A stretch of DNA of 64,000 nt from Aeriscardovia sp. (lineage in GTDB: Bacteria > Actinomycetota > Actinomycetes > Actinomycetales > Bifidobacteriaceae): NCBI GenBank assembly GCA_017965665.1, contig JAGCPN010000008.1, positions 1-64,000 on the forward strand, read 5' to 3'. The translations under genes and the position numbers were made by a program. Below, one piece after another: positions 1 through 64,000 of this stretch. Numbering within the stretch: the stretch's first letter is position 1; the number at the start of each line of letters is the position of its first letter. The notes beneath the pieces are model-generated. The model worked only from the letters and a program-made list of their open reading frames with translations. It did not search any database and was not told where the DNA came from.

Positions 1-24
1 TTATAATTTTCCCATCCCTATAGC

Positions 25-30
25 TATACT
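25..30 (+). promoter_or_regulatory. Possible -10 box of a leaderless mod transcript
   Basis: The hexamer TATACT ends 7 nt before the ATG at 38, and no Shine-Dalgarno sequence is visible between them. This spacing would place the transcription start at or next to the A of ATG, as in leaderless actinobacterial mRNAs. No good -35 box is visible at the expected distance, so this is a weak inference. Confidence 0.3.
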
Positions 31-37
31 TAGTGCT

Positions 38-1687
38 ATGATACAAAATTTAACTGAGGCAAAAGCGAACGCTGACAAGCCGCTTCAGGAAATCAAAAAA
101 GATCGTCTGGAAGAGCTTGAGCAGTACAGAAATGACGGGGTGCTCGAACCCTCAAACGTGGACTTCCTTTCAAAGCTTATAAGGCAGGCCCAAAGCGTGG
201 AAGAGGTGGAAAACCTTTCTACCCTGTCTGTAATAGACAAGTCCTCAGGCCTGATCTTCCAGCCCACTTTGGAGAAGGTCCGGGGGGGGGTAATAAGCTA
301 CCTTTCCAAGAATGAAAAGCTTTCCTTCTCTTCAAATCCCGAAGGCCTCACCCATGAGCTTATTGTCGGAGACAACTTTGATGCCCTTCTAAATCTCCTC
401 ATAGAGTATAGGAACAAGATTGACTGCATTTACATAGATCCCCCCTACGGAAAAGATGCAATGGGGGGCTTTGCCGACACCAATTACGAAAATAAGATCT
501 CCCGGGATAACCTCCTCTCCATGCTTAAACCCCGCCTGGAGTTGGCCAAAGAGCTTTTAAGCCCGGAAGGGGTTATCTTTTGTTCTATAGATGACAAAAA
601 CCAAGCTTATGTTGAACTTCTTTTCAATGAAGTTTTCGGGGAGAAAAACTTTGTGGCCTGCTGCCCAAGAAAAACGGGAGCTGGAAATGCCGCTGCACAC
701 AACGATTCCAAGCTTAGAATTCCATATGATTACCTTTTAGTGTACAAATGCTCTAATACTGTTTTTAAGAAAAAAGAAGCTGGAAAAAAAGAGTATGGGC
801 TTTTCGATTTAGAGGGCGAGTACAAACTTGGCTCACTTCAGGTGACAGGTTCTCACTCTACCCGCGCTGAGAGGCCAAATCTCTACTATCCGATTTATGT
901 TTCCGAAGATGGTCATTTATCCCTCTCTCCCGATCAAAACACCATAGAGACCATAGTGCCTAAGAAAGTACACGGAGAAGATGGGTGCTGGATGTGGAGT
1001 AAAGACAGATTTGAAAAAGATAACAGCAATCTTGTCTATAAAGATCATTGGATTTACAAAAAAGTCTACAAGGATGAAAGCGAAGATCAGACTAAATATC
1101 AGATTGAAAGTGCATGGCTTGATTCCCCTGACTTTAGCAACGGAAAGGGGACAAAAGAACTTCAGGAAATACTCGGAGACAATAAGTTTTCCCATCCTAA
1201 ACCCGTAGAGCTTATCGAGTGGTGCGTGAACCTCGTACCTAAAAAAGACGCCCTCGTCCTCGACTTCTTTGCAGGCTCCGGCACCACGGGACAGGCAGTT
1301 TTGGAACTGAATAAAAAAGACGGAGGAGAGAGAAAGTTTATCCTCTGCACAAACAACCTGGAAGAAGACGGAAGGATAGCCGAAACGGTCACGGCCCCGC
1401 GCCTCAAGAGGGTGATGACGGGCTCCGACTACGACGGGGATGCCGACTTCCCCTGGGCGGAAAAGAACGAGCCTCTGGGCGGCAACCTCCTCGTCCTCGA
1501 CATAAAGGACATCTCCGACTCTGCCTGCCCTCCTTCCCCCACCCCCTTTGACGTCATAGACGAGACCCTCTACGGTGAAAAGAAGTTCAAGACGGCAAAA
1601 GAGAAGATAGCCTGGCTCTGCGAAAACTTCGATGGTGCAGAAGAGCGGTTGGAGCCCGTCGAGAGGAAAGAAGGTCCACAATGCTGA
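38..1687 (+). CDS. mod: Type III restriction-modification DNA methyltransferase (Mod), adenine-specific, beta class
   Basis: Modification subunit of a type III restriction-modification system. It should transfer a methyl group from S-adenosylmethionine to adenine in an asymmetric site, and it supplies target recognition for the Res partner. The catalytic motif IDPPYG lies near residues 133-138 and the SAM-binding motif DFFAGSGTTG near residues 409-418. The DPPY-before-FxGxG order is that of beta-class N6-adenine methylases, with the variable recognition region between them. At 549 aa it is slightly short but normal for the family. The stop overlaps the start of res by 7 bp, so the two are translationally coupled. 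A run of nine G lies inside codons 82-85 and could make the gene phase variable. No Shine-Dalgarno precedes the ATG. Family assignment is firm; the recognised sequence cannot be read. Confidence 0.93.
   Translation: MIQNLTEAKANADKPLQEIKKDRLEELEQYRNDGVLEPSNVDFLSKLIRQAQSVEEVENLSTLSVIDKSSGLIFQPTLEKVRGGVISYLSKNEKLSFSSNPEGLTHELIVGDNFDALLNLLIEYRNKIDCIYIDPPYGKDAMGGFADTNYENKISRDNLLSMLKPRLELAKELLSPEGVIFCSIDDKNQAYVELLFNEVFGEKNFVACCPRKTGAGNAAAHNDSKLRIPYDYLLVYKCSNTVFKKKEAGKKEYGLFDLEGEYKLGSLQVTGSHSTRAERPNLYYPIYVSEDGHLSLSPDQNTIETIVPKKVHGEDGCWMWSKDRFEKDNSNLVYKDHWIYKKVYKDESEDQTKYQIESAWLDSPDFSNGKGTKELQEILGDNKFSHPKPVELIEWCVNLVPKKDALVLDFFAGSGTTGQAVLELNKKDGGERKFILCTNNLEEDGRIAETVTAPRLKRVMTGSDYDGDADFPWAEKNEPLGGNLLVLDIKDISDSACPPSPTPFDVIDETLYGEKKFKTAKEKIAWLCENFDGAEERLEPVERKEGPQC
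282..290 (+). repeat. G9 homopolymer tract inside mod
   Basis: Nine consecutive G lie in frame in codons 82-85 of the type III methylase gene. Tracts of this kind switch mod genes on and off by slipped-strand mispairing in several pathogens. G7 and G8 runs also occur in housekeeping genes here (G8 near 30590, G7 near 47205), so the tract may simply reflect base composition. Confidence 0.6.
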
Positions 1688-3744
1688 GGGAGGTTCAAGA
1701 GCTGCAGGAAGAGGCCGTGGAAGGTATTTTGAGCGTCCTTGAGACAAAGGACGAGGTCACCTTCAAGGCCCCTACGGGTTCGGGCAAGACCCACATGATG
1801 GCAGACCTCATGAACCGGGTGCTTTCTCAAGACCCCAGAGCCGTTTTTCTCGTCTCCACCCTCTCCAAAGGAGGCTTGGCTGAACAGAACTTCGAGAAGT
1901 TCAAGGAGTACGGAAAAGAGTTTCCCAGGCTCTTCCCCTGCCTCATCTCTTCCGAGGACTTTGTCGAGGAGGCCAGGCCCTTCATACCTTCGGGCTACAA
2001 CGTCTACGTCTTGGGGCGCGATTCTTACAAGCAAAAGGGAAGCAGACTGACCCAGGTCTTCCCATCCTTTCTGCGAGAAGAGCTGAAAAGGGGCAAACGC
2101 CTCTACCTCATAAAAGACGAGTGCCACCAGGCTACAAATAACCTGGACAAACTTCCTTTGCAGTTCTATAAGCAGATAAATTTTTCAGCTACCCCTAAAC
2201 AAGCTCCGGATGTATCCCTCGACGCCAAAAAAGCCGAAGAGTGTAGCCTGATAAAAGCTCTCAAAGGCCCTTGGGAAGGAAGTCTGGAGGAGGCTTTGGA
2301 AGAGCTGGAAGAGGTGAAAAAGAGGTACGCCAGGCAAGCTGAAGAGGATCCTAACTTCGGAAAGCCCGTGCAGCCCTGCCTCATAATCCAGATCTCAAAT
2401 AAGGAAAAGGCCGAGGAGGAGCTGGAAGAAGTGAAAGAGGTCCTTTCAAAGCACCCCCTCCTCCTCTGGGCCCTCATCATGGACAAAGACAAGGACTGTG
2501 ACACAAACAACGCCATCCTGAAAAAGATGCCCCCTTCCCGGTGGGACGAAGAGCTGAAAAAAGACGACTCCTTGGCCTCCGTAGACGTCATCATCTTCAA
2601 GATGGTCATCACTGAAGGCTGGGACATCCCCAGGGCCTGCATGCTCTACCAGATCCGGGACACCAAATCCAAAATTTTGGACGAACAGGTCCTGGGCCGC
2701 ATAAGGCGCAATCCCAAGCTCTTGAACTTTGAAAAGCTAAACGGGAAAAGCCAGCATCTCGTCACGGAAAGCTGGGTCTGGGGTTTAAAGCCCCCGGACG
2801 CGAGGGGGAAGGAGAAAGTAAGGCTCGCAGGACGCGAGGTGCAAAGGGAACTCAGGCTGAAAATCACCACCCTTCCCTACATCCAGGCTTTGCCCTCAGG
2901 TTTCAACCTGAAGGAGCTGGTCAGCCAGGAGCCTGACTTTAAAGAGCCTCAAAGCATCTTCTCCCTTTACGGGACATCGCAAAAAGCACCCGTCCCCGTA
3001 AAAGACCTTGAAAAAGCTTTTGTAACGGGTACCCCGGACTGGTACGAGTTCTGCTATCACCTTCCATCCATCTGCAAAAAAACCAGGGAGGCTCTGGACG
3101 ACCCCTCCAACCTGAAGGTGGAAGAAGAGGAAGTCACCTTCCCGGAAGAGTCCTACTACCTTGAAAACGAAGACAGGGACAGCAACAAAACGGCTCCAGG
3201 CTGGATTTGGAAAAGGGAGGACAAAGATATCCGATTTTCTTTTGATAGCCAGGCCGAGTGCGATTGGTTTGACAAGCTCAAAGGCCTCGCAGAAGACGGC
3301 GAAGTTAAGGAGATTGAAATTTCCGACCTCTTCGGACGCGAGGACATCTATCTTTTGGGAAAGAACTTCACACCGAACTCCAAGATCTCTTATGCCTATA
3401 CCATGGAGGGAGAAGCCGTACTGTACTCCTATCCTGACTTTGTGATGAAAGGTCTGGACGGAACAATCTACCTGTTTGAAGTAAAGAGCATGCTCGAAGC
3501 TAAAAATCAAAACATCTTGGACCCGGAGGCCTACAAGAAGAAGGTGGAGGCCCTGAAGAAGTGGTACAAAGCCGCTTCCGAAAAGATTGAAGGTTACGTC
3601 TTTTGCATACCCATCCTGAACCAGGATAACGAGTGGCAGATATACACCTACGAAGACGGGGAGGAGCTGGGAGGCGCAAATGAAGGCTACCTTACCCGAG
3701 GAGAGTTCAAAATACACCTGCAAAAGCAGAATAGGAGGGAATAG
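1681..3744 (+). CDS. res: Type III restriction enzyme, helicase/nuclease subunit (Res)
   Basis: Restriction subunit that, with Mod, moves along DNA using ATP and cleaves next to unmethylated sites. Walker A APTGSGKT is at residues 30-37, the DECH (DEAD-like) Walker B box near residue 146, and a motif III-like FSATPK follows. Helicase domain 2 contains an EQVLGRIRR motif VI-like arginine segment. The C-terminus carries a PD-(D/E)xK endonuclease fold, with PDF near residue 585 and EVK near residue 600. The length (687 aa) is at the short end for Res proteins. The ATG at 1681 lies inside the last codons of mod (ATGCTGA), giving strict coupling. All catalytic motifs appear intact, so the system should be active when mod is in frame. 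Confidence 0.9.
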   Translation: MLREVQELQEEAVEGILSVLETKDEVTFKAPTGSGKTHMMADLMNRVLSQDPRAVFLVSTLSKGGLAEQNFEKFKEYGKEFPRLFPCLISSEDFVEEARPFIPSGYNVYVLGRDSYKQKGSRLTQVFPSFLREELKRGKRLYLIKDECHQATNNLDKLPLQFYKQINFSATPKQAPDVSLDAKKAEECSLIKALKGPWEGSLEEALEELEEVKKRYARQAEEDPNFGKPVQPCLIIQISNKEKAEEELEEVKEVLSKHPLLLWALIMDKDKDCDTNNAILKKMPPSRWDEELKKDDSLASVDVIIFKMVITEGWDIPRACMLYQIRDTKSKILDEQVLGRIRRNPKLLNFEKLNGKSQHLVTESWVWGLKPPDARGKEKVRLAGREVQRELRLKITTLPYIQALPSGFNLKELVSQEPDFKEPQSIFSLYGTSQKAPVPVKDLEKAFVTGTPDWYEFCYHLPSICKKTREALDDPSNLKVEEEEVTFPEESYYLENEDRDSNKTAPGWIWKREDKDIRFSFDSQAECDWFDKLKGLAEDGEVKEIEISDLFGREDIYLLGKNFTPNSKISYAYTMEGEAVLYSYPDFVMKGLDGTIYLFEVKSMLEAKNQNILDPEAYKKKVEALKKWYKAASEKIEGYVFCIPILNQDNEWQIYTYEDGEELGGANEGYLTRGEFKIHLQKQNRRE

Positions 3745-4283
3745 AGTAAGACTTTAGCCGGAGGAGTCGAGCCGCACTATCCGTCTTATGCAGCCGGCAA
3801 AAGATATACCATTCCCTGCTTAGCAGAACACAACTTCACTTCCGCTTCTCAAAGTGGATTACTGCTCTGAATTTTTTATCATTATGAACTTCGGACAGTT
3901 ATTGCGATCCCGGAGTTAAAACAGGGGGAGATGATCAATAGCTCTTTTCTAAATGGATTAGTAGAACTGTAACAACAATCCTAGTAGATTTAAGGGAAAA
4001 TATGCCTTTTCGGTAACAGAGTGAATTTGTGAAGAAAATAAACAGGGTAACTTTCTAAATAAAACATAAGGGTATTAATTTTTTCGGATTGGTGCAGTAT
4101 CCAAGGCATAACTTAAATCGAAATCCAAACTAAAATAAATGGCTTAAAGACCTTATTAAGAACTGTTTGCCCTTATTTTTTGCAGCCAGGACAAATTTAA
4201 TCAACCTTTAGAATCGAAAAGAGAATCTGAAGGAGCTGCCGAAAGCTATAAAGGCAATAAAGAAGGAGAGAGGAAACATTCAG
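3745..4283. other. Gene-poor AT-rich spacer after res
   Basis: About 540 bp with no convincing gene in either direction. Its base composition is clearly more AT-rich than the res gene before it. A short open stretch in the + direction around 3755-3870 shows no start or family signature. I see no terminator hairpin of note. It probably marks the edge of laterally acquired or decaying DNA. Confidence 0.5.
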
Positions 4284-5591
4284 ATGCCGGAAGGTAACGG
4301 AAAGTGGGAAACAGCCGAAGCTGAATATAACACTCTGTTTGAGCAATTAAAGGAAGCTTACGGCAGATTTAAAGCCACAGACACTCAATACAGTCTTGAT
4401 CAAACAAACCGTGACTGCGCCCAGAGCGAATTAGATGCAGCAAAACAACGCTTAAATGATACCGAATCTGAATGCAACACCGTTAAAGCCAAACTTGCTA
4501 CTGCAAGAGCCGAATATGATACCATTAAAGCCCATCAGGGCGATGGATATACGTCTTTGGATGCCCAATATGATGCCGCCAAAGACAGAATGGACAAAGC
4601 AAAAGCTAAACTGGAAAAAGCCGAGGACAAATTTAGGAACTCCACCGGACGTAAAATCGAAAAGGCCAAAGGCAAATATGATGCAATCCGAGCCAAATAT
4701 ATGGCCGCCAAAGAAATAATCGATGGACTCCAAGCCAACCGAAATGCAGCTCAAAACAAGCTGAAAATAACGGAGGCGGAGTATATTGCCGCACAAACCG
4801 ACTGCAATAAATCCAAAGCAAATGTGGAAGCTGCAAAAGACAAAGTAAATGAGGTTGAAGCTAAGTCCACTTCAGACTTTAATAAACGTAACTCTGATTA
4901 CGTTAAATTAGATTCTGCCTGGAAAGAATGGGATTCCGCTTACTCTGAAATTCGGGACGCCGTCTCCAGATGGGAAGCTTCCACAGGCAAATCAAATGTC
5001 GCTTATGACAAGTGGGAAAATGCCTATGCAGGCGTTCGGAAAGCCTTTGCAAAATGGGAGGATATATGGAATGACTGGGGAAAGGCCCAGAAGCTGCTGA
5101 ATGAATCCATAAATGAGCACGATATAAAATACGACAAATACATGGTAGCCAAAGACCGGCTGGATGCCGCACAGGCCAGGATAGACTCCGCTCAGAATGC
5201 TTATGATTCTGCACAATCAAGATATGAAAGGGCCCGAGAGGGCGAAGATAGGGCTCAAAGCAGGGAGTGGGAGATGAAAGACAAATATAGAGAGGGCCTA
5301 TGCGACTACGATGCATATTGGAAATCTCAGGAAATCCATATGGCAGCCAGCAACAGAGTAGGTGAAGCAGAGGAGGCGCTTAGAGAGGCAGAAAAAAGGC
5401 TGGATGACGCTAAAGACGCTTATGACGAGTCCGAATGCAATGAGGCCTATGGTGAATACACAAGCGCAAAAATGAAAGTGGAAGATGCCGACCGACAATG
5501 GGGTGCGGCATATGAAGGCTGGGTACATGTCAGAGATAGATGTTATGCAGCGTGGGATAACTGGGAAGCCATTAAAACAAATCAGAACTGA
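4284..5591 (+). CDS. Ala/Lys/Glu-rich coiled-coil protein, orphan
   Basis: 435 aa protein of unknown function. Almost the whole chain is a charged, alanine-rich helix pattern with recurring short units of the type YDAAKDRMDKAKAKLEKAED, with Leu/Ile/Val scarce. The middle (about residues 210-280) and the C-terminus are unusually rich in Trp and Tyr spaced at helical intervals, for example WEKWDSAY-like units. There is no signal peptide, membrane segment or catalytic motif. The ATG at 4284 is preceded by GAAGGAGAG about 14 nt upstream, so the ribosome site is poorly spaced. It sits between a type III RM pair and a decayed type ISP enzyme, so a defence role is possible but only by location. Low Arg content and AT-rich codons differ from the core genes and suggest transfer. 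Confidence 0.7.
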   Translation: MPEGNGKWETAEAEYNTLFEQLKEAYGRFKATDTQYSLDQTNRDCAQSELDAAKQRLNDTESECNTVKAKLATARAEYDTIKAHQGDGYTSLDAQYDAAKDRMDKAKAKLEKAEDKFRNSTGRKIEKAKGKYDAIRAKYMAAKEIIDGLQANRNAAQNKLKITEAEYIAAQTDCNKSKANVEAAKDKVNEVEAKSTSDFNKRNSDYVKLDSAWKEWDSAYSEIRDAVSRWEASTGKSNVAYDKWENAYAGVRKAFAKWEDIWNDWGKAQKLLNESINEHDIKYDKYMVAKDRLDAAQARIDSAQNAYDSAQSRYERAREGEDRAQSREWEMKDKYREGLCDYDAYWKSQEIHMAASNRVGEAEEALREAEKRLDDAKDAYDESECNEAYGEYTSAKMKVEDADRQWGAAYEGWVHVRDRCYAAWDNWEAIKTNQN

Positions 5592-5599
5592 GCCATAAG

Positions 5600-6183
5600 G
5601 ATTGTGAGACATATAGTCTCGTCCTGTTTCAATTCTATGGCCTCTCCCACTCCAAAGAGCACAGGGCAATTTCCAAGACAGTCTTTTAAAGGTCTTCACT
5701 GTGTACCTATGCTTGTACTTCAGGAAATGTGAAAAGCCCTGAGAGAAGCTCGCTACCTTCCATATGTCCATGAGACCGTATCCAAGAGCAAAGAAGTTAT
5801 ATAGGTGGGGCAGCTCATAGGGGAATCAGCAGAATGCAGCTAGATAAGGCCAGAAGGGTACACACAGGTATCTGCCCTTCAAGAACATCCCCCAGGAGGC
5901 CTTTGAGTACGTTGTAAACGGGAGATCTCCCCTTGAGTGGATGGTGGATCGGTACAGAGTGAAAACGGACAAGGATTCCGGGATAGTCTCTAACCCCAAT
6001 GACAGCCCCATATCCGATATCTACTATGTAGCAGACCTTATTCCAAGGCTGGTTACGGTATCCGGGAAGACACAGAAAATTGTAAATTCCCTTCCCTCCA
6101 TAGACCGTATTACCTCCATGGATTCTGAAATTGAAGAAATCTTGGGGATTAAGTACACGGCGGAGGGAACCATAAAAATCTAA
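5600..6183 (+). pseudogene. Decayed C-terminus of a type ISP restriction-modification enzyme
   Basis: Scattered segments in more than one frame match the C-terminal part of single-polypeptide type ISP helicase/methylase/nuclease enzymes as I know the family. From 5621 one frame reads FQFYGLSHSKEHR (family: YxYGLLHSxEYR). Around 5712-5815 FRKCEKP-stop-EKLATFH resembles FSxxGxxLAxLHL. From about 5850 a frame reads NIPQEAFEYVVNGRSPLEW followed by MVDRYRVKTDKDSGIV, the highly conserved end of the family (xIPEEAxEYVVNGxSALEWxMERYxVxxDKxSGIxNDPND). At least one frameshift and two stop codons separate the pieces. The N-terminal nuclease, helicase and methylase parts are absent. It begins immediately after the coiled-coil gene. 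Confidence 0.7.
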
Positions 6184-7141
6184 AATTCCGCTTACAAAGG
6201 GCAAACAAGTCAGAGTGAAGGCTGAAACCGCCTAAAGCGTTAAGCAGGCTCAACTTAAGCCATTTATCCTTCTTTTAAAGGCAAAAAAGAGCTGTGAAAA
6301 GGGATCGGCAAATATCAAATTGAAATCGACAAAGAGCCAAACGTGAATGTAATACCTTATTAAAAAAATCAGTAAACAAAAGTTTGTCAACGGTTATTGT
6401 CTCTCAGGTTAGTACACAAATTCGAACCCTAGGGCCCCGGTATCTTCAGGAAGGTAGGTGCGGGGGATGTAGATGAGGGTGTGTTCCTTAGCATTGTTTT
6501 TCTGCGGAGGCTCCAAGTGCCCCCCCCGTAATGCCATGTGGTCTTGTGTATCTGTCTCCCTTCCTGCCGGCTTCAGTAGCCCTCCGGTAAATATTACACA
6601 GTTAAAAACTAACTTTTTAATGTTTTACTTGAATATTATATCAGTTTTATGTTGCAGCGGGTGAGAATCCATGAGAGGGGGCTCCGCAGTGCTCCGTGCC
6701 ACTGAAAAAGGAAACGAACTCATCTCCTTCTCCCTCCAGACCACTAAAAAATAGAAAACTCCTTTATTTCACTGATTTACAGCGATCACTGGATCAATCA
6801 CCCACTTAAAGATCGAAGACCTTCTGCATACTCTCCATGGGGGAAAATCCCCCTCCAAGGCAAAATCGAAACCCTTCCTGTAACAAGTGTTGGTTGATTT
6901 GCCGAAAAGCGCTCTCGTCCCTTCAGGAGCGGTTTTTATGTTATGGGTTACTGTACTCTTTCCCGCATTCTAAATGACCTGATTCCGTTTTTGCTCCTTC
7001 AAGTCGTTTCATTTGCGCCCTTCTTCTAAACCGTCCCCCCAGAATTTCGGACTTTCCTCTTTGCTCTCCAAAAGACGCCTTCTCTTTTCCTACTTAAAAT
7101 GTTTTGTGCACTTCGGTAAGACAGAAGGGGTAGATAGAGCC
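6184..7141. other. Gene-poor AT-rich spacer
   Basis: Nearly 960 bp without a credible gene. A hairpin with stem CGCTC/GAGCG followed by five T (6910-6937, + strand) resembles a weak terminator, but nothing recognisable lies upstream of it. Short open frames such as 6473-6664 have no homology signature or good ribosome site. The stretch looks like decayed sequence. Confidence 0.45.
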
Positions 7142-8104
7142 ATGAAGAACAACTCATTTGACATAACCAGAGTGGATCCAAGATATAAAATCTGGGGTGA
7201 AAGATATAAGAAACTTACCGCGGAGTGCCGCAAAGGAGCTATAGGATTTGACGGCGGAAAAGGGAACAGAGGAAATTACCAAGATGCTATAGCGGTAAGA
7301 ATATATGACAATTACGAATACCAAGGAAAAAGCTACAACAACAGTCCTTCATTTCTCACCCAAAGTTTCAACATCGGCGCTTACAAAAATCTACTTAAAT
7401 ACTTCCCTGATACTGTCGCATGTCTGCCGTTGTGGTATCCCGATCAATGGTATCTCAATAAAAAGATGACACTGAAAGACATAGATAGTAGTGGTCTGCA
7501 CGTACGACCAGACGATACAGATGGCAGGATAACAGATACAAAGGGCATAAAGATGGGCTACGAGTGGAAAATAGGCAGATGGAACCATAAAAAGAAAGAT
7601 GGTGATCCTGTAGTAATGCGTCATGAGGAGTGCAACTCTACGCTAGACTATGTAACGTATTTCGAATCTTTCTTTAATAATACAAGTCCAATAGCGGATA
7701 TCAGCACTTACCGCTTTTGGCTTCTTAAGAAGGATAGAGCAGACTTTGCATATGCCATTCTCAAATATTCTATGTTCAAAGCCTGGTGCAACCTGGAGGC
7801 GGCGGGGCAAAGACACTTTTCTATAGGCATGTGGGACACTTTCCCCATTCAGGACATAGAAAAACATCTATCGCAACTTGAAAACCTTTCACCTGAAATA
7901 AGAGACTTGTTCCCAAATACTCTGACAGTAGAAGAGGCGATAAAACAAGCAGGGCAATGGCTTAAAAAAGGATGGACACAATCTGTTACCTTTGATGAGT
8001 GCATGGATGAACTGTGCGGTTTTGGGCACATTCCTCACATTCCTCAGAAATACTCAAGGGAAGAAATACTGGAAAAAAATTTCCTGTATGCATTCTACGG
8101 ATAG
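7142..8104 (+). CDS. Orphan protein of 320 aa, unknown function
   Basis: I do not recognise the family. The ATG at 7142 is preferred because AGAAGGGG lies about 12 nt upstream; the open frame itself extends back to 7013 without a conserved look. The protein is soluble, rich in aromatic residues and lysine, with a polar N-terminus (KIWGERYKKL) and a tryptophan/tyrosine-rich centre (LPLWYPDQWY). No signal peptide, membrane helix, nucleotide-binding loop or obvious catalytic triad is visible. Codon use is AT-rich and uses varied Arg codons, unlike the AGG-heavy core genes, pointing to acquisition with the neighbouring restriction genes. It is flanked by decayed frames on both sides. A phage, plasmid or defence origin is plausible but unproven. 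Confidence 0.6.
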   Translation: MKNNSFDITRVDPRYKIWGERYKKLTAECRKGAIGFDGGKGNRGNYQDAIAVRIYDNYEYQGKSYNNSPSFLTQSFNIGAYKNLLKYFPDTVACLPLWYPDQWYLNKKMTLKDIDSSGLHVRPDDTDGRITDTKGIKMGYEWKIGRWNHKKKDGDPVVMRHEECNSTLDYVTYFESFFNNTSPIADISTYRFWLLKKDRADFAYAILKYSMFKAWCNLEAAGQRHFSIGMWDTFPIQDIEKHLSQLENLSPEIRDLFPNTLTVEEAIKQAGQWLKKGWTQSVTFDECMDELCGFGHIPHIPQKYSREEILEKNFLYAFYG

Positions 8105-8143
8105 GGCTCCAGAAGTAACTAAGCCGATCTGCTTTTCCTTTGT

Positions 8144-8512
8144 TCACAGCACAACAGGCAATGCTAATTTATGGGCGGATTTACTTTTTGCTTCTCGCCA
8201 TTTGCACGCATTTTCTTCAGCTTTTTCATGCCCTTTGCCTACCGTTTCCGAAACCTCTTTATCGAAAGCATGTATGCCATCTACATATGACTACCTGGCT
8301 TCTCATTCCATGTAGTTTGCAACGCGTCCGGCTTTTTCTGTCCTTTTGTAATTCTTTTTTGCCCCATCCGCCATGGCTTTAGGGCGCCCTGCTCTCTCTT
8401 TTGCAGATATGCACAGTTTGTAGCGTTGCACATCCAAAGTTTTCATGTCCCTAAGAAAAATACGCTGGCCCTGACAGTTTAGTTCAAGGCTTATATCGAT
8501 CATTTCATCCAT
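8144..8512 (-). pseudogene. Possible decayed reading frame, unknown family
   Basis: On the minus strand an open frame from an ATG at 8512 runs to 8303. It contains a basic helix-like stretch (GRPKAMADGAKKNYKR). A second open frame, 8290 to a stop at 8144, continues with a Lys/Glu-rich sequence (DKEVSETVGKGHEKAEE). A frameshift and a stop between them would join both into one product of about 115 aa. The composition resembles coding sequence, but no family is recognised and no ribosome site is present. It may be a broken small regulator or recombinase fragment. Confidence 0.25.
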
Positions 8513-8641
8513 GCAAGGATTCTGTGTCGTTTAATCCAGTGGGAACTCTTCATCAAAAGCAATTTGCCCCCGCCGTCCCCCTCAAAGCCCTGTTAAAATG
8601 TTTAAAAATCAAAAGAAACCCGTATATTCAGGAAAAGCCTT

Positions 8642-9140
8642 ATGCCATACAAGAGCCTAAACTGGGAAAAAATGAGGATAGCAAAGAGCCCGGGGTGCAA
8701 GAGGGAAGAAAAGGTCCTTGAAAGCGAGGACTTCAAAGATTGCGTAGTTTCCCCAAAATGGGCCATAACGGACCAAGTCATGGAGTACGCCTCCTACGGT
8801 CCTCCCAGGGTGGAAAACCTCATAGTATACGCAGGGACTTTGAAACGAGAAAGAAAAAGTGGGAAGAAAAGCTTGAGGCCCTCTGGAAGGAGACGGGGTA
8901 CGCCTTGAGGCCGGAGGCCCATATCGCTTCAAAGCGGGAGATAGAGAAAAACAACGCGTGGGACGCCTACATAGGGGCCTACAACGCAGCCATGGCGGCC
9001 CAGAGGAACGCTGGAAAGGCCTACGTAGTCCTTTACGTGGGACGCAGATATTTTGGGGACGGGGGAAGACCCCGAAGTCATAGAAAGGCTACTTGACCCC
9101 GACCCCTCAAGCGACAGGGTGAGATTGGGCGGATTGTGGT
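8642..9140 (+). pseudogene. Frameshifted orphan gene remnant
   Basis: Three overlapping pieces look like one protein broken by two compensating frameshifts. Frame one runs from 8642 (SEDFKDCVVSPKWAITDQV) to about 8850. Frame two carries KWEEKLEALWKETGYALRP and NAWDAYIGAYNAAMAAQRN up to about 9060. Frame one then resumes with GEDPEVIERLLDPDPSSD to the stop at 9138-9140. G+C content and AGG-type codons match the core genome, unlike the AT-rich DNA just upstream. The intact product would be about 165 aa. No family is recognised. Confidence 0.4.
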
Positions 9141-9154
9141 AGGAAGAGGGAAAG

Positions 9155-9508
9155 TCACTTTATCTGAATGCCCACAACTTCCCTCGCCTTCCCCCTTTTG
9201 GCTTCGATAAAGAGGCCCGGAATCCCCGCCGCCTCTATGGCTCTTGACACCGCCTGCTTGGAAGTTACGACCCCGTGGCTAAGGAGGCACTCATAGATCC
9301 TGGCCAGAGGGACGCGGCCCCCTTCTTTAGGGGAAAAGTAGGCCAGAATGGCGTCAGCCACTTCGTTGTTGAAATCCATGAACCTCTTCTTGTCGTCCCC
9401 GTCCCTATAAACCTGCCTCCCCGCCAGGGCGTATACGCACAGATCGTGCTTTACGCTTCCGATTAGGGCCTTTTCCTCAAGCAGAGCTCTCACTCGCGAG
9501 GCGGCCAT
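9155..9508 (-). CDS. Small winged-helix-like protein behind lgt, unknown
   Basis: 117 aa protein with an ATG preceded by GAGGGA. It starts 12 nt after the lgt stop on the same strand, so it is probably co-transcribed with lgt. The C-terminal half (about residues 65-117: LARIYECLLSHG, SKQAVSRAIEAAG) reads like a helix-turn-helix or winged helix followed by a beta hairpin ending GIQIK. The N-terminal half is helical and charged. No catalytic motif is present. The end resembles C-terminal domains of some phage/plasmid primase-like proteins, but I cannot assign it. It marks the junction between the accessory region and the core block. Confidence 0.55.
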   Translation of the reverse strand: MAASRVRALLEEKALIGSVKHDLCVYALAGRQVYRDGDDKKRFMDFNNEVADAILAYFSPKEGGRVPLARIYECLLSHGVVTSKQAVSRAIEAAGIPGLFIEAKRGKAREVVGIQIK

Positions 9509-9520
9509 TCCCTCGCACCC

Positions 9521-10453
9521 TCACGCTCCGGCCTTCTTAGTGCGATTGCGATCTTCCGCCTCCTTCGCCTTTTCTTTCTCCGTTGCAAAAGACAAAATCT
9601 CCAGAGCCTCTTTCCGGCTCCGTCCCTTTTTGGAGAGGTAGAAGAAGAGTCCGGCCCCCAGAAGCGCGCAGATTATCGCAGCCCAGGTGTTAATCCTGAG
9701 GCCCAGAAAGTACAGAGAGGAGTTAATCCTTATCTCTTCTATCAAAGCCCTGCCCACCCCGTAGTACATGAGGTAGAGGCAGAAAATCTGCCCGCTTTTC
9801 AAATATTTTTGGAAGCGGTTCCCGAAAATTGTCAAAAGGACGGCCCCGGTAAGGCACAAAATTATCGAGTAGAGGAAGGTGGGCTGAAAGAGGTGCGTCT
9901 GGGGATCGGGGCAGGGAAGATCTGTATAGCAGGTCTCCAGCTTCCCTATTGCGTCGGCCGAGTTGAGTTTCAGCCCTATGGGCCAGGTAGTGGGAAGGCC
10001 GTAGAGTTCCTGGTTGAACCAATTGCCGAGCCTCCCGAAGGCCTGGGCCACGAGGAGCGCGGGGGCGACGGCATCGGCCAAAAGGAGCGCCGGAATCTTT
10101 TTGTGCCGTCCCACAATCGCCACCGCAATGGCCCCGCCGATGAGGGATCCGAAGATTGCCATCCCTCCATGCCACACTTTCAGGATGTTTACAGGCGATC
10201 CCGTAGGGGGAAAGTAGTCCCATGGAACTGTCAGGCAGTTGTAAATCCTGGCCGCTATCAGCCCCAAAGGGACGGAAGCTAAGGTAAAGTCCAAAACCTG
10301 GTCAAAGGTGCCGCCCCACCTCTTCCACCTGCGGCTCAGTATCAGCACCGCAAAGATTATGGCGCACAGCATCGTGAGGGCGTAGAAATGGATCGTCAGA
10401 GGGCCGATTTTAAAGAAGGAGACGGTGGGGGAGGGTATGGAGGCCTCCGGCAT
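9521..10453 (-). CDS. lgt: Phosphatidylglycerol-prolipoprotein diacylglyceryl transferase
   Basis: Integral membrane enzyme that moves diacylglycerol from phosphatidylglycerol to the lipobox cysteine of pre-lipoproteins, the first step in lipoprotein maturation. The signature GRLGNWFNQE is at residues 140-149, and a conserved HGGM motif near residue 95 is also present. About seven hydrophobic segments are visible. The length (310 aa) is normal, with a charged C-terminal tail of about 35 residues (RSRKEALEIL to the end) as in many actinomycetes. The ATG is preceded by AAAGGGGGAAG. It lies downstream of cdsA in the same direction with a 53-nt gap. Substrates in this window include the lipoprotein at 15271-16587 (lipobox LAGC). 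Confidence 0.95.
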   Translation of the reverse strand: MPEASIPSPTVSFFKIGPLTIHFYALTMLCAIIFAVLILSRRWKRWGGTFDQVLDFTLASVPLGLIAARIYNCLTVPWDYFPPTGSPVNILKVWHGGMAIFGSLIGGAIAVAIVGRHKKIPALLLADAVAPALLVAQAFGRLGNWFNQELYGLPTTWPIGLKLNSADAIGKLETCYTDLPCPDPQTHLFQPTFLYSIILCLTGAVLLTIFGNRFQKYLKSGQIFCLYLMYYGVGRALIEEIRINSSLYFLGLRINTWAAIICALLGAGLFFYLSKKGRSRKEALEILSFATEKEKAKEAEDRNRTKKAGA

Positions 10454-10506
10454 GCTCTTCCCCCTTTCAAAAATGCGGCGCCTTGGCCGCCGGACGCGCT
10501 TTCAGC

Positions 10507-11370
10507 CTACAGGAAAACGGTTAAAAGCAGGTAAATGCAGGGCGCGGCCAGAAGAATGCTGTCGGTCCTGTCCAAAACGCCCCCGTGCCCCTTTATGAGG
10601 TTGCCGTAGTCCTTTATCCCCACGTCCCTCTTTATCACCGAGGCGCAAAGGTCGCCCAGGGTGCCTGCGATGGCTCCGACAAACCCCACTATTATGGCCT
10701 TCCACCAGTCCTGGGCGAAGGTGGACCTAAAGAGGATGATCCAGAAGATGACTTCGCCCACCATGCAGAAAAACAGGCTTCCGGCCAGGCCCTCGTAGGA
10801 CTTTTTAGGGGAAAGCCTGGGGGTCATCTTGTGCCTCCCCAAGGTGGCTCCCACGGTCAGCCCTCCGATGTCGCTGAGGGCCGGAAGGAAGATCACCATA
10901 AACTCCATCCCGTGTTCGGGGCTGTTGGCGAGGTTTGCGGGGTGGAAAGTCAAAGGGAGGATGAGGAAAGAAGAGAGCAGGAGGAGGTAGATGGCTATAA
11001 AGAGGGAGGCGCAGGAATTTCTCAGCCTGCTGACGGGGCGGTTGAGATCCGAATCTGCGGGCTCCGAAAGGCCGCCCCTGAGCGCCACTAAAGTTAGGCA
11101 GGCAAAGAGCGAGGCCGAGAGGGCCAAAAGATGCCTGGGGAAAAAGTAGGTGCAGCAAAAGACGAACGCCGCCGAGAGGGCTATGGTGACCTGCGGGATT
11201 TTAATCCCTATCAGCCTGCAGGCCCGGGCGAGCTCCACCAGGGCCAGCACCACGAAAATGTATATGAACCAGAGGAAGCCGAAAGGGGGCAAAAAGAACA
11301 GGCAGAGCATGATTATGCCTGCCAAAGCGAATCCGACCACTATGGCGGTGGCAAGTTTCCTTCCCGTCAT
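10507..11370 (-). CDS. cdsA: Phosphatidate cytidylyltransferase (CDP-diglyceride synthase)
   Basis: Makes CDP-diacylglycerol from CTP and phosphatidic acid, the branch point for phosphatidylglycerol, cardiolipin and phosphatidylinositol synthesis. The C-terminal family signature is clear: SVIKRDVGIKDYGN followed by GHGGVLDRTDS, with the paired aspartates that bind the metal. Around eight membrane helices are present in 287 aa, a usual size. It follows frr with a 15-nt gap on the same strand, the standard bacterial order frr-cdsA, and precedes lgt. The ATG is preceded by a weak AGGGG. Confidence 0.95.
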   Translation of the reverse strand: MTGRKLATAIVVGFALAGIIMLCLFFLPPFGFLWFIYIFVVLALVELARACRLIGIKIPQVTIALSAAFVFCCTYFFPRHLLALSASLFACLTLVALRGGLSEPADSDLNRPVSRLRNSCASLFIAIYLLLLSSFLILPLTFHPANLANSPEHGMEFMVIFLPALSDIGGLTVGATLGRHKMTPRLSPKKSYEGLAGSLFFCMVGEVIFWIILFRSTFAQDWWKAIIVGFVGAIAGTLGDLCASVIKRDVGIKDYGNLIKGHGGVLDRTDSILLAAPCIYLLLTVFL

Positions 11371-11385
11371 AAATACCCCTGGAAA

Positions 11386-11940
11386 TCAGACGGTGAGAAT
11401 CTCTTTCTCTTTTACTTCCGCCATGGAATCTATTTCGTCTGTGAACTTCTTGGTGAGCTTGTCGAGCTCGGAAAAGATCTGATCCTGCTCGTCTTCGGTG
11501 ATTTCCCCGCTCTTGGCCTCGGCCTCCACTTCCTCGCGGGCCTTGCGGCGGATGTTTCTGACGGCGATCTTGGCGCCCTCGGCCTTCTGCTTTGCAAGTT
11601 TCACGTACTCTTTGCGCCTCTCCTCGGTGAGGGCCGGAAGAGCCACCCTTATGGTGTTGCCGTCCCTGGAGGGGTTGACTCCGAGGTCGCAATCTCTCAG
11701 AGCCTTTTCCACGGCGCTGATCTGGGACACGTCGAACGGGCTTATGGCCAGAGACCGCGTGTCCGGGGCGGTGATGGCTGCCAGGTTCCTGAGAGGCGTG
11801 GGGGCTCCGTAGTAGTTCACAACTATCCCTTCCACCAGGGCCGGGTTGGCCCTCCCGGTGCGGATGGACTGGAAGGCTTCTTTAAGCGAATCCAGGGATT
11901 TGCCCATGAGGGCCTTTGGTTCAGTCAAACTGTCGTCCAT
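11386..11940 (-). CDS. frr: Ribosome recycling factor
   Basis: Splits the post-termination ribosome with EF-G. The 184-aa length and the sequence are typical: the start region DSLKEAFQSIRTGRANPALVE, the conserved PDTRSLAISPFD segment, NPSRDGNTIRVALPALTEERRKEYVKLAK and the C-terminal helix bundle ending near KKFTDEIDSMAEVKEKEI. It is cytoplasmic. It is placed between pyrH and cdsA on the minus strand, the usual translation gene cluster. The gap to pyrH is 75 nt and the ribosome site is weak. Confidence 0.96.
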   Translation of the reverse strand: MDDSLTEPKALMGKSLDSLKEAFQSIRTGRANPALVEGIVVNYYGAPTPLRNLAAITAPDTRSLAISPFDVSQISAVEKALRDCDLGVNPSRDGNTIRVALPALTEERRKEYVKLAKQKAEGAKIAVRNIRRKAREEVEAEAKSGEITEDEQDQIFSELDKLTKKFTDEIDSMAEVKEKEILTV

Positions 11941-12015
11941 ATTTCTGCTTTCTGTGCCCGTTACTTGAAGACTCCCCCTAATTCTATATCAGGCTCACGG
12001 CCGGCCGCACCGCTT

Positions 12016-12741
12016 TCACTCGGCTATCCGGGTCTGGCAGTTTCCCACCAAAGTCCCCAGCTCTTCTCCTAAAAGCACCCTCTCCACCGCATCGGGGGCT
12101 TCGAGGCCGAAGACCCTTATGGGCATGGAGTTGTCGCGGGCCAAAGAGAGGGCGGAAGTGTCCATGACGGCGAGGTTGTCCACGAGCGCCCTCTGGTAGG
12201 AGAGGGTAGAGAACTTTTTGGCCTCGGGGTGCTTGTTGGGGTCCGAAGTGTAGACGCCGTCCACTCCGTTTTTGCCCATGACCACTTCCTCGCACCCCAG
12301 CTCCAGGGCCCTCTGGATGGCCACCGTGTCGGTGGAAAAGTAGGGCATCCCGGCGCCCGCGCCCAAAATGACGACCCTCCCCTTTTCAAGGTGCCTTATG
12401 GCCTTCAAGGGGATGTAGGGCTCGGCCACCTGGGTCATGGTGATGGCGGTCTGCACCCTGACGGCCTGCCCCTCCTGCTCAAAAATGTCGGCGAGGGCGA
12501 GGCAGTTCATAACCGTCCCCAGCATCCCTATGTAGTCGGCCCTGGATCTGTCGAATCCGGCCTCGGAAAGCTCCTTGCCCCTGAAAAAGTTCCCCCCTCC
12601 GGCGACGATTGCCACCTGGACCCTGCGTTCGCAGGCGGCCTTGATTTCCTTGGCGAGGCGGCGAAGGATCTCCACGTCCATCCCGACCTTGCCCCCGCCC
12701 AGAGATTCGCCGGAAAGCTTCAGAAGCACACGCTTTGGCAC
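12016..12741 (-). CDS. pyrH: UMP kinase
   Basis: Phosphorylates UMP to UDP with ATP in pyrimidine nucleotide synthesis. Bacterial amino-acid-kinase-fold enzyme of 241 aa. The N-terminal RVLLKLSGESL with the glycine loop, the GGGNFFRG motif near residue 50, MTQVAEPYIPLKAIRHLEKGRVV and the GKNGVDGVYTSDP segment are all typical. The GTG start is chosen because AGGAGG ends a few nt upstream. It is downstream of tsf, but a strong hairpin with a T run lies between them, so it may have its own transcription control. Next downstream is frr. Confidence 0.96.
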   Translation of the reverse strand: MPKRVLLKLSGESLGGGKVGMDVEILRRLAKEIKAACERRVQVAIVAGGGNFFRGKELSEAGFDRSRADYIGMLGTVMNCLALADIFEQEGQAVRVQTAITMTQVAEPYIPLKAIRHLEKGRVVILGAGAGMPYFSTDTVAIQRALELGCEEVVMGKNGVDGVYTSDPNKHPEAKKFSTLSYQRALVDNLAVMDTSALSLARDNSMPIRVFGLEAPDAVERVLLGEELGTLVGNCQTRIAE

Positions 12742-12756
12742 TTTCTCCTCCTAACT

Positions 12757-12787
12757 TCAAAAAAAGAGGGGGGACGAGCCCCCCCGG
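12757..12787 (-). terminator. Hairpin with T run between tsf and pyrH
   Basis: In the minus direction a GGGGGG stem, a loop CTCGT and CCCCCC, then TCTTTTTTT follow the tsf stop by about 10 nt. It looks like an intrinsic terminator that would end or attenuate rpsB-tsf transcription before pyrH. Confidence 0.75.
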
Positions 12788-12796
12788 CTAAAACCT

Positions 12797-13672
12797 TTAC
12801 TCTTCGGCCTCTTGCCGGCTCTCCTCTTCGCCCTTGCCCACTTCAATCCTGAGGAAGGAAGTGATGGCGCCGCCGGCCTCTTTGGCGAGCTGGCCTATGG
12901 TCTTGGAGGGATCCTTGACGTACTTTTGATCCAAAAGCACGGTCTCTTCATAGAAGGACTTGATCCTGCCCTGAACTATCTTGCCTATTATCCCTTCGGG
13001 CTTGCCCTCCTGGCGGGCTTTGCCTTCTGCAATCCTGCTCTCGCTCTCCACCACGTCCGCGGGGACGTCTTCTTCGCTGAGCCAGAACGGGGCCATCGCT
13101 GAGACCTGGAGCGCCACGTCATGAGCGATCTTGGATCCGGCCTCGTCGGTGGCCACCAGGGCCACTATGGAAGGCGGAAACTCCGCCGACTTTTTGTGGG
13201 CGTAGAGGTTGACTTCTTCTCCTTCTACCCTTCCCACCTGGCCGAGCTTGATGTTCTCCTTGAAAAGCGCCGCCGCCGAGTCGATTATCTCCTTTACCGA
13301 CTCCGTCTCTCCCTTGGCCTCGAGGAGCTGCACGCGCTCTGAGGCCCGGGTCTGGACGGCGATGTCCAAAAGCCTCTCGGCGTAGGCGATGAACTGGGGG
13401 GTCTTGGCCACAAAATCGGTCTCGGTGTTGAGCTCGATGGCGTAGCCCACCTTCCTGCCCTCTTCGTCTACGATCTTGGCGAGGGCGAGGCCCTCCTGGG
13501 CCTTGCGCCCCTCCCTCTTTCCGGCGGCCTGGACGCCCTTTTCCCTCAGGATTTCCTTCGCCCTGTCGACGTCGCCGTCGGCTTCTTCGAGGGCCTTTTT
13601 GACATCCACCATGCCGGCTCCGGTGTCGGAGCGGACCTTCTTTATGAGATCCAGCGATATTTTCTTAGCCAT
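12797..13672 (-). CDS. tsf: Translation elongation factor Ts
   Basis: Nucleotide exchange factor that regenerates EF-Tu-GTP. The N-terminal UBA-like domain (IKKVRSDTGAGMVDVKKALEE) and the signature TDFVAKTPQF near residue 85 are present, followed by the core domain and the dimerisation region. The length of 291 aa is normal. It follows rpsB on the same strand with only 6 nt between, the universal rpsB-tsf pair. The ATG has limited visible Shine-Dalgarno complementarity, but the N-terminus matches the family exactly. Confidence 0.97.
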   Translation of the reverse strand: MAKKISLDLIKKVRSDTGAGMVDVKKALEEADGDVDRAKEILREKGVQAAGKREGRKAQEGLALAKIVDEEGRKVGYAIELNTETDFVAKTPQFIAYAERLLDIAVQTRASERVQLLEAKGETESVKEIIDSAAALFKENIKLGQVGRVEGEEVNLYAHKKSAEFPPSIVALVATDEAGSKIAHDVALQVSAMAPFWLSEEDVPADVVESESRIAEGKARQEGKPEGIIGKIVQGRIKSFYEETVLLDQKYVKDPSKTIGQLAKEAGGAITSFLRIEVGKGEEESRQEAEE

Positions 13673-13678
13673 ATGAAC

Positions 13679-14458
13679 CTACTTAGTTTCTTGCCCCTGG
13701 AGCAGGTCGCTCTCCCATTCCGCCATGGGCTGGGCCGCGTCCTTTTCGGATCCCTTGCCGCGGCCCGCCGAAAGCAGGCCCTCGGCCACGGCGTCGGCCA
13801 TGAGGGTGGTAAGGAGAGTGATGCTGCTTATCGAGTCGTCGTTTGCGGGGATGGGGTAGTCGATCTTGTCGGGATCGGAGTTTGTGTCGGCGAGGGCCAC
13901 GACGGGTATATGGAGCTTCCTGGCCTCGTCGACGGCCAGGGCCTCCTTGTTGGTGTCCACCACAAACAGGGCCTGGGGGAGGCGGTTCATGTCCCTGATG
14001 CCGCCCAGCTCCTTTACGAGCTTGTTTTTCTCCCTCTCCAGGAGCAAAAGCTCCTTTTTGGTCAGGCCCGAGGCGCGCAGCTCGTCAAAGTCCATATCTT
14101 CGAGCTCCTTCATGCGCGACACCCTCTTGCTCACGGTCTGGAAGTTGGTGAGCATTCCGCCCAGCCAGCGGTCGGAGACGAAAGGCATCCCGACCCTGGA
14201 GGCCTGCTTTTCTATCACGGGGGCGGACTGCTTCTTTGTGCCCACAAAGAGCACCACTCCCCCCTTGGAGGCCATCTTCTTTAAGAACGCGTAGGCCTGG
14301 TTTATCCCGTCTATGGTCTTGAAGAGGTTGATGATGTTTATCCCGCCCTCCTGCATGAGGATGTACGGCTTCATCTTGGGGTTCCACCGGGAAGTCTGGT
14401 GGCCGAACTGCACTCCGGCCTCCAAAAGCTGGGTGGCAGTGACTTTTACCTCTGCCAT
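13679..14458 (-). CDS. rpsB: 30S ribosomal protein S2
   Basis: Structural protein of the small ribosomal subunit. The conserved N-terminus [20 protein letters not shown] and blocks such as [17 protein letters not shown] and [11 protein letters not shown] are present. The ATG at 14458 is chosen over an upstream in-frame codon because AGGAGG ends 5 nt before it and the family starts here. The result is 259 aa. The C-terminal tail past the core ([17 protein letters not shown]) is a typical actinobacterial extension. First gene of the rpsB-tsf transcript, with a good promoter about 35 nt upstream. Confidence 0.97.
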
Positions 14459-14493
14459 GAGGTCCTCCTGTTTCTGTCGGTTTGATCCATGGC

Positions 14494-14522
14494 ATCTAAG
14501 CGCGGAAAATTCCGACCGACAA
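14494..14522 (-). promoter_or_regulatory. Promoter of rpsB-tsf
   Basis: On the minus strand TTGTCG (-35, 14517-14522) is separated by exactly 17 bp from TTAGAT (-10, 14494-14499), about 35 nt before the rpsB ATG. It matches a housekeeping sigma factor consensus well. Confidence 0.6.
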
Positions 14523-14599
14523 AGATTGCCGCCCGCCATGGAGAAAAGTCTGTTCCCGCCCGCGGCAAGGGGGGAAGTTCAATAAGATTCTAGCAAGCG

Positions 14600-15079
14600 C
14601 TAGATATTTCTTATGGCCTTCTGCGCCCTGGCGCGCTCTTTGCCCTCGAGCCTGTCGGTGAAAAGACGGCCGTCCAGGTGGTCGCACTCGTGCTGGATCA
14701 TCCTCGCCATAAGACCCTTGCCCTCGACTATGGCCTTCTTTCCGTCCAGGTCTATCCCTTCGGCCCGGGCAAAAGAGCTCCTCTGCAGGGAGAACCAGAG
14801 TCCGGGAAGGGAGAGGCATCCCTCCTCCCCGTCCTGCTGACCCGACTTATAGGTGATGCGCGGGTTTATCAGGTACCCCAGCTTCCCCCCTACGTTGTAG
14901 GTGAAGATTCGCAAAAGCACCCCCACCTGGTTCGCGCTCAAACCCGCCCTCCCGGGGTCGTCCACGGTTTCCAGCATGTCTCTGACCAGATCCCTCACGC
15001 TTTCGTCTATCCTCTCCACTTCCTCGCACTTGGTGCGCAGGACCGGATCGGGCACGGTGTTAATAGTCAGCAGAGCCAA
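14600..15079 (-). CDS. def: Peptide deformylase
   Basis: Metalloenzyme that removes the formyl group from the N-terminal methionine of new proteins. All three motifs are visible: GLSANQVG (motif 1), EGCLS (motif 2, metal-binding Cys) and QHECDHLDG (motif 3, the two metal-binding His and catalytic Glu). The TTG at 15079 is chosen because AAGGAGG ends 5 nt upstream and the protein then starts [15 protein letters not shown], matching the family; the open frame extends further upstream without conservation. The product is 159 aa, normal in size. It is transcribed divergently from tRNA-Asn, and the gap to rpsB downstream is about 140 nt. Confidence 0.94.
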
Positions 15080-15125
15080 AATTTCCTCCTTGCCTTCCAA
15101 AACTGGCGGCGTCCAACTCTTCCGA

Positions 15126-15153
15126 TTGTCAAAAGAGAAAAACCAGGTACAAT
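15126..15153 (+). promoter_or_regulatory. Promoter of tRNA-Asn
   Basis: TTGTCA (15126-15131) and TACAAT (15148-15153) are separated by 16 bp. Transcription would begin about 5 nt before the mature tRNA 5' end at 15165. Confidence 0.65.
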
Positions 15154-15164
15154 GGTACATGTAT

Positions 15165-15237
15165 TCCCGCGTAGCTCAGTTGGCAGAGCGTTCGACTGTT
15201 AATCGAAAAGTCGCCGGTTCAAGTCCAGCCGCGGGAG
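15165..15237 (+). tRNA. tRNA-Asn (GTT)
   Basis: 73-nt cloverleaf. The acceptor stem TCCCGCG pairs with CGCGGGA, the D-arm contains AGCTCAGTTGGCAGAGC, the anticodon stem TTCGA/TCGAA encloses the loop CTGTTAA with anticodon GTT, and the T-loop is TTCAAGT. CCA is not encoded. The T-stem GCCGG/CCAGC has a C-A mismatch at its third pair. Confidence 0.95.
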
Positions 15238-15270
15238 CGGGTTCCGTGCTCCGGCGCGGTTTTTTTGTCT

Positions 15271-16587
15271 TTACAGGCCCGCCTGGGTCGGGGAGACCAT
15301 TCCCGTCTCCACCAGGAGGCGCTTGAAGTTGTTTTCGTCCACCGCCGTGGCGGCCACGGCCTTGGGGGCGGGCTTTTCTCCGGACTCTTCTTTCATGCAG
15401 GAGGCCGCCACGGCGGAGGCGAAGTCGGACCTGTCCACCATGCCGGTGGACCACTCCCGGGCGTTTACGACGCTGGAAAGGGAAGTGGAGAGGACTCCGA
15501 ACCCTATCAAAATGGGCCAGCTCTGCGCCTTTCTCTCCTTGAGCAGGGCCTTCGCCACTTCCTCTTTCGCTTTTTCGCCCATGTCGGAGGCCGGGGCGGG
15601 GGGCTCCTGTTTTGCGACGCTCTCCTGCGAGCTCTCTTCAGACAGGGACGTGTCGGCGTCGGCCACGGTGCCCTGGTACCCCATGTCCTTTAAAACCCCT
15701 CCGACCTGGGAGGCCACAAAGTCGTTTGAGGCCAAAATGGCGCCTATATTCGGCAAAAGCGAACGGCTCGGGGCCTCTTTGAGGGGGGAAAGGGCCTCGT
15801 TTTCCTTGGTTTTGGCCTCCGAAATGACTTTTTTGAACGCCGCCTCCACCGAGGCTTTGCTGGAGGCATCTATCAAAAGGTCCTGCCAGTTTTGCCCGTT
15901 CCAGGCGGGATCCGAGATGAGGCCTTTTTCAAAGTACCCGGAGAGCTCTGACCACATCCCTTCAAAGAGCTCGTGGGCGTCTTGGAGGCTCGAAGCCGAA
16001 GAGGGGTCATAGGAGAGGAGGATGAGGAGGGGGAAGGGCGTTACGGACGTCAACCTGTAGTTTTTGATCTTCTGCAAAAGGGAGGAGGCCTCCAGCTGCC
16101 CCACTTCGTACATCGTCGGGAGCGGCACCGACACCTTCGCGCCCGGAAGGGTGGTTACAAAGGACGCGCGGGTGGAAGAGAGGGAGGAGGCGAGGGCGGG
16201 GTCAGAATCTGGGGAGAGCAGGTTTCCGAACTCCTGCTTTACCACCCCGGGCTCGGAAGCGGGGAGGGCCACAAATATCTCCCCTTTCTTGGCCTTTTCA
16301 AGGTCTTCTTCCTCCTGCTGGGAATTTACCGCCTTCACGCTCAGGCTCTGCTGGGGCATGCCGTCTTTTTCCAGCGCCCCTTCGATGGCCTTTCCGATGT
16401 TTTGCCAGCTGTTTACGGGAGAAAACTGGTTCTGCCAGGAAGGGATGAGGATGGACACGGGCCTGTCGGGCTTTATGGAATGGGCTGAAAGCGGCTTTAC
16501 GGCCTTAGCCTGTCCGCAGCCCGCGAGAGCGAGCACGCAGGAGGCGACAAGGACCGACCCGCCCTTCTTCAGCCATCCGTGAGCCAT
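15271..16587 (-). CDS. Lipoprotein resembling a periplasmic sugar-binding protein
   Basis: 438-aa secreted lipoprotein. The N-terminus has a positively charged start, a hydrophobic core and the lipobox LALAGC (Cys24), so Lgt should modify it. The rest resembles a type 1 periplasmic-binding-protein fold: PVSILIPSWQNQFSP at the first strand, SYDPSSASSLQDAHELF in the middle and NIGAILASNDFVASQVGGVLKDMGYQGT, the typical ASND-A-G segment of sugar-type binding proteins. A Ser/Ala/Glu-rich insert lies near residues 315-345. No permease or ATPase gene is adjacent, so the ligand and partner are unknown; it could act as a sensor or serve a remote ABC importer. Its start region faces fadD. Confidence 0.6.
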   Translation of the reverse strand: MAHGWLKKGGSVLVASCVLALAGCGQAKAVKPLSAHSIKPDRPVSILIPSWQNQFSPVNSWQNIGKAIEGALEKDGMPQQSLSVKAVNSQQEEEDLEKAKKGEIFVALPASEPGVVKQEFGNLLSPDSDPALASSLSSTRASFVTTLPGAKVSVPLPTMYEVGQLEASSLLQKIKNYRLTSVTPFPLLILLSYDPSSASSLQDAHELFEGMWSELSGYFEKGLISDPAWNGQNWQDLLIDASSKASVEAAFKKVISEAKTKENEALSPLKEAPSRSLLPNIGAILASNDFVASQVGGVLKDMGYQGTVADADTSLSEESSQESVAKQEPPAPASDMGEKAKEEVAKALLKERKAQSWPILIGFGVLSTSLSSVVNAREWSTGMVDRSDFASAVAASCMKEESGEKPAPKAVAATAVDENNFKRLLVETGMVSPTQAGL

Positions 16588-16689
16588 TTTGTAAGAAGCT
16601 TCCTCGAAAACGTTATTTAAGCTCTGCAGGGTCTAATATTATTAGAAATCAAACGCTGTTTCATCTTATCGGCTTTGTCGGGAGGTTTA

Positions 16690-18495
16690 ATGAAAAAAGA
16701 GAGCGCCTCACCTCTGGTCTACGAGACCTCTCCGGAAGACAACCTGTTTTCCATCCTGCAAAAGCGCGCCGCGGCCGCTCCGGAGGGGGAGCTGGTAAAG
16801 TACAAAGACGGTGACGGAAAGTGGCAGTCTTTCACGTCCGAAGAATTTTTGAACCTCTCCTCCCTCCTGGCCAGGGGGCTTATGGCCCAGGGGTTCAAAA
16901 AAGGGGACAGGCTTGCGATCCTCTCTTCCACCCGCTGGGAGTGGACGGCCTTTGACTTTGCGGCCCTGAGCATCGGGGTCGTGGTGGTCCCTATCTACCA
17001 GACCGATTCTCCCCACCAGATCAGGGCCATTTTGAAAGGGACCGGCGCCAGGGCGGCGATTGCCGAAGACGGGGGGCAAAGAGAAAAGCTGGAAGAGGCG
17101 GAGGCTGAGGGGGCGTCCCTGGAATCTGTCTGGCTCTTTGACGAGGGGGCCGTGCCCACCTTCTGCGCCCTGGGAAAGGCGGTAAGCGACGAAGAATGGA
17201 AGGAGGCGGCCTCGAAAGTAAAGGCCGAAGACCTCGCCACCGTCGTCTACACCTCCGGATCCACCGCCGCGCCCAAGGGAGTGGAGCTGACGCACGGGAT
17301 GCTGTGCTGCAACGCCTACAGCATCTGCATGACCGTGCCCCAGATCTGCTACCAGGAAGGGGGGTGCTACCTCTGCTTCCTCCCGCTCGCCCACATCTTC
17401 GCCAGAGCCATGCAGTTCGCCGTCACGGCCTGCACCATGACCCTCGCGCTCGAAGGGGACACCAAGACCCTCCTTGAGGACTTCAGGAAGGTGAACCCCA
17501 CGCTGATTTTGGGCGTGCCAAGGATTTTTGAAAAAATCTACAACGCCTCGACCCAAAAGGCGGCCGGGGGGCTGTCGGCCAGGACCTTCAAAAAAGCTGT
17601 GCTGGCGGCCAAAGAGTGGTCGAAGTGCCAGCAGGAAAAGCAGCCCGTGCCATCGATGGTGGAGTATAAAAAGAGGTTCTATTCAAAGCTCGTGTACAAA
17701 AAAATTTTAAAGGCCATGGGGTCCAGGGCGAGCTTTGCCATAACGGGGGGAGCCCCTATAGACAGGGGCCTGTCCGCCTTCTTCAACGGCATGGGCCTGC
17801 CGCTGCTCGAAGGCTACGGCCTGACCGAGACCTGCCCGTGCACCTTGAACCCCGTAGAGGGCTACAAAGTGGGAAGCGTGGGCAGGCCCGTGGCCTCCTG
17901 CCGGGTGGCGATAAGCGAAGAAGGGGAGATACTGGTAAAAGGCCCCACGGTCTTCAGGGGATACCTGGGGGAGCCGGAACTTACGAAAGAGGCCATTGAC
18001 GAAGAGGGCTGGTTCCACACGGGGGATCTGGGCGAAATCGACGACGACGGGTTTTTGTACGTGACGGGGAGGATAAAGGAGCTGATAATTACGGCCGGCG
18101 GGAAGAACGTGTCCCCGGCGGTGCTCGAAAGCGCCCTTAAGACCTGCCCGCTGGTTTCAGAGTGCGCCCTGATAGGCGACAAGCGCCCCTTCGTCTCGGC
18201 GCTGATAACCCTGGACCTGGGGGCGGTGAACGCCTTTTTGGAGAGCCGGCGCCTCGATCCCGCCCCGAATTTGGCGCAGGCCGCGCAAAACCCCCTCGTC
18301 TACAACCGCATCTTGGAGGCCGTAGACGAGGCCAACCGGAAGGTCTCGAGGGCCGAATCCATAAGGAAGTTCTTGATTTTAGATTCCCAGTTCACCGTCG
18401 AAAACGGCCTGCTGACCCCCTCCCTGAAGATCCGCAGGAACGCCATAGCCAGGAGGTTTAAGGGAGAGATAGAAAAGAAGATCTACTCCCGGTAG
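16690..18495 (+). CDS. fadD: Long-chain acyl-CoA synthetase (AMP-forming)
   Basis: ANL-superfamily enzyme that activates fatty acids through an acyl-AMP intermediate to acyl-CoA, for lipid remodelling or degradation. The AMP-binding P-loop reads YTSGSTAAPKGVELTH near residues 190-205 (usual form TSGTTGxPKG). YGLTET follows near residue 378 and GWFHTGDLGEID with TGRIKELIITAGGKNV in the hinge region. It is 601 aa from the ATG at 16690, chosen because GGGAGG lies 4 nt upstream; a TTG five codons earlier is less likely. It is cytoplasmic or membrane-associated. It converges on clpP2 with no gap between the stop codons. Confidence 0.9.
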   Translation: MKKESASPLVYETSPEDNLFSILQKRAAAAPEGELVKYKDGDGKWQSFTSEEFLNLSSLLARGLMAQGFKKGDRLAILSSTRWEWTAFDFAALSIGVVVVPIYQTDSPHQIRAILKGTGARAAIAEDGGQREKLEEAEAEGASLESVWLFDEGAVPTFCALGKAVSDEEWKEAASKVKAEDLATVVYTSGSTAAPKGVELTHGMLCCNAYSICMTVPQICYQEGGCYLCFLPLAHIFARAMQFAVTACTMTLALEGDTKTLLEDFRKVNPTLILGVPRIFEKIYNASTQKAAGGLSARTFKKAVLAAKEWSKCQQEKQPVPSMVEYKKRFYSKLVYKKILKAMGSRASFAITGGAPIDRGLSAFFNGMGLPLLEGYGLTETCPCTLNPVEGYKVGSVGRPVASCRVAISEEGEILVKGPTVFRGYLGEPELTKEAIDEEGWFHTGDLGEIDDDGFLYVTGRIKELIITAGGKNVSPAVLESALKTCPLVSECALIGDKRPFVSALITLDLGAVNAFLESRRLDPAPNLAQAAQNPLVYNRILEAVDEANRKVSRAESIRKFLILDSQFTVENGLLTPSLKIRRNAIARRFKGEIEKKIYSR

Positions 18496-19119
18496 TTATT
18501 TTCGCCTCTCGAGGATCTCGTCTACAATCCCGTAGTCCTTGGCCTGCTGGGCGGTGAGGATGGTGTCCAGCTCTATGTCCCGGCCTATCTTTTCCTCGCT
18601 CTGCCCGGTGTGCTTGGCCAGGGTGGATTCCAGCCACTTTCGCATCCTCAGCATTTCCCTGGCCTGAATCTCTATCTCGCTCGCCTTTCCGAAGCTCTCC
18701 CCCATGGCGGGCTGGTGTATGAGGACCCTGGCGTTGGGCAAAATCAGCCGCTTGCCCTTGGCGCCGGCGGCGAGGATCACGGACGCCGCGCTCGTGGCCT
18801 GCCCCAGGCACACCGTGGATACGTCCGGCTTTACGTACTGCATGGTGTCGTAGATGGCGGTCATGGCGGTCATCGAGCCCCCGGGGGAGTTGATGTAGAT
18901 AGTGATGTCCCGATCCGGATCCTGGCTCTCCAGGACCAGAAGCTGGGCCATGATGTCGTCTGCGCTGGCGTCGTCCACCTGCACGCCCATGAAGATGATC
19001 CTCTCCTCAAAGAGCCTGGAGTAGGGATCGGCCCTCTTTATTCCGTAGGGCGTCCTTTCCTCGAACTCGGGGAGGATGTAGCGATCCTGGAAGCCTCCAA
19101 ATCCCGTTAGATTCCTCAT
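18496..19119 (-). CDS. clpP2: ATP-dependent Clp protease proteolytic subunit 2
   Basis: Serine protease subunit of the ClpP barrel, fed by ClpX or ClpC. The catalytic Ser110 is in GQATSAASVIL and His135 in RVLIHQPAMG; the Asp lies in the C-terminal part. It is 207 aa, with a longer N-terminal region than ClpP1, as usual for the second actinobacterial copy. It begins 2 nt after the clpP1 stop on the minus strand, so the two are translated from one mRNA and form a mixed ClpP1P2 complex, as known for actinomycetes. The numbering as clpP2 follows operon order. Confidence 0.93.
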   Translation of the reverse strand: MRNLTGFGGFQDRYILPEFEERTPYGIKRADPYSRLFEERIIFMGVQVDDASADDIMAQLLVLESQDPDRDITIYINSPGGSMTAMTAIYDTMQYVKPDVSTVCLGQATSAASVILAAGAKGKRLILPNARVLIHQPAMGESFGKASEIEIQAREMLRMRKWLESTLAKHTGQSEEKIGRDIELDTILTAQQAKDYGIVDEILERRK

Positions 19120-19121
19120 AG

Positions 19122-19712
19122 TTATCTTTCTAGGTTGTCGCTGGAAGAGAGTATGTGGTCCACAAACCCGTAATCTAAGGCCTGCTGGGCGGTGAACCAG
19201 TGGTCGTAGGCGTTGTCTTTGTAGATCTGCTCCACGCTCTTGCCCGTCTGCTTTGCAGTGATTTCCGACAGCGTCTTTTTCATGTCCATGATGAGTTCGG
19301 CGTTTACGCGCACATCCGTCTCAGTGCCCCCGATGCCGCCGGCGGGCTGGTGCATGAGGACCCTGGCGTGGGGGGTTATGTACCTTTTGCCCTTGGTGCC
19401 GCTGGAGAGCAGGAACTGGCCCATTGACGCCGCCATGCCGACTGCTACCGTGGCCACGTCCGGGGCGACCAGCTGCATAGTGTCATATATGGCCATTCCG
19501 GCCGTGATGGAGCCTCCGGGGGAGTTGATGTAGAGCCATATGTCCTGCTTGGGGTCCTGGTTGGCCAGAAGGAGCATCTGCGCGCAGATGACGTTGGCGT
19601 TCTCGTCTTTGACTTCCCCTGCGAGCCAGATGATCCTGTTTTTGAGAAGCTGCCTGTAGATGGGGTGCGTCCCGGGGAGGGCTTCTTCATCCGATTCGTT
19701 TGCCTGTGTCAA
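19122..19712 (-). CDS. clpP1: ATP-dependent Clp protease proteolytic subunit 1
   Basis: First of two ClpP subunits. The catalytic triad is visible: Ser96 in GMAASMGQF, His121 in VLMHQPAGG and Asp170 in NAYDHW. It is 196 aa. A TTG start is used, with AGGAG 5 nt upstream; no ATG lies nearby in frame. It follows tig with an 8-nt gap and precedes clpP2 with 2 nt, giving a tig-clpP1-clpP2 operon. clpX, which often follows, is not here. Confidence 0.93.
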
Positions 19713-19720
19713 ATTGTCTC

Positions 19721-21145
19721 CTACTTGGATTTTTCAGAGCTCTTCTTCGCCTTGGAGGAGGGGGCCTTGGAAGAAGAGGCGTCCTTGGCGGCCTCGTTGG
19801 CCGTCGTCGCGGCAAGGGAGGCGGCGGCCATGGCGCGGGCTTCTCCCGTGGCCTGCTCTTCAGCTTTCTCCTCTTCGTCGCTTCCAAGGTATGAGGAAAG
19901 GTCGACCGCGTTCCCCTCGGGATCGTTGAACTCGACTTTCTTCATCCCTTCCACCATCGCCTTCTGGTGGCGGGCGGTGTTCATGGCTTCTTCCAGCTGC
20001 CCGTTCCTTATCACCATGTTTATGAACTGCGGGAGGGGCACGTTGAACTGCTGGGCGGTCACTCCGAGGAAGTGGGTGATGTCCCCTTCGGTTATCTCGG
20101 TCCCCAGGTCGTCTGCCAGCTGGTCCAAGACGATCTGCTCTTTCATGGCGTCCCTGAGTTCGGAAGCGATCTTGGCCTTCTGATCTTTGGTGATGTCTTT
20201 TCCGCCCTTGGCTTCCTGTTCCTCTATGAGGCCTTTGAGCATCTCTTCGGGAAGAGGGATATCCGCCCCCTCCAGGTAGTTTATGAAGGCCTCCTTGGCC
20301 TCCTCGGCCTCCTCTGCGTCCCTGCGGGCCTGGAGCTGGTTTGCGATGGCGCTCTTGAGTTCGTCCAGGGTGTCAAACTCCGAAGCTTCCTTTGCAAATT
20401 CGTCGTCGAGCTTGGGGAGTTCTTCCCTCTTTACGTCTTTCACCTTGACTTCCGCCCTGAGCTCTTTGCCCTTGTTTTCGCCGGACTTGGGGGTGAAAGT
20501 GAAGGTCGCTTCCTCCCCCTTCCTCATGCCGCGCAGAGCCTTGTCGAGGCCGGGGATTTCGGAGGACCCCACTTTGTAACTGGGCTCCCTCTTGGATTCG
20601 ATCTCCTTTTCCCCGTCGAAGATCTTAAGATCCATGTCGACGTAGTTGCCCGTCTTGATGAGGGCGGAAGTTTCCACGAGGGTGGAGTAGTTGTGCCTGA
20701 GCTTGTCTAGGGCGTCGGCCACTCCGTCTTTCTCGCTCTGGGGGGGCTCTATGGTGAGCTTGGTTCCGTCAAGCTTGGGGAGCTTCACATCCGGCCTCAC
20801 AAACAGTTCCGCCTCGAAAGAGAGGCCTTCTCCCGGATTTTGGGGGATCTGCTTTATCGTGAACTTCGGAGCGTCTATGGGGCGGATTTCGTCCTTGTGT
20901 TCCTGGAGGGCCTTCTGGTAGAAGTTCTTGACGATTCCATCCAGGGCCCTGTCAAGGATGTAGCCGTAGCCGACCTTGGCATCAACCAGCTTCGCCGGGA
21001 CGTGGCCCTTCCTGAATCCGGGAATGGAGATCCTGCGCGAGATAACGTCGCGCTCCTTGTTGATAAAGGGAGCCAGATCCTCCCCTGAAGCCGTTATGTC
21101 TATTTGGACTTTCGTAGGATCTAGCCGATTGATGGTAACTTTCAC
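19721..21145 (-). CDS. tig: Trigger factor chaperone
   Basis: Ribosome-bound chaperone that meets nascent chains at the exit tunnel. The N-terminal ribosome-binding signature [13 protein letters not shown] is near residue 43, followed by the FKBP-like prolyl isomerase domain (about residues 160-245) and the helical C-terminal arms. The 474 aa include an Ala/Ser/Lys-rich tail of about 55 residues typical of actinobacteria. A GTG start is chosen, with CGGAG 6 nt upstream. It heads the operon tig-clpP1-clpP2, linking folding at the ribosome to protein turnover. Confidence 0.95.
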
Positions 21146-21188
21146 TGTCAGCTCCGTTTTCTTTTGTTTTTGACATAAGTCAAGGCAA

Positions 21189-22454
21189 TTATAAATTACT
21201 GGCTTCTATAACTTTAGCTATTAAGCCCAACCTCCAGCCGTTCACTCCGGAAGATTTCAGGAAATTTTCGCCTTCCCCTTTCGGAGGGACAGTCCAGAAG
21301 TACTCCCTTAAGATTTTGGGGCTTATGAGAAATGAGGAGGGGATGGAGAGGGATTTTGCTATCTTTTCCACCTCTTCGCTCGCCTTTTCGAGGCGGGCGA
21401 GCCTGTCGGGGTGCCTCTTTTCCCAGATCTTAAGGGAGCTTGGCACGGCAGATCCCCTTTTGGACGGGGGCGCCGCAAGGCGGGGCAGGGAGGAAGAGGG
21501 CAGAGCCAGGGCCCTATCCACGGCCTCTTTCCAAATTTTCGGCTTTATGCGGTGCTGAAGGGGGATGTAGCGGTCAAACAAAAGGTCTAACTCGCAGTTT
21601 TTTTCAACTTTCACCCTCTCGGCGGCGCCTGTCTGCCGAAATTCGCTCTCGCTTCTGGGTTTTTTAAGGGCGAGTTCGATTATGGTCTCGTCTTTCAAAA
21701 CCAGCCCCGGAGCCAGGTCGAGATCCTTTGCGACTTCCTCCCGGGCCTCCCAGAGCTCTCTTACTACCGCAAGGCCCCGCCTGTCGGCGCCCAAAACCGT
21801 GATGTTCGACACCCCCCTCCAGGGATCCTGCCTCTTTTTTAAGTCGGATCCTCTGCAAAGCAGGGTCGAAAACTCCTCCCTTGCCCACTCCTCCATGCCC
21901 TTTTTGCGCAGGGCCTCCTCTTCGGCCCCTTCCAGGTCGATGAGGAACTCGACGTCCAGCGCGGCGTAGTTCCTCCAGGGCCTGGGCAGGGGGCGAAGCG
22001 ACCAGTCCGCCGTGGCAAACTCTTTTTCCAGGCTTATGCCCAAAAATTCTTCTGTGCACTTGGCCAGGCCCATGCGCTCCCTGCCCAAAAACATGCAGGC
22101 GACCTGGGTGTCGAAGATGGCGCAGGGAAGCGCCCCCATCCGGGCGAAGGCCGGCAGATCCTGAACGGAATCGTGGAGCACCCACACGGGGGCCACCGAA
22201 GAGAGGAGGGAAAGATCGGCCCCTGAAGACGAGAGGGCGGGGGCGTCGAAAAGAAAAGTGGGGGTCCCCTTTTTCTTCATCTGCACCAGATAGTTTCCAT
22301 GCGAATAGCGGTACATCGCCGCCCTCTCCGCATCCACCGCCACCGGGCCCGGAGCGGACCTTAAGACCGAGAGGGCCCTTTCAAAGTCCGAAAGGGAGCT
22401 GACGAGGGGAGGCACTCCCCCTTTGGGCTCCCTGACCAGTTTGAATGCAGGCAT
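21189..22454 (-). CDS. rnd: Ribonuclease D-like 3'-5' exonuclease with HRDC domain
   Basis: DEDD-family exonuclease for tRNA and stable RNA 3'-end trimming. The first acidic motif is VAVDAERAAMYRYSH near residue 40, the second is in the FDTQVACMFLG region, and YAALDVEFLIDL supplies the C-terminal Asp motif. An HRDC-like helical region follows (about residues 220-300). The 421 aa match actinobacterial members, which carry a C-terminal extension. The upstream gene (22458-22748) ends only 3 nt before its ATG, so they form one transcript. Confidence 0.88.
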   Translation of the reverse strand: MPAFKLVREPKGGVPPLVSSLSDFERALSVLRSAPGPVAVDAERAAMYRYSHGNYLVQMKKKGTPTFLFDAPALSSSGADLSLLSSVAPVWVLHDSVQDLPAFARMGALPCAIFDTQVACMFLGRERMGLAKCTEEFLGISLEKEFATADWSLRPLPRPWRNYAALDVEFLIDLEGAEEEALRKKGMEEWAREEFSTLLCRGSDLKKRQDPWRGVSNITVLGADRRGLAVVRELWEAREEVAKDLDLAPGLVLKDETIIELALKKPRSESEFRQTGAAERVKVEKNCELDLLFDRYIPLQHRIKPKIWKEAVDRALALPSSSLPRLAAPPSKRGSAVPSSLKIWEKRHPDRLARLEKASEEVEKIAKSLSIPSSFLISPKILREYFWTVPPKGEGENFLKSSGVNGWRLGLIAKVIEASNL

Positions 22455-22457
22455 AAA

Positions 22458-22748
22458 TCAGAAGATGGCCGAAGGCGTATCTTCTTCCCCCTTGGGATCC
22501 TGCTTGATTTCCGCCCTCTCTTCTTCGCTGCCCATCTCGTCTAGAGAATCGGACCCGGCTTCTTCGTCCCAGGACCTGTTTTCCTCGTCCCATTTGGCGT
22601 TGTCCCGGGCAGCCTTTTCGAGAGCCCTTTGGGCCTCCTCTTCTGTGTCGTAGGGGCCCATTACATCGAACAAACTCGAGATTCGGCCATACTCGACCTT
22701 TTTGGTTCTGATGTTAAAGTACCACTTCTTGTCTTCTCCCGGCCACAT
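22458..22748 (-). CDS. Conserved small actinobacterial protein, unknown function
   Basis: 96-aa acidic cytoplasmic protein. The N-terminal half (KKWYFNIRTKKVEYG, MGPYDTEEEAQRALEKA) matches a small family widespread in actinobacteria and often found upstream of rnd-type genes. It resembles a short SPOR-like alpha/beta unit with the pattern WYFN-x-V-x-G, YxTxEEAxxAL. The C-terminus is disordered and Glu/Asp-rich. The ATG is preceded by GAGGAGG 5 nt upstream. It ends 3 nt before rnd. The function is unknown. Confidence 0.7.
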   Translation of the reverse strand: MWPGEDKKWYFNIRTKKVEYGRISSLFDVMGPYDTEEEAQRALEKAARDNAKWDEENRSWDEEAGSDSLDEMGSEEERAEIKQDPKGEEDTPSAIF

Positions 22749-22778
22749 ATGTCCTCCTCACAGTTTGCAGAGCGCTGT

Positions 22779-24443
22779 CTACTCGAAAAAGTGCTGGGTG
22801 ATGGGGATTTGCCTGTCGTGCTTGAGGGCGCGCAGGGACACCTTCGGCCCCACCGGGCACTGCCTCCTCTTCCACTCGGCCTTGTCTACGAGGCTTATCA
22901 CCTGATCGACTATGGCCCTGTCGAAGCCTTCGGCCAGCATCTCGGCCCTGCCCTTGTTCTCCTCTATGTAAGCGTAGAGGACGGAGTCCAGGGTCTCGTA
23001 ATCCGGAAGCGTGTCGCAGTCCTTCTGTCCGGGGTGCAGTTCTGCGCTGGGGGCCTTGGAGAGCATGGACTGGGAAATGCAGCCGCCCTTGGTGTTCTTA
23101 TAGGCGGCGATCTTGTAGACCCTGCTCTTGTAGATGTCGCAAATCGGGCTGTAGGCCCCGACGGAGTCGCCGTACATGGTGAAGTAGCCCGTGGCCATTT
23201 CGGACTTGTTGGCGCAGTTTATCACCAGACCGCCGTGCTCGTTGGAGTAGGACATGAGGATCATGCCGCGGATGCGGGAGTGGAGGTTCTCCTCGGCGCC
23301 GTCCTTGAGGCCGAGGGAATCGAAAGCGGAGATGAAGGAAGAGATGGGGATCTCTTCAAACTTGCACCCCAGGGCCTCCGCGAACTCCTTGGCGTCCGCC
23401 CTGGACTGATCGGAAGTGCAGGAGGAGGGCATGAAGATGCAGGTCACGTTTTCTTTGCCGAAGGCGTCGGCCGCCATTTCCGCGCAGAGGGCGGAATCTA
23501 TCCCGCCGCTGAGGCCCACGATCGCCTTGTCGAAGCCGTTCTTGGCGCCGTAGTCTTTGAGGCCGAGGACGGAGTTGGCGTAGACCTGGCCGTCAAGGCT
23601 GTCTAGCGGCCTGCACACGTTCACGTCCCCTTCTTCGCCGGAGGGGGAAGCTCCCAGATCCCAGAAGACGAGGTCTTCTGCAAACTGGCGGGCCTGAGCG
23701 TAAAGCTTGCCCTCCCCGTCCATAACGAAGCTGCCGCCGTCAAAGACGAGGTCGTCCTGGCCGCCGACCTGGTTGACGTACATCACCGGGCAGCCGAGCT
23801 TTGTGCCCTTTTCCACGGCCAGGTCGTAGCGGGTCTTCATCTTCCCCTCGTTGTAGGGGCTGCCGTTCATGGAGACAAGAAGGTCTATCCCTTCTCCCCT
23901 CAGGTCTCCTACCGTTCCGCCTTCCCTCCAGATGTCCTCGCAGATGGCGACCCCGAACTTCTTTCCGAACAACTCCACGGTCACCGGCTTGTCTCCGGGG
24001 GCGAAGAGCCGCAGCTCGTCGAAGACGCCGTAGGTGGGCAAAAAGTGCTTGTCGTAAGTGTCGAAGATCTCGCCCTCGTGAAGGATGAAGAGGCGGTTGT
24101 GGTCAGTGGCGTACCAGATCTTGCCCTTCTGGGCCTCGAGGGAGCCGAGCCCCAGGGAGCCCACGAAGACGTAAAGATCTCCCAGGCCGTTGTCTTTCAG
24201 GGCCGCCGCCAGCTGGCGCGTGGCGTCAGAGGCCTGGTAGCGGAAGGAATTTTTGAATACCAGATCGTCTATCGGATAGCCCGTCAGGGTCATTTCCGGA
24301 CATACGACTATGTCGGCATCTTGGGCCTTGGCTTTTTTGCAGGCTTTCACAACTTTTTCGCAGTTGCCAGCTATGTCTCCCACAAATGTATCTATTTGGG
24401 CCATTGCAAAACGCACCGGGCGATTTTCTACAGCCATATCCAT
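22779..24443 (-). CDS. nadE: Glutamine-dependent NAD+ synthetase
   Basis: Last step of NAD synthesis: amidation of deamido-NAD using glutamine. It has two domains. The N-terminal nitrilase-like glutaminase carries the catalytic Glu in VVCPEMTLTGYP, a Lys, and the Cys in VAICEDIWREGG. The C-terminal synthetase has the ATP-pyrophosphatase loop GLSGGIDSAL and the NKSEMATGYFTMYGD segment. It is about 554 aa from the ATG at 24443; an ATG two codons later and a TTG four codons earlier are alternatives. A 14-bp palindrome sits about 27 nt before the start and may be an operator. Confidence 0.94.
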   Translation of the reverse strand: MDMAVENRPVRFAMAQIDTFVGDIAGNCEKVVKACKKAKAQDADIVVCPEMTLTGYPIDDLVFKNSFRYQASDATRQLAAALKDNGLGDLYVFVGSLGLGSLEAQKGKIWYATDHNRLFILHEGEIFDTYDKHFLPTYGVFDELRLFAPGDKPVTVELFGKKFGVAICEDIWREGGTVGDLRGEGIDLLVSMNGSPYNEGKMKTRYDLAVEKGTKLGCPVMYVNQVGGQDDLVFDGGSFVMDGEGKLYAQARQFAEDLVFWDLGASPSGEEGDVNVCRPLDSLDGQVYANSVLGLKDYGAKNGFDKAIVGLSGGIDSALCAEMAADAFGKENVTCIFMPSSCTSDQSRADAKEFAEALGCKFEEIPISSFISAFDSLGLKDGAEENLHSRIRGMILMSYSNEHGGLVINCANKSEMATGYFTMYGDSVGAYSPICDIYKSRVYKIAAYKNTKGGCISQSMLSKAPSAELHPGQKDCDTLPDYETLDSVLYAYIEENKGRAEMLAEGFDRAIVDQVISLVDKAEWKRRQCPVGPKVSLRALKHDRQIPITQHFFE

Positions 24444-24469
24444 CTTCTTTCTCAACAGACAGATTGCAC

Positions 24470-24483
24470 CTTAACAGGTTAAG
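24470..24483. promoter_or_regulatory. Perfect palindrome upstream of nadE
   Basis: CTTAAC-AG-GTTAAG is a perfect 14-bp inverted repeat with 6-bp arms, 27 nt upstream of the nadE ATG. On the minus strand it falls between a possible -35 (TTGCTG) and -10 (TGCAAT), the usual place for a repressor site. No regulator gene is adjacent. Candidate regulator classes known for NAD genes are NrtR and NiaR, but I cannot match the site to either. Confidence 0.4.
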
Positions 24484-24541
24484 TCAGCAAAAATGGCAGC
24501 CCTTCGGGTGTAGTAATACTATATAACAAAAGATCTGGCGA

Positions 24542-27052
24542 TTAATTTCCTATTTCTTCAAACGGGACAAAGCGGTAGTTGGAAAAGACGGCCTGCCCCT
24601 CGGCGAGGGATGCGGCGCAGTCGAGGTCGGCGCAGATGGACCAGTCCAAATCCCCGTCCCCGTCTTTTATGATCTGCCTGCAGCGCCAAAAGCCGTCCAG
24701 AGAGGCCGTGGATTCCACTGAAAAGTACTTTTCGCTCCTCGCATCCTGGGAGGTGTCTGCAGATTCGTGATCCGAATAGAACCTGTCCAGGGCCTCGTCC
24801 CAAGCGCGGACCCCCCAGCCCCAGCGCGCGTCCATATCCCCCAGCTCTTCAAACCTGTCCAAGGCTATGAGCTCTGCGCGCCTGAAGAGGGCGTTTCGGG
24901 CCATGAGCACCAGGCCCCGCCTCTCTTCCATCCAGTCCTTTTCTTCAGGCTCCTCTTGGGGCCCTTCCTGCTCATGGGCGAGGTTTCCTTCCCTGGCCCA
25001 CTCGTCCAGAAGGCTGGAATCCACCCCGTCTATCAAAAGCCCCAGCCACGAAGTTATCTCGGCCAGGTGGGGCGTGTAGTACTCGTCGGGCACGGTGTGA
25101 GCCAATACCTTCCACGCATCCGAAAGGTACCTGAGCAATATCCCCTCCACCCTTGCCAAGGCGTAGCGCGAGACGTACTCGTTGAAGTTGGAGAAGGTCT
25201 CTATCATGTCCCTGAGGATAGACTTGGGGCTCAGGGCGTAGTCTCCGGCCCAGGGCATCTCCCTCTTGTACTCTTCAAAGCTCTCTTCCAGCTCGCTTTC
25301 CAGGGGCCTGGGATAGGAGATGTCCTCAATTTTTTCCATCCTCTCCTCCCATTCGATTCCCTCCGCCTTCATCTCCGCTATGGCTTTGTCCCTGGCGGCC
25401 CGCTCCTGAGCCCGAAGGATGGGGTCGGGATCTTCGAGGATGGACTCTATTACGGAAATCAAATCGAGCTCATAAGAGGGAGAATCCCTGTTTAAGAGGG
25501 GGAAGGCGGAAAAGAGGAAGGGTGAGAGGGGCTCGTTTAAAGCGAAGTTGTCCGGAACGTCGATCGTAGTCGAGTAATCCCCGTCGTTTGACAGCGTTAT
25601 GACCCCGCTCTCTATCAGGGCGGAAAAAATGTCGTCGGTTTGGGAAAGCAGCCTGCTTTTTTGAAGCTCCGTCTGCGCGGAGGCTTCTATAAGTTCGGCC
25701 AGCCGCCCCTTGGCGTCCCCTCCCTGGACCACTTCCGCCAGTGCCATAGAGTGGCTAACTTTCAAATGGGCGACGAGAGTCTCGGAAGGGGATGAGGCGA
25801 GCTTTTCGAAAGTATTTTTGTCCCAGCTGGGCCCTGAGGAACTCTTCGGTAAAGCTTTCTTTTTCTTCTTGCCGTCCTTTTCCCTGGCCTCTATCTCTTC
25901 TGGAGGGGCCTGGCAGACTACGAGCCCCTCCTTGTCAAAGCCGCTGCGCCCGGCGCGGCCGGCGATCTGGCGAAATTCGCGCACCTTCAGCCGCCTGTCT
26001 TTGACCCCGTCCCACTTGACAAGGGAAGTGAAGACAACTGTGTGGATGGGCACGTTGATCCCAACTCCGAGGGTGTCGGTTCCGCAGATTAGAGGAAGTT
26101 TTCCACTCTGGGCGAGCTGCTCGACGAGGCGCCGGTACCTGGGGAGCATTCCGGCGTGGTGCACCCCCACGCCTGACGACAGCAGGCGCTTTAGGGTCTT
26201 TCCGAAGGCCGTGGTGAATTTCTCCCCCTTTATCGCCTCTTTCACTTCCTCCCGTTTCTCTTTCGACACTATCCCGAAATTCACGAGGGATTCTGCGTCC
26301 CTCAGCGCGGCCTCTTGGGAAGTGTGGACGATGTAGACGGGATCCAGGCCTTTGGAAACCAGGTCCTGCGCGATCTTCTGAATGGGATCGGCCTCATAGT
26401 CATACTCTAACGGCACGGGCCTGGGGGCGTCCCCGATGTACTCTACCTCCCTCGATGTCCTGCGGCGCAGGGTCGAAATTATCGACGAAGGATCTCCCAA
26501 AGTGGCGCTCATCAGGAGGAACTGGGAGTCGGGCATGTCGAGGAGGGGGACCTGCCAGGCCCAGCCACGCTGGGCGTCCCCGTAGTAGTGCGCCTCGTCC
26601 ATGATGATGCAGCAGTTTCCCCGGGCCTGGCCCCTCAAGGACTGGTTGGCCAGGATTTCAGCCGTGCAAAAGATTATCGGCGCCCCAGGGTCGATGGAAG
26701 TGTCTCCGGTGAGCATTCCCACAAAGCCCTTGCCGAAAATCGAGAGCCCCTCGAAAAACTTTTCGTTTACAAGGGCTTTTATCGGAGCGGTATAGTATGC
26801 CCTGCGCCCCTGGCAGAGGGCCTGGAACATAAAGCCGTAGGCCACGAGGGACTTGCCGGATCCGGTGGGGGTGGTGAGGAGCAGGTGGGAATCGGAAAAA
26901 AGAGCGATCAGGGCCCTCTCCTGATGATCCCAGGGGGCCTTGCCCCCCATCTTCACCCACTCGAGGTACCTGTCTAAAATCTCCTCTTCGTCGAACGGCT
27001 CTCCCTTTAAGGGCAGAAAGTAGGAGAGCTTTTCGGCCTCACCGCTCGTAAT
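24542..27052 (-). CDS. DExH-box RNA/DNA helicase with C-terminal DUF3516-like region
   Basis: Large superfamily 2 helicase of the Ski2/Mtr4-like actinobacterial type. Walker A is TPTGSGKS, the DEAH box [11 protein letters not shown], motif III LMSATLG and motif [12 protein letters not shown]. The C-terminal half lacks catalytic motifs and resembles the DUF3516 region. The first standard start codon in frame is GTG at 26956, which cuts off a conserved N-terminal helix: the upstream codons encode [21 protein letters not shown], matching family members. Continuing upstream there is no ATG, GTG or TTG, only an ATT at 27052 with GGAAGGAAG upstream, overlapping the end of aspS. I report the ATT start. 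The strand is shared with aspS-hisS. Confidence 0.82.
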
Positions 27053-28820
27053 CTACCCCGGCTTCCTTCCGCTGCAGTTCTGTAATGGCAGAAGGGGCCC
27101 CGGTAAGAAGATCTTTTCCGGCTCCGAACTTCGGGAAGGCTATGACCTCCCTTATGGTGTCTTTTCCGGTCAAAAGCTCCACACACCTGTCCCATCCGAA
27201 GGCGATCCCGGCGCAGGGAGGTGTGCCGTATTTTAGGGCCTCCAGAAGGAACCCGAACTTCTCTTCGGCCTCCTTCTGGCTTATGCCGAGAACTTTGAAG
27301 ACGCGTTCCTGCACCTTTTGATCGTGAATCCTGACAGATCCCCCGCCGATTTCGTTTCCGTTGCACACCATGTCGTAGGCGTCGGAGAGGACGGAGCCCG
27401 GATCCTTGTCGAAAGTGTCCAAAAACTCCTCTTTGGGCATGGTGAAGGGATGGTGCTCGCTGGTCCACATCCCTTCACCTACCGACACGTCCCCTTCGCT
27501 TTTGGCCTCGCTGGCCTTCTTGAAGAGGGGGAAGTCGGTGACCCAGAGGAACTTGTACTCGGCAGGATCGAACATGTGGCACCTCTTGGCAATTTCGAGC
27601 CTCACGGCGCCCAGGAGCTTTTGGCTGCTCCTCTTCTCGCCCGCGGCGAAGAACAGGGCGTCGCCGTCTTTGGCCCCGGATGCCTGCATTATGCCCCGCC
27701 TCTCCTCTTCGGAGATGTTTTTGGCCACGGGTCCCAGGAGCTCCCCGTCCCTGAAGACTATGTAAGCCAGGCCCTTGGCGCCCTTCTGCTTGGCCCAGTC
27801 CTGCCAGGCGTCGAACTGGCGGCGGGGAAGCTGCGCCCCTCCCGGGTAGATCACGGCTCCGACGTAGGGGGCCTGGAAGACCCTGAAGGGGGTGGAGGCG
27901 AAGAAGGAGGTGAGGTCTTTTAGCTTGTTTTCGAAGCGGATGTCGGGCTTGTCGGATCCGTACTCGTCCATCGCCCTGTGCCAGGGGAGCTGCTCTAGGG
28001 TCCCGATATCTATTCCGCCTACGGCCCACACCTGCCTCATCACGGCCTCGGCCATGGCCATCACGTCCTCTTTTCCGGCGTATCCCATCTCGATGTCGAG
28101 CTGGGTGAACTCGGGCTGGCGGTCCGCCCTGAAGTCCTCGTCCCTGTAGCACCTGGCAAACTGGTAGTACCTCTCTATCCCGCCTATCATGAGCAGCTGC
28201 TTTAAAAGCTGGGGAGACTGGGGGAGGGCGTACCAGTTTCCGGGAGACAGCCTGGCCGGCACGAGAAAGTCCCTGGCGCCCTCGGGCGTGGACTTTATCA
28301 AAGTCGGGGTCTCAACTTCCATAAATCCCATGGAATCGAGCGCCTTTCTGGCGGCTTTTGCCATGTCGGAGCGGGTCTGGAGCACCCTGTGCATGGCTCC
28401 TCGGCGAAGGTCCAAATACCTGTAGCGAAGCCTTGTCTCCTCGGAGGGAAGGTTTAACTCTCCGCTGTTTTCCAGAGAAGTGGAGACCTGGAACGGGAGG
28501 GGGGCGGCTTCGGAGATGACTGCGATCCTGCTCGCCTCTACCTCTACGTCCCCGTTGGAGAGCTTGGAGTTTTCCTCCCCTTCGGGCCTCTTTCTGACCT
28601 TGCCCTCCACCTGGATCACGTCTTCCGCCTTCAGGCCCCTGGCCTGCTTTTCATCGTTTATGACCACCTGCACCAGGCCGGAAGCATCCCTCAGGTCTAT
28701 AAACGTCACTCCTCCGTGGTCGCGGATTCTGTCCACCCAGCCTACAAGCTGCACTTCGGATCCGATCCGGGTCCCGTCGATTTCGCCCACCGAATGCGAG
28801 CGGTAATGGGTACAAGTCAC
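27039..28820 (-). CDS. aspS: Aspartyl-tRNA synthetase
   Basis: Class II synthetase that charges tRNA-Asp. It has an N-terminal OB-fold anticodon-binding domain ([20 protein letters not shown]), motif 2 ([22 protein letters not shown]), the bacterial GAD insert in the middle and motif 3 near the end ([15 protein letters not shown]). The length of 593 aa is standard for the bacterial form. A GTG start is used with GAGAGGAAGAG just upstream. It follows hisS by 16 nt on the same strand, a common bacterial pair, and its end overlaps the likely start of the helicase gene. Confidence 0.97.
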
Positions 28821-28836
28821 GACTCTTCCTCTCTTT

Positions 28837-30171
28837 CTATTCCCTCACAATGATATCCGCAGCGTACTTGGGGTCGGGCTCCCAAGTGGCCGGGTCGGCC
28901 TTCTTCTGTTCGCCGGTGCGGATGTCTTTGACTTCCCCTCCGTCGGAGGATATGAACCAGACGTAAGGAATGGAAAGCCTGTCGGCCCGCTTTATCTGCG
29001 ATCCCAGCTTTGCCGCGGACGGCGACACTTCGCAGGCTATCCCTCTCTCCCTCAGGATCCTCGCCGCTTCGTCGCTCCTCCACCTCTCTTCCTCGCTCCA
29101 CACGGTTATGAGGGCCCAAGCGGGGGAGATCCTGTCGGCTTTCACCTTGGAGAAGAGGTGGGAGAGGAGGCGGGAGACCCCTATCGACATCCCCACCCCG
29201 GGGAATGCCTGCTTAGGGGTGGATATGAGATTTTCGTATCTCCCCCCCGAGCAGATGGAGCCCAGGGCCGGATCCTCGTCAAGGAAGGTCTCGTACACGC
29301 AGCCCGTGTAGTAGTCGAGGCCTCGGGCTATGGCGCAGTCTATGCACGCCCCTTCAAAGCCCGAGCGGAGGAGTGCGCGAAGCACTGCCTTTGCGTCCTC
29401 CTCCCCTTCCCGCATGAGGTCCCTCTCGGCCGAGGGGCCTTCCACCCCCCACTTGGCCCGCAGGCTTTCAAGCTTTTCTGCAAGGACGTCGGGATCTTTT
29501 TCCTTTATCTGCGCAAGGTCCAGGCAGGCATCTGCCCCCTTCGCCCCGGCGACTTGCTCCAGAATCTGCCGGGTCTTTTGAGCTCCCAGCTTGTCTAGCT
29601 TGTCTATGCGCCTCAGCGTCTCTTCCACATCCTCTATCCCCAGGGCCCTGTAGAACCCCTCGGAGAGCTTGCGGTTGTTGATGTGCATGGAGAAGGTCCC
29701 GAGCCCGAGGGGGGAGAGGGATTTTAAGGTGTGGCACATGGCCAGCGGGACCTCGTACTCGAAGTGCGCCGGCATCTCCCCCTTGGCGACGATGTCGATG
29801 TCGGCCTGGTAGAACTCGCGGTACCTGCCCCCTTGGGGCCTTTCGCCTCTCCACACCTTCTGAATCTGAAAGCGGCGGAAGGGAAAGACCAGATCCCCCT
29901 TCCTATCAAGCACGTACCTTGCCAAAGGCAGGGTCAGATCGAAGTGGAGGCCCAGGTTCTCCTCCCCGCTCCCGGCTTTGGAAAGCCTGTAGATCTCCTT
30001 GCCGTCGCCCTTTTTGACCAGTCTCTCATAGGATTCCACGCCGCAGGTCTCGATATTTATGAACCCGTGAAGCCTGAAGCTCTCCTCTATCTTCTCCAGT
30101 ACCCTTTTTTCGACGATTCTTTGCTGGGGGGACCACTCGGGAAAGCCCGACATAGAGTAGGAAGTTGGCAT
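28837..30171 (-). CDS. hisS: Histidyl-tRNA synthetase
   Basis: Class II synthetase that charges tRNA-His. The N-terminal [16 protein letters not shown], motif 2 ([23 protein letters not shown]) and the HisA/HisB motifs are present: [12 protein letters not shown] and an SGGRYENLI-type segment. The C-terminal anticodon-binding domain follows. It is 444 aa. The ATG has no Shine-Dalgarno; TAATAT lies 6 nt upstream, so the mRNA may be leaderless. First gene of the hisS-aspS-helicase unit, divergent from the DUF349 gene. Confidence 0.96.
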
Positions 30172-30311
30172 ATTTATATATTAAGCGCGCATTTGTATAA
30201 GCGCGGCCGCAGATCCGGCTCTAAAAAAGCCTCCTGATAAGCCGGGGGCGGCATTCTGAGCGCCACTCTATAATGAGAGGTATATCCTCTTCCCAACTAA
30301 AAGGAGCAAAT

Positions 30312-31652
30312 ATGAACGCGCCTGAAAAATCCGATGAAGCGGAAGTTCCTTCCGCACCCAGTCCGTCGCAGGTCGCCAAACAAGCCGCATCTTCGCCTCT
30401 CCACTTTCCCCCCGAAGCCCTGAAGGACGCAGAAAAATGGGGGCGCGTGGAAGGGGGCGCGGTATACGTCAAAGACGGCGAGGAAGAGAGGGAAGTGGGC
30501 CCCGCAACTGCGGAAAATCCCCTGGCGTTCTACGCCGCCAAGTATCTGAGGCTCATGGACAAAATCAAGTCCTTCTCCTCCTCTTTGGAGGGGGGGGACC
30601 TGAAGAACCGCGATATTTTCTCCAAGCTTAAGGACCTGTCTGCATCCGTGAAAGATCCCAAGGCCGTAGGGGACATGCAGGCTCTCAGGGGCGCCTTTGA
30701 AGATGCGAAGGCCAAGGCGGATTCGATTATGGAGGAGAACAGGGAAAAGTACTCAGCAGCCGTAGCCAAGAGCGTGGAAGCGCACCGCAAGATTGCCGAG
30801 CAGGCCGAAGCCCTGGCCGCCTCCATAAACAGCTCCACCAACTGGAAGCAGATGGGCCAACAGTTCCAGGAGCTTTTCGAAGAATGGAAGGCGGCCCAGT
30901 CGGAGACCGCGAGGGGAGCTGCCGGCAGGGAAGCTGAGGCCCTGTGGACCCGCTTTGCGGCTGCGCGCTCGGAATTTAACCGCAGGCGCAGGGAGTGGGT
31001 GAAGGCCAGGCTCGCCAGCAAGGCCGAAGCCAAGGCCGCAAAGGAAAAGATAGTGGAAAAGGCGGAAGCCCTGGCCTCCACCAAGGACTGGGCGGCCGGA
31101 TCCAGAGCCTTCGGAAAGCTCATGGACGAATGGAAAAAGGCCGGCAGGGCCGACAGGGAAGACGACGACGCCCTTTGGGAAAGGTTCAAGGCCGCCTCCG
31201 ACCGCTTCTACAGCTCCAGGAACGCAGAAGGGGAAGAAGCGGGAGAAGACGAGAAAAAGAACCTGGAAGCCAAAAGGGCGCTTCTCGACCAGGCTGAAAA
31301 GCTCGTTCCCATCAAGTCCACGGGCGACATCAAAGAAGTCAGGCGCAAGCTCGAATCCATAGAAAAGGAATGGGACGCCATAGGGCGCGTCCCCAGAGAT
31401 GAGGTGCGCCGCTGCGAAGACAGGCTGAAGAAGGTCGAAGATCAGGTAGAGGCCGCAGAGAGGATGGAGTGGAAGAGGACGGATCCCAGGCCTGCGCAAA
31501 GAAAGCAGCTCCTGCTCTCTCAACTCCAGTCCAAGATAGATATGCTCGACAAAGATATCAGCCGCGCCGAGGGCGACGAAAAGAAGAAGCTGGAAGAAGA
31601 GAAGGAAGAAAAGGAGGCCTGGCTCAAGACCCTTCAGGATATGAAAGACTAG
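30312..31652 (+). CDS. DUF349 coiled-coil protein
   Basis: 446-aa cytoplasmic protein with three to four tandem DUF349 repeats, each a helical unit with the pattern ALWxRFxxAxxxFxxRR. Examples are EALWTRFAAARSEFNRRRREW and DALWERFKAASDRFYSSRN. An Ala/Glu/Lys-rich coiled coil continues to the C-terminus. The ATG at 30312 is chosen because AAAGGAG lies 6 nt upstream; the open frame starts 13 codons earlier. The family is widespread in actinobacteria and has a proposed link to ribosome or RNA quality control, but no proven reaction. It converges on rel with only 3 nt between stop codons. A G8 run lies inside the gene near 30590. Confidence 0.85.
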   Translation: MNAPEKSDEAEVPSAPSPSQVAKQAASSPLHFPPEALKDAEKWGRVEGGAVYVKDGEEEREVGPATAENPLAFYAAKYLRLMDKIKSFSSSLEGGDLKNRDIFSKLKDLSASVKDPKAVGDMQALRGAFEDAKAKADSIMEENREKYSAAVAKSVEAHRKIAEQAEALAASINSSTNWKQMGQQFQELFEEWKAAQSETARGAAGREAEALWTRFAAARSEFNRRRREWVKARLASKAEAKAAKEKIVEKAEALASTKDWAAGSRAFGKLMDEWKKAGRADREDDDALWERFKAASDRFYSSRNAEGEEAGEDEKKNLEAKRALLDQAEKLVPIKSTGDIKEVRRKLESIEKEWDAIGRVPRDEVRRCEDRLKKVEDQVEAAERMEWKRTDPRPAQRKQLLLSQLQSKIDMLDKDISRAEGDEKKKLEEEKEEKEAWLKTLQDMKD

Positions 31653-31655
31653 GCC

Positions 31656-33794
31656 TTACGCCCTCTTAACTTCTATAACTCCCTCGACTTGTTCGAGGGA
31701 TTTTGTTATCCGATCCAGCTGGGCCAGATTGCTTATCTTGAAGGCGAAGTAGGCCGAAACGAGGTTTGAAGTCACCTTCTGTCTCGAGGAAGACAAATTC
31801 AGGCAGGCCTTCGAAATGACGAGGGAGAGATCGGCCAGAAGGGCCCGGCGGTCGAGGGCCAGCACTTCAATCTCGACTTCAAATTCCCCGCAGGCCTCCT
31901 TCCACTGCGCGTCAGCAACTTTGTCGGGCCTCTTTTCGCTCAGTTTTACAAAGTCGGGACACCGCAGGGAGTGGATGCGCACCCCCCTCGAGTTCGTGAC
32001 AAAGCCCGCTATGGGGTCTCCGGGAACGGGCTTGCAGCACCTGGCCAGCTCTATCTTTTCTCCCTTTCCCACGCCTTCGACTCTGAGGGAGTACTCTTCC
32101 GAATCGCGCCCCTCCCCGCAAGGCCCGTCCCTCAGGGCGGCCTTCACAGCCCCCGGGGGGATTTTTCCGGCCCCCACCGCCCCGTAAAGGGCGTCGAGGC
32201 TGCTAAATCCCAGACGTTTGGAAGTTTGAAGCAGGGAAGAATAGGACAAAATCCTTCCCTGCTCCAGAAGGCCGGAAAAGAGGGCACTTTTGCCTTTTTC
32301 CACGTCCTCCAGATTCTTTTCCCGGGAAAGCGACCTTTTAATTTTGTTTTTGGCCTTAGGGGTGAGCACGAAAGAGAGCCAGTTGGGGGAAGGGGAGGGA
32401 TTGGGCGAAGAGGAAGTCAGAATTTCCACGCAGTCTCCGGACTTTAGCTTGGCCGAAAGGCTGGAGGGCACGCCGTTGATCTTGGCTCCCACGGCCCTGT
32501 TTCCGATTTCGGTGTGCACGGCATAGGCGAAGTCTACCGGGCAGGCCCCTTCAGGAAGGTAAATGGTCTTTCCCTTGGGAGTGAAAGTGGAGATCTCTTC
32601 GGAGGTGAGATCGCTTCTGAGGGCAGGAAGGAGCTCTGAAGGGTCCTGGAGGTCTTTGACCCAGTTGGCCATGCGCTCTATCCATTCAGGGGATTCAAAA
32701 TCCCCCAGCTCCTTGTAGCGCCAGTGGGCCGCTATCCCGTATTCGTCCTCCTGGTGCATCTCTTCGGTGCGGATCTGAATTTCTATCTCCTGGCCGTTGT
32801 CGCCGAAGATGGTGGTGTGAAGGGACTTGTAGAAGTTGGACTTGGGATCGGCTATGTAGTCTTTGATCCTTCCCGGAACCGGGCGCCACCTTCCGTGGAT
32901 GATTCCCATCGCCCTGTAGCAGTCCTGGGGCGAATCCACGATCACCCTTATCCCGACAAAGTCGTAGATCCTGTCGAAGTCCTTTTTCAAAATCACTATT
33001 TTCCTGTAGATGCTGAAGTAGCTCTTCAGCCTTCCGGTGATGGCCGCCTTCATTCCGCCGTTTTTCAGCTCCGCCCGGACTTCCTCCATCATTTTCCTGA
33101 GGTATTCGTCCCTGGCCCCCGCCTTGGACGCCACCATCTGCACGACTTCCCTGTAAATTTTGGGATCCAGGTATTTGAAGGAGAGATCTTCCAACTCGGT
33201 TTTGACCTTCCCCATGCCGAGCCTGTCAGCGAGATGGACGTAGATGTCGAGAGTCTCTTTGGCCTTCCTGGAAGCTTTTTGCGCGGGCATAAATCTCCAG
33301 GTCCTGGCGTTGTAAAGCCGGTCTGCGATCTTTACAACCCCCACCCTGACGTCCTGCTGCATGGCAAGTATGAGCTTTTTTATCGTCTCGGCGTTTGAGA
33401 GCTCCCGGCTGATGGAGGAGAGCTTTGTCACCCCTTCCACGAGCGAAGCCGCTTCCGGAAATTGCGCCCTGCACTCCTCCAAAGAGTAGTCGGTGTCTTC
33501 CACGGTGTCGTGCAAAAGCCCCGCAGTCACCACCTCCCTGTCGCATCCGAGATCCGCCAGGATCTGGGCTACGCCCAGAGGATGGGAGATGTAGGGTTCT
33601 CCGGAGGCGCGAAACTGCCCCTCGTGAAGGCTTTTGGCGACCCGCCACGCCTTTTCTATGGGGGCCGTATCCTCCTTGGGGTGACGGGAGGCAAAAGAGC
33701 GCAGGACCGGGGAAAGCAGATCGAAAGGATCCTGTGAAATTTCAGCCCCCAGGGCCCTCGAAGGCGGCAGGGGGCGGGGGAGAAGCCTTTTCAC
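31656..33794 (-). CDS. rel: Bifunctional (p)ppGpp synthetase/hydrolase
   Basis: Stringent-response enzyme that makes and degrades (p)ppGpp. An N-terminal HD hydrolase domain is intact (SHPLGVAQILADLGCD, LLHDTVEDTDYS). The synthetase domain follows (FVGIRVIVDSPQDCYRAMG, RIKDYIADPKSNFYKSLHT), then a TGS domain (STFTPKGKTIYLPEGACPVDFAYAVH) and a C-terminal ACT domain. Both activities should be present. It is 712 aa with a GTG start and GGGAG about 8 nt upstream. dut ends 3 nt before its start, so the DUF4193-dut-rel genes form one minus-strand operon. Confidence 0.95.
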   Translation of the reverse strand: MKRLLPRPLPPSRALGAEISQDPFDLLSPVLRSFASRHPKEDTAPIEKAWRVAKSLHEGQFRASGEPYISHPLGVAQILADLGCDREVVTAGLLHDTVEDTDYSLEECRAQFPEAASLVEGVTKLSSISRELSNAETIKKLILAMQQDVRVGVVKIADRLYNARTWRFMPAQKASRKAKETLDIYVHLADRLGMGKVKTELEDLSFKYLDPKIYREVVQMVASKAGARDEYLRKMMEEVRAELKNGGMKAAITGRLKSYFSIYRKIVILKKDFDRIYDFVGIRVIVDSPQDCYRAMGIIHGRWRPVPGRIKDYIADPKSNFYKSLHTTIFGDNGQEIEIQIRTEEMHQEDEYGIAAHWRYKELGDFESPEWIERMANWVKDLQDPSELLPALRSDLTSEEISTFTPKGKTIYLPEGACPVDFAYAVHTEIGNRAVGAKINGVPSSLSAKLKSGDCVEILTSSSPNPSPSPNWLSFVLTPKAKNKIKRSLSREKNLEDVEKGKSALFSGLLEQGRILSYSSLLQTSKRLGFSSLDALYGAVGAGKIPPGAVKAALRDGPCGEGRDSEEYSLRVEGVGKGEKIELARCCKPVPGDPIAGFVTNSRGVRIHSLRCPDFVKLSEKRPDKVADAQWKEACGEFEVEIEVLALDRRALLADLSLVISKACLNLSSSRQKVTSNLVSAYFAFKISNLAQLDRITKSLEQVEGVIEVKRA

Positions 33795-33797
33795 ACG

Positions 33798-34229
33798 TCA
33801 CACTCCCGTAGAGCCGAACCCGTCTTCACCCCTGTCGGAGGGAGGCAGGAAACCGACCCTGCAAAACTCCATCTTTTCAGTCCGGATGGCCAAAAACTGC
33901 GCGATCCTCTCGCCCCGGCAAAACTCCTGCCGCTCTTTGGAAAGGTTTATGAGCGGAACTTTGATTTCCCCCCTGTAGCCGCTGTCTACAAGCCCGGGGG
34001 AATTGACCGGGCAAATTCCCCTCTTCAGCGAGATCCCGCTGCGGGCGAGGATGAGGCCCGCCCAACCGGGCGGGAGGGCGATCTTAAATCCGCAGGGGAC
34101 CAGTTTCCTCTCGAGAAAATCCAGGGCAAAGTCCTCGCTGCAGCGAAGGTCCACGGCCGCGTCGGAAAGGTGGGCGTAGCCGGGGACAAGGTCGGCGCAT
34201 CCCTCCAGAGGGACGATTTCAATCCTCAC
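33798..34229 (-). CDS. dut: dUTP diphosphatase
   Basis: Hydrolyses dUTP to dUMP, keeping uracil out of DNA and feeding dTMP synthesis. The five trimeric dUTPase motifs are visible in 143 aa: DAAVDLRC, ILARSGISLKRG, NSPGLVDSGYRGEI, GERIAQFLAI and the C-terminal GFGSTG. Motif 2 has GISLKRGI where GLALKHGI is usual. The GTG start overlaps the stop of the DUF4193 gene by 4 bp (GTGA), so translation is coupled. It is followed by rel with 3 nt. Confidence 0.95.
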   Translation of the reverse strand: MRIEIVPLEGCADLVPGYAHLSDAAVDLRCSEDFALDFLERKLVPCGFKIALPPGWAGLILARSGISLKRGICPVNSPGLVDSGYRGEIKVPLINLSKERQEFCRGERIAQFLAIRTEKMEFCRVGFLPPSDRGEDGFGSTGV

Positions 34230-34534
34230 TTTCCTGCCCCGCCCTGGACGCAGTCCCGGCAGATGGACTTTTTCCCGTCAACCTGTCCGAGCTGGCTTCT
34301 GTGCTTGACGAGGTAGCACACCGCGCATACGAATTCGTCGGCCTGCACGGGCATGGCGGTCGGCAGCACGGCGTCTTTCTCCTCCTCGATTTCTTCGCTC
34401 GGCAGGTCGTAGTTCTTGGCTACAGACATCTCGTCTTCGTCTATTTCCGAGTCGTCTATGTAGTCTGAAGCGGTATTCTGATCGATAAAGTCATCTGCCT
34501 GTTCGGTATAGAGGTCCGGATCGTCTTGCAGCAA
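34226..34534 (-). CDS. DUF4193 family zinc-ribbon-like protein
   Basis: 102-aa actinobacterial marker protein of unknown role. The N-terminal two thirds are acidic and disordered. The C-terminus carries FVCAVCYLVKHRSQLG and ICRDC, two CxxC pairs that should bind zinc. A TTG start is used with AGGAGG 5 nt upstream; no ATG is available. The gene overlaps dut by 4 bp. Some relatives act near RNA polymerase, but I cannot state a function from the sequence. Confidence 0.88.
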   Translation of the reverse strand: MLQDDPDLYTEQADDFIDQNTASDYIDDSEIDEDEMSVAKNYDLPSEEIEEEKDAVLPTAMPVQADEFVCAVCYLVKHRSQLGQVDGKKSICRDCVQGGAGK

Positions 34535-34901
34535 ATTAACCTCCTAAGAATCTGCATTTTTACCTAAATGTCTCAATTATACATTCAGGCACTTTGACGG
34601 GGGAGCGGCGCGATTTTCAAAAAGGCCGAAGGGTCCGCCTCGCGCTCTTTAAAAGAGGCTTCGCTCTGGCCCTCTTTGGGCCCTCGGGGCGGCCGGCGCG
34701 CGGGGGGGGCGCCTCTTTTAAAAGGGGCCGCAGCGCAAAGAAGGCAGATTTAAAATCCAAAAGATCCGGAAAGTGGGAGGAGGCGGGCGGGAAAAGGTTT
34801 CCGAAAACTGCCCCGCCCCCGCCTGCAAATCCCGGAAGCCGGGAGGGCAAGGGAAAATAGTAAGATAAGCTTTAGTGCGCAAACCAAGGGGGAAAGGGAA
34901 A
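34535..34901. other. GC-rich intergenic region between DUF4193 and sepH
   Basis: About 365 bp between two divergent genes. The first 60 bp are AT-rich and should hold the DUF4193-dut-rel promoter. The remainder is strikingly GC-rich and internally repetitive, with near-mirrored pieces CGCTCTTTAAAAGAGGC and GCCTCTTTTAAAAGGGGC and a G8 run. Open frames here on both strands lack ribosome sites and family features. No gene is called. Confidence 0.4.
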
Positions 34902-35765
34902 ATGAGGAAGGCAGAGTTTGACCACGTTGACGAAGAGGGGAACCTGATCCTCTCCCTGGACGGATCGCAGGTAGTTCTGGAAGCTTCTGAGCGGCTGGAA
35001 GACGCCCTGCTTTCGTCCCGCAAGATCAAGGCGCAGGCCGCCGCGCAAAAGCGCCTCGCCCCCCTCCCCATATCTAAAATTCAATCTATGATCCGCGCGG
35101 GGAAGGAGCCGGAGGAGATAGCCGAAGAGCTGCAGGTGGGAGAAGGGCTCATAGCCAAAGTGGCAGGGCACGTGGAAAGCGAAAAGCGCGCGGCCATCCA
35201 GCAGTTTCTGTCGGGCTTCTGCCAAAAGGCGCCCGTGGGCAAAGAGAGGATATCGGATGTGATTTTCCGATCCCTCTCCCGGCTGGGCGTCAAAAAGAAC
35301 GCGGTGCGCTGGTCGGCCACCCGGGAGGGCCGGGGGCCCTGGACGGTGAAGGCCGAATTTGACAGGGAGGGAAACCGGTGGATCCCTGCCTGGAGCTGGG
35401 ACGGACAGGACAACTCCATCTCTTCCTTAAACGAGGAGGCCAGGTACCTCTTGGAGGAAGACATGGGGCCCCTTCCCAATCCCGAGCGTCCGAAAAAACC
35501 GAATCTTCCTCCCCTGCCCTCGCAAAAAAAAGCGCCTGCAGAGGAGAAAAAGGCCCCCGCGCCGCCTGCGGCCCCCGCGCCGAAGCCGAAAGACGAGGAG
35601 GAAGCGGAAGAAGTGGAGACGGAACTTGTAGATCCGGAGCCGAAGCCAAAGCCCAGGATTGCCTTCCAGCCCAAGGGGAAGATGCAGAGGAAGGGCGTGC
35701 CCTCCTGGGATGACATCCTCTTCGGAGGAGGGGTCACTTCAACACAGCAATCAGAGGAATCCTAG
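34902..35765 (+). CDS. sepH: SepH-type septation protein (DUF3071)
   Basis: Actinobacterial cell division protein; in Streptomyces the family stimulates FtsZ assembly (established for SepH). The N-terminal DUF3071 domain (MRKAEFDHVDEEGNLILSL, then a helix-turn-helix region PISKIQSMIRAGKEPEEIAEEL) spans about residues 1-165. The rest is a disordered Pro/Ala/Glu/Lys-rich tail, ending with a short conserved-looking segment GVPSWDDILFG, which is typical for the family. The ATG at 34902 follows GGGGGAAAGGGAA; a GTG 9 codons upstream is less likely. It is 287 aa. It overlaps the convergent phosphodiesterase gene by 32 bp. Confidence 0.88.
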   Translation: MRKAEFDHVDEEGNLILSLDGSQVVLEASERLEDALLSSRKIKAQAAAQKRLAPLPISKIQSMIRAGKEPEEIAEELQVGEGLIAKVAGHVESEKRAAIQQFLSGFCQKAPVGKERISDVIFRSLSRLGVKKNAVRWSATREGRGPWTVKAEFDREGNRWIPAWSWDGQDNSISSLNEEARYLLEEDMGPLPNPERPKKPNLPPLPSQKKAPAEEKKAPAPPAAPAPKPKDEEEAEEVETELVDPEPKPKPRIAFQPKGKMQRKGVPSWDDILFGGGVTSTQQSEES

Positions 35766-36891
35766 CCTCCGCCTCCGTCCAGGAGCCGTGCACCCCCGGC
35801 ATCTCTATTTCCTTTCCCCCAACCCCGTCGAGGAGGGCCTCCCCGCGGAAGCACACTATCACGTCCCCCAGGTAGGAGCCGCTCTCGGCCGAGAGCGGTC
35901 CGAAGACCCCCCTCTCTATGGCCTCCTGCTTGTCGAAGGCCATGGCCCAGCCTTTAAAATAGTTTTCCCACTCCAGCGCCTTTTCCCTCGCATCCTCTCC
36001 TTCTTCGAGGTAGAGCATAACGTCCCTCTGTTCTCCGGCCACGAGCTTCACCCCGCGGGTGAGGCTTTTGGGAAGGGAGGAGAAGTCGAAAACCTTCTTT
36101 CTCTCTACCATCCCGTGATCTGCGCAGATCACGAGCAGGGTGCCTTTTTTGGAAGCCTCGAACGCCTCCCTTATTTCCATGTCCGCTTCCTCCAGGGCGG
36201 CCTTCCACTCTCCGCTCTCGCACCCGAATTTGTGCCCGGCCTTATCCACAGAAGAGATGTAAAAATAGGTGAGGTCGAAATCGAAGGTGAGGGTCCCCGC
36301 GGTTTTGGCGCTCGCCATGGGATCTTTTTCCACAAAGTACTGGCTTCCGTCGAGCGCGGCGAGGGTCAGGGGGGAAGAATCGAACTTCTTTTCCCCCACC
36401 GTAGCCACTTTTTTCCCCTTTGAAGTCAGGAGGGAAAAAAGCGTGGGCTCCTTTTGCACCTCCTTTGGATTGGGAGCGTTCCTAAAACTTATCATCTGCG
36501 AGAGCCTGCCCGTAAAAGGGTTGATCTGGGTGTATCCGAAAACCGAAGTGAGGCCGGGGCAGGTTCCGGTGCCCATAGAGCAAATGGCCGCGGCCGTAGT
36601 GGTGGGAAAGCAGCTAAAGAACGGAGAAGAGCGGAAAAAACTCCTCTTCGACCTCAAAAACGGGGCATGCCCGAGGTTCTTCAAAAGATTGAAGTAACCG
36701 AGGCCGTCAACGAAGACGAAAAGGCAGGAGGCCGCCCTGGGCAGATCCAGCCTTTCCCTGCACTCTTCCGGACTTTTGTAGAGCGCTGTGGGGCAGGGAG
36801 CCCCGAGGCTGGCGGAAATTGCGGGCAAAACTGCGGGCAAGTGCCTGTAGATGTCGGAAAAAGGAAGCTCCTCGCACCACTTCTCATCCAT
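35734..36891 (-). CDS. Alkaline-phosphatase-superfamily phosphodiesterase/nucleotide pyrophosphatase
   Basis: 385-aa member of the type I phosphodiesterase/nucleotide pyrophosphatase family. The metal-binding Asp is in FVFVDGLGYFNL, the catalytic Thr in FPTTTAAAICSMGTG, and later metal ligands in SVDKAGHKFGCESG and VICADHGMV. No signal peptide is visible, so it is likely cytoplasmic. The start at 36891 is preceded by GGGGGAGAA; the long upstream extension of the open frame lies in the MFS gene region and is a shadow. The substrate is unknown. Such genes recur next to sepH and rel in actinobacteria. Confidence 0.85.
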   Translation of the reverse strand: MDEKWCEELPFSDIYRHLPAVLPAISASLGAPCPTALYKSPEECRERLDLPRAASCLFVFVDGLGYFNLLKNLGHAPFLRSKRSFFRSSPFFSCFPTTTAAAICSMGTGTCPGLTSVFGYTQINPFTGRLSQMISFRNAPNPKEVQKEPTLFSLLTSKGKKVATVGEKKFDSSPLTLAALDGSQYFVEKDPMASAKTAGTLTFDFDLTYFYISSVDKAGHKFGCESGEWKAALEEADMEIREAFEASKKGTLLVICADHGMVERKKVFDFSSLPKSLTRGVKLVAGEQRDVMLYLEEGEDAREKALEWENYFKGWAMAFDKQEAIERGVFGPLSAESGSYLGDVIVCFRGEALLDGVGGKEIEMPGVHGSWTEAEARIPLIAVLK

Positions 36892-36920
36892 TTCTCCCCC
36901 TTTTGACCTATCCAATAATA

Positions 36921-36944
36921 TAAAAAAACGCGGCCGGGCCGCGT
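36921..36944 (-). terminator. Intrinsic terminator of the MFS gene
   Basis: In the minus direction ACGCGGC-CCG-GCCGCGT followed by TTTTTT lies about 22 nt after the MFS stop codon and 30 nt before the phosphodiesterase start. Confidence 0.85.
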
Positions 36945-36965
36945 CGGAAGAGAGAAGAGGGGAGT

Positions 36966-38339
36966 TTAAGCCTTCTTCTTTGCGTCCATGTTCTCCTCTA
37001 TCTCCTCCAAGCTCTTTCCGCGGGTCTCGGGGACCATGTACTTGACGAAGAAGATGGAGAGGATGGAGAAGGCGCAGAAGATCGCGAAGGGTCCGGCGAT
37101 GTTGTTGTGGAAGGCCACAAGAAGGATGGTGAAGAACTGGGAGACGATGAAGTCGCCTATCCAGTTGGCGGCGGAACCTATGGAGGTCCCAAGGCCCCTC
37201 ACCTTCAGCGGGAAGATCTCGCTTATCATTATCCAACAGATCGGGCCCCACGAGACGGCGAAGCCGATGATGAAGAGGGCGATGAAGATCATGGTGACTA
37301 TGGCGCTTCCCATGCTGTGCACACCCAAGGCCAGGGTCAAAATGATGATGATGATAAAGGAGATAGCCATTTCAACAGAGCCGAAGATCAGCAGGGACTT
37401 TCGGTTGAAGCGGTTCATGATTCCCAGGGCCACTATGGTGGAAACCACGTTCACAGCTCCTATGCCCACCGAGATCCAGATGGAATTGGCGCTAGAGAAG
37501 TGGAAGGCGGACTGGAAGATTTTGGGGACAAAGTAAATCACGGCGTTGATTCCGACGAGCTGCTGGAAGAACATGAGCAGGATGGCCACCAGGACGCTCT
37601 TGCCGGAAACCGAGAAAAGCTCCTTGAAAGTCCCCTTGCCCTGGGACTTGGCAAGCACGGCCTTTATCTCTTCAATTTCCTGAGTGCCGTCCCTCTTGAG
37701 CCTTTTTTCCAGAATCTTTCTGGCCAGCTCCACCTTGCCCGCCTTTATAAGGTAACGGGGGCTTTCCGGAAGGGCGATGGAGCCTATCATGAGGGCCGCA
37801 GCGGGAAGGAGCTCGGATCCCAGCATCCACCTCCAGTCGGCCAGGCCGCCTATGTTGTGGTTCAAAAACAGGAGGTTGGCAAAGTAGGCAACCAAAATTC
37901 CGATGGTAATCATGAGCTGGAACATGGAGGCGACAGATCCCCTGTGGTCCTTATCTGCCAGTTCTACCAGGTAGGTAGGCGTCAGAGACGATGCGGCGCC
38001 TATGGCGAAGCCCAGAACGATCCTGGCTATGCTCATTTCGGCAAAATTCTGGGAAAACATGCAGAAGAAGCCGCCTGCTATAAAGAGCAGAGCCGCGATA
38101 ATGAACAGCTTTTTTCTTCCGTATTTGTCGGCCAGGCCCCCTATGGCCAAGGCGCCGACCATGGAGCCTATAAGCACGCTGGCCGTTATGAACCCGAGCT
38201 GGGCTGCATTGAGCCTCCAGTCGTTTTGGATGATAGGTCCGGCGCCCGAGATGATACCCGTGTCATAGCCGAACAGAAGCCCTCCGAGGCCGCCAACAGT
38301 GTAGAGGCCCCAAGGCATAGATGTCTTCTGATCAGACAT
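36966..38339 (-). CDS. Sugar porter family MFS transporter
   Basis: 457-aa membrane protein with 12 hydrophobic segments, of the major facilitator sugar porter family (XylE/GLUT-like proton symporters). Family motifs are GGLADKYGRKKL after helix 2, PESPRYLIKAGK after helix 6, the helix 7 QQLVGINAVIYF sequence (QQxxGxNxxxYY) and PETRGKSLEEIE at the C-terminus. The ATG at 38339 is chosen because GAGGG is close upstream and the family starts near here; the open frame runs 30 codons further. The sugar cannot be read from sequence; hexoses or pentoses are likely. It is followed by a terminator. Confidence 0.9.
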   Translation of the reverse strand: MSDQKTSMPWGLYTVGGLGGLLFGYDTGIISGAGPIIQNDWRLNAAQLGFITASVLIGSMVGALAIGGLADKYGRKKLFIIAALLFIAGGFFCMFSQNFAEMSIARIVLGFAIGAASSLTPTYLVELADKDHRGSVASMFQLMITIGILVAYFANLLFLNHNIGGLADWRWMLGSELLPAAALMIGSIALPESPRYLIKAGKVELARKILEKRLKRDGTQEIEEIKAVLAKSQGKGTFKELFSVSGKSVLVAILLMFFQQLVGINAVIYFVPKIFQSAFHFSSANSIWISVGIGAVNVVSTIVALGIMNRFNRKSLLIFGSVEMAISFIIIIILTLALGVHSMGSAIVTMIFIALFIIGFAVSWGPICWIMISEIFPLKVRGLGTSIGSAANWIGDFIVSQFFTILLVAFHNNIAGPFAIFCAFSILSIFFVKYMVPETRGKSLEEIEENMDAKKKA

Positions 38340-38436
38340 ACCCTCTATTCCCCTTTGAATGAGTGCAGGTGTGAATTGATAAAAGCAAATTATATACGAT
38401 TGAATAGAATGATGAAACCTTGATTGCAAACCATAC

Positions 38437-39534
38437 TTATTGTGGAATAACTACGTAATTTGAGGATGATTTCAGGATGGGAATGGTGCTGGCCATCCAA
38501 GGAAATACCCAGGCAAATAACAGTGCAATAATGCACAGCAGGGCGAGGATGAGAAGGACCCACCGCACAGCCTTTACTCCCGGATTGATCCATCGGAGCG
38601 CAGAGTAGATGCTGTAGGGCTTGCTCCTCTTGCCCGTCGCATCCCTGCGCATGCTGGGCCACCTCCACGTGATGGCTGCGGCGATGAAAACCACGAGCCA
38701 GGCTGCCAAAAGGAAATAGAAAATGGAGCTGACGGGAGGAATGGCCGCAGTCCAGCTGTTAAAGGCCGCCGGGAAAGTAATTTTGCCCCCTGATCCCTCC
38801 TGGGCCAGGGCAGCGGGTATCCCGTCTTTTACGTACGCCCAGTACTTAAACTTTGCATATACGATCCATCGATGGGTCGGAATGCCGTAGCGCGGAGTGC
38901 AGGTCGTCAAAGTCATGAGGCGCTCCGTGGGAACGGCTCCGGGCTGGTTGGGGACGGGATCGATGACGCCAGTCTGGGAAGGCGTCACTATCTGATAACT
39001 CTGATAGTCGTAGACGTACCAGTACCTGGTAGTGCGGATTATGATCTCGTCTCCGGATTTAAAATTGCTCACATCCCCCAGCGGGGCACCATAGCCCTCC
39101 CTGTGTCCGGCCAAGGCGACATTTCCGACGGCGCCGAACATAGGGGTCGATTCGTAGTGCCCCAAGCCGTGTCTGTCGAGCTGCACGAGGCTGGTTCCCT
39201 GGACTATCAGTCTTTTATACTGCGATCCGAAGCAGGGAATATAGATTTCCCCCAAAATCGCCCCCGGAGTTTTGAGGTTCGGAAGGACGGGAGGGGCGCC
39301 GGAGGCGGGGCTGGCTATTTCATAACCTCCCGCTCCACTTGCGGGGGTCTGCCAGCTGACGGTGTCAAACTCCTGGGTCTGGGTCCTTTGGGAAATTATT
39401 CCGGTCCAGCCTATCTGCCAAATGGCATAGAGGATACACAAAACGGCCAGGGTGATGAGGATTTCCCCTATCGCCCCGATTGCGGTAAAAACCTTCTTCC
39501 TCTTTCCACGATGGGTCGTGGCTTTAGCCTTAAT
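38437..39534 (-). CDS. Class E sortase with C-terminal membrane extension
   Basis: Membrane transpeptidase that should cleave an LPxTG-like signal and attach proteins to the wall or build pili. The catalytic His is in ALAGHREG, the Cys in TLTTCTP and the Arg in THRWIVYA, the class E arrangement. Unusually, about 120 residues follow, with two more hydrophobic helices (SSIFYFLLAAWLVVFIA and WVLLILALLCIIALLFAW). The first TTG in frame (39441) would cut the N-terminal membrane anchor. The only upstream candidate is ATT at 39534, with GGAGG 6 nt before it, giving KAKATTHRGKRKK then the hydrophobic anchor. I therefore report a 365-aa product with an AUU start. Confidence 0.85.
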   Translation of the reverse strand: MKAKATTHRGKRKKVFTAIGAIGEILITLAVLCILYAIWQIGWTGIISQRTQTQEFDTVSWQTPASGAGGYEIASPASGAPPVLPNLKTPGAILGEIYIPCFGSQYKRLIVQGTSLVQLDRHGLGHYESTPMFGAVGNVALAGHREGYGAPLGDVSNFKSGDEIIIRTTRYWYVYDYQSYQIVTPSQTGVIDPVPNQPGAVPTERLMTLTTCTPRYGIPTHRWIVYAKFKYWAYVKDGIPAALAQEGSGGKITFPAAFNSWTAAIPPVSSIFYFLLAAWLVVFIAAAITWRWPSMRRDATGKRSKPYSIYSALRWINPGVKAVRWVLLILALLCIIALLFAWVFPWMASTIPILKSSSNYVVIPQ

Positions 39535-39572
39535 GTTTTGCCTCCGTTACAATCGACACGAGTTCCATTCTA

Positions 39573-39602
39573 TTGAATCACGCTGATTGACTACACTATA
39601 TA
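39573..39602 (+). promoter_or_regulatory. Promoter of crgA
   Basis: TTGAAT (39573-39578) and TATATA (39597-39602) are separated by 18 bp, about 18 nt before the crgA ATG at 39621, which has its own AGGAGG. Confidence 0.5.
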
Positions 39603-39620
39603 AAGATACTAAGGAGGTTT

Positions 39621-40007
39621 ATGGAAGACGAGGAAGAGGCCAGGGAAAAGGAAGCCGAAACCCCCGAGGCCGAAAAAAAGGAAGAAGGCAGCCCGGAGTT
39701 TGACAGGGTCAACGCCCTTCTCCATCAAGACGCTTCTTCGCAGGACGTGCCCGCAAGCATCAGAAGGCTTATGGAACGTCAGGAGGATAACGACAAAAGA
39801 ATCAAGAAGGCGATAAAAAAGACCAAGACCAACCCCAAGTGGTTTGTGCCGGTCTTTGCCGCGCTCCTCGTCATAGGCCTGGCCTGGGTGGTGGTGAACT
39901 ACGTCACTTCCGGACAATACCCCATTCCGGGAATTAGGAATTGGAACCTGCTGATAGGTTTCGGGCTCATGCTAATCGGGTTCGTCATGACCATGTGGTG
40001 GAAATAG
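39621..40007 (+). CDS. crgA: Cell division protein CrgA
   Basis: Small actinobacterial divisome membrane protein that interacts with FtsZ, FtsQ and the wall synthesis machinery (established in Mycobacterium and Streptomyces). It is 128 aa. An acidic, disordered N-terminus of about 70 residues, longer than in most relatives, precedes two transmembrane helices (WFVPVFAALLVIGLAWVV and LLIGFGLMLIGFVMTMWW) joined by the typical extracellular NYVTSGQYPIPGIRNWN loop. The ATG is preceded by AGGAGG. It is divergent from the sortase and starts a run of + strand envelope genes. Confidence 0.93.
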   Translation: MEDEEEAREKEAETPEAEKKEEGSPEFDRVNALLHQDASSQDVPASIRRLMERQEDNDKRIKKAIKKTKTNPKWFVPVFAALLVIGLAWVVVNYVTSGQYPIPGIRNWNLLIGFGLMLIGFVMTMWWK

Positions 40008-40089
40008 GGCGGAGTTGAGATTTCTCCATTAGAATTTATTAGGATCTATAAGAATAGTACAGTCCGCACTTGAAACGAGGAGGCTGGCG

Positions 40090-40305
40090 ATGAAGTCAGG
40101 TTTTTGGAAGTTCTTAGCCATCGTGTTTGGCGCTCTGCTCACCGTAGTTCTGGGGCGCTATATTTACGCCCAAAAGCATCCGAAGAATGATCCGTGGGAA
40201 GAATCTTGGGAAAACAGCTCATCTCCTGTCGACTTGGGACTTGACGAAGATTCCGATGAAGCGGAAGAAGAAGACGGATCCGAAAAGGGCGCCGACAAGG
40301 CCTGA
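40090..40305 (+). CDS. Small single-pass membrane protein with acidic tail
   Basis: 71 aa. The N-terminus forms one transmembrane helix (FLAIVFGALLTVVLGRYIYA) and the remainder is a cytoplasmic or extracellular Asp/Glu/Ser-rich tail (DLGLDEDSDEAEEEDG). The ATG is preceded by GAGGAGG about 6 nt upstream. Its last 50 bp overlap the next gene in another frame. No family is recognised. Location between crgA and a FemAB-like gene suggests an envelope role. Confidence 0.65.
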   Translation: MKSGFWKFLAIVFGALLTVVLGRYIYAQKHPKNDPWEESWENSSSPVDLGLDEDSDEAEEEDGSEKGADKA

Positions 40306-40687
40306 ATTTCACGGCGCCTCCCTCAGCCCTTCGGAATTGAGAGCGTGCATCGAGGGGCTTGAAGAGGGCGGCTTGGAAGCGTGCCCCCGGGAGCTGGTCG
40401 CAAAAGCCGTCCGGTTCTGCGCCTCTCTTTTGGAAGAGGCGTGCCCGGGAGAGAGTATGGAAGTCAGGATTGTACCTTTTGCGGCCTGTAAGGTGCTGCA
40501 GGGCACCAGTCCCAATCCCCACAATCTCACTCCCCCCGATTTTCTCGAAATAAGTCCGGAGATCTTTTTAAAGCTTTCTTTCGGGTTGGAAAGTTGGCAG
40601 GATGCCCGGCCGTATCTCAATATTTCCCAGCTTTCCAGAGCGAAAGAATTGGGGGTCCTCTTCCCCCTCCTCTCTGCGGAGAAGTGA
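40256..40687 (+). CDS. Sterol-carrier-family (SCP2-like) protein
   Basis: 143-aa soluble protein matching the small actinobacterial sterol carrier family. Characteristic blocks are GESMEVRIVPFAACKVLQG, GTSPNPHNLTPPDFLEISPEIFLKLSFG and LESWQDARPYLNISQLS. The role is unknown; the SCP2 fold binds lipids or other hydrophobic ligands. The ATG at 40256 has only weak ribosome complementarity and overlaps the preceding small gene by 50 bp. The stop overlaps the GTG of the next gene (GTGA). The three overlapping genes must be co-expressed. Confidence 0.75.
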   Translation: MKRKKKTDPKRAPTRPEFHGASLSPSELRACIEGLEEGGLEACPRELVAKAVRFCASLLEEACPGESMEVRIVPFAACKVLQGTSPNPHNLTPPDFLEISPEIFLKLSFGLESWQDARPYLNISQLSRAKELGVLFPLLSAEK

Positions 40688-41163
40688 AAGTGCAAAGTTC
40701 AGAATCTCCTGAAAACAGTTTCGATGATCCTGAGACCACCGAAAATTCAATCTATACCGACGACTACCAGACCGAGGACGCCTTTGCGCAAATTCCCGCT
40801 TCCGATGAGTTTGTGGAAGAGGAAACCCAGGAAATATCGTCCGTAGAATCCAAGGAAGCTGCAGGGGGAAAGCCTATCTCCGAAGCTTTTCCGGCAATTC
40901 AAAAACTGGAGACTTTCAGGCCGAAGCCGGAGAAAAAGCCTAAAAAGCTCAAGAGAAGAAAGGAAGGGAAGAGGGTCGTAAGAAATTTGTGCAGCGGAGG
41001 AAGAAAAGAATTTAAGCTCGCCTTTGCCGCCCTCTCCCCTCTCCTCAAGTCCCTTTTTGCAATCGTCAAAAAGTCGTCGAGAGAAATAACAGTCGTAGCG
41101 GCGGGAACTGCAATCCTTTCAGGATGCCTTTTAATTCTCGGCTTTGCCAGCCTGCACGCCTAA
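40684..41163 (+). CDS. Single-pass membrane protein with charged N-terminal region
   Basis: 159 aa. The N-terminus is acidic and disordered (to about residue 75) and is followed by a strongly basic stretch (EKKPKKLKRRKEGKR). One C-terminal transmembrane helix (ITVVAAGTAILSGCLLILGF) ends 6 residues before the stop, a tail-anchored layout with the bulk in the cytoplasm. The GTG at 40684 overlaps the previous stop by 4 bp; a second GTG two codons later has better spacing to GGAG. No family is recognised. It is probably co-transcribed with the genes on both sides. Confidence 0.6.
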   Translation: MKVQSSESPENSFDDPETTENSIYTDDYQTEDAFAQIPASDEFVEEETQEISSVESKEAAGGKPISEAFPAIQKLETFRPKPEKKPKKLKRRKEGKRVVRNLCSGGRKEFKLAFAALSPLLKSLFAIVKKSSREITVVAAGTAILSGCLLILGFASLHA

Positions 41164-41177
41164 CCGATTGGATGTAA

Positions 41178-42191
41178 ATGATATCTGCAGAAGAAGTCAC
41201 GCGCGAAGAGCTTGACGAAGCCGCAAAGGAGGCCGGCATAGCCCTTCCCATAGAGCAGAGCACATACTGGATAAGGTATCAGTCCCACATAGAGGGCAGA
41301 TCCCAGTGGCGCGCGCATGAGGGCGGAGGAAACCTGGTATTTAAGAACGGCGACCGGGTGATGGCCGTGGGCGTCTTTTTGGAGTTTGAGACGCATGGAT
41401 ACAGATTCTTAGTCTGCCAGCACGGTCCGGTATGGGCCGGCAACTACTCCGTCCAAGATGAAGAAAATCTTGCAAAAGTGCTGTCAGGCTTTGTAAAGAA
41501 AGCCGATAAAAATATAGTTTTTGCGAGAATTTCCCTCAGAGACGACATACCCGAAAGCGCCCCCATACTCTCAACCGTCACCTACGACTATACGGTCGTA
41601 GTGAACCTCTCAAGGGATCCGGAAGAGATCCTGGCAGGCATGAAGCCGAGAGGGAGGAGGGATGTGAGAAAATCTTTGCGCGAGTGCGAAGCTGTGTGCG
41701 CAGACGAGACCAAATTAGCTTACGAGGACTTTTCCCCCTATTACCGGGTGATGGCGGAAACGGCGAAGAGGGACGGGTTCACTCCGATGCCTTCTTCTAA
41801 CTATGAAGAGATGCTCACAATCTTAGGCTACGACCACTGCAGGCTCTTTGCCGCGAGGGAGGGCGATGAAGTCAAAGCGTGGTCGCTTGTCACTTTGAAT
41901 TCCGGAACGGCCGTGAGGTACTACGCCGCCATGCAGAGCAGCGCCATGAAGATGCACGTAACCGATAAGCTCCTCTACACGGAGTGCTGCATCCTGGGTG
42001 CGGAAGGGGTGGAAAAATACGACCTCATGGGAATTGGGAGCGACTTCTCCCCGACGCTGAAAGGGCTGAACGAATTTAAGACGAAATTCAGCAAGGATGT
42101 GGAAAAAGTGCCTCCCAGCCGGGACATCCCCATCCGCAAGACCTTTTACAATGCTTTGAAGGCAGCCAAAAAGCTTAAAAACAGGATCTGA
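41178..42191 (+). CDS. FemAB-like peptidoglycan aminoacyltransferase
   Basis: 337-aa protein of the FemABX/GNAT superfamily, which adds amino acids from aminoacyl-tRNA to the peptidoglycan stem peptide. Family features are QSTYWIRYQ at the N-terminus, VVVNLSRDPEEILAGMKPRGRRDVRKSL in the hinge between the two GNAT-like lobes, the helical block MAETAKRDGFTPMPSSNYEEML and KYDLMGIGSDFSPTLKGLNEFKTKF near the end, a classic Fem C-terminus. The ATG at 41178 follows a stop directly and has no strong Shine-Dalgarno. The residue added to the cross-bridge cannot be read. It converges on the HD gene 9 nt away. Confidence 0.85.
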   Translation: MISAEEVTREELDEAAKEAGIALPIEQSTYWIRYQSHIEGRSQWRAHEGGGNLVFKNGDRVMAVGVFLEFETHGYRFLVCQHGPVWAGNYSVQDEENLAKVLSGFVKKADKNIVFARISLRDDIPESAPILSTVTYDYTVVVNLSRDPEEILAGMKPRGRRDVRKSLRECEAVCADETKLAYEDFSPYYRVMAETAKRDGFTPMPSSNYEEMLTILGYDHCRLFAAREGDEVKAWSLVTLNSGTAVRYYAAMQSSAMKMHVTDKLLYTECCILGAEGVEKYDLMGIGSDFSPTLKGLNEFKTKFSKDVEKVPPSRDIPIRKTFYNALKAAKKLKNRI

Positions 42192-42200
42192 AAAACCGAG

Positions 42201-42761
42201 CTAAAGCCCGCAGACCTCTTTGTTCTCTTTCAGGCCCTCTATACACACGTCCACCACTTCTTCCAAGGGCATTGCGAGCATTTGGCATCCCTGCAGAATG
42301 TGGTCCCTATCGATCTTGGCCGAAAAATGCTTGTCTTTGAATTTTTTGATTACAGACCTTCTCGTGCAGTCGTCAATCGACTTGGAAGGGTAGACGAGGC
42401 AAGTGGCGTTTATAAGGCCTGAAAGCTCGTCGACTGTGAAAAGGGATTTTTCCATCAGGGTCTCGGGCTTTTCATCGGTCCTGTCCCCCCACGCATGGCA
42501 GAGCATCGCTCGGATATAGACGGGATCTATCCCTCTCTCTTCCATGATTTCTTTCGCCTTCAGGCAGTGCTGCTCCGGGTACATCTCATAGTCGAGATCG
42601 TGAAGCATGCCGGCAATTTGCCACGGCTCTTCCTCCTGGCCAAAATGCCCCGCCATGGCCTGCATACAGGCTTCGACCTGTCTGGCGTGCTTTCTAAGCG
42701 GTGTCCCTTTAGTATATTCGCATAAAAGATCCCACGCTTCAGGTTCAGTCAACTCGGCCAC
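42201..42761 (-). CDS. HD-domain hydrolase
   Basis: 186-aa cytoplasmic metal-dependent phosphohydrolase. The HD signature is H in LRKHARQVEACM, HD in IAGMLHDLDYEMYPEQH and a later Asp in TVDELSGLINATCLV. Similar small HD proteins hydrolyse nucleotides or act in nucleotide signalling; the substrate is unknown here. The GTG start at 42761 is preceded by GGAGGAGTT. It is followed downstream, in opposite orientation, by the FemAB-like gene. Confidence 0.85.
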   Translation of the reverse strand: MAELTEPEAWDLLCEYTKGTPLRKHARQVEACMQAMAGHFGQEEEPWQIAGMLHDLDYEMYPEQHCLKAKEIMEERGIDPVYIRAMLCHAWGDRTDEKPETLMEKSLFTVDELSGLINATCLVYPSKSIDDCTRRSVIKKFKDKHFSAKIDRDHILQGCQMLAMPLEEVVDVCIEGLKENKEVCGL

Positions 42762-42799
42762 AACTCCTCCAAGCCAAGAAACCTTTTATAAAAAAATAG

Positions 42800-42870
42800 A
42801 GCGGACGACGGGAATCGAACCCGCCTCTGAAGCTTGGGAAGCTTCCATTCTACCAATGAACTACGTCCGC
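42800..42870 (-). tRNA. tRNA-Gly (CCC)
   Basis: Minus-strand cloverleaf of about 71 nt. The acceptor stem is GCGGACG/CGTCCGC, the D-loop region TAGTTCATTGGTAGAA, the anticodon stem GAAGC/GCTTC encloses TTCCCAA with anticodon CCC, and the T-loop is TTCGATT. CCA is not encoded; the discriminator base would be T. Confidence 0.95.
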
Positions 42871-42964
42871 CGCTGTGTATATAAAACTTTGCACACTATG
42901 GCACCCTCCATCTCGAGGACTGGGGTTGATAGGTACGCTAAAAATTGTAAAAAATTTCCGACCG

Positions 42965-44281
42965 TTATTCAAGCCCTGAGACCCTTTTCATCTCGCTGTC
43001 AGATTCCACTTTCACCCGCGCCTTCCCCTCGGGCTTTCCCAGGCACTCTTCATACTGTTCCAGCGCAAACCAACCGGCTTTTTTGCTGAAAGCCACCCCC
43101 TTGCCCTTCAAAAATGCTGCGGCAGGGGTGAGATCTATGGGTTTTTGGCCCTTTTGGGCCCAGTCGGAGAGGATGCAGTCCACAGTCTCGGCCGCATCCG
43201 ACTTCGTAGATCCGATCAGCCCCTCGCATCCCCTCTTCGCCCAGCCGGACGCATACACCTTTTCAGCCACCCTCCCCTTTTCATTGGCTATGGTTCCCCT
43301 CGCGGCGTCAAACGGAAGTTCGGGCAGCTTTTCCGCTTCCCAGCCTATCGCGCTCACGCACAGTCCGGTTTCGAGGAAGAACTCTTCTCCCGGACAGCCC
43401 TCCCTGCGCGCCCAGATGCCTCTGAGGCGTCCTGCGGGGGCGACAACGGAGGATACAGAAGTTGAAAAATGCAGATAGCTTTTCTTTGCGCCATCCCCAC
43501 CCTCCGGCGCACTTTTAAGCTCCTCCCATACGGCTCTGGCAGCGGGGGAAGAGGGGGGCTCGAGCTCGGAAAGCTGCCTCTTTGAAAAACCGTCAACAAT
43601 AAGAAGGCTGCAGGCCTTGAGCTGCCGGATTTGCTGGAGGGAGAACTTATGGAAGGCGGGACTGCGGCGCACAAAGATATGCACCTGCCGGATCCGGCTC
43701 CCCGCCATCTGCCTCCATATCCGCTGGGGCATATCAGTTTTAGAAAGGGAATAGGGATCGTCCAAAAGGACCCTAGCTATGTCCAGCGCGGTATTTCCTC
43801 CTCCGACCACGGCCGCTGCACGGGTGGAGAGGGGAGGGGCGGAAATTTGGGGAAAGGCGTTGTACCATCCCGCCACCCTTCCTGCCCCACACACGCCTTC
43901 CACTCCTCTTCCCAGATTCCACTGCCTGTCCCTGCCAGCCCCCGTAGCAAAGATGAGGGCATCATAATGCTCCAGGAGGTCTTCTAGCGATATGTCCCTT
44001 CCGTAGCAGACATTGCAAAAGAGGGTTATTTTTTCGTTAGACAGCGCCTTGTCCAGAGCCTTTGAGATGAGCTTTATGGCCGGATGATCCGGCGCTACCC
44101 CGTAGCGCACGAGCCCATAAGGAGCCGGGTTCTTCTCAAAAATGTCTATATGGGCCTCCGCGCCTATCCCCAATTGCTCCGCCTTTTGGGAAAGCTGCTT
44201 TAAAAGGATGTCGGAAGCGTAAATTCCGGCCGGGCCTCCCCCTATCACTGCCACTTTCCAGGGCCTGTCCCCTTTTGCCAT
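42965..44281 (-). CDS. fprA: Ferredoxin/flavodoxin-NADP+ reductase (FprA-type)
   Basis: 438-aa FAD- and NADP-binding reductase of the adrenodoxin-reductase type, as in actinobacterial FprA. The FAD-binding glycine motif is VAVIGGGPAGIYASD near residues 11-25, the NADP motif AAVVGGGNTALDIARVLL in the middle, and GWAKRGCEGLIGSTKSDAAET the conserved late FAD-site segment. It passes electrons between NADPH and a ferredoxin. The ATG at 44281 follows AGGAGGGAC; six codons upstream are excluded. It is preceded on the same strand by the htrA terminator, so it has its own start, or read-through. Confidence 0.9.
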   Translation of the reverse strand: MAKGDRPWKVAVIGGGPAGIYASDILLKQLSQKAEQLGIGAEAHIDIFEKNPAPYGLVRYGVAPDHPAIKLISKALDKALSNEKITLFCNVCYGRDISLEDLLEHYDALIFATGAGRDRQWNLGRGVEGVCGAGRVAGWYNAFPQISAPPLSTRAAAVVGGGNTALDIARVLLDDPYSLSKTDMPQRIWRQMAGSRIRQVHIFVRRSPAFHKFSLQQIRQLKACSLLIVDGFSKRQLSELEPPSSPAARAVWEELKSAPEGGDGAKKSYLHFSTSVSSVVAPAGRLRGIWARREGCPGEEFFLETGLCVSAIGWEAEKLPELPFDAARGTIANEKGRVAEKVYASGWAKRGCEGLIGSTKSDAAETVDCILSDWAQKGQKPIDLTPAAAFLKGKGVAFSKKAGWFALEQYEECLGKPEGKARVKVESDSEMKRVSGLE

Positions 44282-44296
44282 GTCCCTCCTGTAAAA

Positions 44297-44329
44297 CAAA
44301 AAATATGGGAAGAGGAACTCTTCCCATAT
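44297..44329 (-). terminator. Intrinsic terminator of htrA
   Basis: A perfect 12-bp stem ATATGGGAAGAG/CTCTTCCCATAT with a 3-nt loop, followed in the minus direction by TTTTTTG, lies 16 nt after the htrA stop codon. Confidence 0.9.
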
Positions 44330-44345
44330 CCACTTTACTTTGCCT

Positions 44346-45866
44346 TTAGAACAGCCCGAAGGGATCTAAAAGACCGTAATTTTGGGAGTTCTGCTGAGTG
44401 GAAGTTGAAGTGGTCAGCTGCTCTACCTTGTTGAGGGTGCAGGAGAGGTTCAAAACCTTCCCATCCCTAATCAGCGTAAGCTTCACCACCTGCCCCAAGG
44501 TCGCGGTCCTTACAAATCCCAGAAGGGAGTACATGCTGCTGACGGACTGCCCGTTGTAACCGATTATGACGTCTCCGGCCTTCAGGCCCGCGCGAGATCC
44601 GGGGGTGTTGGGGTTGACGGACACTACCTTCGCCCCTGCGCGCGTCACGTCTCCGGCAGTCGCGGTGCCGGTGCTGACGGTGATTCCGATTTCGACATGG
44701 GTCGCATGCCCGTCCTTCAGGATTTCATTTGCAATCTGCTGGACGAGGTTGGCGGGTATTGCAAAACCTATGCCGATGGACCCTGACTGCGCGTCGCCGG
44801 AGGAGGAAGAGGAGGAAGAGAGAGTGGCGATGGAGGAGTTGATCCCTATAACGTCACCTGCGGCATCAAAGGTGGGCCCTCCGGAGTTTCCGGGGTTTAT
44901 AGCGGCGGAGATCTGAATGGCGTTGGTGACTATGTTCTTTTCCGTCGCATCCGACACCTCCACCGGCCTGTTCAAAGCGGACACGATCCCGGTCGTGGCC
45001 GTATTCTCATATCCCAGGGGGTTGCCTATGGACATCACCCTTTCCCCGACGGCCAAGTTGTCGGAATTTGCAAACGTCACCGGCTGCAAGTCGGAGGGGG
45101 CGTTTTGGAGCTGAATTACCGCCAGATCCGTAGTTGGGTCGGTTCCAAGAACTTTGGCCGAGTACATGTTTCCGTTGGAGAGGGTGACCTCGATGGACTG
45201 GGCATCTTCTATGACGTGGTCGTTTGTGACTATGTCTCCCGACTTGTTGTAGATAATGCCGGAGCCCTTGGCGATCCCGTTGGAAAGCTGCACGGTTATC
45301 GCCACCACCGAAGAGGCGACTTTCTTATTGACCGCCTGCCAGTTGGGGGCCTGCTCGCCTGTGACTTTCACTGTCCCTTCCCCGCCGCTGGAAGATTCTA
45401 GCGAGGAGACGGAAGACTGCTGGGGAACGGATATAACTCCGCCGCGTATGAGCCCCCATCCCACAAGCAGCACGATCACCGCTGTGATTACGGCCGTAAC
45501 TATAGCTATGAACCATCCTCTGTCTACGGCCCTGCGGGCTCCCTCGCGGCCCCCGTCCCGGCGCCCCGGGGAGCCGGGGCCGGCGGGAGGATTGGGAACG
45601 CCCGCGTACCAGCCGTTTTGCGGAGGCTGCTGGGTGTAAGGAGGGTACTGCCCTCCGTCGCTTTCACCGTATCCGCTCTGGGAAGTCTGGCCCTGATGCT
45701 CGGGGGCTGGAGGGTAGTAGGGGGGCTGGGACCCGCTTTCCCGGCCCTCATAGCCCGCCTGCCCCGATTGGGGGGCCGGAATGTGGGGAGCTGGGGGATT
45801 TGAATTTACTCCCGAATCGCTGCGGGACTCCCGATTTTCAGGATCCTCGCCCTCTGTTTGAGCCAT
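44346..45866 (-). CDS. htrA: HtrA/DegP-like serine protease with PDZ domain
   Basis: Membrane-anchored surface protease and quality-control factor. It has a Pro/Gln/Gly-rich cytoplasmic region of about 115 residues, one transmembrane helix (FIAIVTAVITAVIVLLVGWG), then a trypsin-like domain with His in TNDHVIEDA, Asp in DPTTDLAVIQL and Ser in NPGNSGGPTF, and a C-terminal PDZ domain (PGSRAGLKAGDVIIGYNGQ). It is 506 aa from the ATG at 45866, chosen over an upstream codon because AGAAAGGGC precedes it. It is divergent from tgt and followed by a strong terminator. DegP family members respond to envelope stress; no regulator is adjacent here. Confidence 0.92.
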   Translation of the reverse strand: MAQTEGEDPENRESRSDSGVNSNPPAPHIPAPQSGQAGYEGRESGSQPPYYPPAPEHQGQTSQSGYGESDGGQYPPYTQQPPQNGWYAGVPNPPAGPGSPGRRDGGREGARRAVDRGWFIAIVTAVITAVIVLLVGWGLIRGGVISVPQQSSVSSLESSSGGEGTVKVTGEQAPNWQAVNKKVASSVVAITVQLSNGIAKGSGIIYNKSGDIVTNDHVIEDAQSIEVTLSNGNMYSAKVLGTDPTTDLAVIQLQNAPSDLQPVTFANSDNLAVGERVMSIGNPLGYENTATTGIVSALNRPVEVSDATEKNIVTNAIQISAAINPGNSGGPTFDAAGDVIGINSSIATLSSSSSSSGDAQSGSIGIGFAIPANLVQQIANEILKDGHATHVEIGITVSTGTATAGDVTRAGAKVVSVNPNTPGSRAGLKAGDVIIGYNGQSVSSMYSLLGFVRTATLGQVVKLTLIRDGKVLNLSCTLNKVEQLTTSTSTQQNSQNYGLLDPFGLF

Positions 45867-46017
45867 TTGTGCCCTTTCTCTAAGCGGCAAACTTCTGCAA
45901 TAAACATTTTTACTTTATTTCCTAAAAAATAAATTATGGGATAAATTTTAGAAAACGCTTAGAAAATATTCAGAAATATTCCAAACTGATAAAACATGCC
46001 CCCCACTAATAGAATTA

Positions 46018-47262
46018 ATGGATATGAGCAAGCCGTTTTATTTCACAGTCTCGCAAAAACTCCCCCCCTCGCCCGACGGCCTTGGAAAAGGAGGAGCAAG
46101 GCACGGGCGGACCGGCAAGATCCACACCCCCCACGGAGACATCCTCACCCCCGCCTTCATCCCGGTAGCCACCCAGGCAGCCATAAAGGGCGTGCTGCCG
46201 GAGATGATGGAAGATCTGGGAGCGCAGGTCCTCCTCTCCAACGCCTTCCACCTCCACGAGAGGCCCGGAGAGGACGTGATAGACGCGATGGGGGGCCTTG
46301 GCAAGTTCATGAACTGGCACCGCCCCACCTACACCGATTCGGGAGGCTTTCAGGTGCTCTCTCTGGGGGCCGGATTTAAGAAGGTGCTCGCCATGGACAC
46401 TTCCGGCCTCTCCAAGGAGGACATAGTCGCCGACAACAGGGACAGGCGCGCATTTGTGGACGAGGACGGAGTGGACTTCAAGTCCCCCCTGAACGGGGCC
46501 AAAGAGAGGTTCTCGGCCGAAATTTCCATAGGCATACAACACAAAATCGGGGCGGACGTCATCTTCACCTTCGACGAGCTGACCACCCTCGTAGATCCCA
46601 GGTCTTACCAGGAAGAGTCTCTGGAGAGGACTTTCAGATGGGCAAAAAGGTGCGTGGCCGAGCACGAGAGGCTGACGGAGCTAAGATCCGACAAGCCTTA
46701 CCAGGCGCTTTTCGGAGTCCTGCAGGGGGCCAACTATGAGGACCTGAGGCGCAGGGCGGCCAGGCAGATTTCCGGCCTCAACGTGGACGGATTCGGAATT
46801 GGAGGGGCCCTGGAAAAGAAGATACTGGGCCAGATCTGCGCATGGATTGCAGACGAACTCCCCGAAGACAAACCGAGGCACGTTCTGGGGATCGCGGCCG
46901 TAGACGATATATTTGCGGGAGTCGAAAACGGCGGAGACACCTTCGACTGCGTGCTTCCGGCCCGCTGCGGGAGGAACGGGGCCATCTACACCCACCGGGG
47001 CCGCTACAACGTCACGAGGGCGGCCTTCCTGTCGGACGGGCGCCCCCTGGAGGAGGGGTGCCGGTGCTACACCTGCACCCACTACTCGAGGGCGTACGTG
47101 CGCCATCTTCTCAGGTGCAGGGAAATGAACGGGAGCACCCTGGCCACAATCCACAACGAGTACTTCTTTGTGCACCTTCTGGACGACATAAGGCGCTCGA
47201 TGGAGGGGGGGTACTTTGACGAATTTAAAGAGTGCACCCTGAGGCGCTTTTACAACCTATAG
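46018..47262 (+). CDS. tgt: tRNA-guanine transglycosylase (queuine tRNA-ribosyltransferase)
   Basis: Exchanges guanine at position 34 of GUN-anticodon tRNAs (such as the tRNA-Asn GTT in this window) for a queuosine precursor. The nucleophile region TYTDSGGFQVLSLG, the substrate segment FTFDELTTL, GIAAVDDIFAGVENG and the zinc site CRCYTCTHYSRAYVRHLL are present. It is 414 aa. No Shine-Dalgarno precedes the ATG; TAATAG ends 5 nt upstream, so it may be leaderless. An ATG two codons later is possible. It overlaps the convergent DUF3073 gene by 6 bp. Confidence 0.95.
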   Translation: MDMSKPFYFTVSQKLPPSPDGLGKGGARHGRTGKIHTPHGDILTPAFIPVATQAAIKGVLPEMMEDLGAQVLLSNAFHLHERPGEDVIDAMGGLGKFMNWHRPTYTDSGGFQVLSLGAGFKKVLAMDTSGLSKEDIVADNRDRRAFVDEDGVDFKSPLNGAKERFSAEISIGIQHKIGADVIFTFDELTTLVDPRSYQEESLERTFRWAKRCVAEHERLTELRSDKPYQALFGVLQGANYEDLRRRAARQISGLNVDGFGIGGALEKKILGQICAWIADELPEDKPRHVLGIAAVDDIFAGVENGGDTFDCVLPARCGRNGAIYTHRGRYNVTRAAFLSDGRPLEEGCRCYTCTHYSRAYVRHLLRCREMNGSTLATIHNEYFFVHLLDDIRRSMEGGYFDEFKECTLRRFYNL

Positions 47263-47544
47263 CTTTTCTTTTTCTGCGGCGGGAGCCATTTTGGCCATTG
47301 CGGCCCTGAGGGAGGAATTCACGTTCTCTTTCAGCTTCCCGGCCTTGGCTGCGCTCTTTGCGGCCCAGGAAGCATAGTCGTCCAAATCTTTTTCTTCCGC
47401 TCCCGCTTTTTCCTCTTCGGCTGCAGAGCTGGTCTTCTTACTTGAAAGCTCCTGCTGGAGCTGGGAATAATCAGTGTCAGTTGTGAGATACTTCAGCTTT
47501 CGAGCGGCACGTGTCTGTTTTGCCTTCTGACGTCCGCGGCCCAT
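47257..47544 (-). CDS. DUF3073 family protein
   Basis: 95-aa actinobacterial marker protein of unknown function. The conserved N-terminus MGRGRQKAKQTRAARKLKY is highly basic, followed by YLTTDTDYSQLQQEL and an acidic/Ala-rich tail. It probably binds nucleic acid or ribosomes, by charge only. The ATG at 47544 is chosen because GGGAGG precedes it and the family always starts MGRGR; an upstream open extension is not conserved. Confidence 0.9.
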   Translation of the reverse strand: MGRGRQKAKQTRAARKLKYLTTDTDYSQLQQELSSKKTSSAAEEEKAGAEEKDLDDYASWAAKSAAKAGKLKENVNSSLRAAMAKMAPAAEKEKL

Positions 47545-47711
47545 TTGACCTCCCTCGTCAGCGTTAGGCAAGCTCAAAGCTTTACAGGCCTGCCTACACT
47601 ATCTAAATCATCATCTTAAAGGGTAGCATAAATCCATTAAGGCATTTAAAACTTTTACGATAAGAGAAACGCCCGGACTATTATTTTAGGGTAACTAGAA
47701 ATGGAGGATGA

Positions 47712-48806
47712 ATGGACGAAGAGGACAGGCAAGAAGAGGCCAGCGCCACCTTTCTGGCCGCAAAGGAGAGGAGCTTGAAGACGGAGGAGAAAATAGCCAA
47801 ATCCCCCTCCTCCTTCAAGATGATTACGGGGGACCGCCCCACGGGCCGCCTCCATCTGGGCCACTTTTTCGGATCCTTAAAAACCAGAGTCGAGCTGCAA
47901 AACAAGGGCCTCAAATGCGCAGTTGTGATAGCCGATTACCAGGTGATAACCGATCGGGACACGACCGCGCACATAGAGGACAACGTGCTGGAAATGGTGA
48001 TAGATTACATGGCCTGCGGGATAGATCCGGAAAAGACCATGATCTTCACCCACTCCTACGCCCCCTCTTTAAACCAGCTCATGCTCCCGTTTATGAGCCT
48101 GGTAAGCGAGGCCGAGCTGGCGCGCAACCCCACCGTGCACGCTGAGATGCTGGCCTCCAACCACTCCCTGACGGCCCTTCTTCTCACCTACCCCGTCCAT
48201 CAGAGCTGCGACATCCTCTTCTACTCCGCCGACGGAATGCCGACGGTGGTGCCCGTGGGCAAAGACAACCTGCCGCACATCCAGATAGCCCGGACCATAG
48301 CCAAAAGGTTCAATTCCAGGTTCGCTTCCGACGAGCCCGTTTTCTCTGCGCCCGTGGCTCTCCTTTCCGACGCTCCTGAAATCCCCGGCCTCGACGGCAG
48401 GAAGATGAGCAAGTCCTACAAAAACTCGATAATGCTCTGCGCCACTGCAGAAGAGACGAAAGATCTGATTAAAAAGTCCCCTTCCGATTCGGAGAGGAGG
48501 ATCACTTTCGATCCGGCCGGCCGCCCCCAAATCTCGGCCCTGCTCACGACCGCCGCCCTCACCACCGGGCGAAGCGAAAGGGAGATAGCGGAAGACATAG
48601 GAGAGGGGGGCGCCGGGGCCCTGAAGAGCTATGTAGCAGAGAGCGTCAACGAATTTCTCGCGCCTATAAGGGAAAAGAGGCGGGAGCTCGAGAAGGACAG
48701 AGAGGGGATAAGGGAAATTTTGCGGGCCGGAAACGAAAAGGCCGAAAAGATTGCCGCCGCCACCCTGGAGAAAGTCAGGGAGGCCATGGAGATGGTTTAC
48801 TACTGA
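47712..48806 (+). CDS. trpS: Tryptophanyl-tRNA synthetase
   Basis: Class I synthetase that charges tRNA-Trp. The HIGH-type motif is RLHLGHFFGS near residue 48, preceded by TGDRPTGR, and the KMSKS motif is GRKMSKSYKN. It is 364 aa, about 30 residues longer than the shortest bacterial forms because of an N-terminal charged extension, as in bifidobacteria. The ATG follows GGAGGATGA. rlmB starts 8 nt after the stop, so they are co-transcribed. Confidence 0.96.
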   Translation: MDEEDRQEEASATFLAAKERSLKTEEKIAKSPSSFKMITGDRPTGRLHLGHFFGSLKTRVELQNKGLKCAVVIADYQVITDRDTTAHIEDNVLEMVIDYMACGIDPEKTMIFTHSYAPSLNQLMLPFMSLVSEAELARNPTVHAEMLASNHSLTALLLTYPVHQSCDILFYSADGMPTVVPVGKDNLPHIQIARTIAKRFNSRFASDEPVFSAPVALLSDAPEIPGLDGRKMSKSYKNSIMLCATAEETKDLIKKSPSDSERRITFDPAGRPQISALLTTAALTTGRSEREIAEDIGEGGAGALKSYVAESVNEFLAPIREKRRELEKDREGIREILRAGNEKAEKIAAATLEKVREAMEMVYY

Positions 48807-48814
48807 GGAGGAAG

Positions 48815-49735
48815 ATGGTACCCAAGAGGAGATCGCTTCGGGGCAAAGGACCCACGCCCAAGTCTGAGGACCGAACCTGGCACAGGGCCTACAGGGAGAA
48901 GGTGCAGAGGGAAAAGAGGATGGCGGCCAACCCGTACCTGGCGGCAAAGAGGCGGGGCGAAGAGAGGCGCAAGGGCGCCGAAGAAATCATAATCGGCCGC
49001 AACGCCTGCCTGGAGGCGCTCAGGACCCCCATGGCCGTAAAGAGGCTCTTTGTGGCCAGGGGCATTCAGAAAGACGAGAGGGTAGAGCAAATATGCGCCC
49101 TGGCCGCCAAAAAGGGCATCCCGGTGGAAGAGCGGGACCGCGGGGAAATCGAAAGCATGGCCAGAAACAAGGCTCACCAGGGGGTGCTTTTGGAAGCCAA
49201 AAGCTACGAGTACAAAGATCTGCAGGAAGTGCTCGAGGCCTGCTCTTCCCCCCTCCCCCTCTTCGTCGCCGCCGACAACCTCACAGATCCCCAAAACCTC
49301 GGGGCCATCATAAGATCGGCTGCGGCCTTCGGGGCCGACGGGGTCATAATACCCCACAGGAGGAACGCCGGAGTGAACGCGGCCTGCTGGAAGGCGAGCG
49401 CGGGGGCCTGCGCGTTTGTGAACGTGATAAGGGTAGAAAACCTGAATCTGGCCTTGGAGAAGCTCAAGGCTAGGGGGTACGCGGTAGTCGGGCTGGATGG
49501 GGAAGGCGAAAAGGAAGTCGGCAAGACCGGCTTCGAACTCGATCCCCTGGTGATAGTGGCCGGATGCGAAGGCAAAGGCATAAGCCGCCTGACGCGCTCC
49601 AAGTGCGACATAGAGGCCAAAATCGCCATAGAGGAAAGAATGGAATCTTTGAACGTCTCAGTTGCGACGGCCATAGCCCTCTTCGCCACTGCGGAGGCTA
49701 GGAGATCTTCTTTCCCTCAAGGTCAAAGCATCTGA
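48815..49735 (+). CDS. rlmB: SpoU/TrmH-family 23S rRNA 2'-O-methyltransferase (RlmB-like)
   Basis: SPOUT-fold methylase, probably for 2'-O-methylation of a guanosine in 23S rRNA. The N-terminal basic extension (about 55 residues) is followed by the substrate-binding domain IIIGRNACLEALRT and the catalytic domain. Motif 1 is DNLTDPQNLGAIIRSAAAFGA, motif 2 IVAGCEGKGISRL and motif 3 ESLNVSVATAIALF. It is 306 aa. It is translationally close to trpS and overlaps the convergent ABC ATPase gene by 38 bp. Confidence 0.92.
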   Translation: MVPKRRSLRGKGPTPKSEDRTWHRAYREKVQREKRMAANPYLAAKRRGEERRKGAEEIIIGRNACLEALRTPMAVKRLFVARGIQKDERVEQICALAAKKGIPVEERDRGEIESMARNKAHQGVLLEAKSYEYKDLQEVLEACSSPLPLFVAADNLTDPQNLGAIIRSAAAFGADGVIIPHRRNAGVNAACWKASAGACAFVNVIRVENLNLALEKLKARGYAVVGLDGEGEKEVGKTGFELDPLVIVAGCEGKGISRLTRSKCDIEAKIAIEERMESLNVSVATAIALFATAEARRSSFPQGQSI

Positions 49736-50732
49736 GGCTGGAGTGAGGGAGGAAGAAGGTCAGATCCTCTCCGGGGAAGGCCGGAGTTTTTGATGACAGA
49801 AACACTTCTCCCCCTCCCCCCTTCAAAGATCCCCTTATCCAAAATTCCTTTCCCATGTTTTCGCACCCCGACACTTTAATTTCCGGGCCCTCCTGACCTA
49901 CACGGGCGTCTTCCGGCCTAAAGCCCGCCGTAAACTTTCCGGAAAACACCGGAGCCTTATAGGAAAAACCCCCGAGGCAAAACCTTCCGCCCTCGGCCTC
50001 GGCGCCTACAAGGTTCATGGGGGGCTGCCCCAAAAAGGAGGCCACGAAAGTGTTGACGGGGTCCTTGTAGACCTCTTCGGGGGTGCCCAGCTGCTCTATC
50101 TTCCCGTCCCTCATGACGGCGATCCTGTCTGCCATGGTGAGGGCCTCGATCTGGTCGTGGGTGACGTAGATCGCGGTAGTTCCTATCCTCTTTTGCAGCT
50201 CCCTTATCTCCCGCCGCATTTGAAAGCGCAGGTTGCTGTCGAGAGAGGAGAGGGGCTCGTCCATCAAAAAGAGCCTGGGGTGGCGCACCACCGCCCTCGC
50301 GATCGCCACCCTCTGCCTCTGGCCTCCGGAAAGCTCGCCGGGAAACCTGGACAAAAGCCCTTCTATCCCGCACATCTTCGCAGCCTTCCTCACCTTTTCT
50401 TCCACGTCTCTTTCTTTCGCGATTCTGAGCGCAAGGGCGATATTTCCCCCCGCGTCCAGATGGGGGTAGAGGCAGGGGGACTGGAAGACTATCGACACGT
50501 CCCGCTTTTGGGTGGGGACGGAAGTGAAGTCCTGGCCGTCAAAGTAGATCTTCCCTTTTTCGGGCCTTTCAAGCCCGGAAGTGAGGCGGAGAAAGGTGGA
50601 TTTGCCGCAGCCGGAGGACCCGACTACGGCCAAAAACTCCCCCTCCTTCACTTCTATGCGCAGATCCTCTATGGTCCACGGGGACTTTTTCGAATACCTA
50701 AAACTCACGCCTTCGTAGCGGACAGAGGCCAT
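49698..50732 (-). CDS. ABC sugar-importer ATPase (UgpC/MsmK type)
   Basis: 344-aa ATPase of the carbohydrate uptake ABC transporter type 1 family. Walker A is GSSGCGKST, Q-loop FQSPCLYPHL, signature ELSGGQRQRV, Walker B LFLMDEPLSSLD and H-loop YVTHDQ. A C-terminal TOBE/regulatory domain (about residues 240-344) is present. No permease or binding protein is adjacent, so it probably serves several sugar importers, as MsmK does in other Gram-positives. The ATG is preceded by AAAGGAGAGGAG. It is divergent from the kinase gene. Confidence 0.9.
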   Translation of the reverse strand: MASVRYEGVSFRYSKKSPWTIEDLRIEVKEGEFLAVVGSSGCGKSTFLRLTSGLERPEKGKIYFDGQDFTSVPTQKRDVSIVFQSPCLYPHLDAGGNIALALRIAKERDVEEKVRKAAKMCGIEGLLSRFPGELSGGQRQRVAIARAVVRHPRLFLMDEPLSSLDSNLRFQMRREIRELQKRIGTTAIYVTHDQIEALTMADRIAVMRDGKIEQLGTPEEVYKDPVNTFVASFLGQPPMNLVGAEAEGGRFCLGGFSYKAPVFSGKFTAGFRPEDARVGQEGPEIKVSGCENMGKEFWIRGSLKGGGGEVFLSSKTPAFPGEDLTFFLPHSSLRCFDLEGKKIS

Positions 50733-50814
50733 GTCTCCTCTCCTTTTTCAGCTTAGGAGTCGAAAACACTATATTTTTTTATAGTAGTCGGAGGCTGTGA
50801 CGCGGGAGGCCGAG

Positions 50815-51591
50815 ATGCTGTTTGGAGAAGGGCCCGGAGGATACAGGATCCTTTCTAAACTCGGATCCGGATCCGGGGGGAGTGTGTACAAGGCCCAGAA
50901 AAAGGGCAAAATCGTGGCCCTGAAAATTCCGAGAATTTCAGGCACTACAGATCTCCGCCGCCTCAAAAGGGAGGCATCGGCCCTCTCCTGCGTGCGCAAT
51001 CCGAACGTGGCAAAGATGGAGGAGGCCGATCTCGAGGGCCCGACCCCCTTCATAGCCACCGAATTTATAGAGGGGCAGAACCTGGCAGAAGACGTCAAAA
51101 GCAACGGAGTCTACGCCGGAAGGTACCTTGCCCTTTTGGCCGACAAGCTCGCCTTCGCCCTGCACGACGTCCACGCAGCCAATATAATCCACAGAGACAT
51201 TAAGCCGGAGAACGTGATCATAGCCGAGCGCGGGCCGGTGCTGGTGGACTTCGGGATCGCGATGAACCCCGAAGAGACGCACCTGACCAGGACCGGCCTC
51301 GTCATGGGCACTCCGGGCTACATCGCCCCCGAGCTTTTGGAGGGCGGCAGGGAAGGGGCAGAAAGCGACTGGTGGTCTTTGTGCGCCGTTTTAGCCTTTG
51401 CGGCGCTCGGCCGCTCCCCGTTTGCAGGCGGAGGCGTGGGGAAGATCCTGGATCGGGAGGAAAAGGGGGAGGCCGACCTCTCGGGACTTCCCTGCGCCCT
51501 CGCGCCCCTCTTTTTAAAAGTGCTCTCCCCCGATCCCTCCGCACGCCCGCCCATTAAGAATCTGATAGACGCCATATGGCAAAATGTTTGA
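50815..51591 (+). CDS. Small soluble Ser/Thr protein kinase
   Basis: 258-aa Hanks-type kinase. The glycine loop is LGSGSGGSV, the catalytic Lys is in VALKIPR, the catalytic loop HRDIKPENVI, DFG in VLVDFGIAM, then TRTGLVMGTPGYIAPE in the activation segment. It has only the kinase domain: no membrane helix and no PASTA repeats, unlike PknB. The ATG at 50815 is chosen for its GGGAGG; the upstream GTG has its GGAGG only 2 nt away. The next gene begins 24 nt later in the same frame after the stop, so a kinase-membrane protein-DsbA transcript is likely. Confidence 0.9.
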   Translation: MLFGEGPGGYRILSKLGSGSGGSVYKAQKKGKIVALKIPRISGTTDLRRLKREASALSCVRNPNVAKMEEADLEGPTPFIATEFIEGQNLAEDVKSNGVYAGRYLALLADKLAFALHDVHAANIIHRDIKPENVIIAERGPVLVDFGIAMNPEETHLTRTGLVMGTPGYIAPELLEGGREGAESDWWSLCAVLAFAALGRSPFAGGGVGKILDREEKGEADLSGLPCALAPLFLKVLSPDPSARPPIKNLIDAIWQNV

Positions 51592-51615
51592 ACGCTGCCG
51601 AAAAAAGGAGGAGCA

Positions 51616-52620
51616 ATTTTTAACCCGCGACTGAACTGGCACAAAGATGAGCGCAAAGAGAGCCTCCCGGGAAGCGACGAGGACATAGATCTGTCCTCCT
51701 TCGAAGAACCTGAGGAAGAAGAGGCGGAAGAGGAAAAGATGCAGGCGCCGGCCTGCGAGCCGGACGCGCCCACCTCCCTCATTCCCATCCCCAGGGCCGT
51801 GCAGGGGAAGGCTTCGCCGAAAAATCCTCTGAAAGGATCCCTTGCGCCCGATTCCTCCCTTCCCCATTTCGCCTCCGCCACCTCCCCCGACTACTTTGCA
51901 CCCAAAATCCGCGAGGAACAGAAATTCGATGAGGAAAAACCGAAAATGTACGGCAAGTTCCTCGCTCTCCTCCTCCTCATTCCCATTTTCTTCCTCTCCA
52001 ACGCCGTTCCGATGGAAGGGATGACAGTCTCCATAATCCTGTACGCCGCATTTTACCTTTACGGCTACATCCTCGACGTCCAGGAGCTGAGGCGCCGGCG
52101 CGGCCGCAGGGCCCTGAACTGGTTTGAAGTGTCTCTCAGATCGGTCTGGTGGACGGTGAAGATACTCGTGCGCCTCATCCCCATAGCCGCCGTGTGGTTT
52201 TCAGGGGACCTCCTTTTAAACTGGCTTCTGGGCTTCCACTACCCCTCCATCGAAGCGGCCTTTTTCGGCCTCAAGTGGGAGATGAAGTTCGTCAATTTCC
52301 CCCCCCATTCCTGGGGAGGCCTCGTCTTGGGGCTATGGGCCCTCCTCTGCTGGCTCGCCCTCATCTTTTCGCGCTTCGGCACCAAAAGCGCGGACGTGGG
52401 GTTTAGATGCGCCTACAGATCGATCTACAGGGGGGTGCGGCGCATAAAGGACGAAGAAAGCGCGGGAACCGTAAACCGGGACGCGTATCTCCATCCCGGT
52501 TCAGCTAGATGTGGAATAATTTTGCTTATACTCCTGTTCGCCTTCGCTTTGGCAAGTTTGACCGTGTACCTTGCGCTGGGGGCGTTGGACTGGGGGCCAG
52601 TATTTATCGCCCGCCTGTAG
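51616..52620 (+). CDS. Multi-pass membrane protein with acidic N-terminus, unknown
   Basis: About 334 aa. The N-terminal third is acidic, proline-rich and soluble. It is followed by about five transmembrane segments, such as FLALLLLIPIFFLSNA, TVSIILYAAFYLYGYIL, LVLGLWALLCWLALIF and CGIILLILLFAFALASLTVYLALG. The first standard start is ATG at 51739. However, 41 in-frame codons with coding-like composition lie upstream, beginning with ATT at 51616, where AAAGGAGG ends 4 nt before. I report the ATT start. It lies between a Ser/Thr kinase and a DsbA-like protein and could be a kinase substrate. No family is recognised. Confidence 0.65.
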   Translation: MFNPRLNWHKDERKESLPGSDEDIDLSSFEEPEEEEAEEEKMQAPACEPDAPTSLIPIPRAVQGKASPKNPLKGSLAPDSSLPHFASATSPDYFAPKIREEQKFDEEKPKMYGKFLALLLLIPIFFLSNAVPMEGMTVSIILYAAFYLYGYILDVQELRRRRGRRALNWFEVSLRSVWWTVKILVRLIPIAAVWFSGDLLLNWLLGFHYPSIEAAFFGLKWEMKFVNFPPHSWGGLVLGLWALLCWLALIFSRFGTKSADVGFRCAYRSIYRGVRRIKDEESAGTVNRDAYLHPGSARCGIILLILLFAFALASLTVYLALGALDWGPVFIARL

Positions 52621-52647
52621 GGAGAAAAAAGGAGCGAAGGACTTTTA

Positions 52648-53604
52648 ATGGCAAAAAAGAAGGCAGCGGCCGACAGGGAAAAAGAGCTGCAGCTTCGTCA
52701 GGACAGAAAGCGCCAGACGATACTCGGGGTGATAGTGGTAGCAGTGCTCGTCGCGGTGCTGTGCGTGGTGGGGTATTTCATTTGGAGGGCCAACAGGCCT
52801 TCTCCCTCCTCCACTTCCGCCTCCACTTCTCAGCAGGAGCGTCAGGAGGCTGAAGCGGAGCTCGCCTCCGTCAAGGTCAAGCCGTCCGCAGCGCTTTCGA
52901 ACGGAGGCTTTTTAATTTCCAAAAACGGCATAAACAAGCCCGTGTCCGGAGTGCCCACGATCAGCATCTACATGGACTTTATCTGCCCGGCCTGCGGGGA
53001 AGTCGACAGGGATATAGACGACACCCTTATACAAATGGTCAATGCCGGGCAGGCGAACGTGGAAATACACCCCGAGGCCTTCCTCGACGACGAATCGACC
53101 GACCAGTACTCCAGCCGCGCCGCGGCCGCCGCGGTGTATGTGGCCCAAAACGAGCCCGGAAAGCTTTTGGACGTGGTCAGGGCTTTCTTCGCCTCCGGCT
53201 ACCAGCCGCAGGAATCGCAAAATTACAAGCCCGTGTCCAACGCCCAGATTGCCGCCCAGCTGGAAAAGGCGGGGGTAAGCCCCCAGGTGGCTCAGGACGC
53301 CGTAAAAGGCACTTACATCGACTGGGTGAACGCCCAGACCAGCATGGCCTCCACCGATACCGCGCTGGAGCACCCTTCGGGGCAGATGAAGGGGGAGATC
53401 ACGACTCCGACCTTTATAATAAACGGCCACTACTGGCTGTTTGACGTGGCATGGAGCCAGACGGGAAGCCCCCTGACCTCCCTGCTGAAGGCCGTGGGCC
53501 TGACGCAGGCAGAAGTGGGGACGGGGGCAAAGCCGAAGCTGGGGTCCACAGGAAAACCCCTGTTTCCGACTTCCACTTCCACTTCCGCTTCTTCCTCGAA
53601 CTGA
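52648..53604 (+). CDS. DsbA-family thioredoxin-fold protein, membrane-anchored
   Basis: 318-aa extracytoplasmic disulfide oxidoreductase of the DsbA/thioredoxin_4 type. A basic N-terminus precedes one transmembrane anchor (ILGVIVVAVLVAVLCVVGYF), a Ser/Thr linker, then the fold with the active-site CxxC in DFICPACGEVD. The cis-Pro segment is GEITTPTFIINGHYW. It should form disulfides in secreted proteins, or act as a chaperone. The ATG follows AAGGAGCGAAGG. A Ser-rich tail ends the protein. It is last in the kinase run and closed by a strong terminator. Confidence 0.88.
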   Translation: MAKKKAAADREKELQLRQDRKRQTILGVIVVAVLVAVLCVVGYFIWRANRPSPSSTSASTSQQERQEAEAELASVKVKPSAALSNGGFLISKNGINKPVSGVPTISIYMDFICPACGEVDRDIDDTLIQMVNAGQANVEIHPEAFLDDESTDQYSSRAAAAAVYVAQNEPGKLLDVVRAFFASGYQPQESQNYKPVSNAQIAAQLEKAGVSPQVAQDAVKGTYIDWVNAQTSMASTDTALEHPSGQMKGEITTPTFIINGHYWLFDVAWSQTGSPLTSLLKAVGLTQAEVGTGAKPKLGSTGKPLFPTSTSTSASSSN

Positions 53605-53623
53605 CCCGAGGGGATTGAAGCAT

Positions 53624-53657
53624 AAAAAAAGGCGGGGGCTTTCACCCCCGCCTTTTA
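53624..53657. terminator. Bidirectional intrinsic terminator between dsbA-like gene and ureD
   Basis: Stem GGCGGGGG/CCCCCGCC with a 6-nt loop is flanked by seven A on the left and four T on the right. It can end transcription from both sides and separates the + strand kinase operon from the minus-strand urease operon. Confidence 0.92.
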
Positions 53658-53671
53658 AGTCACCGCCTCCC

Positions 53672-54544
53672 TCAGCCTATGGCGTTGAGGGCGTTGTCGA
53701 AGGCCTCGTCCTTTCTCAGATCCAAGTGCGGAAGGCCGTAGAACTTCTGGCGGATCCAGTCTATGGAGCGGTACAAAATCGCCCTGTTGCTGTTGAGGCT
53801 CGCCCCCAGCACCCTTATGACCAGGGCGGGCCCCTCGAGCCGGGAAATCCCCATTATGGCTCCCGGGAAAGACAGGTTGTTGAAGTCCTGGAGCTCCTCT
53901 ACAAGCTTTGCGTTCACCCTCTCATCAACCACTACAAGAGAGCTGTAGTTCTTATAGCCCTCAAACAGGCCCAGCTCCGCCATTTGGAAGGCGTGCGGAT
54001 CCAAAATGAGGTTGTCGTTGAATATGAGATCCCCGCCGTAGGTAATCTTGGAAACCATGTGGGCGTAGCGGTACTGGAAATCTTTGTGGTTCATCGACCA
54101 GCCGGCAGTAATGCCGTCAGTGTAGAGAAGGCTTCCGCCCTTAGCCACGTCGATTTTGGTCACCTGCTTGTACTTTGAGTTTCCGTAAGGTATGACGTCG
54201 TCGGGAAGGTACTCGAGCACGGCGTCTTTGGCAACCTTGACTTTGACGTCCTGGACGGTCGTCTTTCCATCGTTGCACTTGTAAACGTAGGTGGGGGCCT
54301 GGCTGGCCACTATCGCGTGCGTTTTCTCGTGGGAGGTTATGAAGGTCTTGTAATGCTCGCCTTCTACGAACCCTCCGCCCATGGTGATGAGGAAGAACGC
54401 GAGCGTATCCTCATGGTTAAGGTGAAGGGGGGCGCTCAGCTTGGACTGGCCCCCGGTCACGCGCTTGGACGCCACGGTCCTCCCGCCACGGTAAGTAAAT
54501 TCGATCTCGGTGTACCCATCGCACGGGTATGTGTAGGTCTTCAA
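53672..54544 (-). CDS. ureD: Urease accessory protein UreD
   Basis: Scaffold chaperone that binds apo-urease first and recruits UreF and UreG for nickel insertion. It is 290 aa, of normal length. Family features are VTGGQSKLSAPLHLNHEDTLAFFL, MGGGFVEGEHYKT, AYxYK-like THAIVASQAPTYVYKC, and LEYLPDDVIPYGNSKY, the conserved LPxxxIPFxxS segment. It is the last gene of ureABCEFGD, with a gap of 35 nt to ureG, and ends in front of the bidirectional terminator. Functional only with nickel and the other accessory proteins. Confidence 0.95.
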   Translation of the reverse strand: MKTYTYPCDGYTEIEFTYRGGRTVASKRVTGGQSKLSAPLHLNHEDTLAFFLITMGGGFVEGEHYKTFITSHEKTHAIVASQAPTYVYKCNDGKTTVQDVKVKVAKDAVLEYLPDDVIPYGNSKYKQVTKIDVAKGGSLLYTDGITAGWSMNHKDFQYRYAHMVSKITYGGDLIFNDNLILDPHAFQMAELGLFEGYKNYSSLVVVDERVNAKLVEELQDFNNLSFPGAIMGISRLEGPALVIRVLGASLNSNRAILYRSIDWIRQKFYGLPHLDLRKDEAFDNALNAIG

Positions 54545-54579
54545 AGTCTGCCGCCTCCCATTGACGCGCTTTTGCCCTT

Positions 54580-55197
54580 TTAGTCCTCAGTCAGGAGGCA
54601 CTCTCTTTTGATCCAGTTGACGACCTTGTCCACGCCTTCGCCGGTCATGAGGTTGGTGAAGAAGAAGCTGCCGGGCTTGCGGAACTTCTCGGTGTCCTGC
54701 TCCATCCTCTTGAGGTCGGCCCCTACGTAGGGGGCGAGATCGGTCTTGTTGATTATGAAAAGATCGCTCTTTATCATGCCCTGTCCGGCCTTGCGGGGGA
54801 TCTTCTCCCCTTCGGGGACGCCGATGATATAGATGGAGAAGTCGACCAGCTCGGGGCTGAAGGTGGCGGCGAGGTTGTCTCCGCCGCTCTCCACGAAGAT
54901 GAGGTCCAGATCCGGATACCTCTTCTCCAGCTCCTCTATTCCGGCCTCGTTCATGGACACGTCCTCGCGGATGGCGGTGTGGGGGCACCCGCCCGTCTCA
55001 ATTCCGATAATCCTGTCGTCTTCGAGCACGGAGTTCTGGCGCATGTACTCGGCATCGATCTTGGTGTAAATATCGTTGGTAATGACGCCTATGGAATAAT
55101 CCTTGGCCATGACGGCGCAAAGGTCTTCCAAAAGCTTGGTCTTTCCGGATCCCACGGGGCCTCCGACCCCGATTATCACAGGCTTGCCGTTAGACAT
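54580..55197 (-). CDS. ureG: Urease accessory GTPase UreG
   Basis: GTP-driven nickel-delivery protein. The P-loop is [15 protein letters not shown] at residues 10-24, the metal-binding CPH in [15 protein letters not shown], the switch [16 protein letters not shown] and the base-recognition motif [10 protein letters not shown]. It is 205 aa from the ATG at 55197, where AGGAGGGG precedes. The long upstream open frame is a shadow of ureF. It has no N-terminal His-rich nickel-storage tail. It is separated from ureF by 14 nt. Confidence 0.96.
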
Positions 55198-55211
55198 AAC
55201 CCCTCCTAAAA

Positions 55212-55961
55212 CTAAGACATAAACAAACGGAACACGGTGGTCTCGTGGCGAATCTGGGCGAGCTCCACCCCGGGCACGGACGCCCCCAGATAAGACTCGT
55301 CGAGATCCTCTATGGCGGAGGAGAGCTCGATTATGTCTCCGAAGATCGTGTGGAGGATGTCCTGGCCGGCCTTCTGGCCAAGAGGTATCGCCCTCACCGC
55401 GTTCTGAACCATGGTGGTGACGATGCTGTAGGAGTAGTAGCACACGCTCTGGCGGAAATCCGCCCCCTGCATGTGCATGAAGAGGGCGAAGGCTATGGCC
55501 TGGTTGCCGAAAGCCTTTTCCTCCCTAATCCTTATGCGGTACTCCCGCAGGATTTCCACTTCCTTGGCATCCAGGTGGCCGTAGAGCCGGATGAGCAGAT
55601 CTATCATCTGGACCGCTATCAGGCTCGCGCCCTTTCTGGTCTCAAGAGCCGCGGCGGACAGGGTCAAAACCCTGTCTATCTGCCAGATTTTTTCGTAGTC
55701 CCCCTTGTCCAGGGCCTCCATAGTCAGCTTCACAGCCAGCCCCTCGCCCCACTTGAACTGGGTCTCCAGGTAAATGGAGAGCCATTTTTCAAATGAGGGG
55801 GCGTCATGGACCACTCCGTCCCTCAGGTAAGTCTCCATACCATAGGAGTGGTTGAAAGTCCCGATGGGGAAGGTAGAGTCGCACACCTGGAAGATTTCCA
55901 GATTCTTTTCTATCTCCCCGTATTCCTCTTTTTTGGCTGTTCGCCCTTCCATGCTGCTCAT
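55212..55961 (-). CDS. ureF: Urease accessory protein UreF
   Basis: All-helical partner of UreD and UreG that gates nickel insertion. It is 249 aa. The N-terminal [19 protein letters not shown] (usual D-xxxP-xG-FxHSxGLE) is the family hallmark; [14 protein letters not shown] and [20 protein letters not shown] are further matches. Start at the ATG with AAAGGCGG upstream. It is 19 nt after ureE on the minus strand. Confidence 0.94.
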
Positions 55962-55980
55962 TAAGACCGCCTTTTAGAAA

Positions 55981-56451
55981 TCAGTATCTCAGGTCTACGT
56001 GCTCCAACGGCTCGGAGAGGGTGATTTCCTCCAAGCCATAGGGGATGTGGTTGTGGTCGAGGATCTTTTCCACCACCGGATCCCTCTCAAGGATGATGGT
56101 GCCGTTCTCAATCTTTACCGGCTTGTGGGTGTTGCCCAGCAGGTGGGCGATTACTCCCATCTGGTCGATGTCTTTGGGCCTGATGACTATCATCTCCTGG
56201 GACTGGGTGTGGATGACCACCAAAGTTTCCCCTTCGTCCTCGTCCATCTTCCTGCAGATGATGTCTCCGCTCTTGAGGGGCAGGTTTTTCCTGTCGAGCC
56301 TCATGCGGTACTCATGGCCGTGATCGGAAGTGACCCGGTGGATCGGCTTGGCCAGATCCTCGTTGTCCATGTAAACGGTCTCTATATGGTACTTCCCGGC
56401 GTCCGGGTAGGTGTCGACATTGCCTATTATCTCTTCAATAATGTCGTCCAT
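55981..56451 (-). CDS. ureE: Urease accessory nickel chaperone UreE
   Basis: Dimeric nickel-binding protein that hands metal to UreG. It is 156 aa. The N-terminal peptide-binding domain contains RVTSDHGHEYRMRL, and the metal-binding domain contains MGVIAHLLGNTHKPV, with the key His, and ILDHNHIPYG. The long His-rich C-terminal tail found in some bacteria is absent; the protein ends with VDLRY. A hairpin lies upstream between ureC and ureE and may set the ratio of structural to accessory proteins. Confidence 0.93.
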   Translation of the reverse strand: MDDIIEEIIGNVDTYPDAGKYHIETVYMDNEDLAKPIHRVTSDHGHEYRMRLDRKNLPLKSGDIICRKMDEDEGETLVVIHTQSQEMIVIRPKDIDQMGVIAHLLGNTHKPVKIENGTIILERDPVVEKILDHNHIPYGLEEITLSEPLEHVDLRY

Positions 56452-56479
56452 ATCGCCTTCTTATAAAAAGGGACTTAGT

Positions 56480-56509
56480 GGGTGCAGTCCTTTTGGCGGG
56501 GCTGCACCC
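56480..56509. terminator. Intercistronic hairpin between ureC and ureE
   Basis: GGGTGCAG/CTGCACCC forms an 8-bp stem with a 14-nt loop between ureC and ureE. In the minus direction the T run comes about 10 nt later, so it is a poor terminator for the operon. It may be a processing or stability element that lowers accessory gene expression. In the + direction it has a T run but nothing upstream to terminate. Confidence 0.5.
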
Positions 56510-56540
56510 TTTTCATTCTATCTGTACGAAATCGTAGGAA

Positions 56541-58262
<1,722 letters not shown>

Positions 58263-58282
58263 AAGATGTTCCTTCTTTCAAA

Positions 58283-58684
58283 TTACTTCTGGTCGTCAGA
58301 GTGTTCGGCAGCGAGCTTCATGTTCGCCTTGCGCATGGCGGTGTAGGTCTCGGAATCGGTCTCAGGAGCGGCAAAGCCGTCGAGGAAGCAGTCGGCCTTG
58401 TTGTTGAAGCCGAAGATGCGGCGGCGGCCGCCGTAGTCCACGACCTGCACGGTCTTCTGATCTCCGGGCTCGAAACGGATGGAGGTGCCGGCGGCGATGT
58501 CGAGGTGCTTGCCCCAGGCGAGATCGCGATCGAAATCAAGGGCAGAGTTGGCTTCGTAGAAGTGGAACTCAGAGCCGACCTGTACAGCGCGGTCGCCGGT
58601 GTTGGTAACTTTTATCGAAGTGGCAGGATATCCTGCGTTGCAGGTGATCTTCCCATCTGCGAAATGAATTTCTCCAGGAACCAT
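58283..58684 (-). CDS. ureB: Urease beta subunit
   Basis: Structural subunit of the (ABC)3 urease. It is 133 aa, longer than the about 100 aa of many single UreB proteins because of a C-terminal extension ([17 protein letters not shown] onward). The core matches: [64 protein letters not shown] and [16 protein letters not shown]. The ATG follows AAGGAG. It is 20 nt after ureA. Confidence 0.96.
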
Positions 58685-58704
58685 AAGTCTAACTCCTTAC
58701 CAGG

Positions 58705-59007
58705 TTACTGAATGGGGTTGTGAAGAGTAATGAGCTTAGTGCCATCAGTGAAGGTGCACTCCACCTGGATCATGGGGATCATCTCGGGAATTCCCTCCAT
58801 GACGTCGTCACGGGTGAGGGCGCTGTTGCCGATGGATACGCATTCGGTCCAGTCCTTCCCGTCGCGGGCAGCTTCGATGACAGCGTTAGTGATTATGGCG
58901 ATGGCCTCAGGATAGTTCAGCTTGAGACCACGATCCTTGCGTTGCTGTGCCACCATGGCAGCAACTGAAACCAACATTTTTTCCTCTTCGCGAGTTGTCA
59001 AATGCAT
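58705..59007 (-). CDS. ureA: Urease gamma subunit
   Basis: Smallest urease subunit, 100 aa, standard. It has [34 protein letters not shown] (the family signature LNYPEAVAxI) and [24 protein letters not shown]. It is first in ureABCEFGD. The ATG is preceded by AAGGAGG 6 nt upstream, and a good promoter lies just before. The terminator of amtB is about 65 nt upstream, so the ure operon is independently transcribed. Confidence 0.97.
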
Positions 59008-59028
59008 AGTTTCCTCCTTTCAAAACAG

Positions 59029-59057
59029 AAAATATCAAGTTTTTAGATTGTTCACAA
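59029..59057 (-). promoter_or_regulatory. Promoter of the ureABCEFGD operon
   Basis: In the minus direction TTGTGA (59052-59057) and TATTTT (59029-59034) are separated by exactly 17 bp, about 22 nt before the ureA ATG. The flanking 60 bp are AT-rich. No convincing operator palindrome is visible. Confidence 0.5.
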
Positions 59058-59072
59058 GAGTAGCATAAAAAC

Positions 59073-59110
59073 AAAAATATCCTAATCTTGAGCAAGATTA
59101 GGATATTTTT
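59073..59110. terminator. Strong intrinsic terminator between amtB and ureA
   Basis: A perfect 17-bp inverted repeat (AAAAATATCCTAATCTT and its complement) with a GAGC loop lies 34 nt after the amtB stop. In the minus direction it is followed by T runs. It insulates amtB from ureA. Confidence 0.93.
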
Positions 59111-59143
59111 GATATTTATTTCGAGTTACATCAGACTTATTTT

Positions 59144-60466
59144 TTACTCGTTTTGGGGAGTGACAGGAGAAGAGGCGCTCTCCTGCTCAGCTTCCATGGC
59201 GAGCTCGGCTTTTTCCTCGTCTTCAACGTCGGAATCTACAAAGTAGTGCTCGTGGAGAAGGGCGGGATCGAGCCCGTGCTCCATCTGCTCCTTGGTGGTG
59301 CGGATGTGGAAGATGTGGTCGAGGATGGCCAAAATCAGCCAGGTGATGAGCATGGAGTAGGCAGCTACCAGGAGGGCTCCGGAAAGCTGGATGAGGAACT
59401 GGTATCCTCCCGCCTTCACGCCGTTGACCCTGGGATCGGCCAGGCAGCCTATGAGGATGGTGCCCAAAAAGCCGCCCATGCCGTGCACACCCCAAACTCC
59501 CAGGGTGTCGTCCCACTTCAGCTTCTTTGCCAGCATCACGCAGAAGTAGCACACTACCGCGGCGCAAAGGCCGATGATTATGGCCCCGATGGGGGTGACG
59601 TAACCGGAAGCCGGGGTCACCGCCGCGGCGCCGGCGATCGGGCCGGTCATAAGCTGCGTAAAGGACCAGTGATGCGCGCTGAAGGCGTAGTCAAGTATGC
59701 ACCAAACTACCATAGCCACGATCATCGCAATTCCGGTATTGGCAAATGCGATGGCTGCCACGTTGTCGGAAGCCAGGGTGCCTCCGGCGTTGAAGCCGAA
59801 CCAGCCGAACATGAGCATGGCGGCGCCGATGGCGACGAGGCCGAGGTTGGAAGGTTCGGGCTCAGGGCACTGTTCGAAGTCCTTGCGGCGTCCAAAATAC
59901 CATATCGCCATAAGTCCGCTGAAGGCGGCAGTGATATGAATGACGGTTCCACCTGCAAAGTCGACAAATCCCCACTTGGCCAAAAAGCCTCCGCCCCAGA
60001 TCCAGTGGGCGACAGGGAAGTAGACCAGGATCATCCAGCAGATGAGGAAGCCTATCCACCCGCCCAAATTCAGCCTTCCGGCAGTGGCGCCGGTCATGAG
60101 GGGGAGGGTGATTATGGCGAACATCAGCTGGTACATGAAGAACATGAGCAGGGGGATGGAGGCGCCGTACTTGCCGTCAATGTCGAAGATTACGTGGTGG
60201 AGGGCGAAAAACTGGACGGGGTTGCCTATAAAGCCGCCCAGATCGTTTCCGAATACCAGGCTAAAGCCCCCGAAAATCCACATAAGGCCTACCACGCCTA
60301 TGGCGGAAAAGACCTTCCACATTATGGCCAGAGAGTTCTTTTTGCGCACCAGGCCTCCGTAGAAGAAGGCCAAGCCCGGGGTCATCAGGAACACAAGGAT
60401 GGTGCACAGGAACATGTAAGTGATGTTCGAATAGGTCGTACTCGAATGGAGTATGGAAATTAACAT
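59144..60466 (-). CDS. amtB: Ammonium transporter (Amt/MEP/Rh family)
   Basis: 440-aa channel for ammonium with 11 membrane helices. Family motifs are FLMTPGLAFFYGGLVRKKN near the N-terminus, DFAGGTVIHITAAFSGL and MFGWFGFNAGGTLASDN, and the second conserved His in WGVHGMGGFLGTIL. The ATG at 60466 is preferred, with TTAGGAC upstream; a TTG 17 codons earlier is less likely. The C-terminal tail (about 55 residues) is long and acidic. No glnB/glnK gene follows, though amtB is normally paired with one. It lies between the urea channel and urease and could recover or release ammonia. Confidence 0.95.
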   Translation of the reverse strand: MLISILHSSTTYSNITYMFLCTILVFLMTPGLAFFYGGLVRKKNSLAIMWKVFSAIGVVGLMWIFGGFSLVFGNDLGGFIGNPVQFFALHHVIFDIDGKYGASIPLLMFFMYQLMFAIITLPLMTGATAGRLNLGGWIGFLICWMILVYFPVAHWIWGGGFLAKWGFVDFAGGTVIHITAAFSGLMAIWYFGRRKDFEQCPEPEPSNLGLVAIGAAMLMFGWFGFNAGGTLASDNVAAIAFANTGIAMIVAMVVWCILDYAFSAHHWSFTQLMTGPIAGAAAVTPASGYVTPIGAIIIGLCAAVVCYFCVMLAKKLKWDDTLGVWGVHGMGGFLGTILIGCLADPRVNGVKAGGYQFLIQLSGALLVAAYSMLITWLILAILDHIFHIRTTKEQMEHGLDPALLHEHYFVDSDVEDEEKAELAMEAEQESASSPVTPQNE

Positions 60467-60520
60467 ACTTAAAAGTCCTAACTGAACAAAGGTTAAATCT
60501 GTTAATAATGCTAACAAACA

Positions 60521-60556
60521 AAAAAGGCGTCTGCAGTGCGCAGGCTGCAGGCGCCT
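60521..60556 (-). terminator. Intrinsic terminator after amiS/ureI
   Basis: In the minus direction AAGGCGCCTGCAG pairs with CTGCAGACGCCTT (one mismatch), followed by TTTTT. It is 37 nt after the urea channel stop and insulates it from amtB. Confidence 0.9.
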
Positions 60557-60593
60557 TATCGGTTAAGAGGTTTTGCTGTAAACAAAAACCGGC

Positions 60594-61115
60594 TTACTTG
60601 GGCCAGGTGTTGGTCAGCATCATAAATCCGGGCACCCAAGCGGTGATTATGCCCTCTATGACGCCCAAAACGCCCACGAACTTGCCGAGGGACTTGTGCA
60701 GGGTGCACTCAATGAAGCCGGTGAGCCAGAGGATACCCCAAAGCCACCATATGATGCCGTACAAATCATTGCCGCCGTAGTGATTGGTGAAGCAAAGAAT
60801 GCCGGCGGGGATGGAGTTGATCGCCACAAAGAGCGAATACCATCCGTAGAGGCGCCCGTCGAGATTGAAGATCTTGTTCAGAGCCACATAAAGGTAGGTG
60901 AAGGCGAAGAGCAGTCCGGTGGCGCTCTCATAGAACCAGAGGGCAGGCTTTCCGACACAGGCACCGTATCCGAGGGCGATGATGTTGAGGATCAGCCCCA
61001 GGCCGCCTGTGAAGAAGTTCATGATGACGTTCGACTTGTCGCCTATCTTTCCGAGGCCGTACAAGCCGTTGCTCATCAAAACCATGCCGACATAAAGTAG
61101 GATACAACCTAGCAT
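60594..61115 (-). CDS. AmiS/UreI family urea/amide channel
   Basis: 173-aa membrane protein with six to seven helices, of the AmiS/UreI family of proton-gated urea or short-amide channels. Typical segments are MLGCILLYVGMVLMSNGLYGLG, LGYGACVGKPALWFYESATGLLFAFTYLYVALN, YGWYSLFVAINSIPAG and IIWWLWGILWLTGFIEC, rich in Trp as in UreI. The ATG at 61115 is chosen because TTAGGAGAAAG precedes; an upstream TTG extension is not conserved. The neighbouring urease makes urea the likely solute. It is closed by its own terminator and preceded by a long AT-rich leader. Confidence 0.9.
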   Translation of the reverse strand: MLGCILLYVGMVLMSNGLYGLGKIGDKSNVIMNFFTGGLGLILNIIALGYGACVGKPALWFYESATGLLFAFTYLYVALNKIFNLDGRLYGWYSLFVAINSIPAGILCFTNHYGGNDLYGIIWWLWGILWLTGFIECTLHKSLGKFVGVLGVIEGIITAWVPGFMMLTNTWPK

Positions 61116-61420
61116 GATCTTTCTCCTAAATCGTAAGTTCAATCCGACGTCGGGTATGAATCCCAAAAGGCCGAATTAACAACAAATTCCTCTCAAGTCT
61201 ACAAAATTTTCACAACATTGTTAAATATCATGAAAATTTATAAAACCGATCAAAGATATTGTGTACTACTTTATACCTTATAAAATAAATTAATTTTTTC
61301 GACAATGCAAAGTAAATTATGGTGCAAAAATTAAAAGGATTATTTAGGGGGATAAAAAGGTCAATAAATTCATTGTAAAAAATAGGCGATCATTTGTATC
61401 GGCTTAAATGCCGCGCGGGT
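61116..61420. other. AT-rich regulatory region upstream of the urea channel
   Basis: About 305 bp without a gene and much more AT-rich than the surroundings. It contains the best promoter candidate for the channel (61277-61305, listed separately) and a second one, TTGATC-17 bp-TGATAT, nearer the gene. Several short A/T inverted repeats are present, but none is clearly an operator. Nitrogen control is plausible but not shown. Confidence 0.4.
61277..61305 (-). promoter_or_regulatory. Candidate promoter of the urea channel gene
   Basis: TTGTCG (61300-61305) and TATAAG (61277-61282) with a 17-bp spacer in the minus direction. It leaves a leader of about 155 nt before the ATG at 61115, long enough for regulation. 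Confidence 0.4.
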
Positions 61421-61449
61421 TTGAAGGGAAATGTGAAATTTTATATAAT
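61421..61449 (+). promoter_or_regulatory. Promoter of tRNA-Thr
   Basis: TTGAAG (61421-61426), a 17-bp spacer and a consensus TATAAT (61444-61449), about 10 nt before the tRNA. Confidence 0.7.
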
Positions 61450-61459
61450 TCCTTCAAGC

Positions 61460-61533
61460 GCCTCCTTAGCTCAGTTGGCTAGAGCATCCGCCTTGTAAGC
61501 GGAAGGTCGCCGGTTCAAGCCCAGCAGGAGGCT
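61460..61533 (+). tRNA. tRNA-Thr (TGT)
   Basis: 74-nt cloverleaf with acceptor GCCTCCT/AGGAGGC, D-arm TAGCTCAGTTGGCTAGAGC, anticodon stem TCCGC/GCGGA around CTTGTAA (anticodon TGT), T-loop TTCAAGC and discriminator T. The T-stem GCCGG/CCAGC has the same C-A mismatch as tRNA-Asn. CCA is not encoded. Confidence 0.95.
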
Positions 61534-61564
61534 CTCTTTACTTTATCCCCAGGGTAATTTTTTA

Positions 61565-61593
61565 TTGTAATTGCTCCCCCTTGCTCCTATCCT
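61565..61593 (+). promoter_or_regulatory. Leaderless promoter of the SGNH hydrolase gene
   Basis: TTGTAA (61565-61570), a 17-bp spacer and TATCCT (61588-61593). The ATG follows only 6 nt after the -10 box and no Shine-Dalgarno fits, so the mRNA probably begins at the start codon. Confidence 0.5.
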
Positions 61594-61599
61594 AAAAAA

Positions 61600-62646
61600 A
61601 TGACGTCAATAAGCTTTTCACACTCTGCCATCCTTAAAAGGGCTATAGAAGAGCGGCCCTACAGCGACAATAAAAAAGGGACACTGCCCGCCAGGCTGAT
61701 CATCCCCCATCTTTCCAAGTGGGACACGGTAGTCACTATCGGAGACTCCGTAAACGAGGGACTGTGGGACAGCGCCGATCCCAGCGTGGATCTGACGAAA
61801 TTTGAAAATCAGGAAGAGCACTGGGACGGCCCCGTGTACGGATGGGCCGACAGGCTCGCCGGGCACCTTTCCTACAGGCGGGTAGAAGTCGGCCTCAAGC
61901 CCGTCCAATACGCTAACCTCGCCATAAGAGGGAAACTTATAGAGTTCATAGTCGACGAAGAGATTCCCCAGGCCCTAAAGCTCCACCCCGACCTGGTGAT
62001 AATGGACGGAGGGGGCAACGACATACTGCGCCCCGACGATGACGTGGATTCGATAATGCGCTATATAGAGCACGGAATAAAGCAGATAAGGGAGGAGGGA
62101 ATCGACCTCATATTCCTCATCCCCCCGCAGGCCACGGACGGATTTGTAATGGATCTGAGCCGCTACAAGAGGGCCGACTACGTCGCCCGGCTACAGTCGA
62201 TGCTGCTGCGCTACGACTGCTACGCCGCAGATCTCTGGGAGTACAAGCCCTTCAAAGATCCCCGCCTCTGGTCCCAAGATCGCATCCACCCCACGCCCGA
62301 ATGCCACGAAAGGGCCGCCCAGATAGGCCTTATAGGCCTGGGGCTGGGATGCGATCCCGGATGGGACCACGGAGAGCTCTGGACTACCCTGCCCTACATG
62401 AAGTCCCCTCTGACGAGCAAGGTGAAGTCCACCCTCCAATGGGACAAAAACTACCTCACCCCCTGGCTCTCCCACCGCTACCACAACGTGAGCTCCGGAG
62501 ACGGGAGGGACGGCAAAAGGCGGCAGTTAAGCCCTATGCCTCCCAGCCAGCCCCATCCCGGCAGCCTGATTTTGGCAGGAAAGTACGGGGAGCCCGACTT
62601 CAACGGCCCCAGCGACCCCGACTGGATCCGAAGCAAAGTAAAATGA
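61600..62646 (+). CDS. SGNH/GDSL-family hydrolase
   Basis: 348-aa esterase/lipase-like enzyme. The block I nucleophile is VTIGDSVNEGL, block II Gly is in NLAIRGKLIEFI, block III Asn in DGGGNDIL, and block V Asp-His in DRIHPTPECHE. It has no signal peptide, so it is probably cytoplasmic. About 75 C-terminal residues after the fold are Pro/Ser/Gly-rich. Substrates could be acyl esters of sugars or lipids; the sequence does not say. It follows tRNA-Thr and likely has its own leaderless promoter. Confidence 0.88.
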   Translation: MTSISFSHSAILKRAIEERPYSDNKKGTLPARLIIPHLSKWDTVVTIGDSVNEGLWDSADPSVDLTKFENQEEHWDGPVYGWADRLAGHLSYRRVEVGLKPVQYANLAIRGKLIEFIVDEEIPQALKLHPDLVIMDGGGNDILRPDDDVDSIMRYIEHGIKQIREEGIDLIFLIPPQATDGFVMDLSRYKRADYVARLQSMLLRYDCYAADLWEYKPFKDPRLWSQDRIHPTPECHERAAQIGLIGLGLGCDPGWDHGELWTTLPYMKSPLTSKVKSTLQWDKNYLTPWLSHRYHNVSSGDGRDGKRRQLSPMPPSQPHPGSLILAGKYGEPDFNGPSDPDWIRSKVK

Positions 62647-62679
62647 TTCTCGTATGAATAAAGACTTGGGGTGGAAAAA

Positions 62680-64000
62680 ATGAGTGTGAAACCCTGGAGC
62701 CCGGGCAAATACGCCAAGAAGAGGGTGCTGAGGATTGTTGTGAGCGCGGCCGTGACCATAGCCGTTTGCTGCATCGGATTTGTCTTAAACCAGAGGAAGG
62801 CGATAGCCCTCGAGGTGGACGGCAAGACAAAAGAAGTGGTCACCTATGCCGATTCTTTGCCGAAGTTCTTAAAGGAACAGGACATACAGGTGCACACCCA
62901 TGACCAGGCCGTCTCCTCTTCCGGCTACTGGCTGACCAACGGGGACGTGGTGAAAGTGAGAAGGGCCTACGAAGTCATGGTGAACATAGGCGGCCACCTC
63001 ATCCCCTACTGGACCCTCGCCTCCAGCGCCGAGCAGCTGGAAAACTACTTCCTGCAAAACGACAAGGAAGCCGCCCGGATCAGCGTGAACATCCCCAACG
63101 TCTACAACGCCCTGACGGGCGGAATCAACCTCAACGCCTCAGGGCCCATAGAGGTCATAGCCTTCGGGAAGGACTACAGCGTAGAAAACGGGAACCAGCC
63201 CGCAGCTTCCATACTGGATTCTCTGGGCATCACAATAACTTCCAATGACCTGGTTTCGGTGCAACACGAGGGCGCAAAGACCGTGCTGGTAGTGGAAAGG
63301 GTGAGCTACGGCACCGAAACGCAGGACGTGATGACCTCCTATGCCGTCAAAACGGTGGAAGACCCGAACGCCTACGTCGGAACTACCGTCATAGAGCAGA
63401 AAGGCTCTTACGGAGAGCAGCAGCAGACCCTGAAAGTCACCTACATCAACGGCAAGCCTGCAGCCAGCCAGCTTTTGAGCGCAAAGGTGATAAAGCAGAG
63501 CCAGCCGGAAGTGATCGAAGTGGGGACGAAGGCCAAGCCCAAGCCCGCGCCCAAAAAGCCGGCCCAGACCCAGAAGGCAGAACCTGAAAAGAAAGCGGCC
63601 TCCACCCCACAGGAGCCGGCACAAAAGCCTAAGACCACCTCCCCTGCTCCCGAAGCCAAGAAGAGCGAGAGCGAACAAAAGCCGGCCCAGACCCAGAAGG
63701 CAGAACCCAAGGCTTCTTCCCCTGCTCCGGCGCAAAGCGCCCCGGCGACTTCCAGCTCTTCTTCCCAGAGCTCCTCTCAGGCTGCGCCCGCGACCCCCGC
63801 GCAAACTCCCCAGCCCTCCCAGTCCTCGTCCTCGCAATCCGGCCAGGCCTCCCCGCAAAACTCCTCCTCGGGATCCGGCTCTTCGGCGTCGCAGTCCGCC
63901 TCCTCCCAGGCTCCGGCGCAAAGCGCCCCGGCGACTTCCAGCTCTTCTTCCCAGAGCTCCTCTCAGGCTGCGCCCGCGACCCCCGCGCAAACTCCCCAGC
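62680..64000 (+). CDS. G5-domain cell wall protein, Rpf-like N-terminus (partial, runs off the window)
   Basis: At least 440 codons, cut by the window edge. A basic start and one transmembrane or signal segment (IVVSAAVTIAVCCIGFVL) precede DUF348-like repeats (VDGKTKEVVTYADSLPKFLKEQDI; VRRAYEVMVNIGGHLIPYWT). A G5 domain follows (SYAVKTVEDPNAYVGTTVIEQKG to VTYINGKPAASQLLS, about residues 227-268). This is the architecture of RpfB-type resuscitation factors and related wall proteins, in which a lytic domain sits at the C-terminus. Here a long Pro/Ala/Ser/Gln-rich stretch, partly repeated, continues to the end, and any catalytic domain would lie outside. The ATG is preceded by GGGGTGGA. Confidence 0.85.
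   Translation, partial: MSVKPWSPGKYAKKRVLRIVVSAAVTIAVCCIGFVLNQRKAIALEVDGKTKEVVTYADSLPKFLKEQDIQVHTHDQAVSSSGYWLTNGDVVKVRRAYEVMVNIGGHLIPYWTLASSAEQLENYFLQNDKEAARISVNIPNVYNALTGGINLNASGPIEVIAFGKDYSVENGNQPAASILDSLGITITSNDLVSVQHEGAKTVLVVERVSYGTETQDVMTSYAVKTVEDPNAYVGTTVIEQKGSYGEQQQTLKVTYINGKPAASQLLSAKVIKQSQPEVIEVGTKAKPKPAPKKPAQTQKAEPEKKAASTPQEPAQKPKTTSPAPEAKKSESEQKPAQTQKAEPKASSPAPAQSAPATSSSSSQSSSQAAPATPAQTPQPSQSSSSQSGQASPQNSSSGSGSSASQSASSQAPAQSAPATSSSSSQSSSQAAPATPAQTPQ
63554..63707 (+). repeat. 31-bp direct repeat pair in the G5-protein gene
   Basis: A 31-bp sequence starting AAAAGCCGGCCCAGACCC occurs at 63554-63584 and 63677-63707, offset 123 bp (41 codons), so the reading frame is kept. It lies just before the larger 186-bp repeat. 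Confidence 0.8.
63724..64000 (+). repeat. 186-bp in-frame direct repeat in the G5-protein gene
   Basis: Bases 63724-63814 recur exactly at 63910-64000, an offset of 186 bp (62 codons). The second copy is cut only by the window end, so the true identity may extend further. It encodes a Pro/Ala/Ser/Gln-rich linker. Confidence 0.85.

Follow-up and report, generated by a model that had tools for sequence, protein, structure and literature searches.

Where does translation of this class E sortase gene begin, and if it begins at AUU, what keeps that codon in place? The features concerned lie in the window, by which we mean the whole 64,000-nucleotide stretch of Aeriscardovia DNA that was analysed:

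38437..39534, minus strand: class E sortase coding sequence read from ATT, 365 codons plus stop (PF04203, NF033747)
39532..39534, minus strand: ATT (AUU), putative start codon, the same in 7/7 genomes
39541..39545, minus strand: GGAGG Shine-Dalgarno, kept in 7/7 genomes, spacing 6 (7 in G006)
39547..39549, minus strand: in-frame TAA upstream of the ATT, closing the frame
39439..39441, minus strand: TTG, earliest conventional start codon, rejected as start
39621..40007, plus strand: crgA, divergent neighbour, with ATG behind AAGGAGGT

The layout that the first-pass annotation had described proved exact. The order on the minus strand is TAA CGGAGGCAAAAC ATT AAG GCT AAA GCC ACG, with the in-frame TAA at 39549, six bases from GGAGG to the ATT at 39534, and 31 open codons from there to the TTG at 39441, the first ATG, GTG or TTG of the frame. 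These 31 codons translate as KAKATTHRGKRKK and a hydrophobic anchor. The protein so read has a basic N-terminus, the anchor, the sortase domain (PF04203 at residues 97-228, E 1.6e-26) and C-terminal hydrophobic segments, and it matches the NF033747 class_E_sortase profile with 212.5 bits against a cut-off of 160. Reading the translation by eye, we found the active-site His, Cys (TLTTC) and Arg in AGHREG, TLTTCTPRYG and THRWIVYAK, which we take to be the catalytic residues.

Conservation of the probable sortase start

The window's genome, an assembly of 785 kb in 8 contigs that is nominally 99.85% complete, was compared with six congeners placed in the same genus by genome search, giving seven genomes. 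All seven sequences are metagenome assemblies; six are abomasum MAGs of water buffalo, yak and goat, each entered as a separate isolate. Alignment of homologues, as the first-pass annotation had proposed, revealed ATT behind a conserved GGAGG in 6/6 congeners tested (7/7 with the window's genome), and in none of the six is there an in-frame ATG, GTG or TTG closely upstream of it. In G006 no nearby stop precedes the ATT, yet the frame holds no conventional start back to the upstream TGA. Within the sortase of the seven genomes a single codon is kept in just 2 of the 25 invariant-isoleucine columns, both ATA, and in just 20 of the 263 invariant-residue columns; the invariance of a start codon is by itself only moderately improbable, with a chance of ~0.08 for the sortase and a joint chance of ~0.003 for three genes. 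By its codon substitutions between congeners, the sequence preceding TTG 39441 scores strongly as coding (log-likelihood gain 40.2), and the same score placed the coding boundary of the sortase at the Shine-Dalgarno and ATT. Together, these comparisons put the signal above chance and bear out the proposed ATT start, and the AUU at 39534 is very probably the working, weak start of the sortase.

Could TTG 39441 be the start instead, or could ribosomes begin upstream in another frame and then shift into this one? The TTG is the earliest conventional in-frame codon of the window's gene, but it is CTG or TTA in 5/6 congeners and has no Shine-Dalgarno match, and in G004 (L003) the earliest conventional in-frame codon lies 92 codons in. 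A protein begun at the TTG would moreover lack the basic residues and some of the anchor, and the coding signal begins before it, at the Shine-Dalgarno and ATT; we consider a start elsewhere very unlikely. That every sequence is a metagenome assembly speaks for an ATG misread as ATT by sequencing or assembly error. The chance of such an error is nevertheless negligible: the seven assemblies, six of them recorded as separate isolates, are unlike each other at the majority of synonymous sites and yet share the ATT. Given that ATT and GGAGG recur in every congener and the TTG does not, sequencing error and the TTG start, both raised at first pass as possible refutations, are effectively excluded by the aligned sequences.

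In the wider family the sortase N-terminus falls in the same region and has conventional codons available there, GTG or ATG; a more distant relative, G029, has GTG with a 6-base Shine-Dalgarno at -44, compared with -35 for the ATT. The ATT therefore appears, from this alignment, to be derived in the present clade.

Candidate non-canonical starts elsewhere in the genome

Two more genes of the window had been named at first pass as starting with ATT, at 51616 and 27052. The features at these sites are:

51616..52620, plus strand: membrane-protein coding sequence read from ATT 51616-51618, 334 codons plus stop, no known family
51607..51611, plus strand: GGAGG Shine-Dalgarno, 4 nt before ATT 51616, kept in 7/7 genomes
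24542..27052, minus strand: DEAD-box/DUF3516 helicase coding sequence, overlapping the end of aspS
27039..28820, minus strand: upstream gene, read as aspS from sequence, whose last codons overlap and constrain site 27052

The first of these was borne out, with ATT in 7/7 genomes behind GGAGGAGC[A/G]. At 27052 the claim stood in part: the helicase frame has no canonical start upstream of 26956, and some non-canonical start is needed, but the ATT overlaps aspS, is replaced by ACT in G004 (ATT in 6/7 genomes) and has no perfect GGAGG. Because the site overlaps the end of aspS, where GAT and GAC are synonymous in the aspS frame, the helicase could start at ATT, at ACG 27049 or at a reinitiation site; from the alignment the start is probably ATT 27052, or else ACG 27049. 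Elsewhere in the window, an Rfam 5' ureB sRNA match (83 bits; 57813-58109, plus strand) lies antisense to a large ORF at 56541-58262, which we take to be urease alpha; the match likely reflects coding-sequence homology rather than a small RNA.

The search was extended with a log-likelihood scan of codon substitutions over a 57% sample of the genome, comprising 327 testable genes, and with a comparison of orthologues. A plain list of ORFs with no canonical start close to the BLAST boundary was set aside in favour of the codon-substitution score, since intergenic DNA that is conserved lengthens alignments and made the list too noisy. Many of the flagged boundaries (crgA, 45866, 30312 and others) were rejected on inspection as N-termini that evolve fast and have a good ATG ahead of them, and some further ones as antisense ORFs. 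An MFS efflux-type transporter has ATC in the window's genome and ATT in the six congeners, with a GGAGG/GGAG-type Shine-Dalgarno (L054 17323, plus strand; L170-L175). A Mbeg1-like protein gene appears to start with ACG, kept in 6/6 congeners having the gene (L051 ~5483, minus strand; L184-L188), with a conserved in-frame stop two codons before it and the leader (A/G)GAGGTAT(A/G)AAAA. The comparison of orthologues, rather than the score, yielded a gene that we read from its sequence as AbiEi-like, whose ATA corresponds to an ATG in G005, the two leaders being identical apart from this (L047 6842, minus strand; L200).

Counting cases other than infC, we found six in the 327 tested genes (~2%), with the codons AUU, AUC, AUA and ACG; repeated use of non-canonical starts by this lineage, which the first-pass annotation had suggested for AUU, is supported by this result. 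ATG, GTG and TTG starts remain dominant, with 265 assigned genes. A Shine-Dalgarno match of at least 5 accompanies 6/6 non-canonical cases compared with 99/265 conventional starts (p = 0.003), an enrichment that is weak and partly circular because some of the codons were picked with the help of the Shine-Dalgarno. As a side observation, no conventional codon close to the conserved N-terminus of a tmk-like (thymidylate kinase) gene (L048 ~8620, minus strand) is plausible as its start, the sole upstream candidate being a TTG that precedes the FIALEGGDG motif by 20 codons; a pattern search for a congener counterpart found none to compare.

In a Bifidobacterium control pair, the scan flagged infC unprompted, which served as a positive control, and besides infC it gave 1 case in 96 (a pgsA-like gene, G011). 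A metallo-beta-lactamase-fold gene of the same control genome (L130 2670, plus strand) with an in-frame TAG was set aside as a probable nonsense pseudogene. The difference between 6/327 and 1/96, in a control that is small and more diverged, is not significant (Fisher p = 1.0); the clade may be enriched in non-canonical starts. For annotation, gene callers based on ATG, GTG and TTG would probably truncate such proteins or misplace their starts, and a miscalled start here would cut off part of the sortase membrane anchor. Comparison of codon substitutions between congeners, which takes no experiment, could be applied to other lineages to catalogue starts of this kind.

Persistence of AUU and the possible role of IF3

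How would initiation at the sortase AUU proceed? Strong Shine-Dalgarno pairing would place the 30S subunit at the AUU, which the ordinary initiator fMet-tRNA (CAU) would read with a third-position mismatch, such that the protein would begin with fMet. IF3 would reject most of the AUU initiation complexes, and expression of the sortase would therefore be low and sensitive to the level of IF3, by analogy with other species. Selection favouring low, or IF3-dependent, production of a membrane enzyme would keep the AUU in place, or the codon would at least be stably compensated. The same scheme may apply to the 51616 membrane protein, the MFS transporter, the Mbeg1-like protein and probably the DUF3516 helicase, beside the classical infC.

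The reason why AUU persists is less certain than its use as a start, and here our reading overlaps with neutral or nearly neutral fixation, an account that concerns why the AUU is there and agrees with AUU as the start. A conventional start would have changed to ATT in the ancestor of the clade, and a strong Shine-Dalgarno would have compensated for it, with no regulatory role. The conventional starts of the wider family, the reduced genome of 785 kb and the switches between congeners, ATG/ATA in the AbiEi-like gene and ATT/ATC in the MFS gene, all fit such drift. Against it, a return from ATT to ATG needs one base and is seen in 0/7 genomes despite strongly diverged synonymous sites, an absence that points to maintenance, or at least good compensation, of the weak start. 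Fixation by drift is a serious contender, to which we give a substantial but minority share of our confidence.

Maintenance of a weak start may also reach beyond single genes. If the figure of ~2% of genes holds, a small group of genes could be tuned by the level of IF3; that the clade has expanded AUU, AUC, AUA and ACG initiation into a standing weak, IF3-sensitive set, including the conserved ACG, which IF3 levels tune as a small regulon, is a speculative extension that we regard as unlikely.

Still less probable, in our judgement, is a lineage with relaxed IF3 or looser start selection, in which near-cognate codons would serve well throughout the genome and accumulate freely by drift, the second of the two ideas in the first-pass annotation. 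In its favour stand the roughly six non-infC cases of several codon types in 327 genes, set against other groups, in which just one of 61,358 starts that were ancestrally AUG had switched to AUU, a count that used annotated starts and so misses such cases (PMC5622118). However, no alteration of IF3 or initiator tRNA throughout the clade was found. IF3 is well conserved and typical in the seven genomes save at one position in G003, and infC still opens with a rare codon, ATA in 7/7 genomes (ATC or ATT in other Bifidobacteriaceae), as in normal autoregulation. By inspection the initiator tRNA is normal, with a CAU anticodon, GGG/CCC in the anticodon stem and an unpaired C1-A72. The continued dominance of conventional starts and the control count, which does not differ significantly, also argue against a general relaxation. 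Given that initiator tRNA and IF3 are ordinary, relaxed IF3 discrimination is not indicated, and low-level or IF3-sensitive expression, the other first-pass idea, seems by analogy the better of the two.

The one divergent position, in the IF3 of G003 (L108), has Glu in place of the Ala of the others in the STSTALNLA segment, and such a change could be counted on the side of relaxed discrimination; it lies near the place of a fidelity mutation, A34T, known in Streptomyces. The 3' end of 16S rRNA is not in the assembly, no rRNA having been found there.

Relation to known non-canonical starts

The sortase AUU would be a further case alongside infC, cvfC1 and ccpN of S. aureus, pncA of Borrelia and sigR of Streptomyces. 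The AUU, AUC and AUA starts of infC in E. coli, Streptomyces and S. aureus serve autoregulation by IF3. The sortase resembles infC, which in this clade begins with ATA, in having a near-cognate start; unlike infC, it encodes no translation factor, and no autoregulatory loop is expected. Our literature search turned up no publication that deals with AUU starts in Bifidobacterium, nor one on a sortase that begins in this way.

As with the sortase, cvfC1 (AUU) and ccpN (AUA) of S. aureus have a non-canonical start conserved among congeners behind a strong Shine-Dalgarno (PMC13009471). Ribosome profiling and reporters support their starts, whereas the sortase start was deduced by comparing sequences; AUU and AUA starts with an extended Shine-Dalgarno in S. 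aureus give ~10% of AUG expression (PMC13009471). The sigR gene of Streptomyces is, like the sortase, actinobacterial and has a conserved non-canonical start behind a strong ribosome-binding site; its codon is GTC rather than AUU, the start is repressed by IF3, and its regulatory role was shown experimentally (PMC5472188). The pncA gene of Borrelia burgdorferi (BBE22) belongs to a different phylum, and its start was established by genetics, biochemistry and structure; there, as would be the case for the sortase, AUU opens a longer N-terminus, one that the database annotation omits and the protein needs (PMC13398362).
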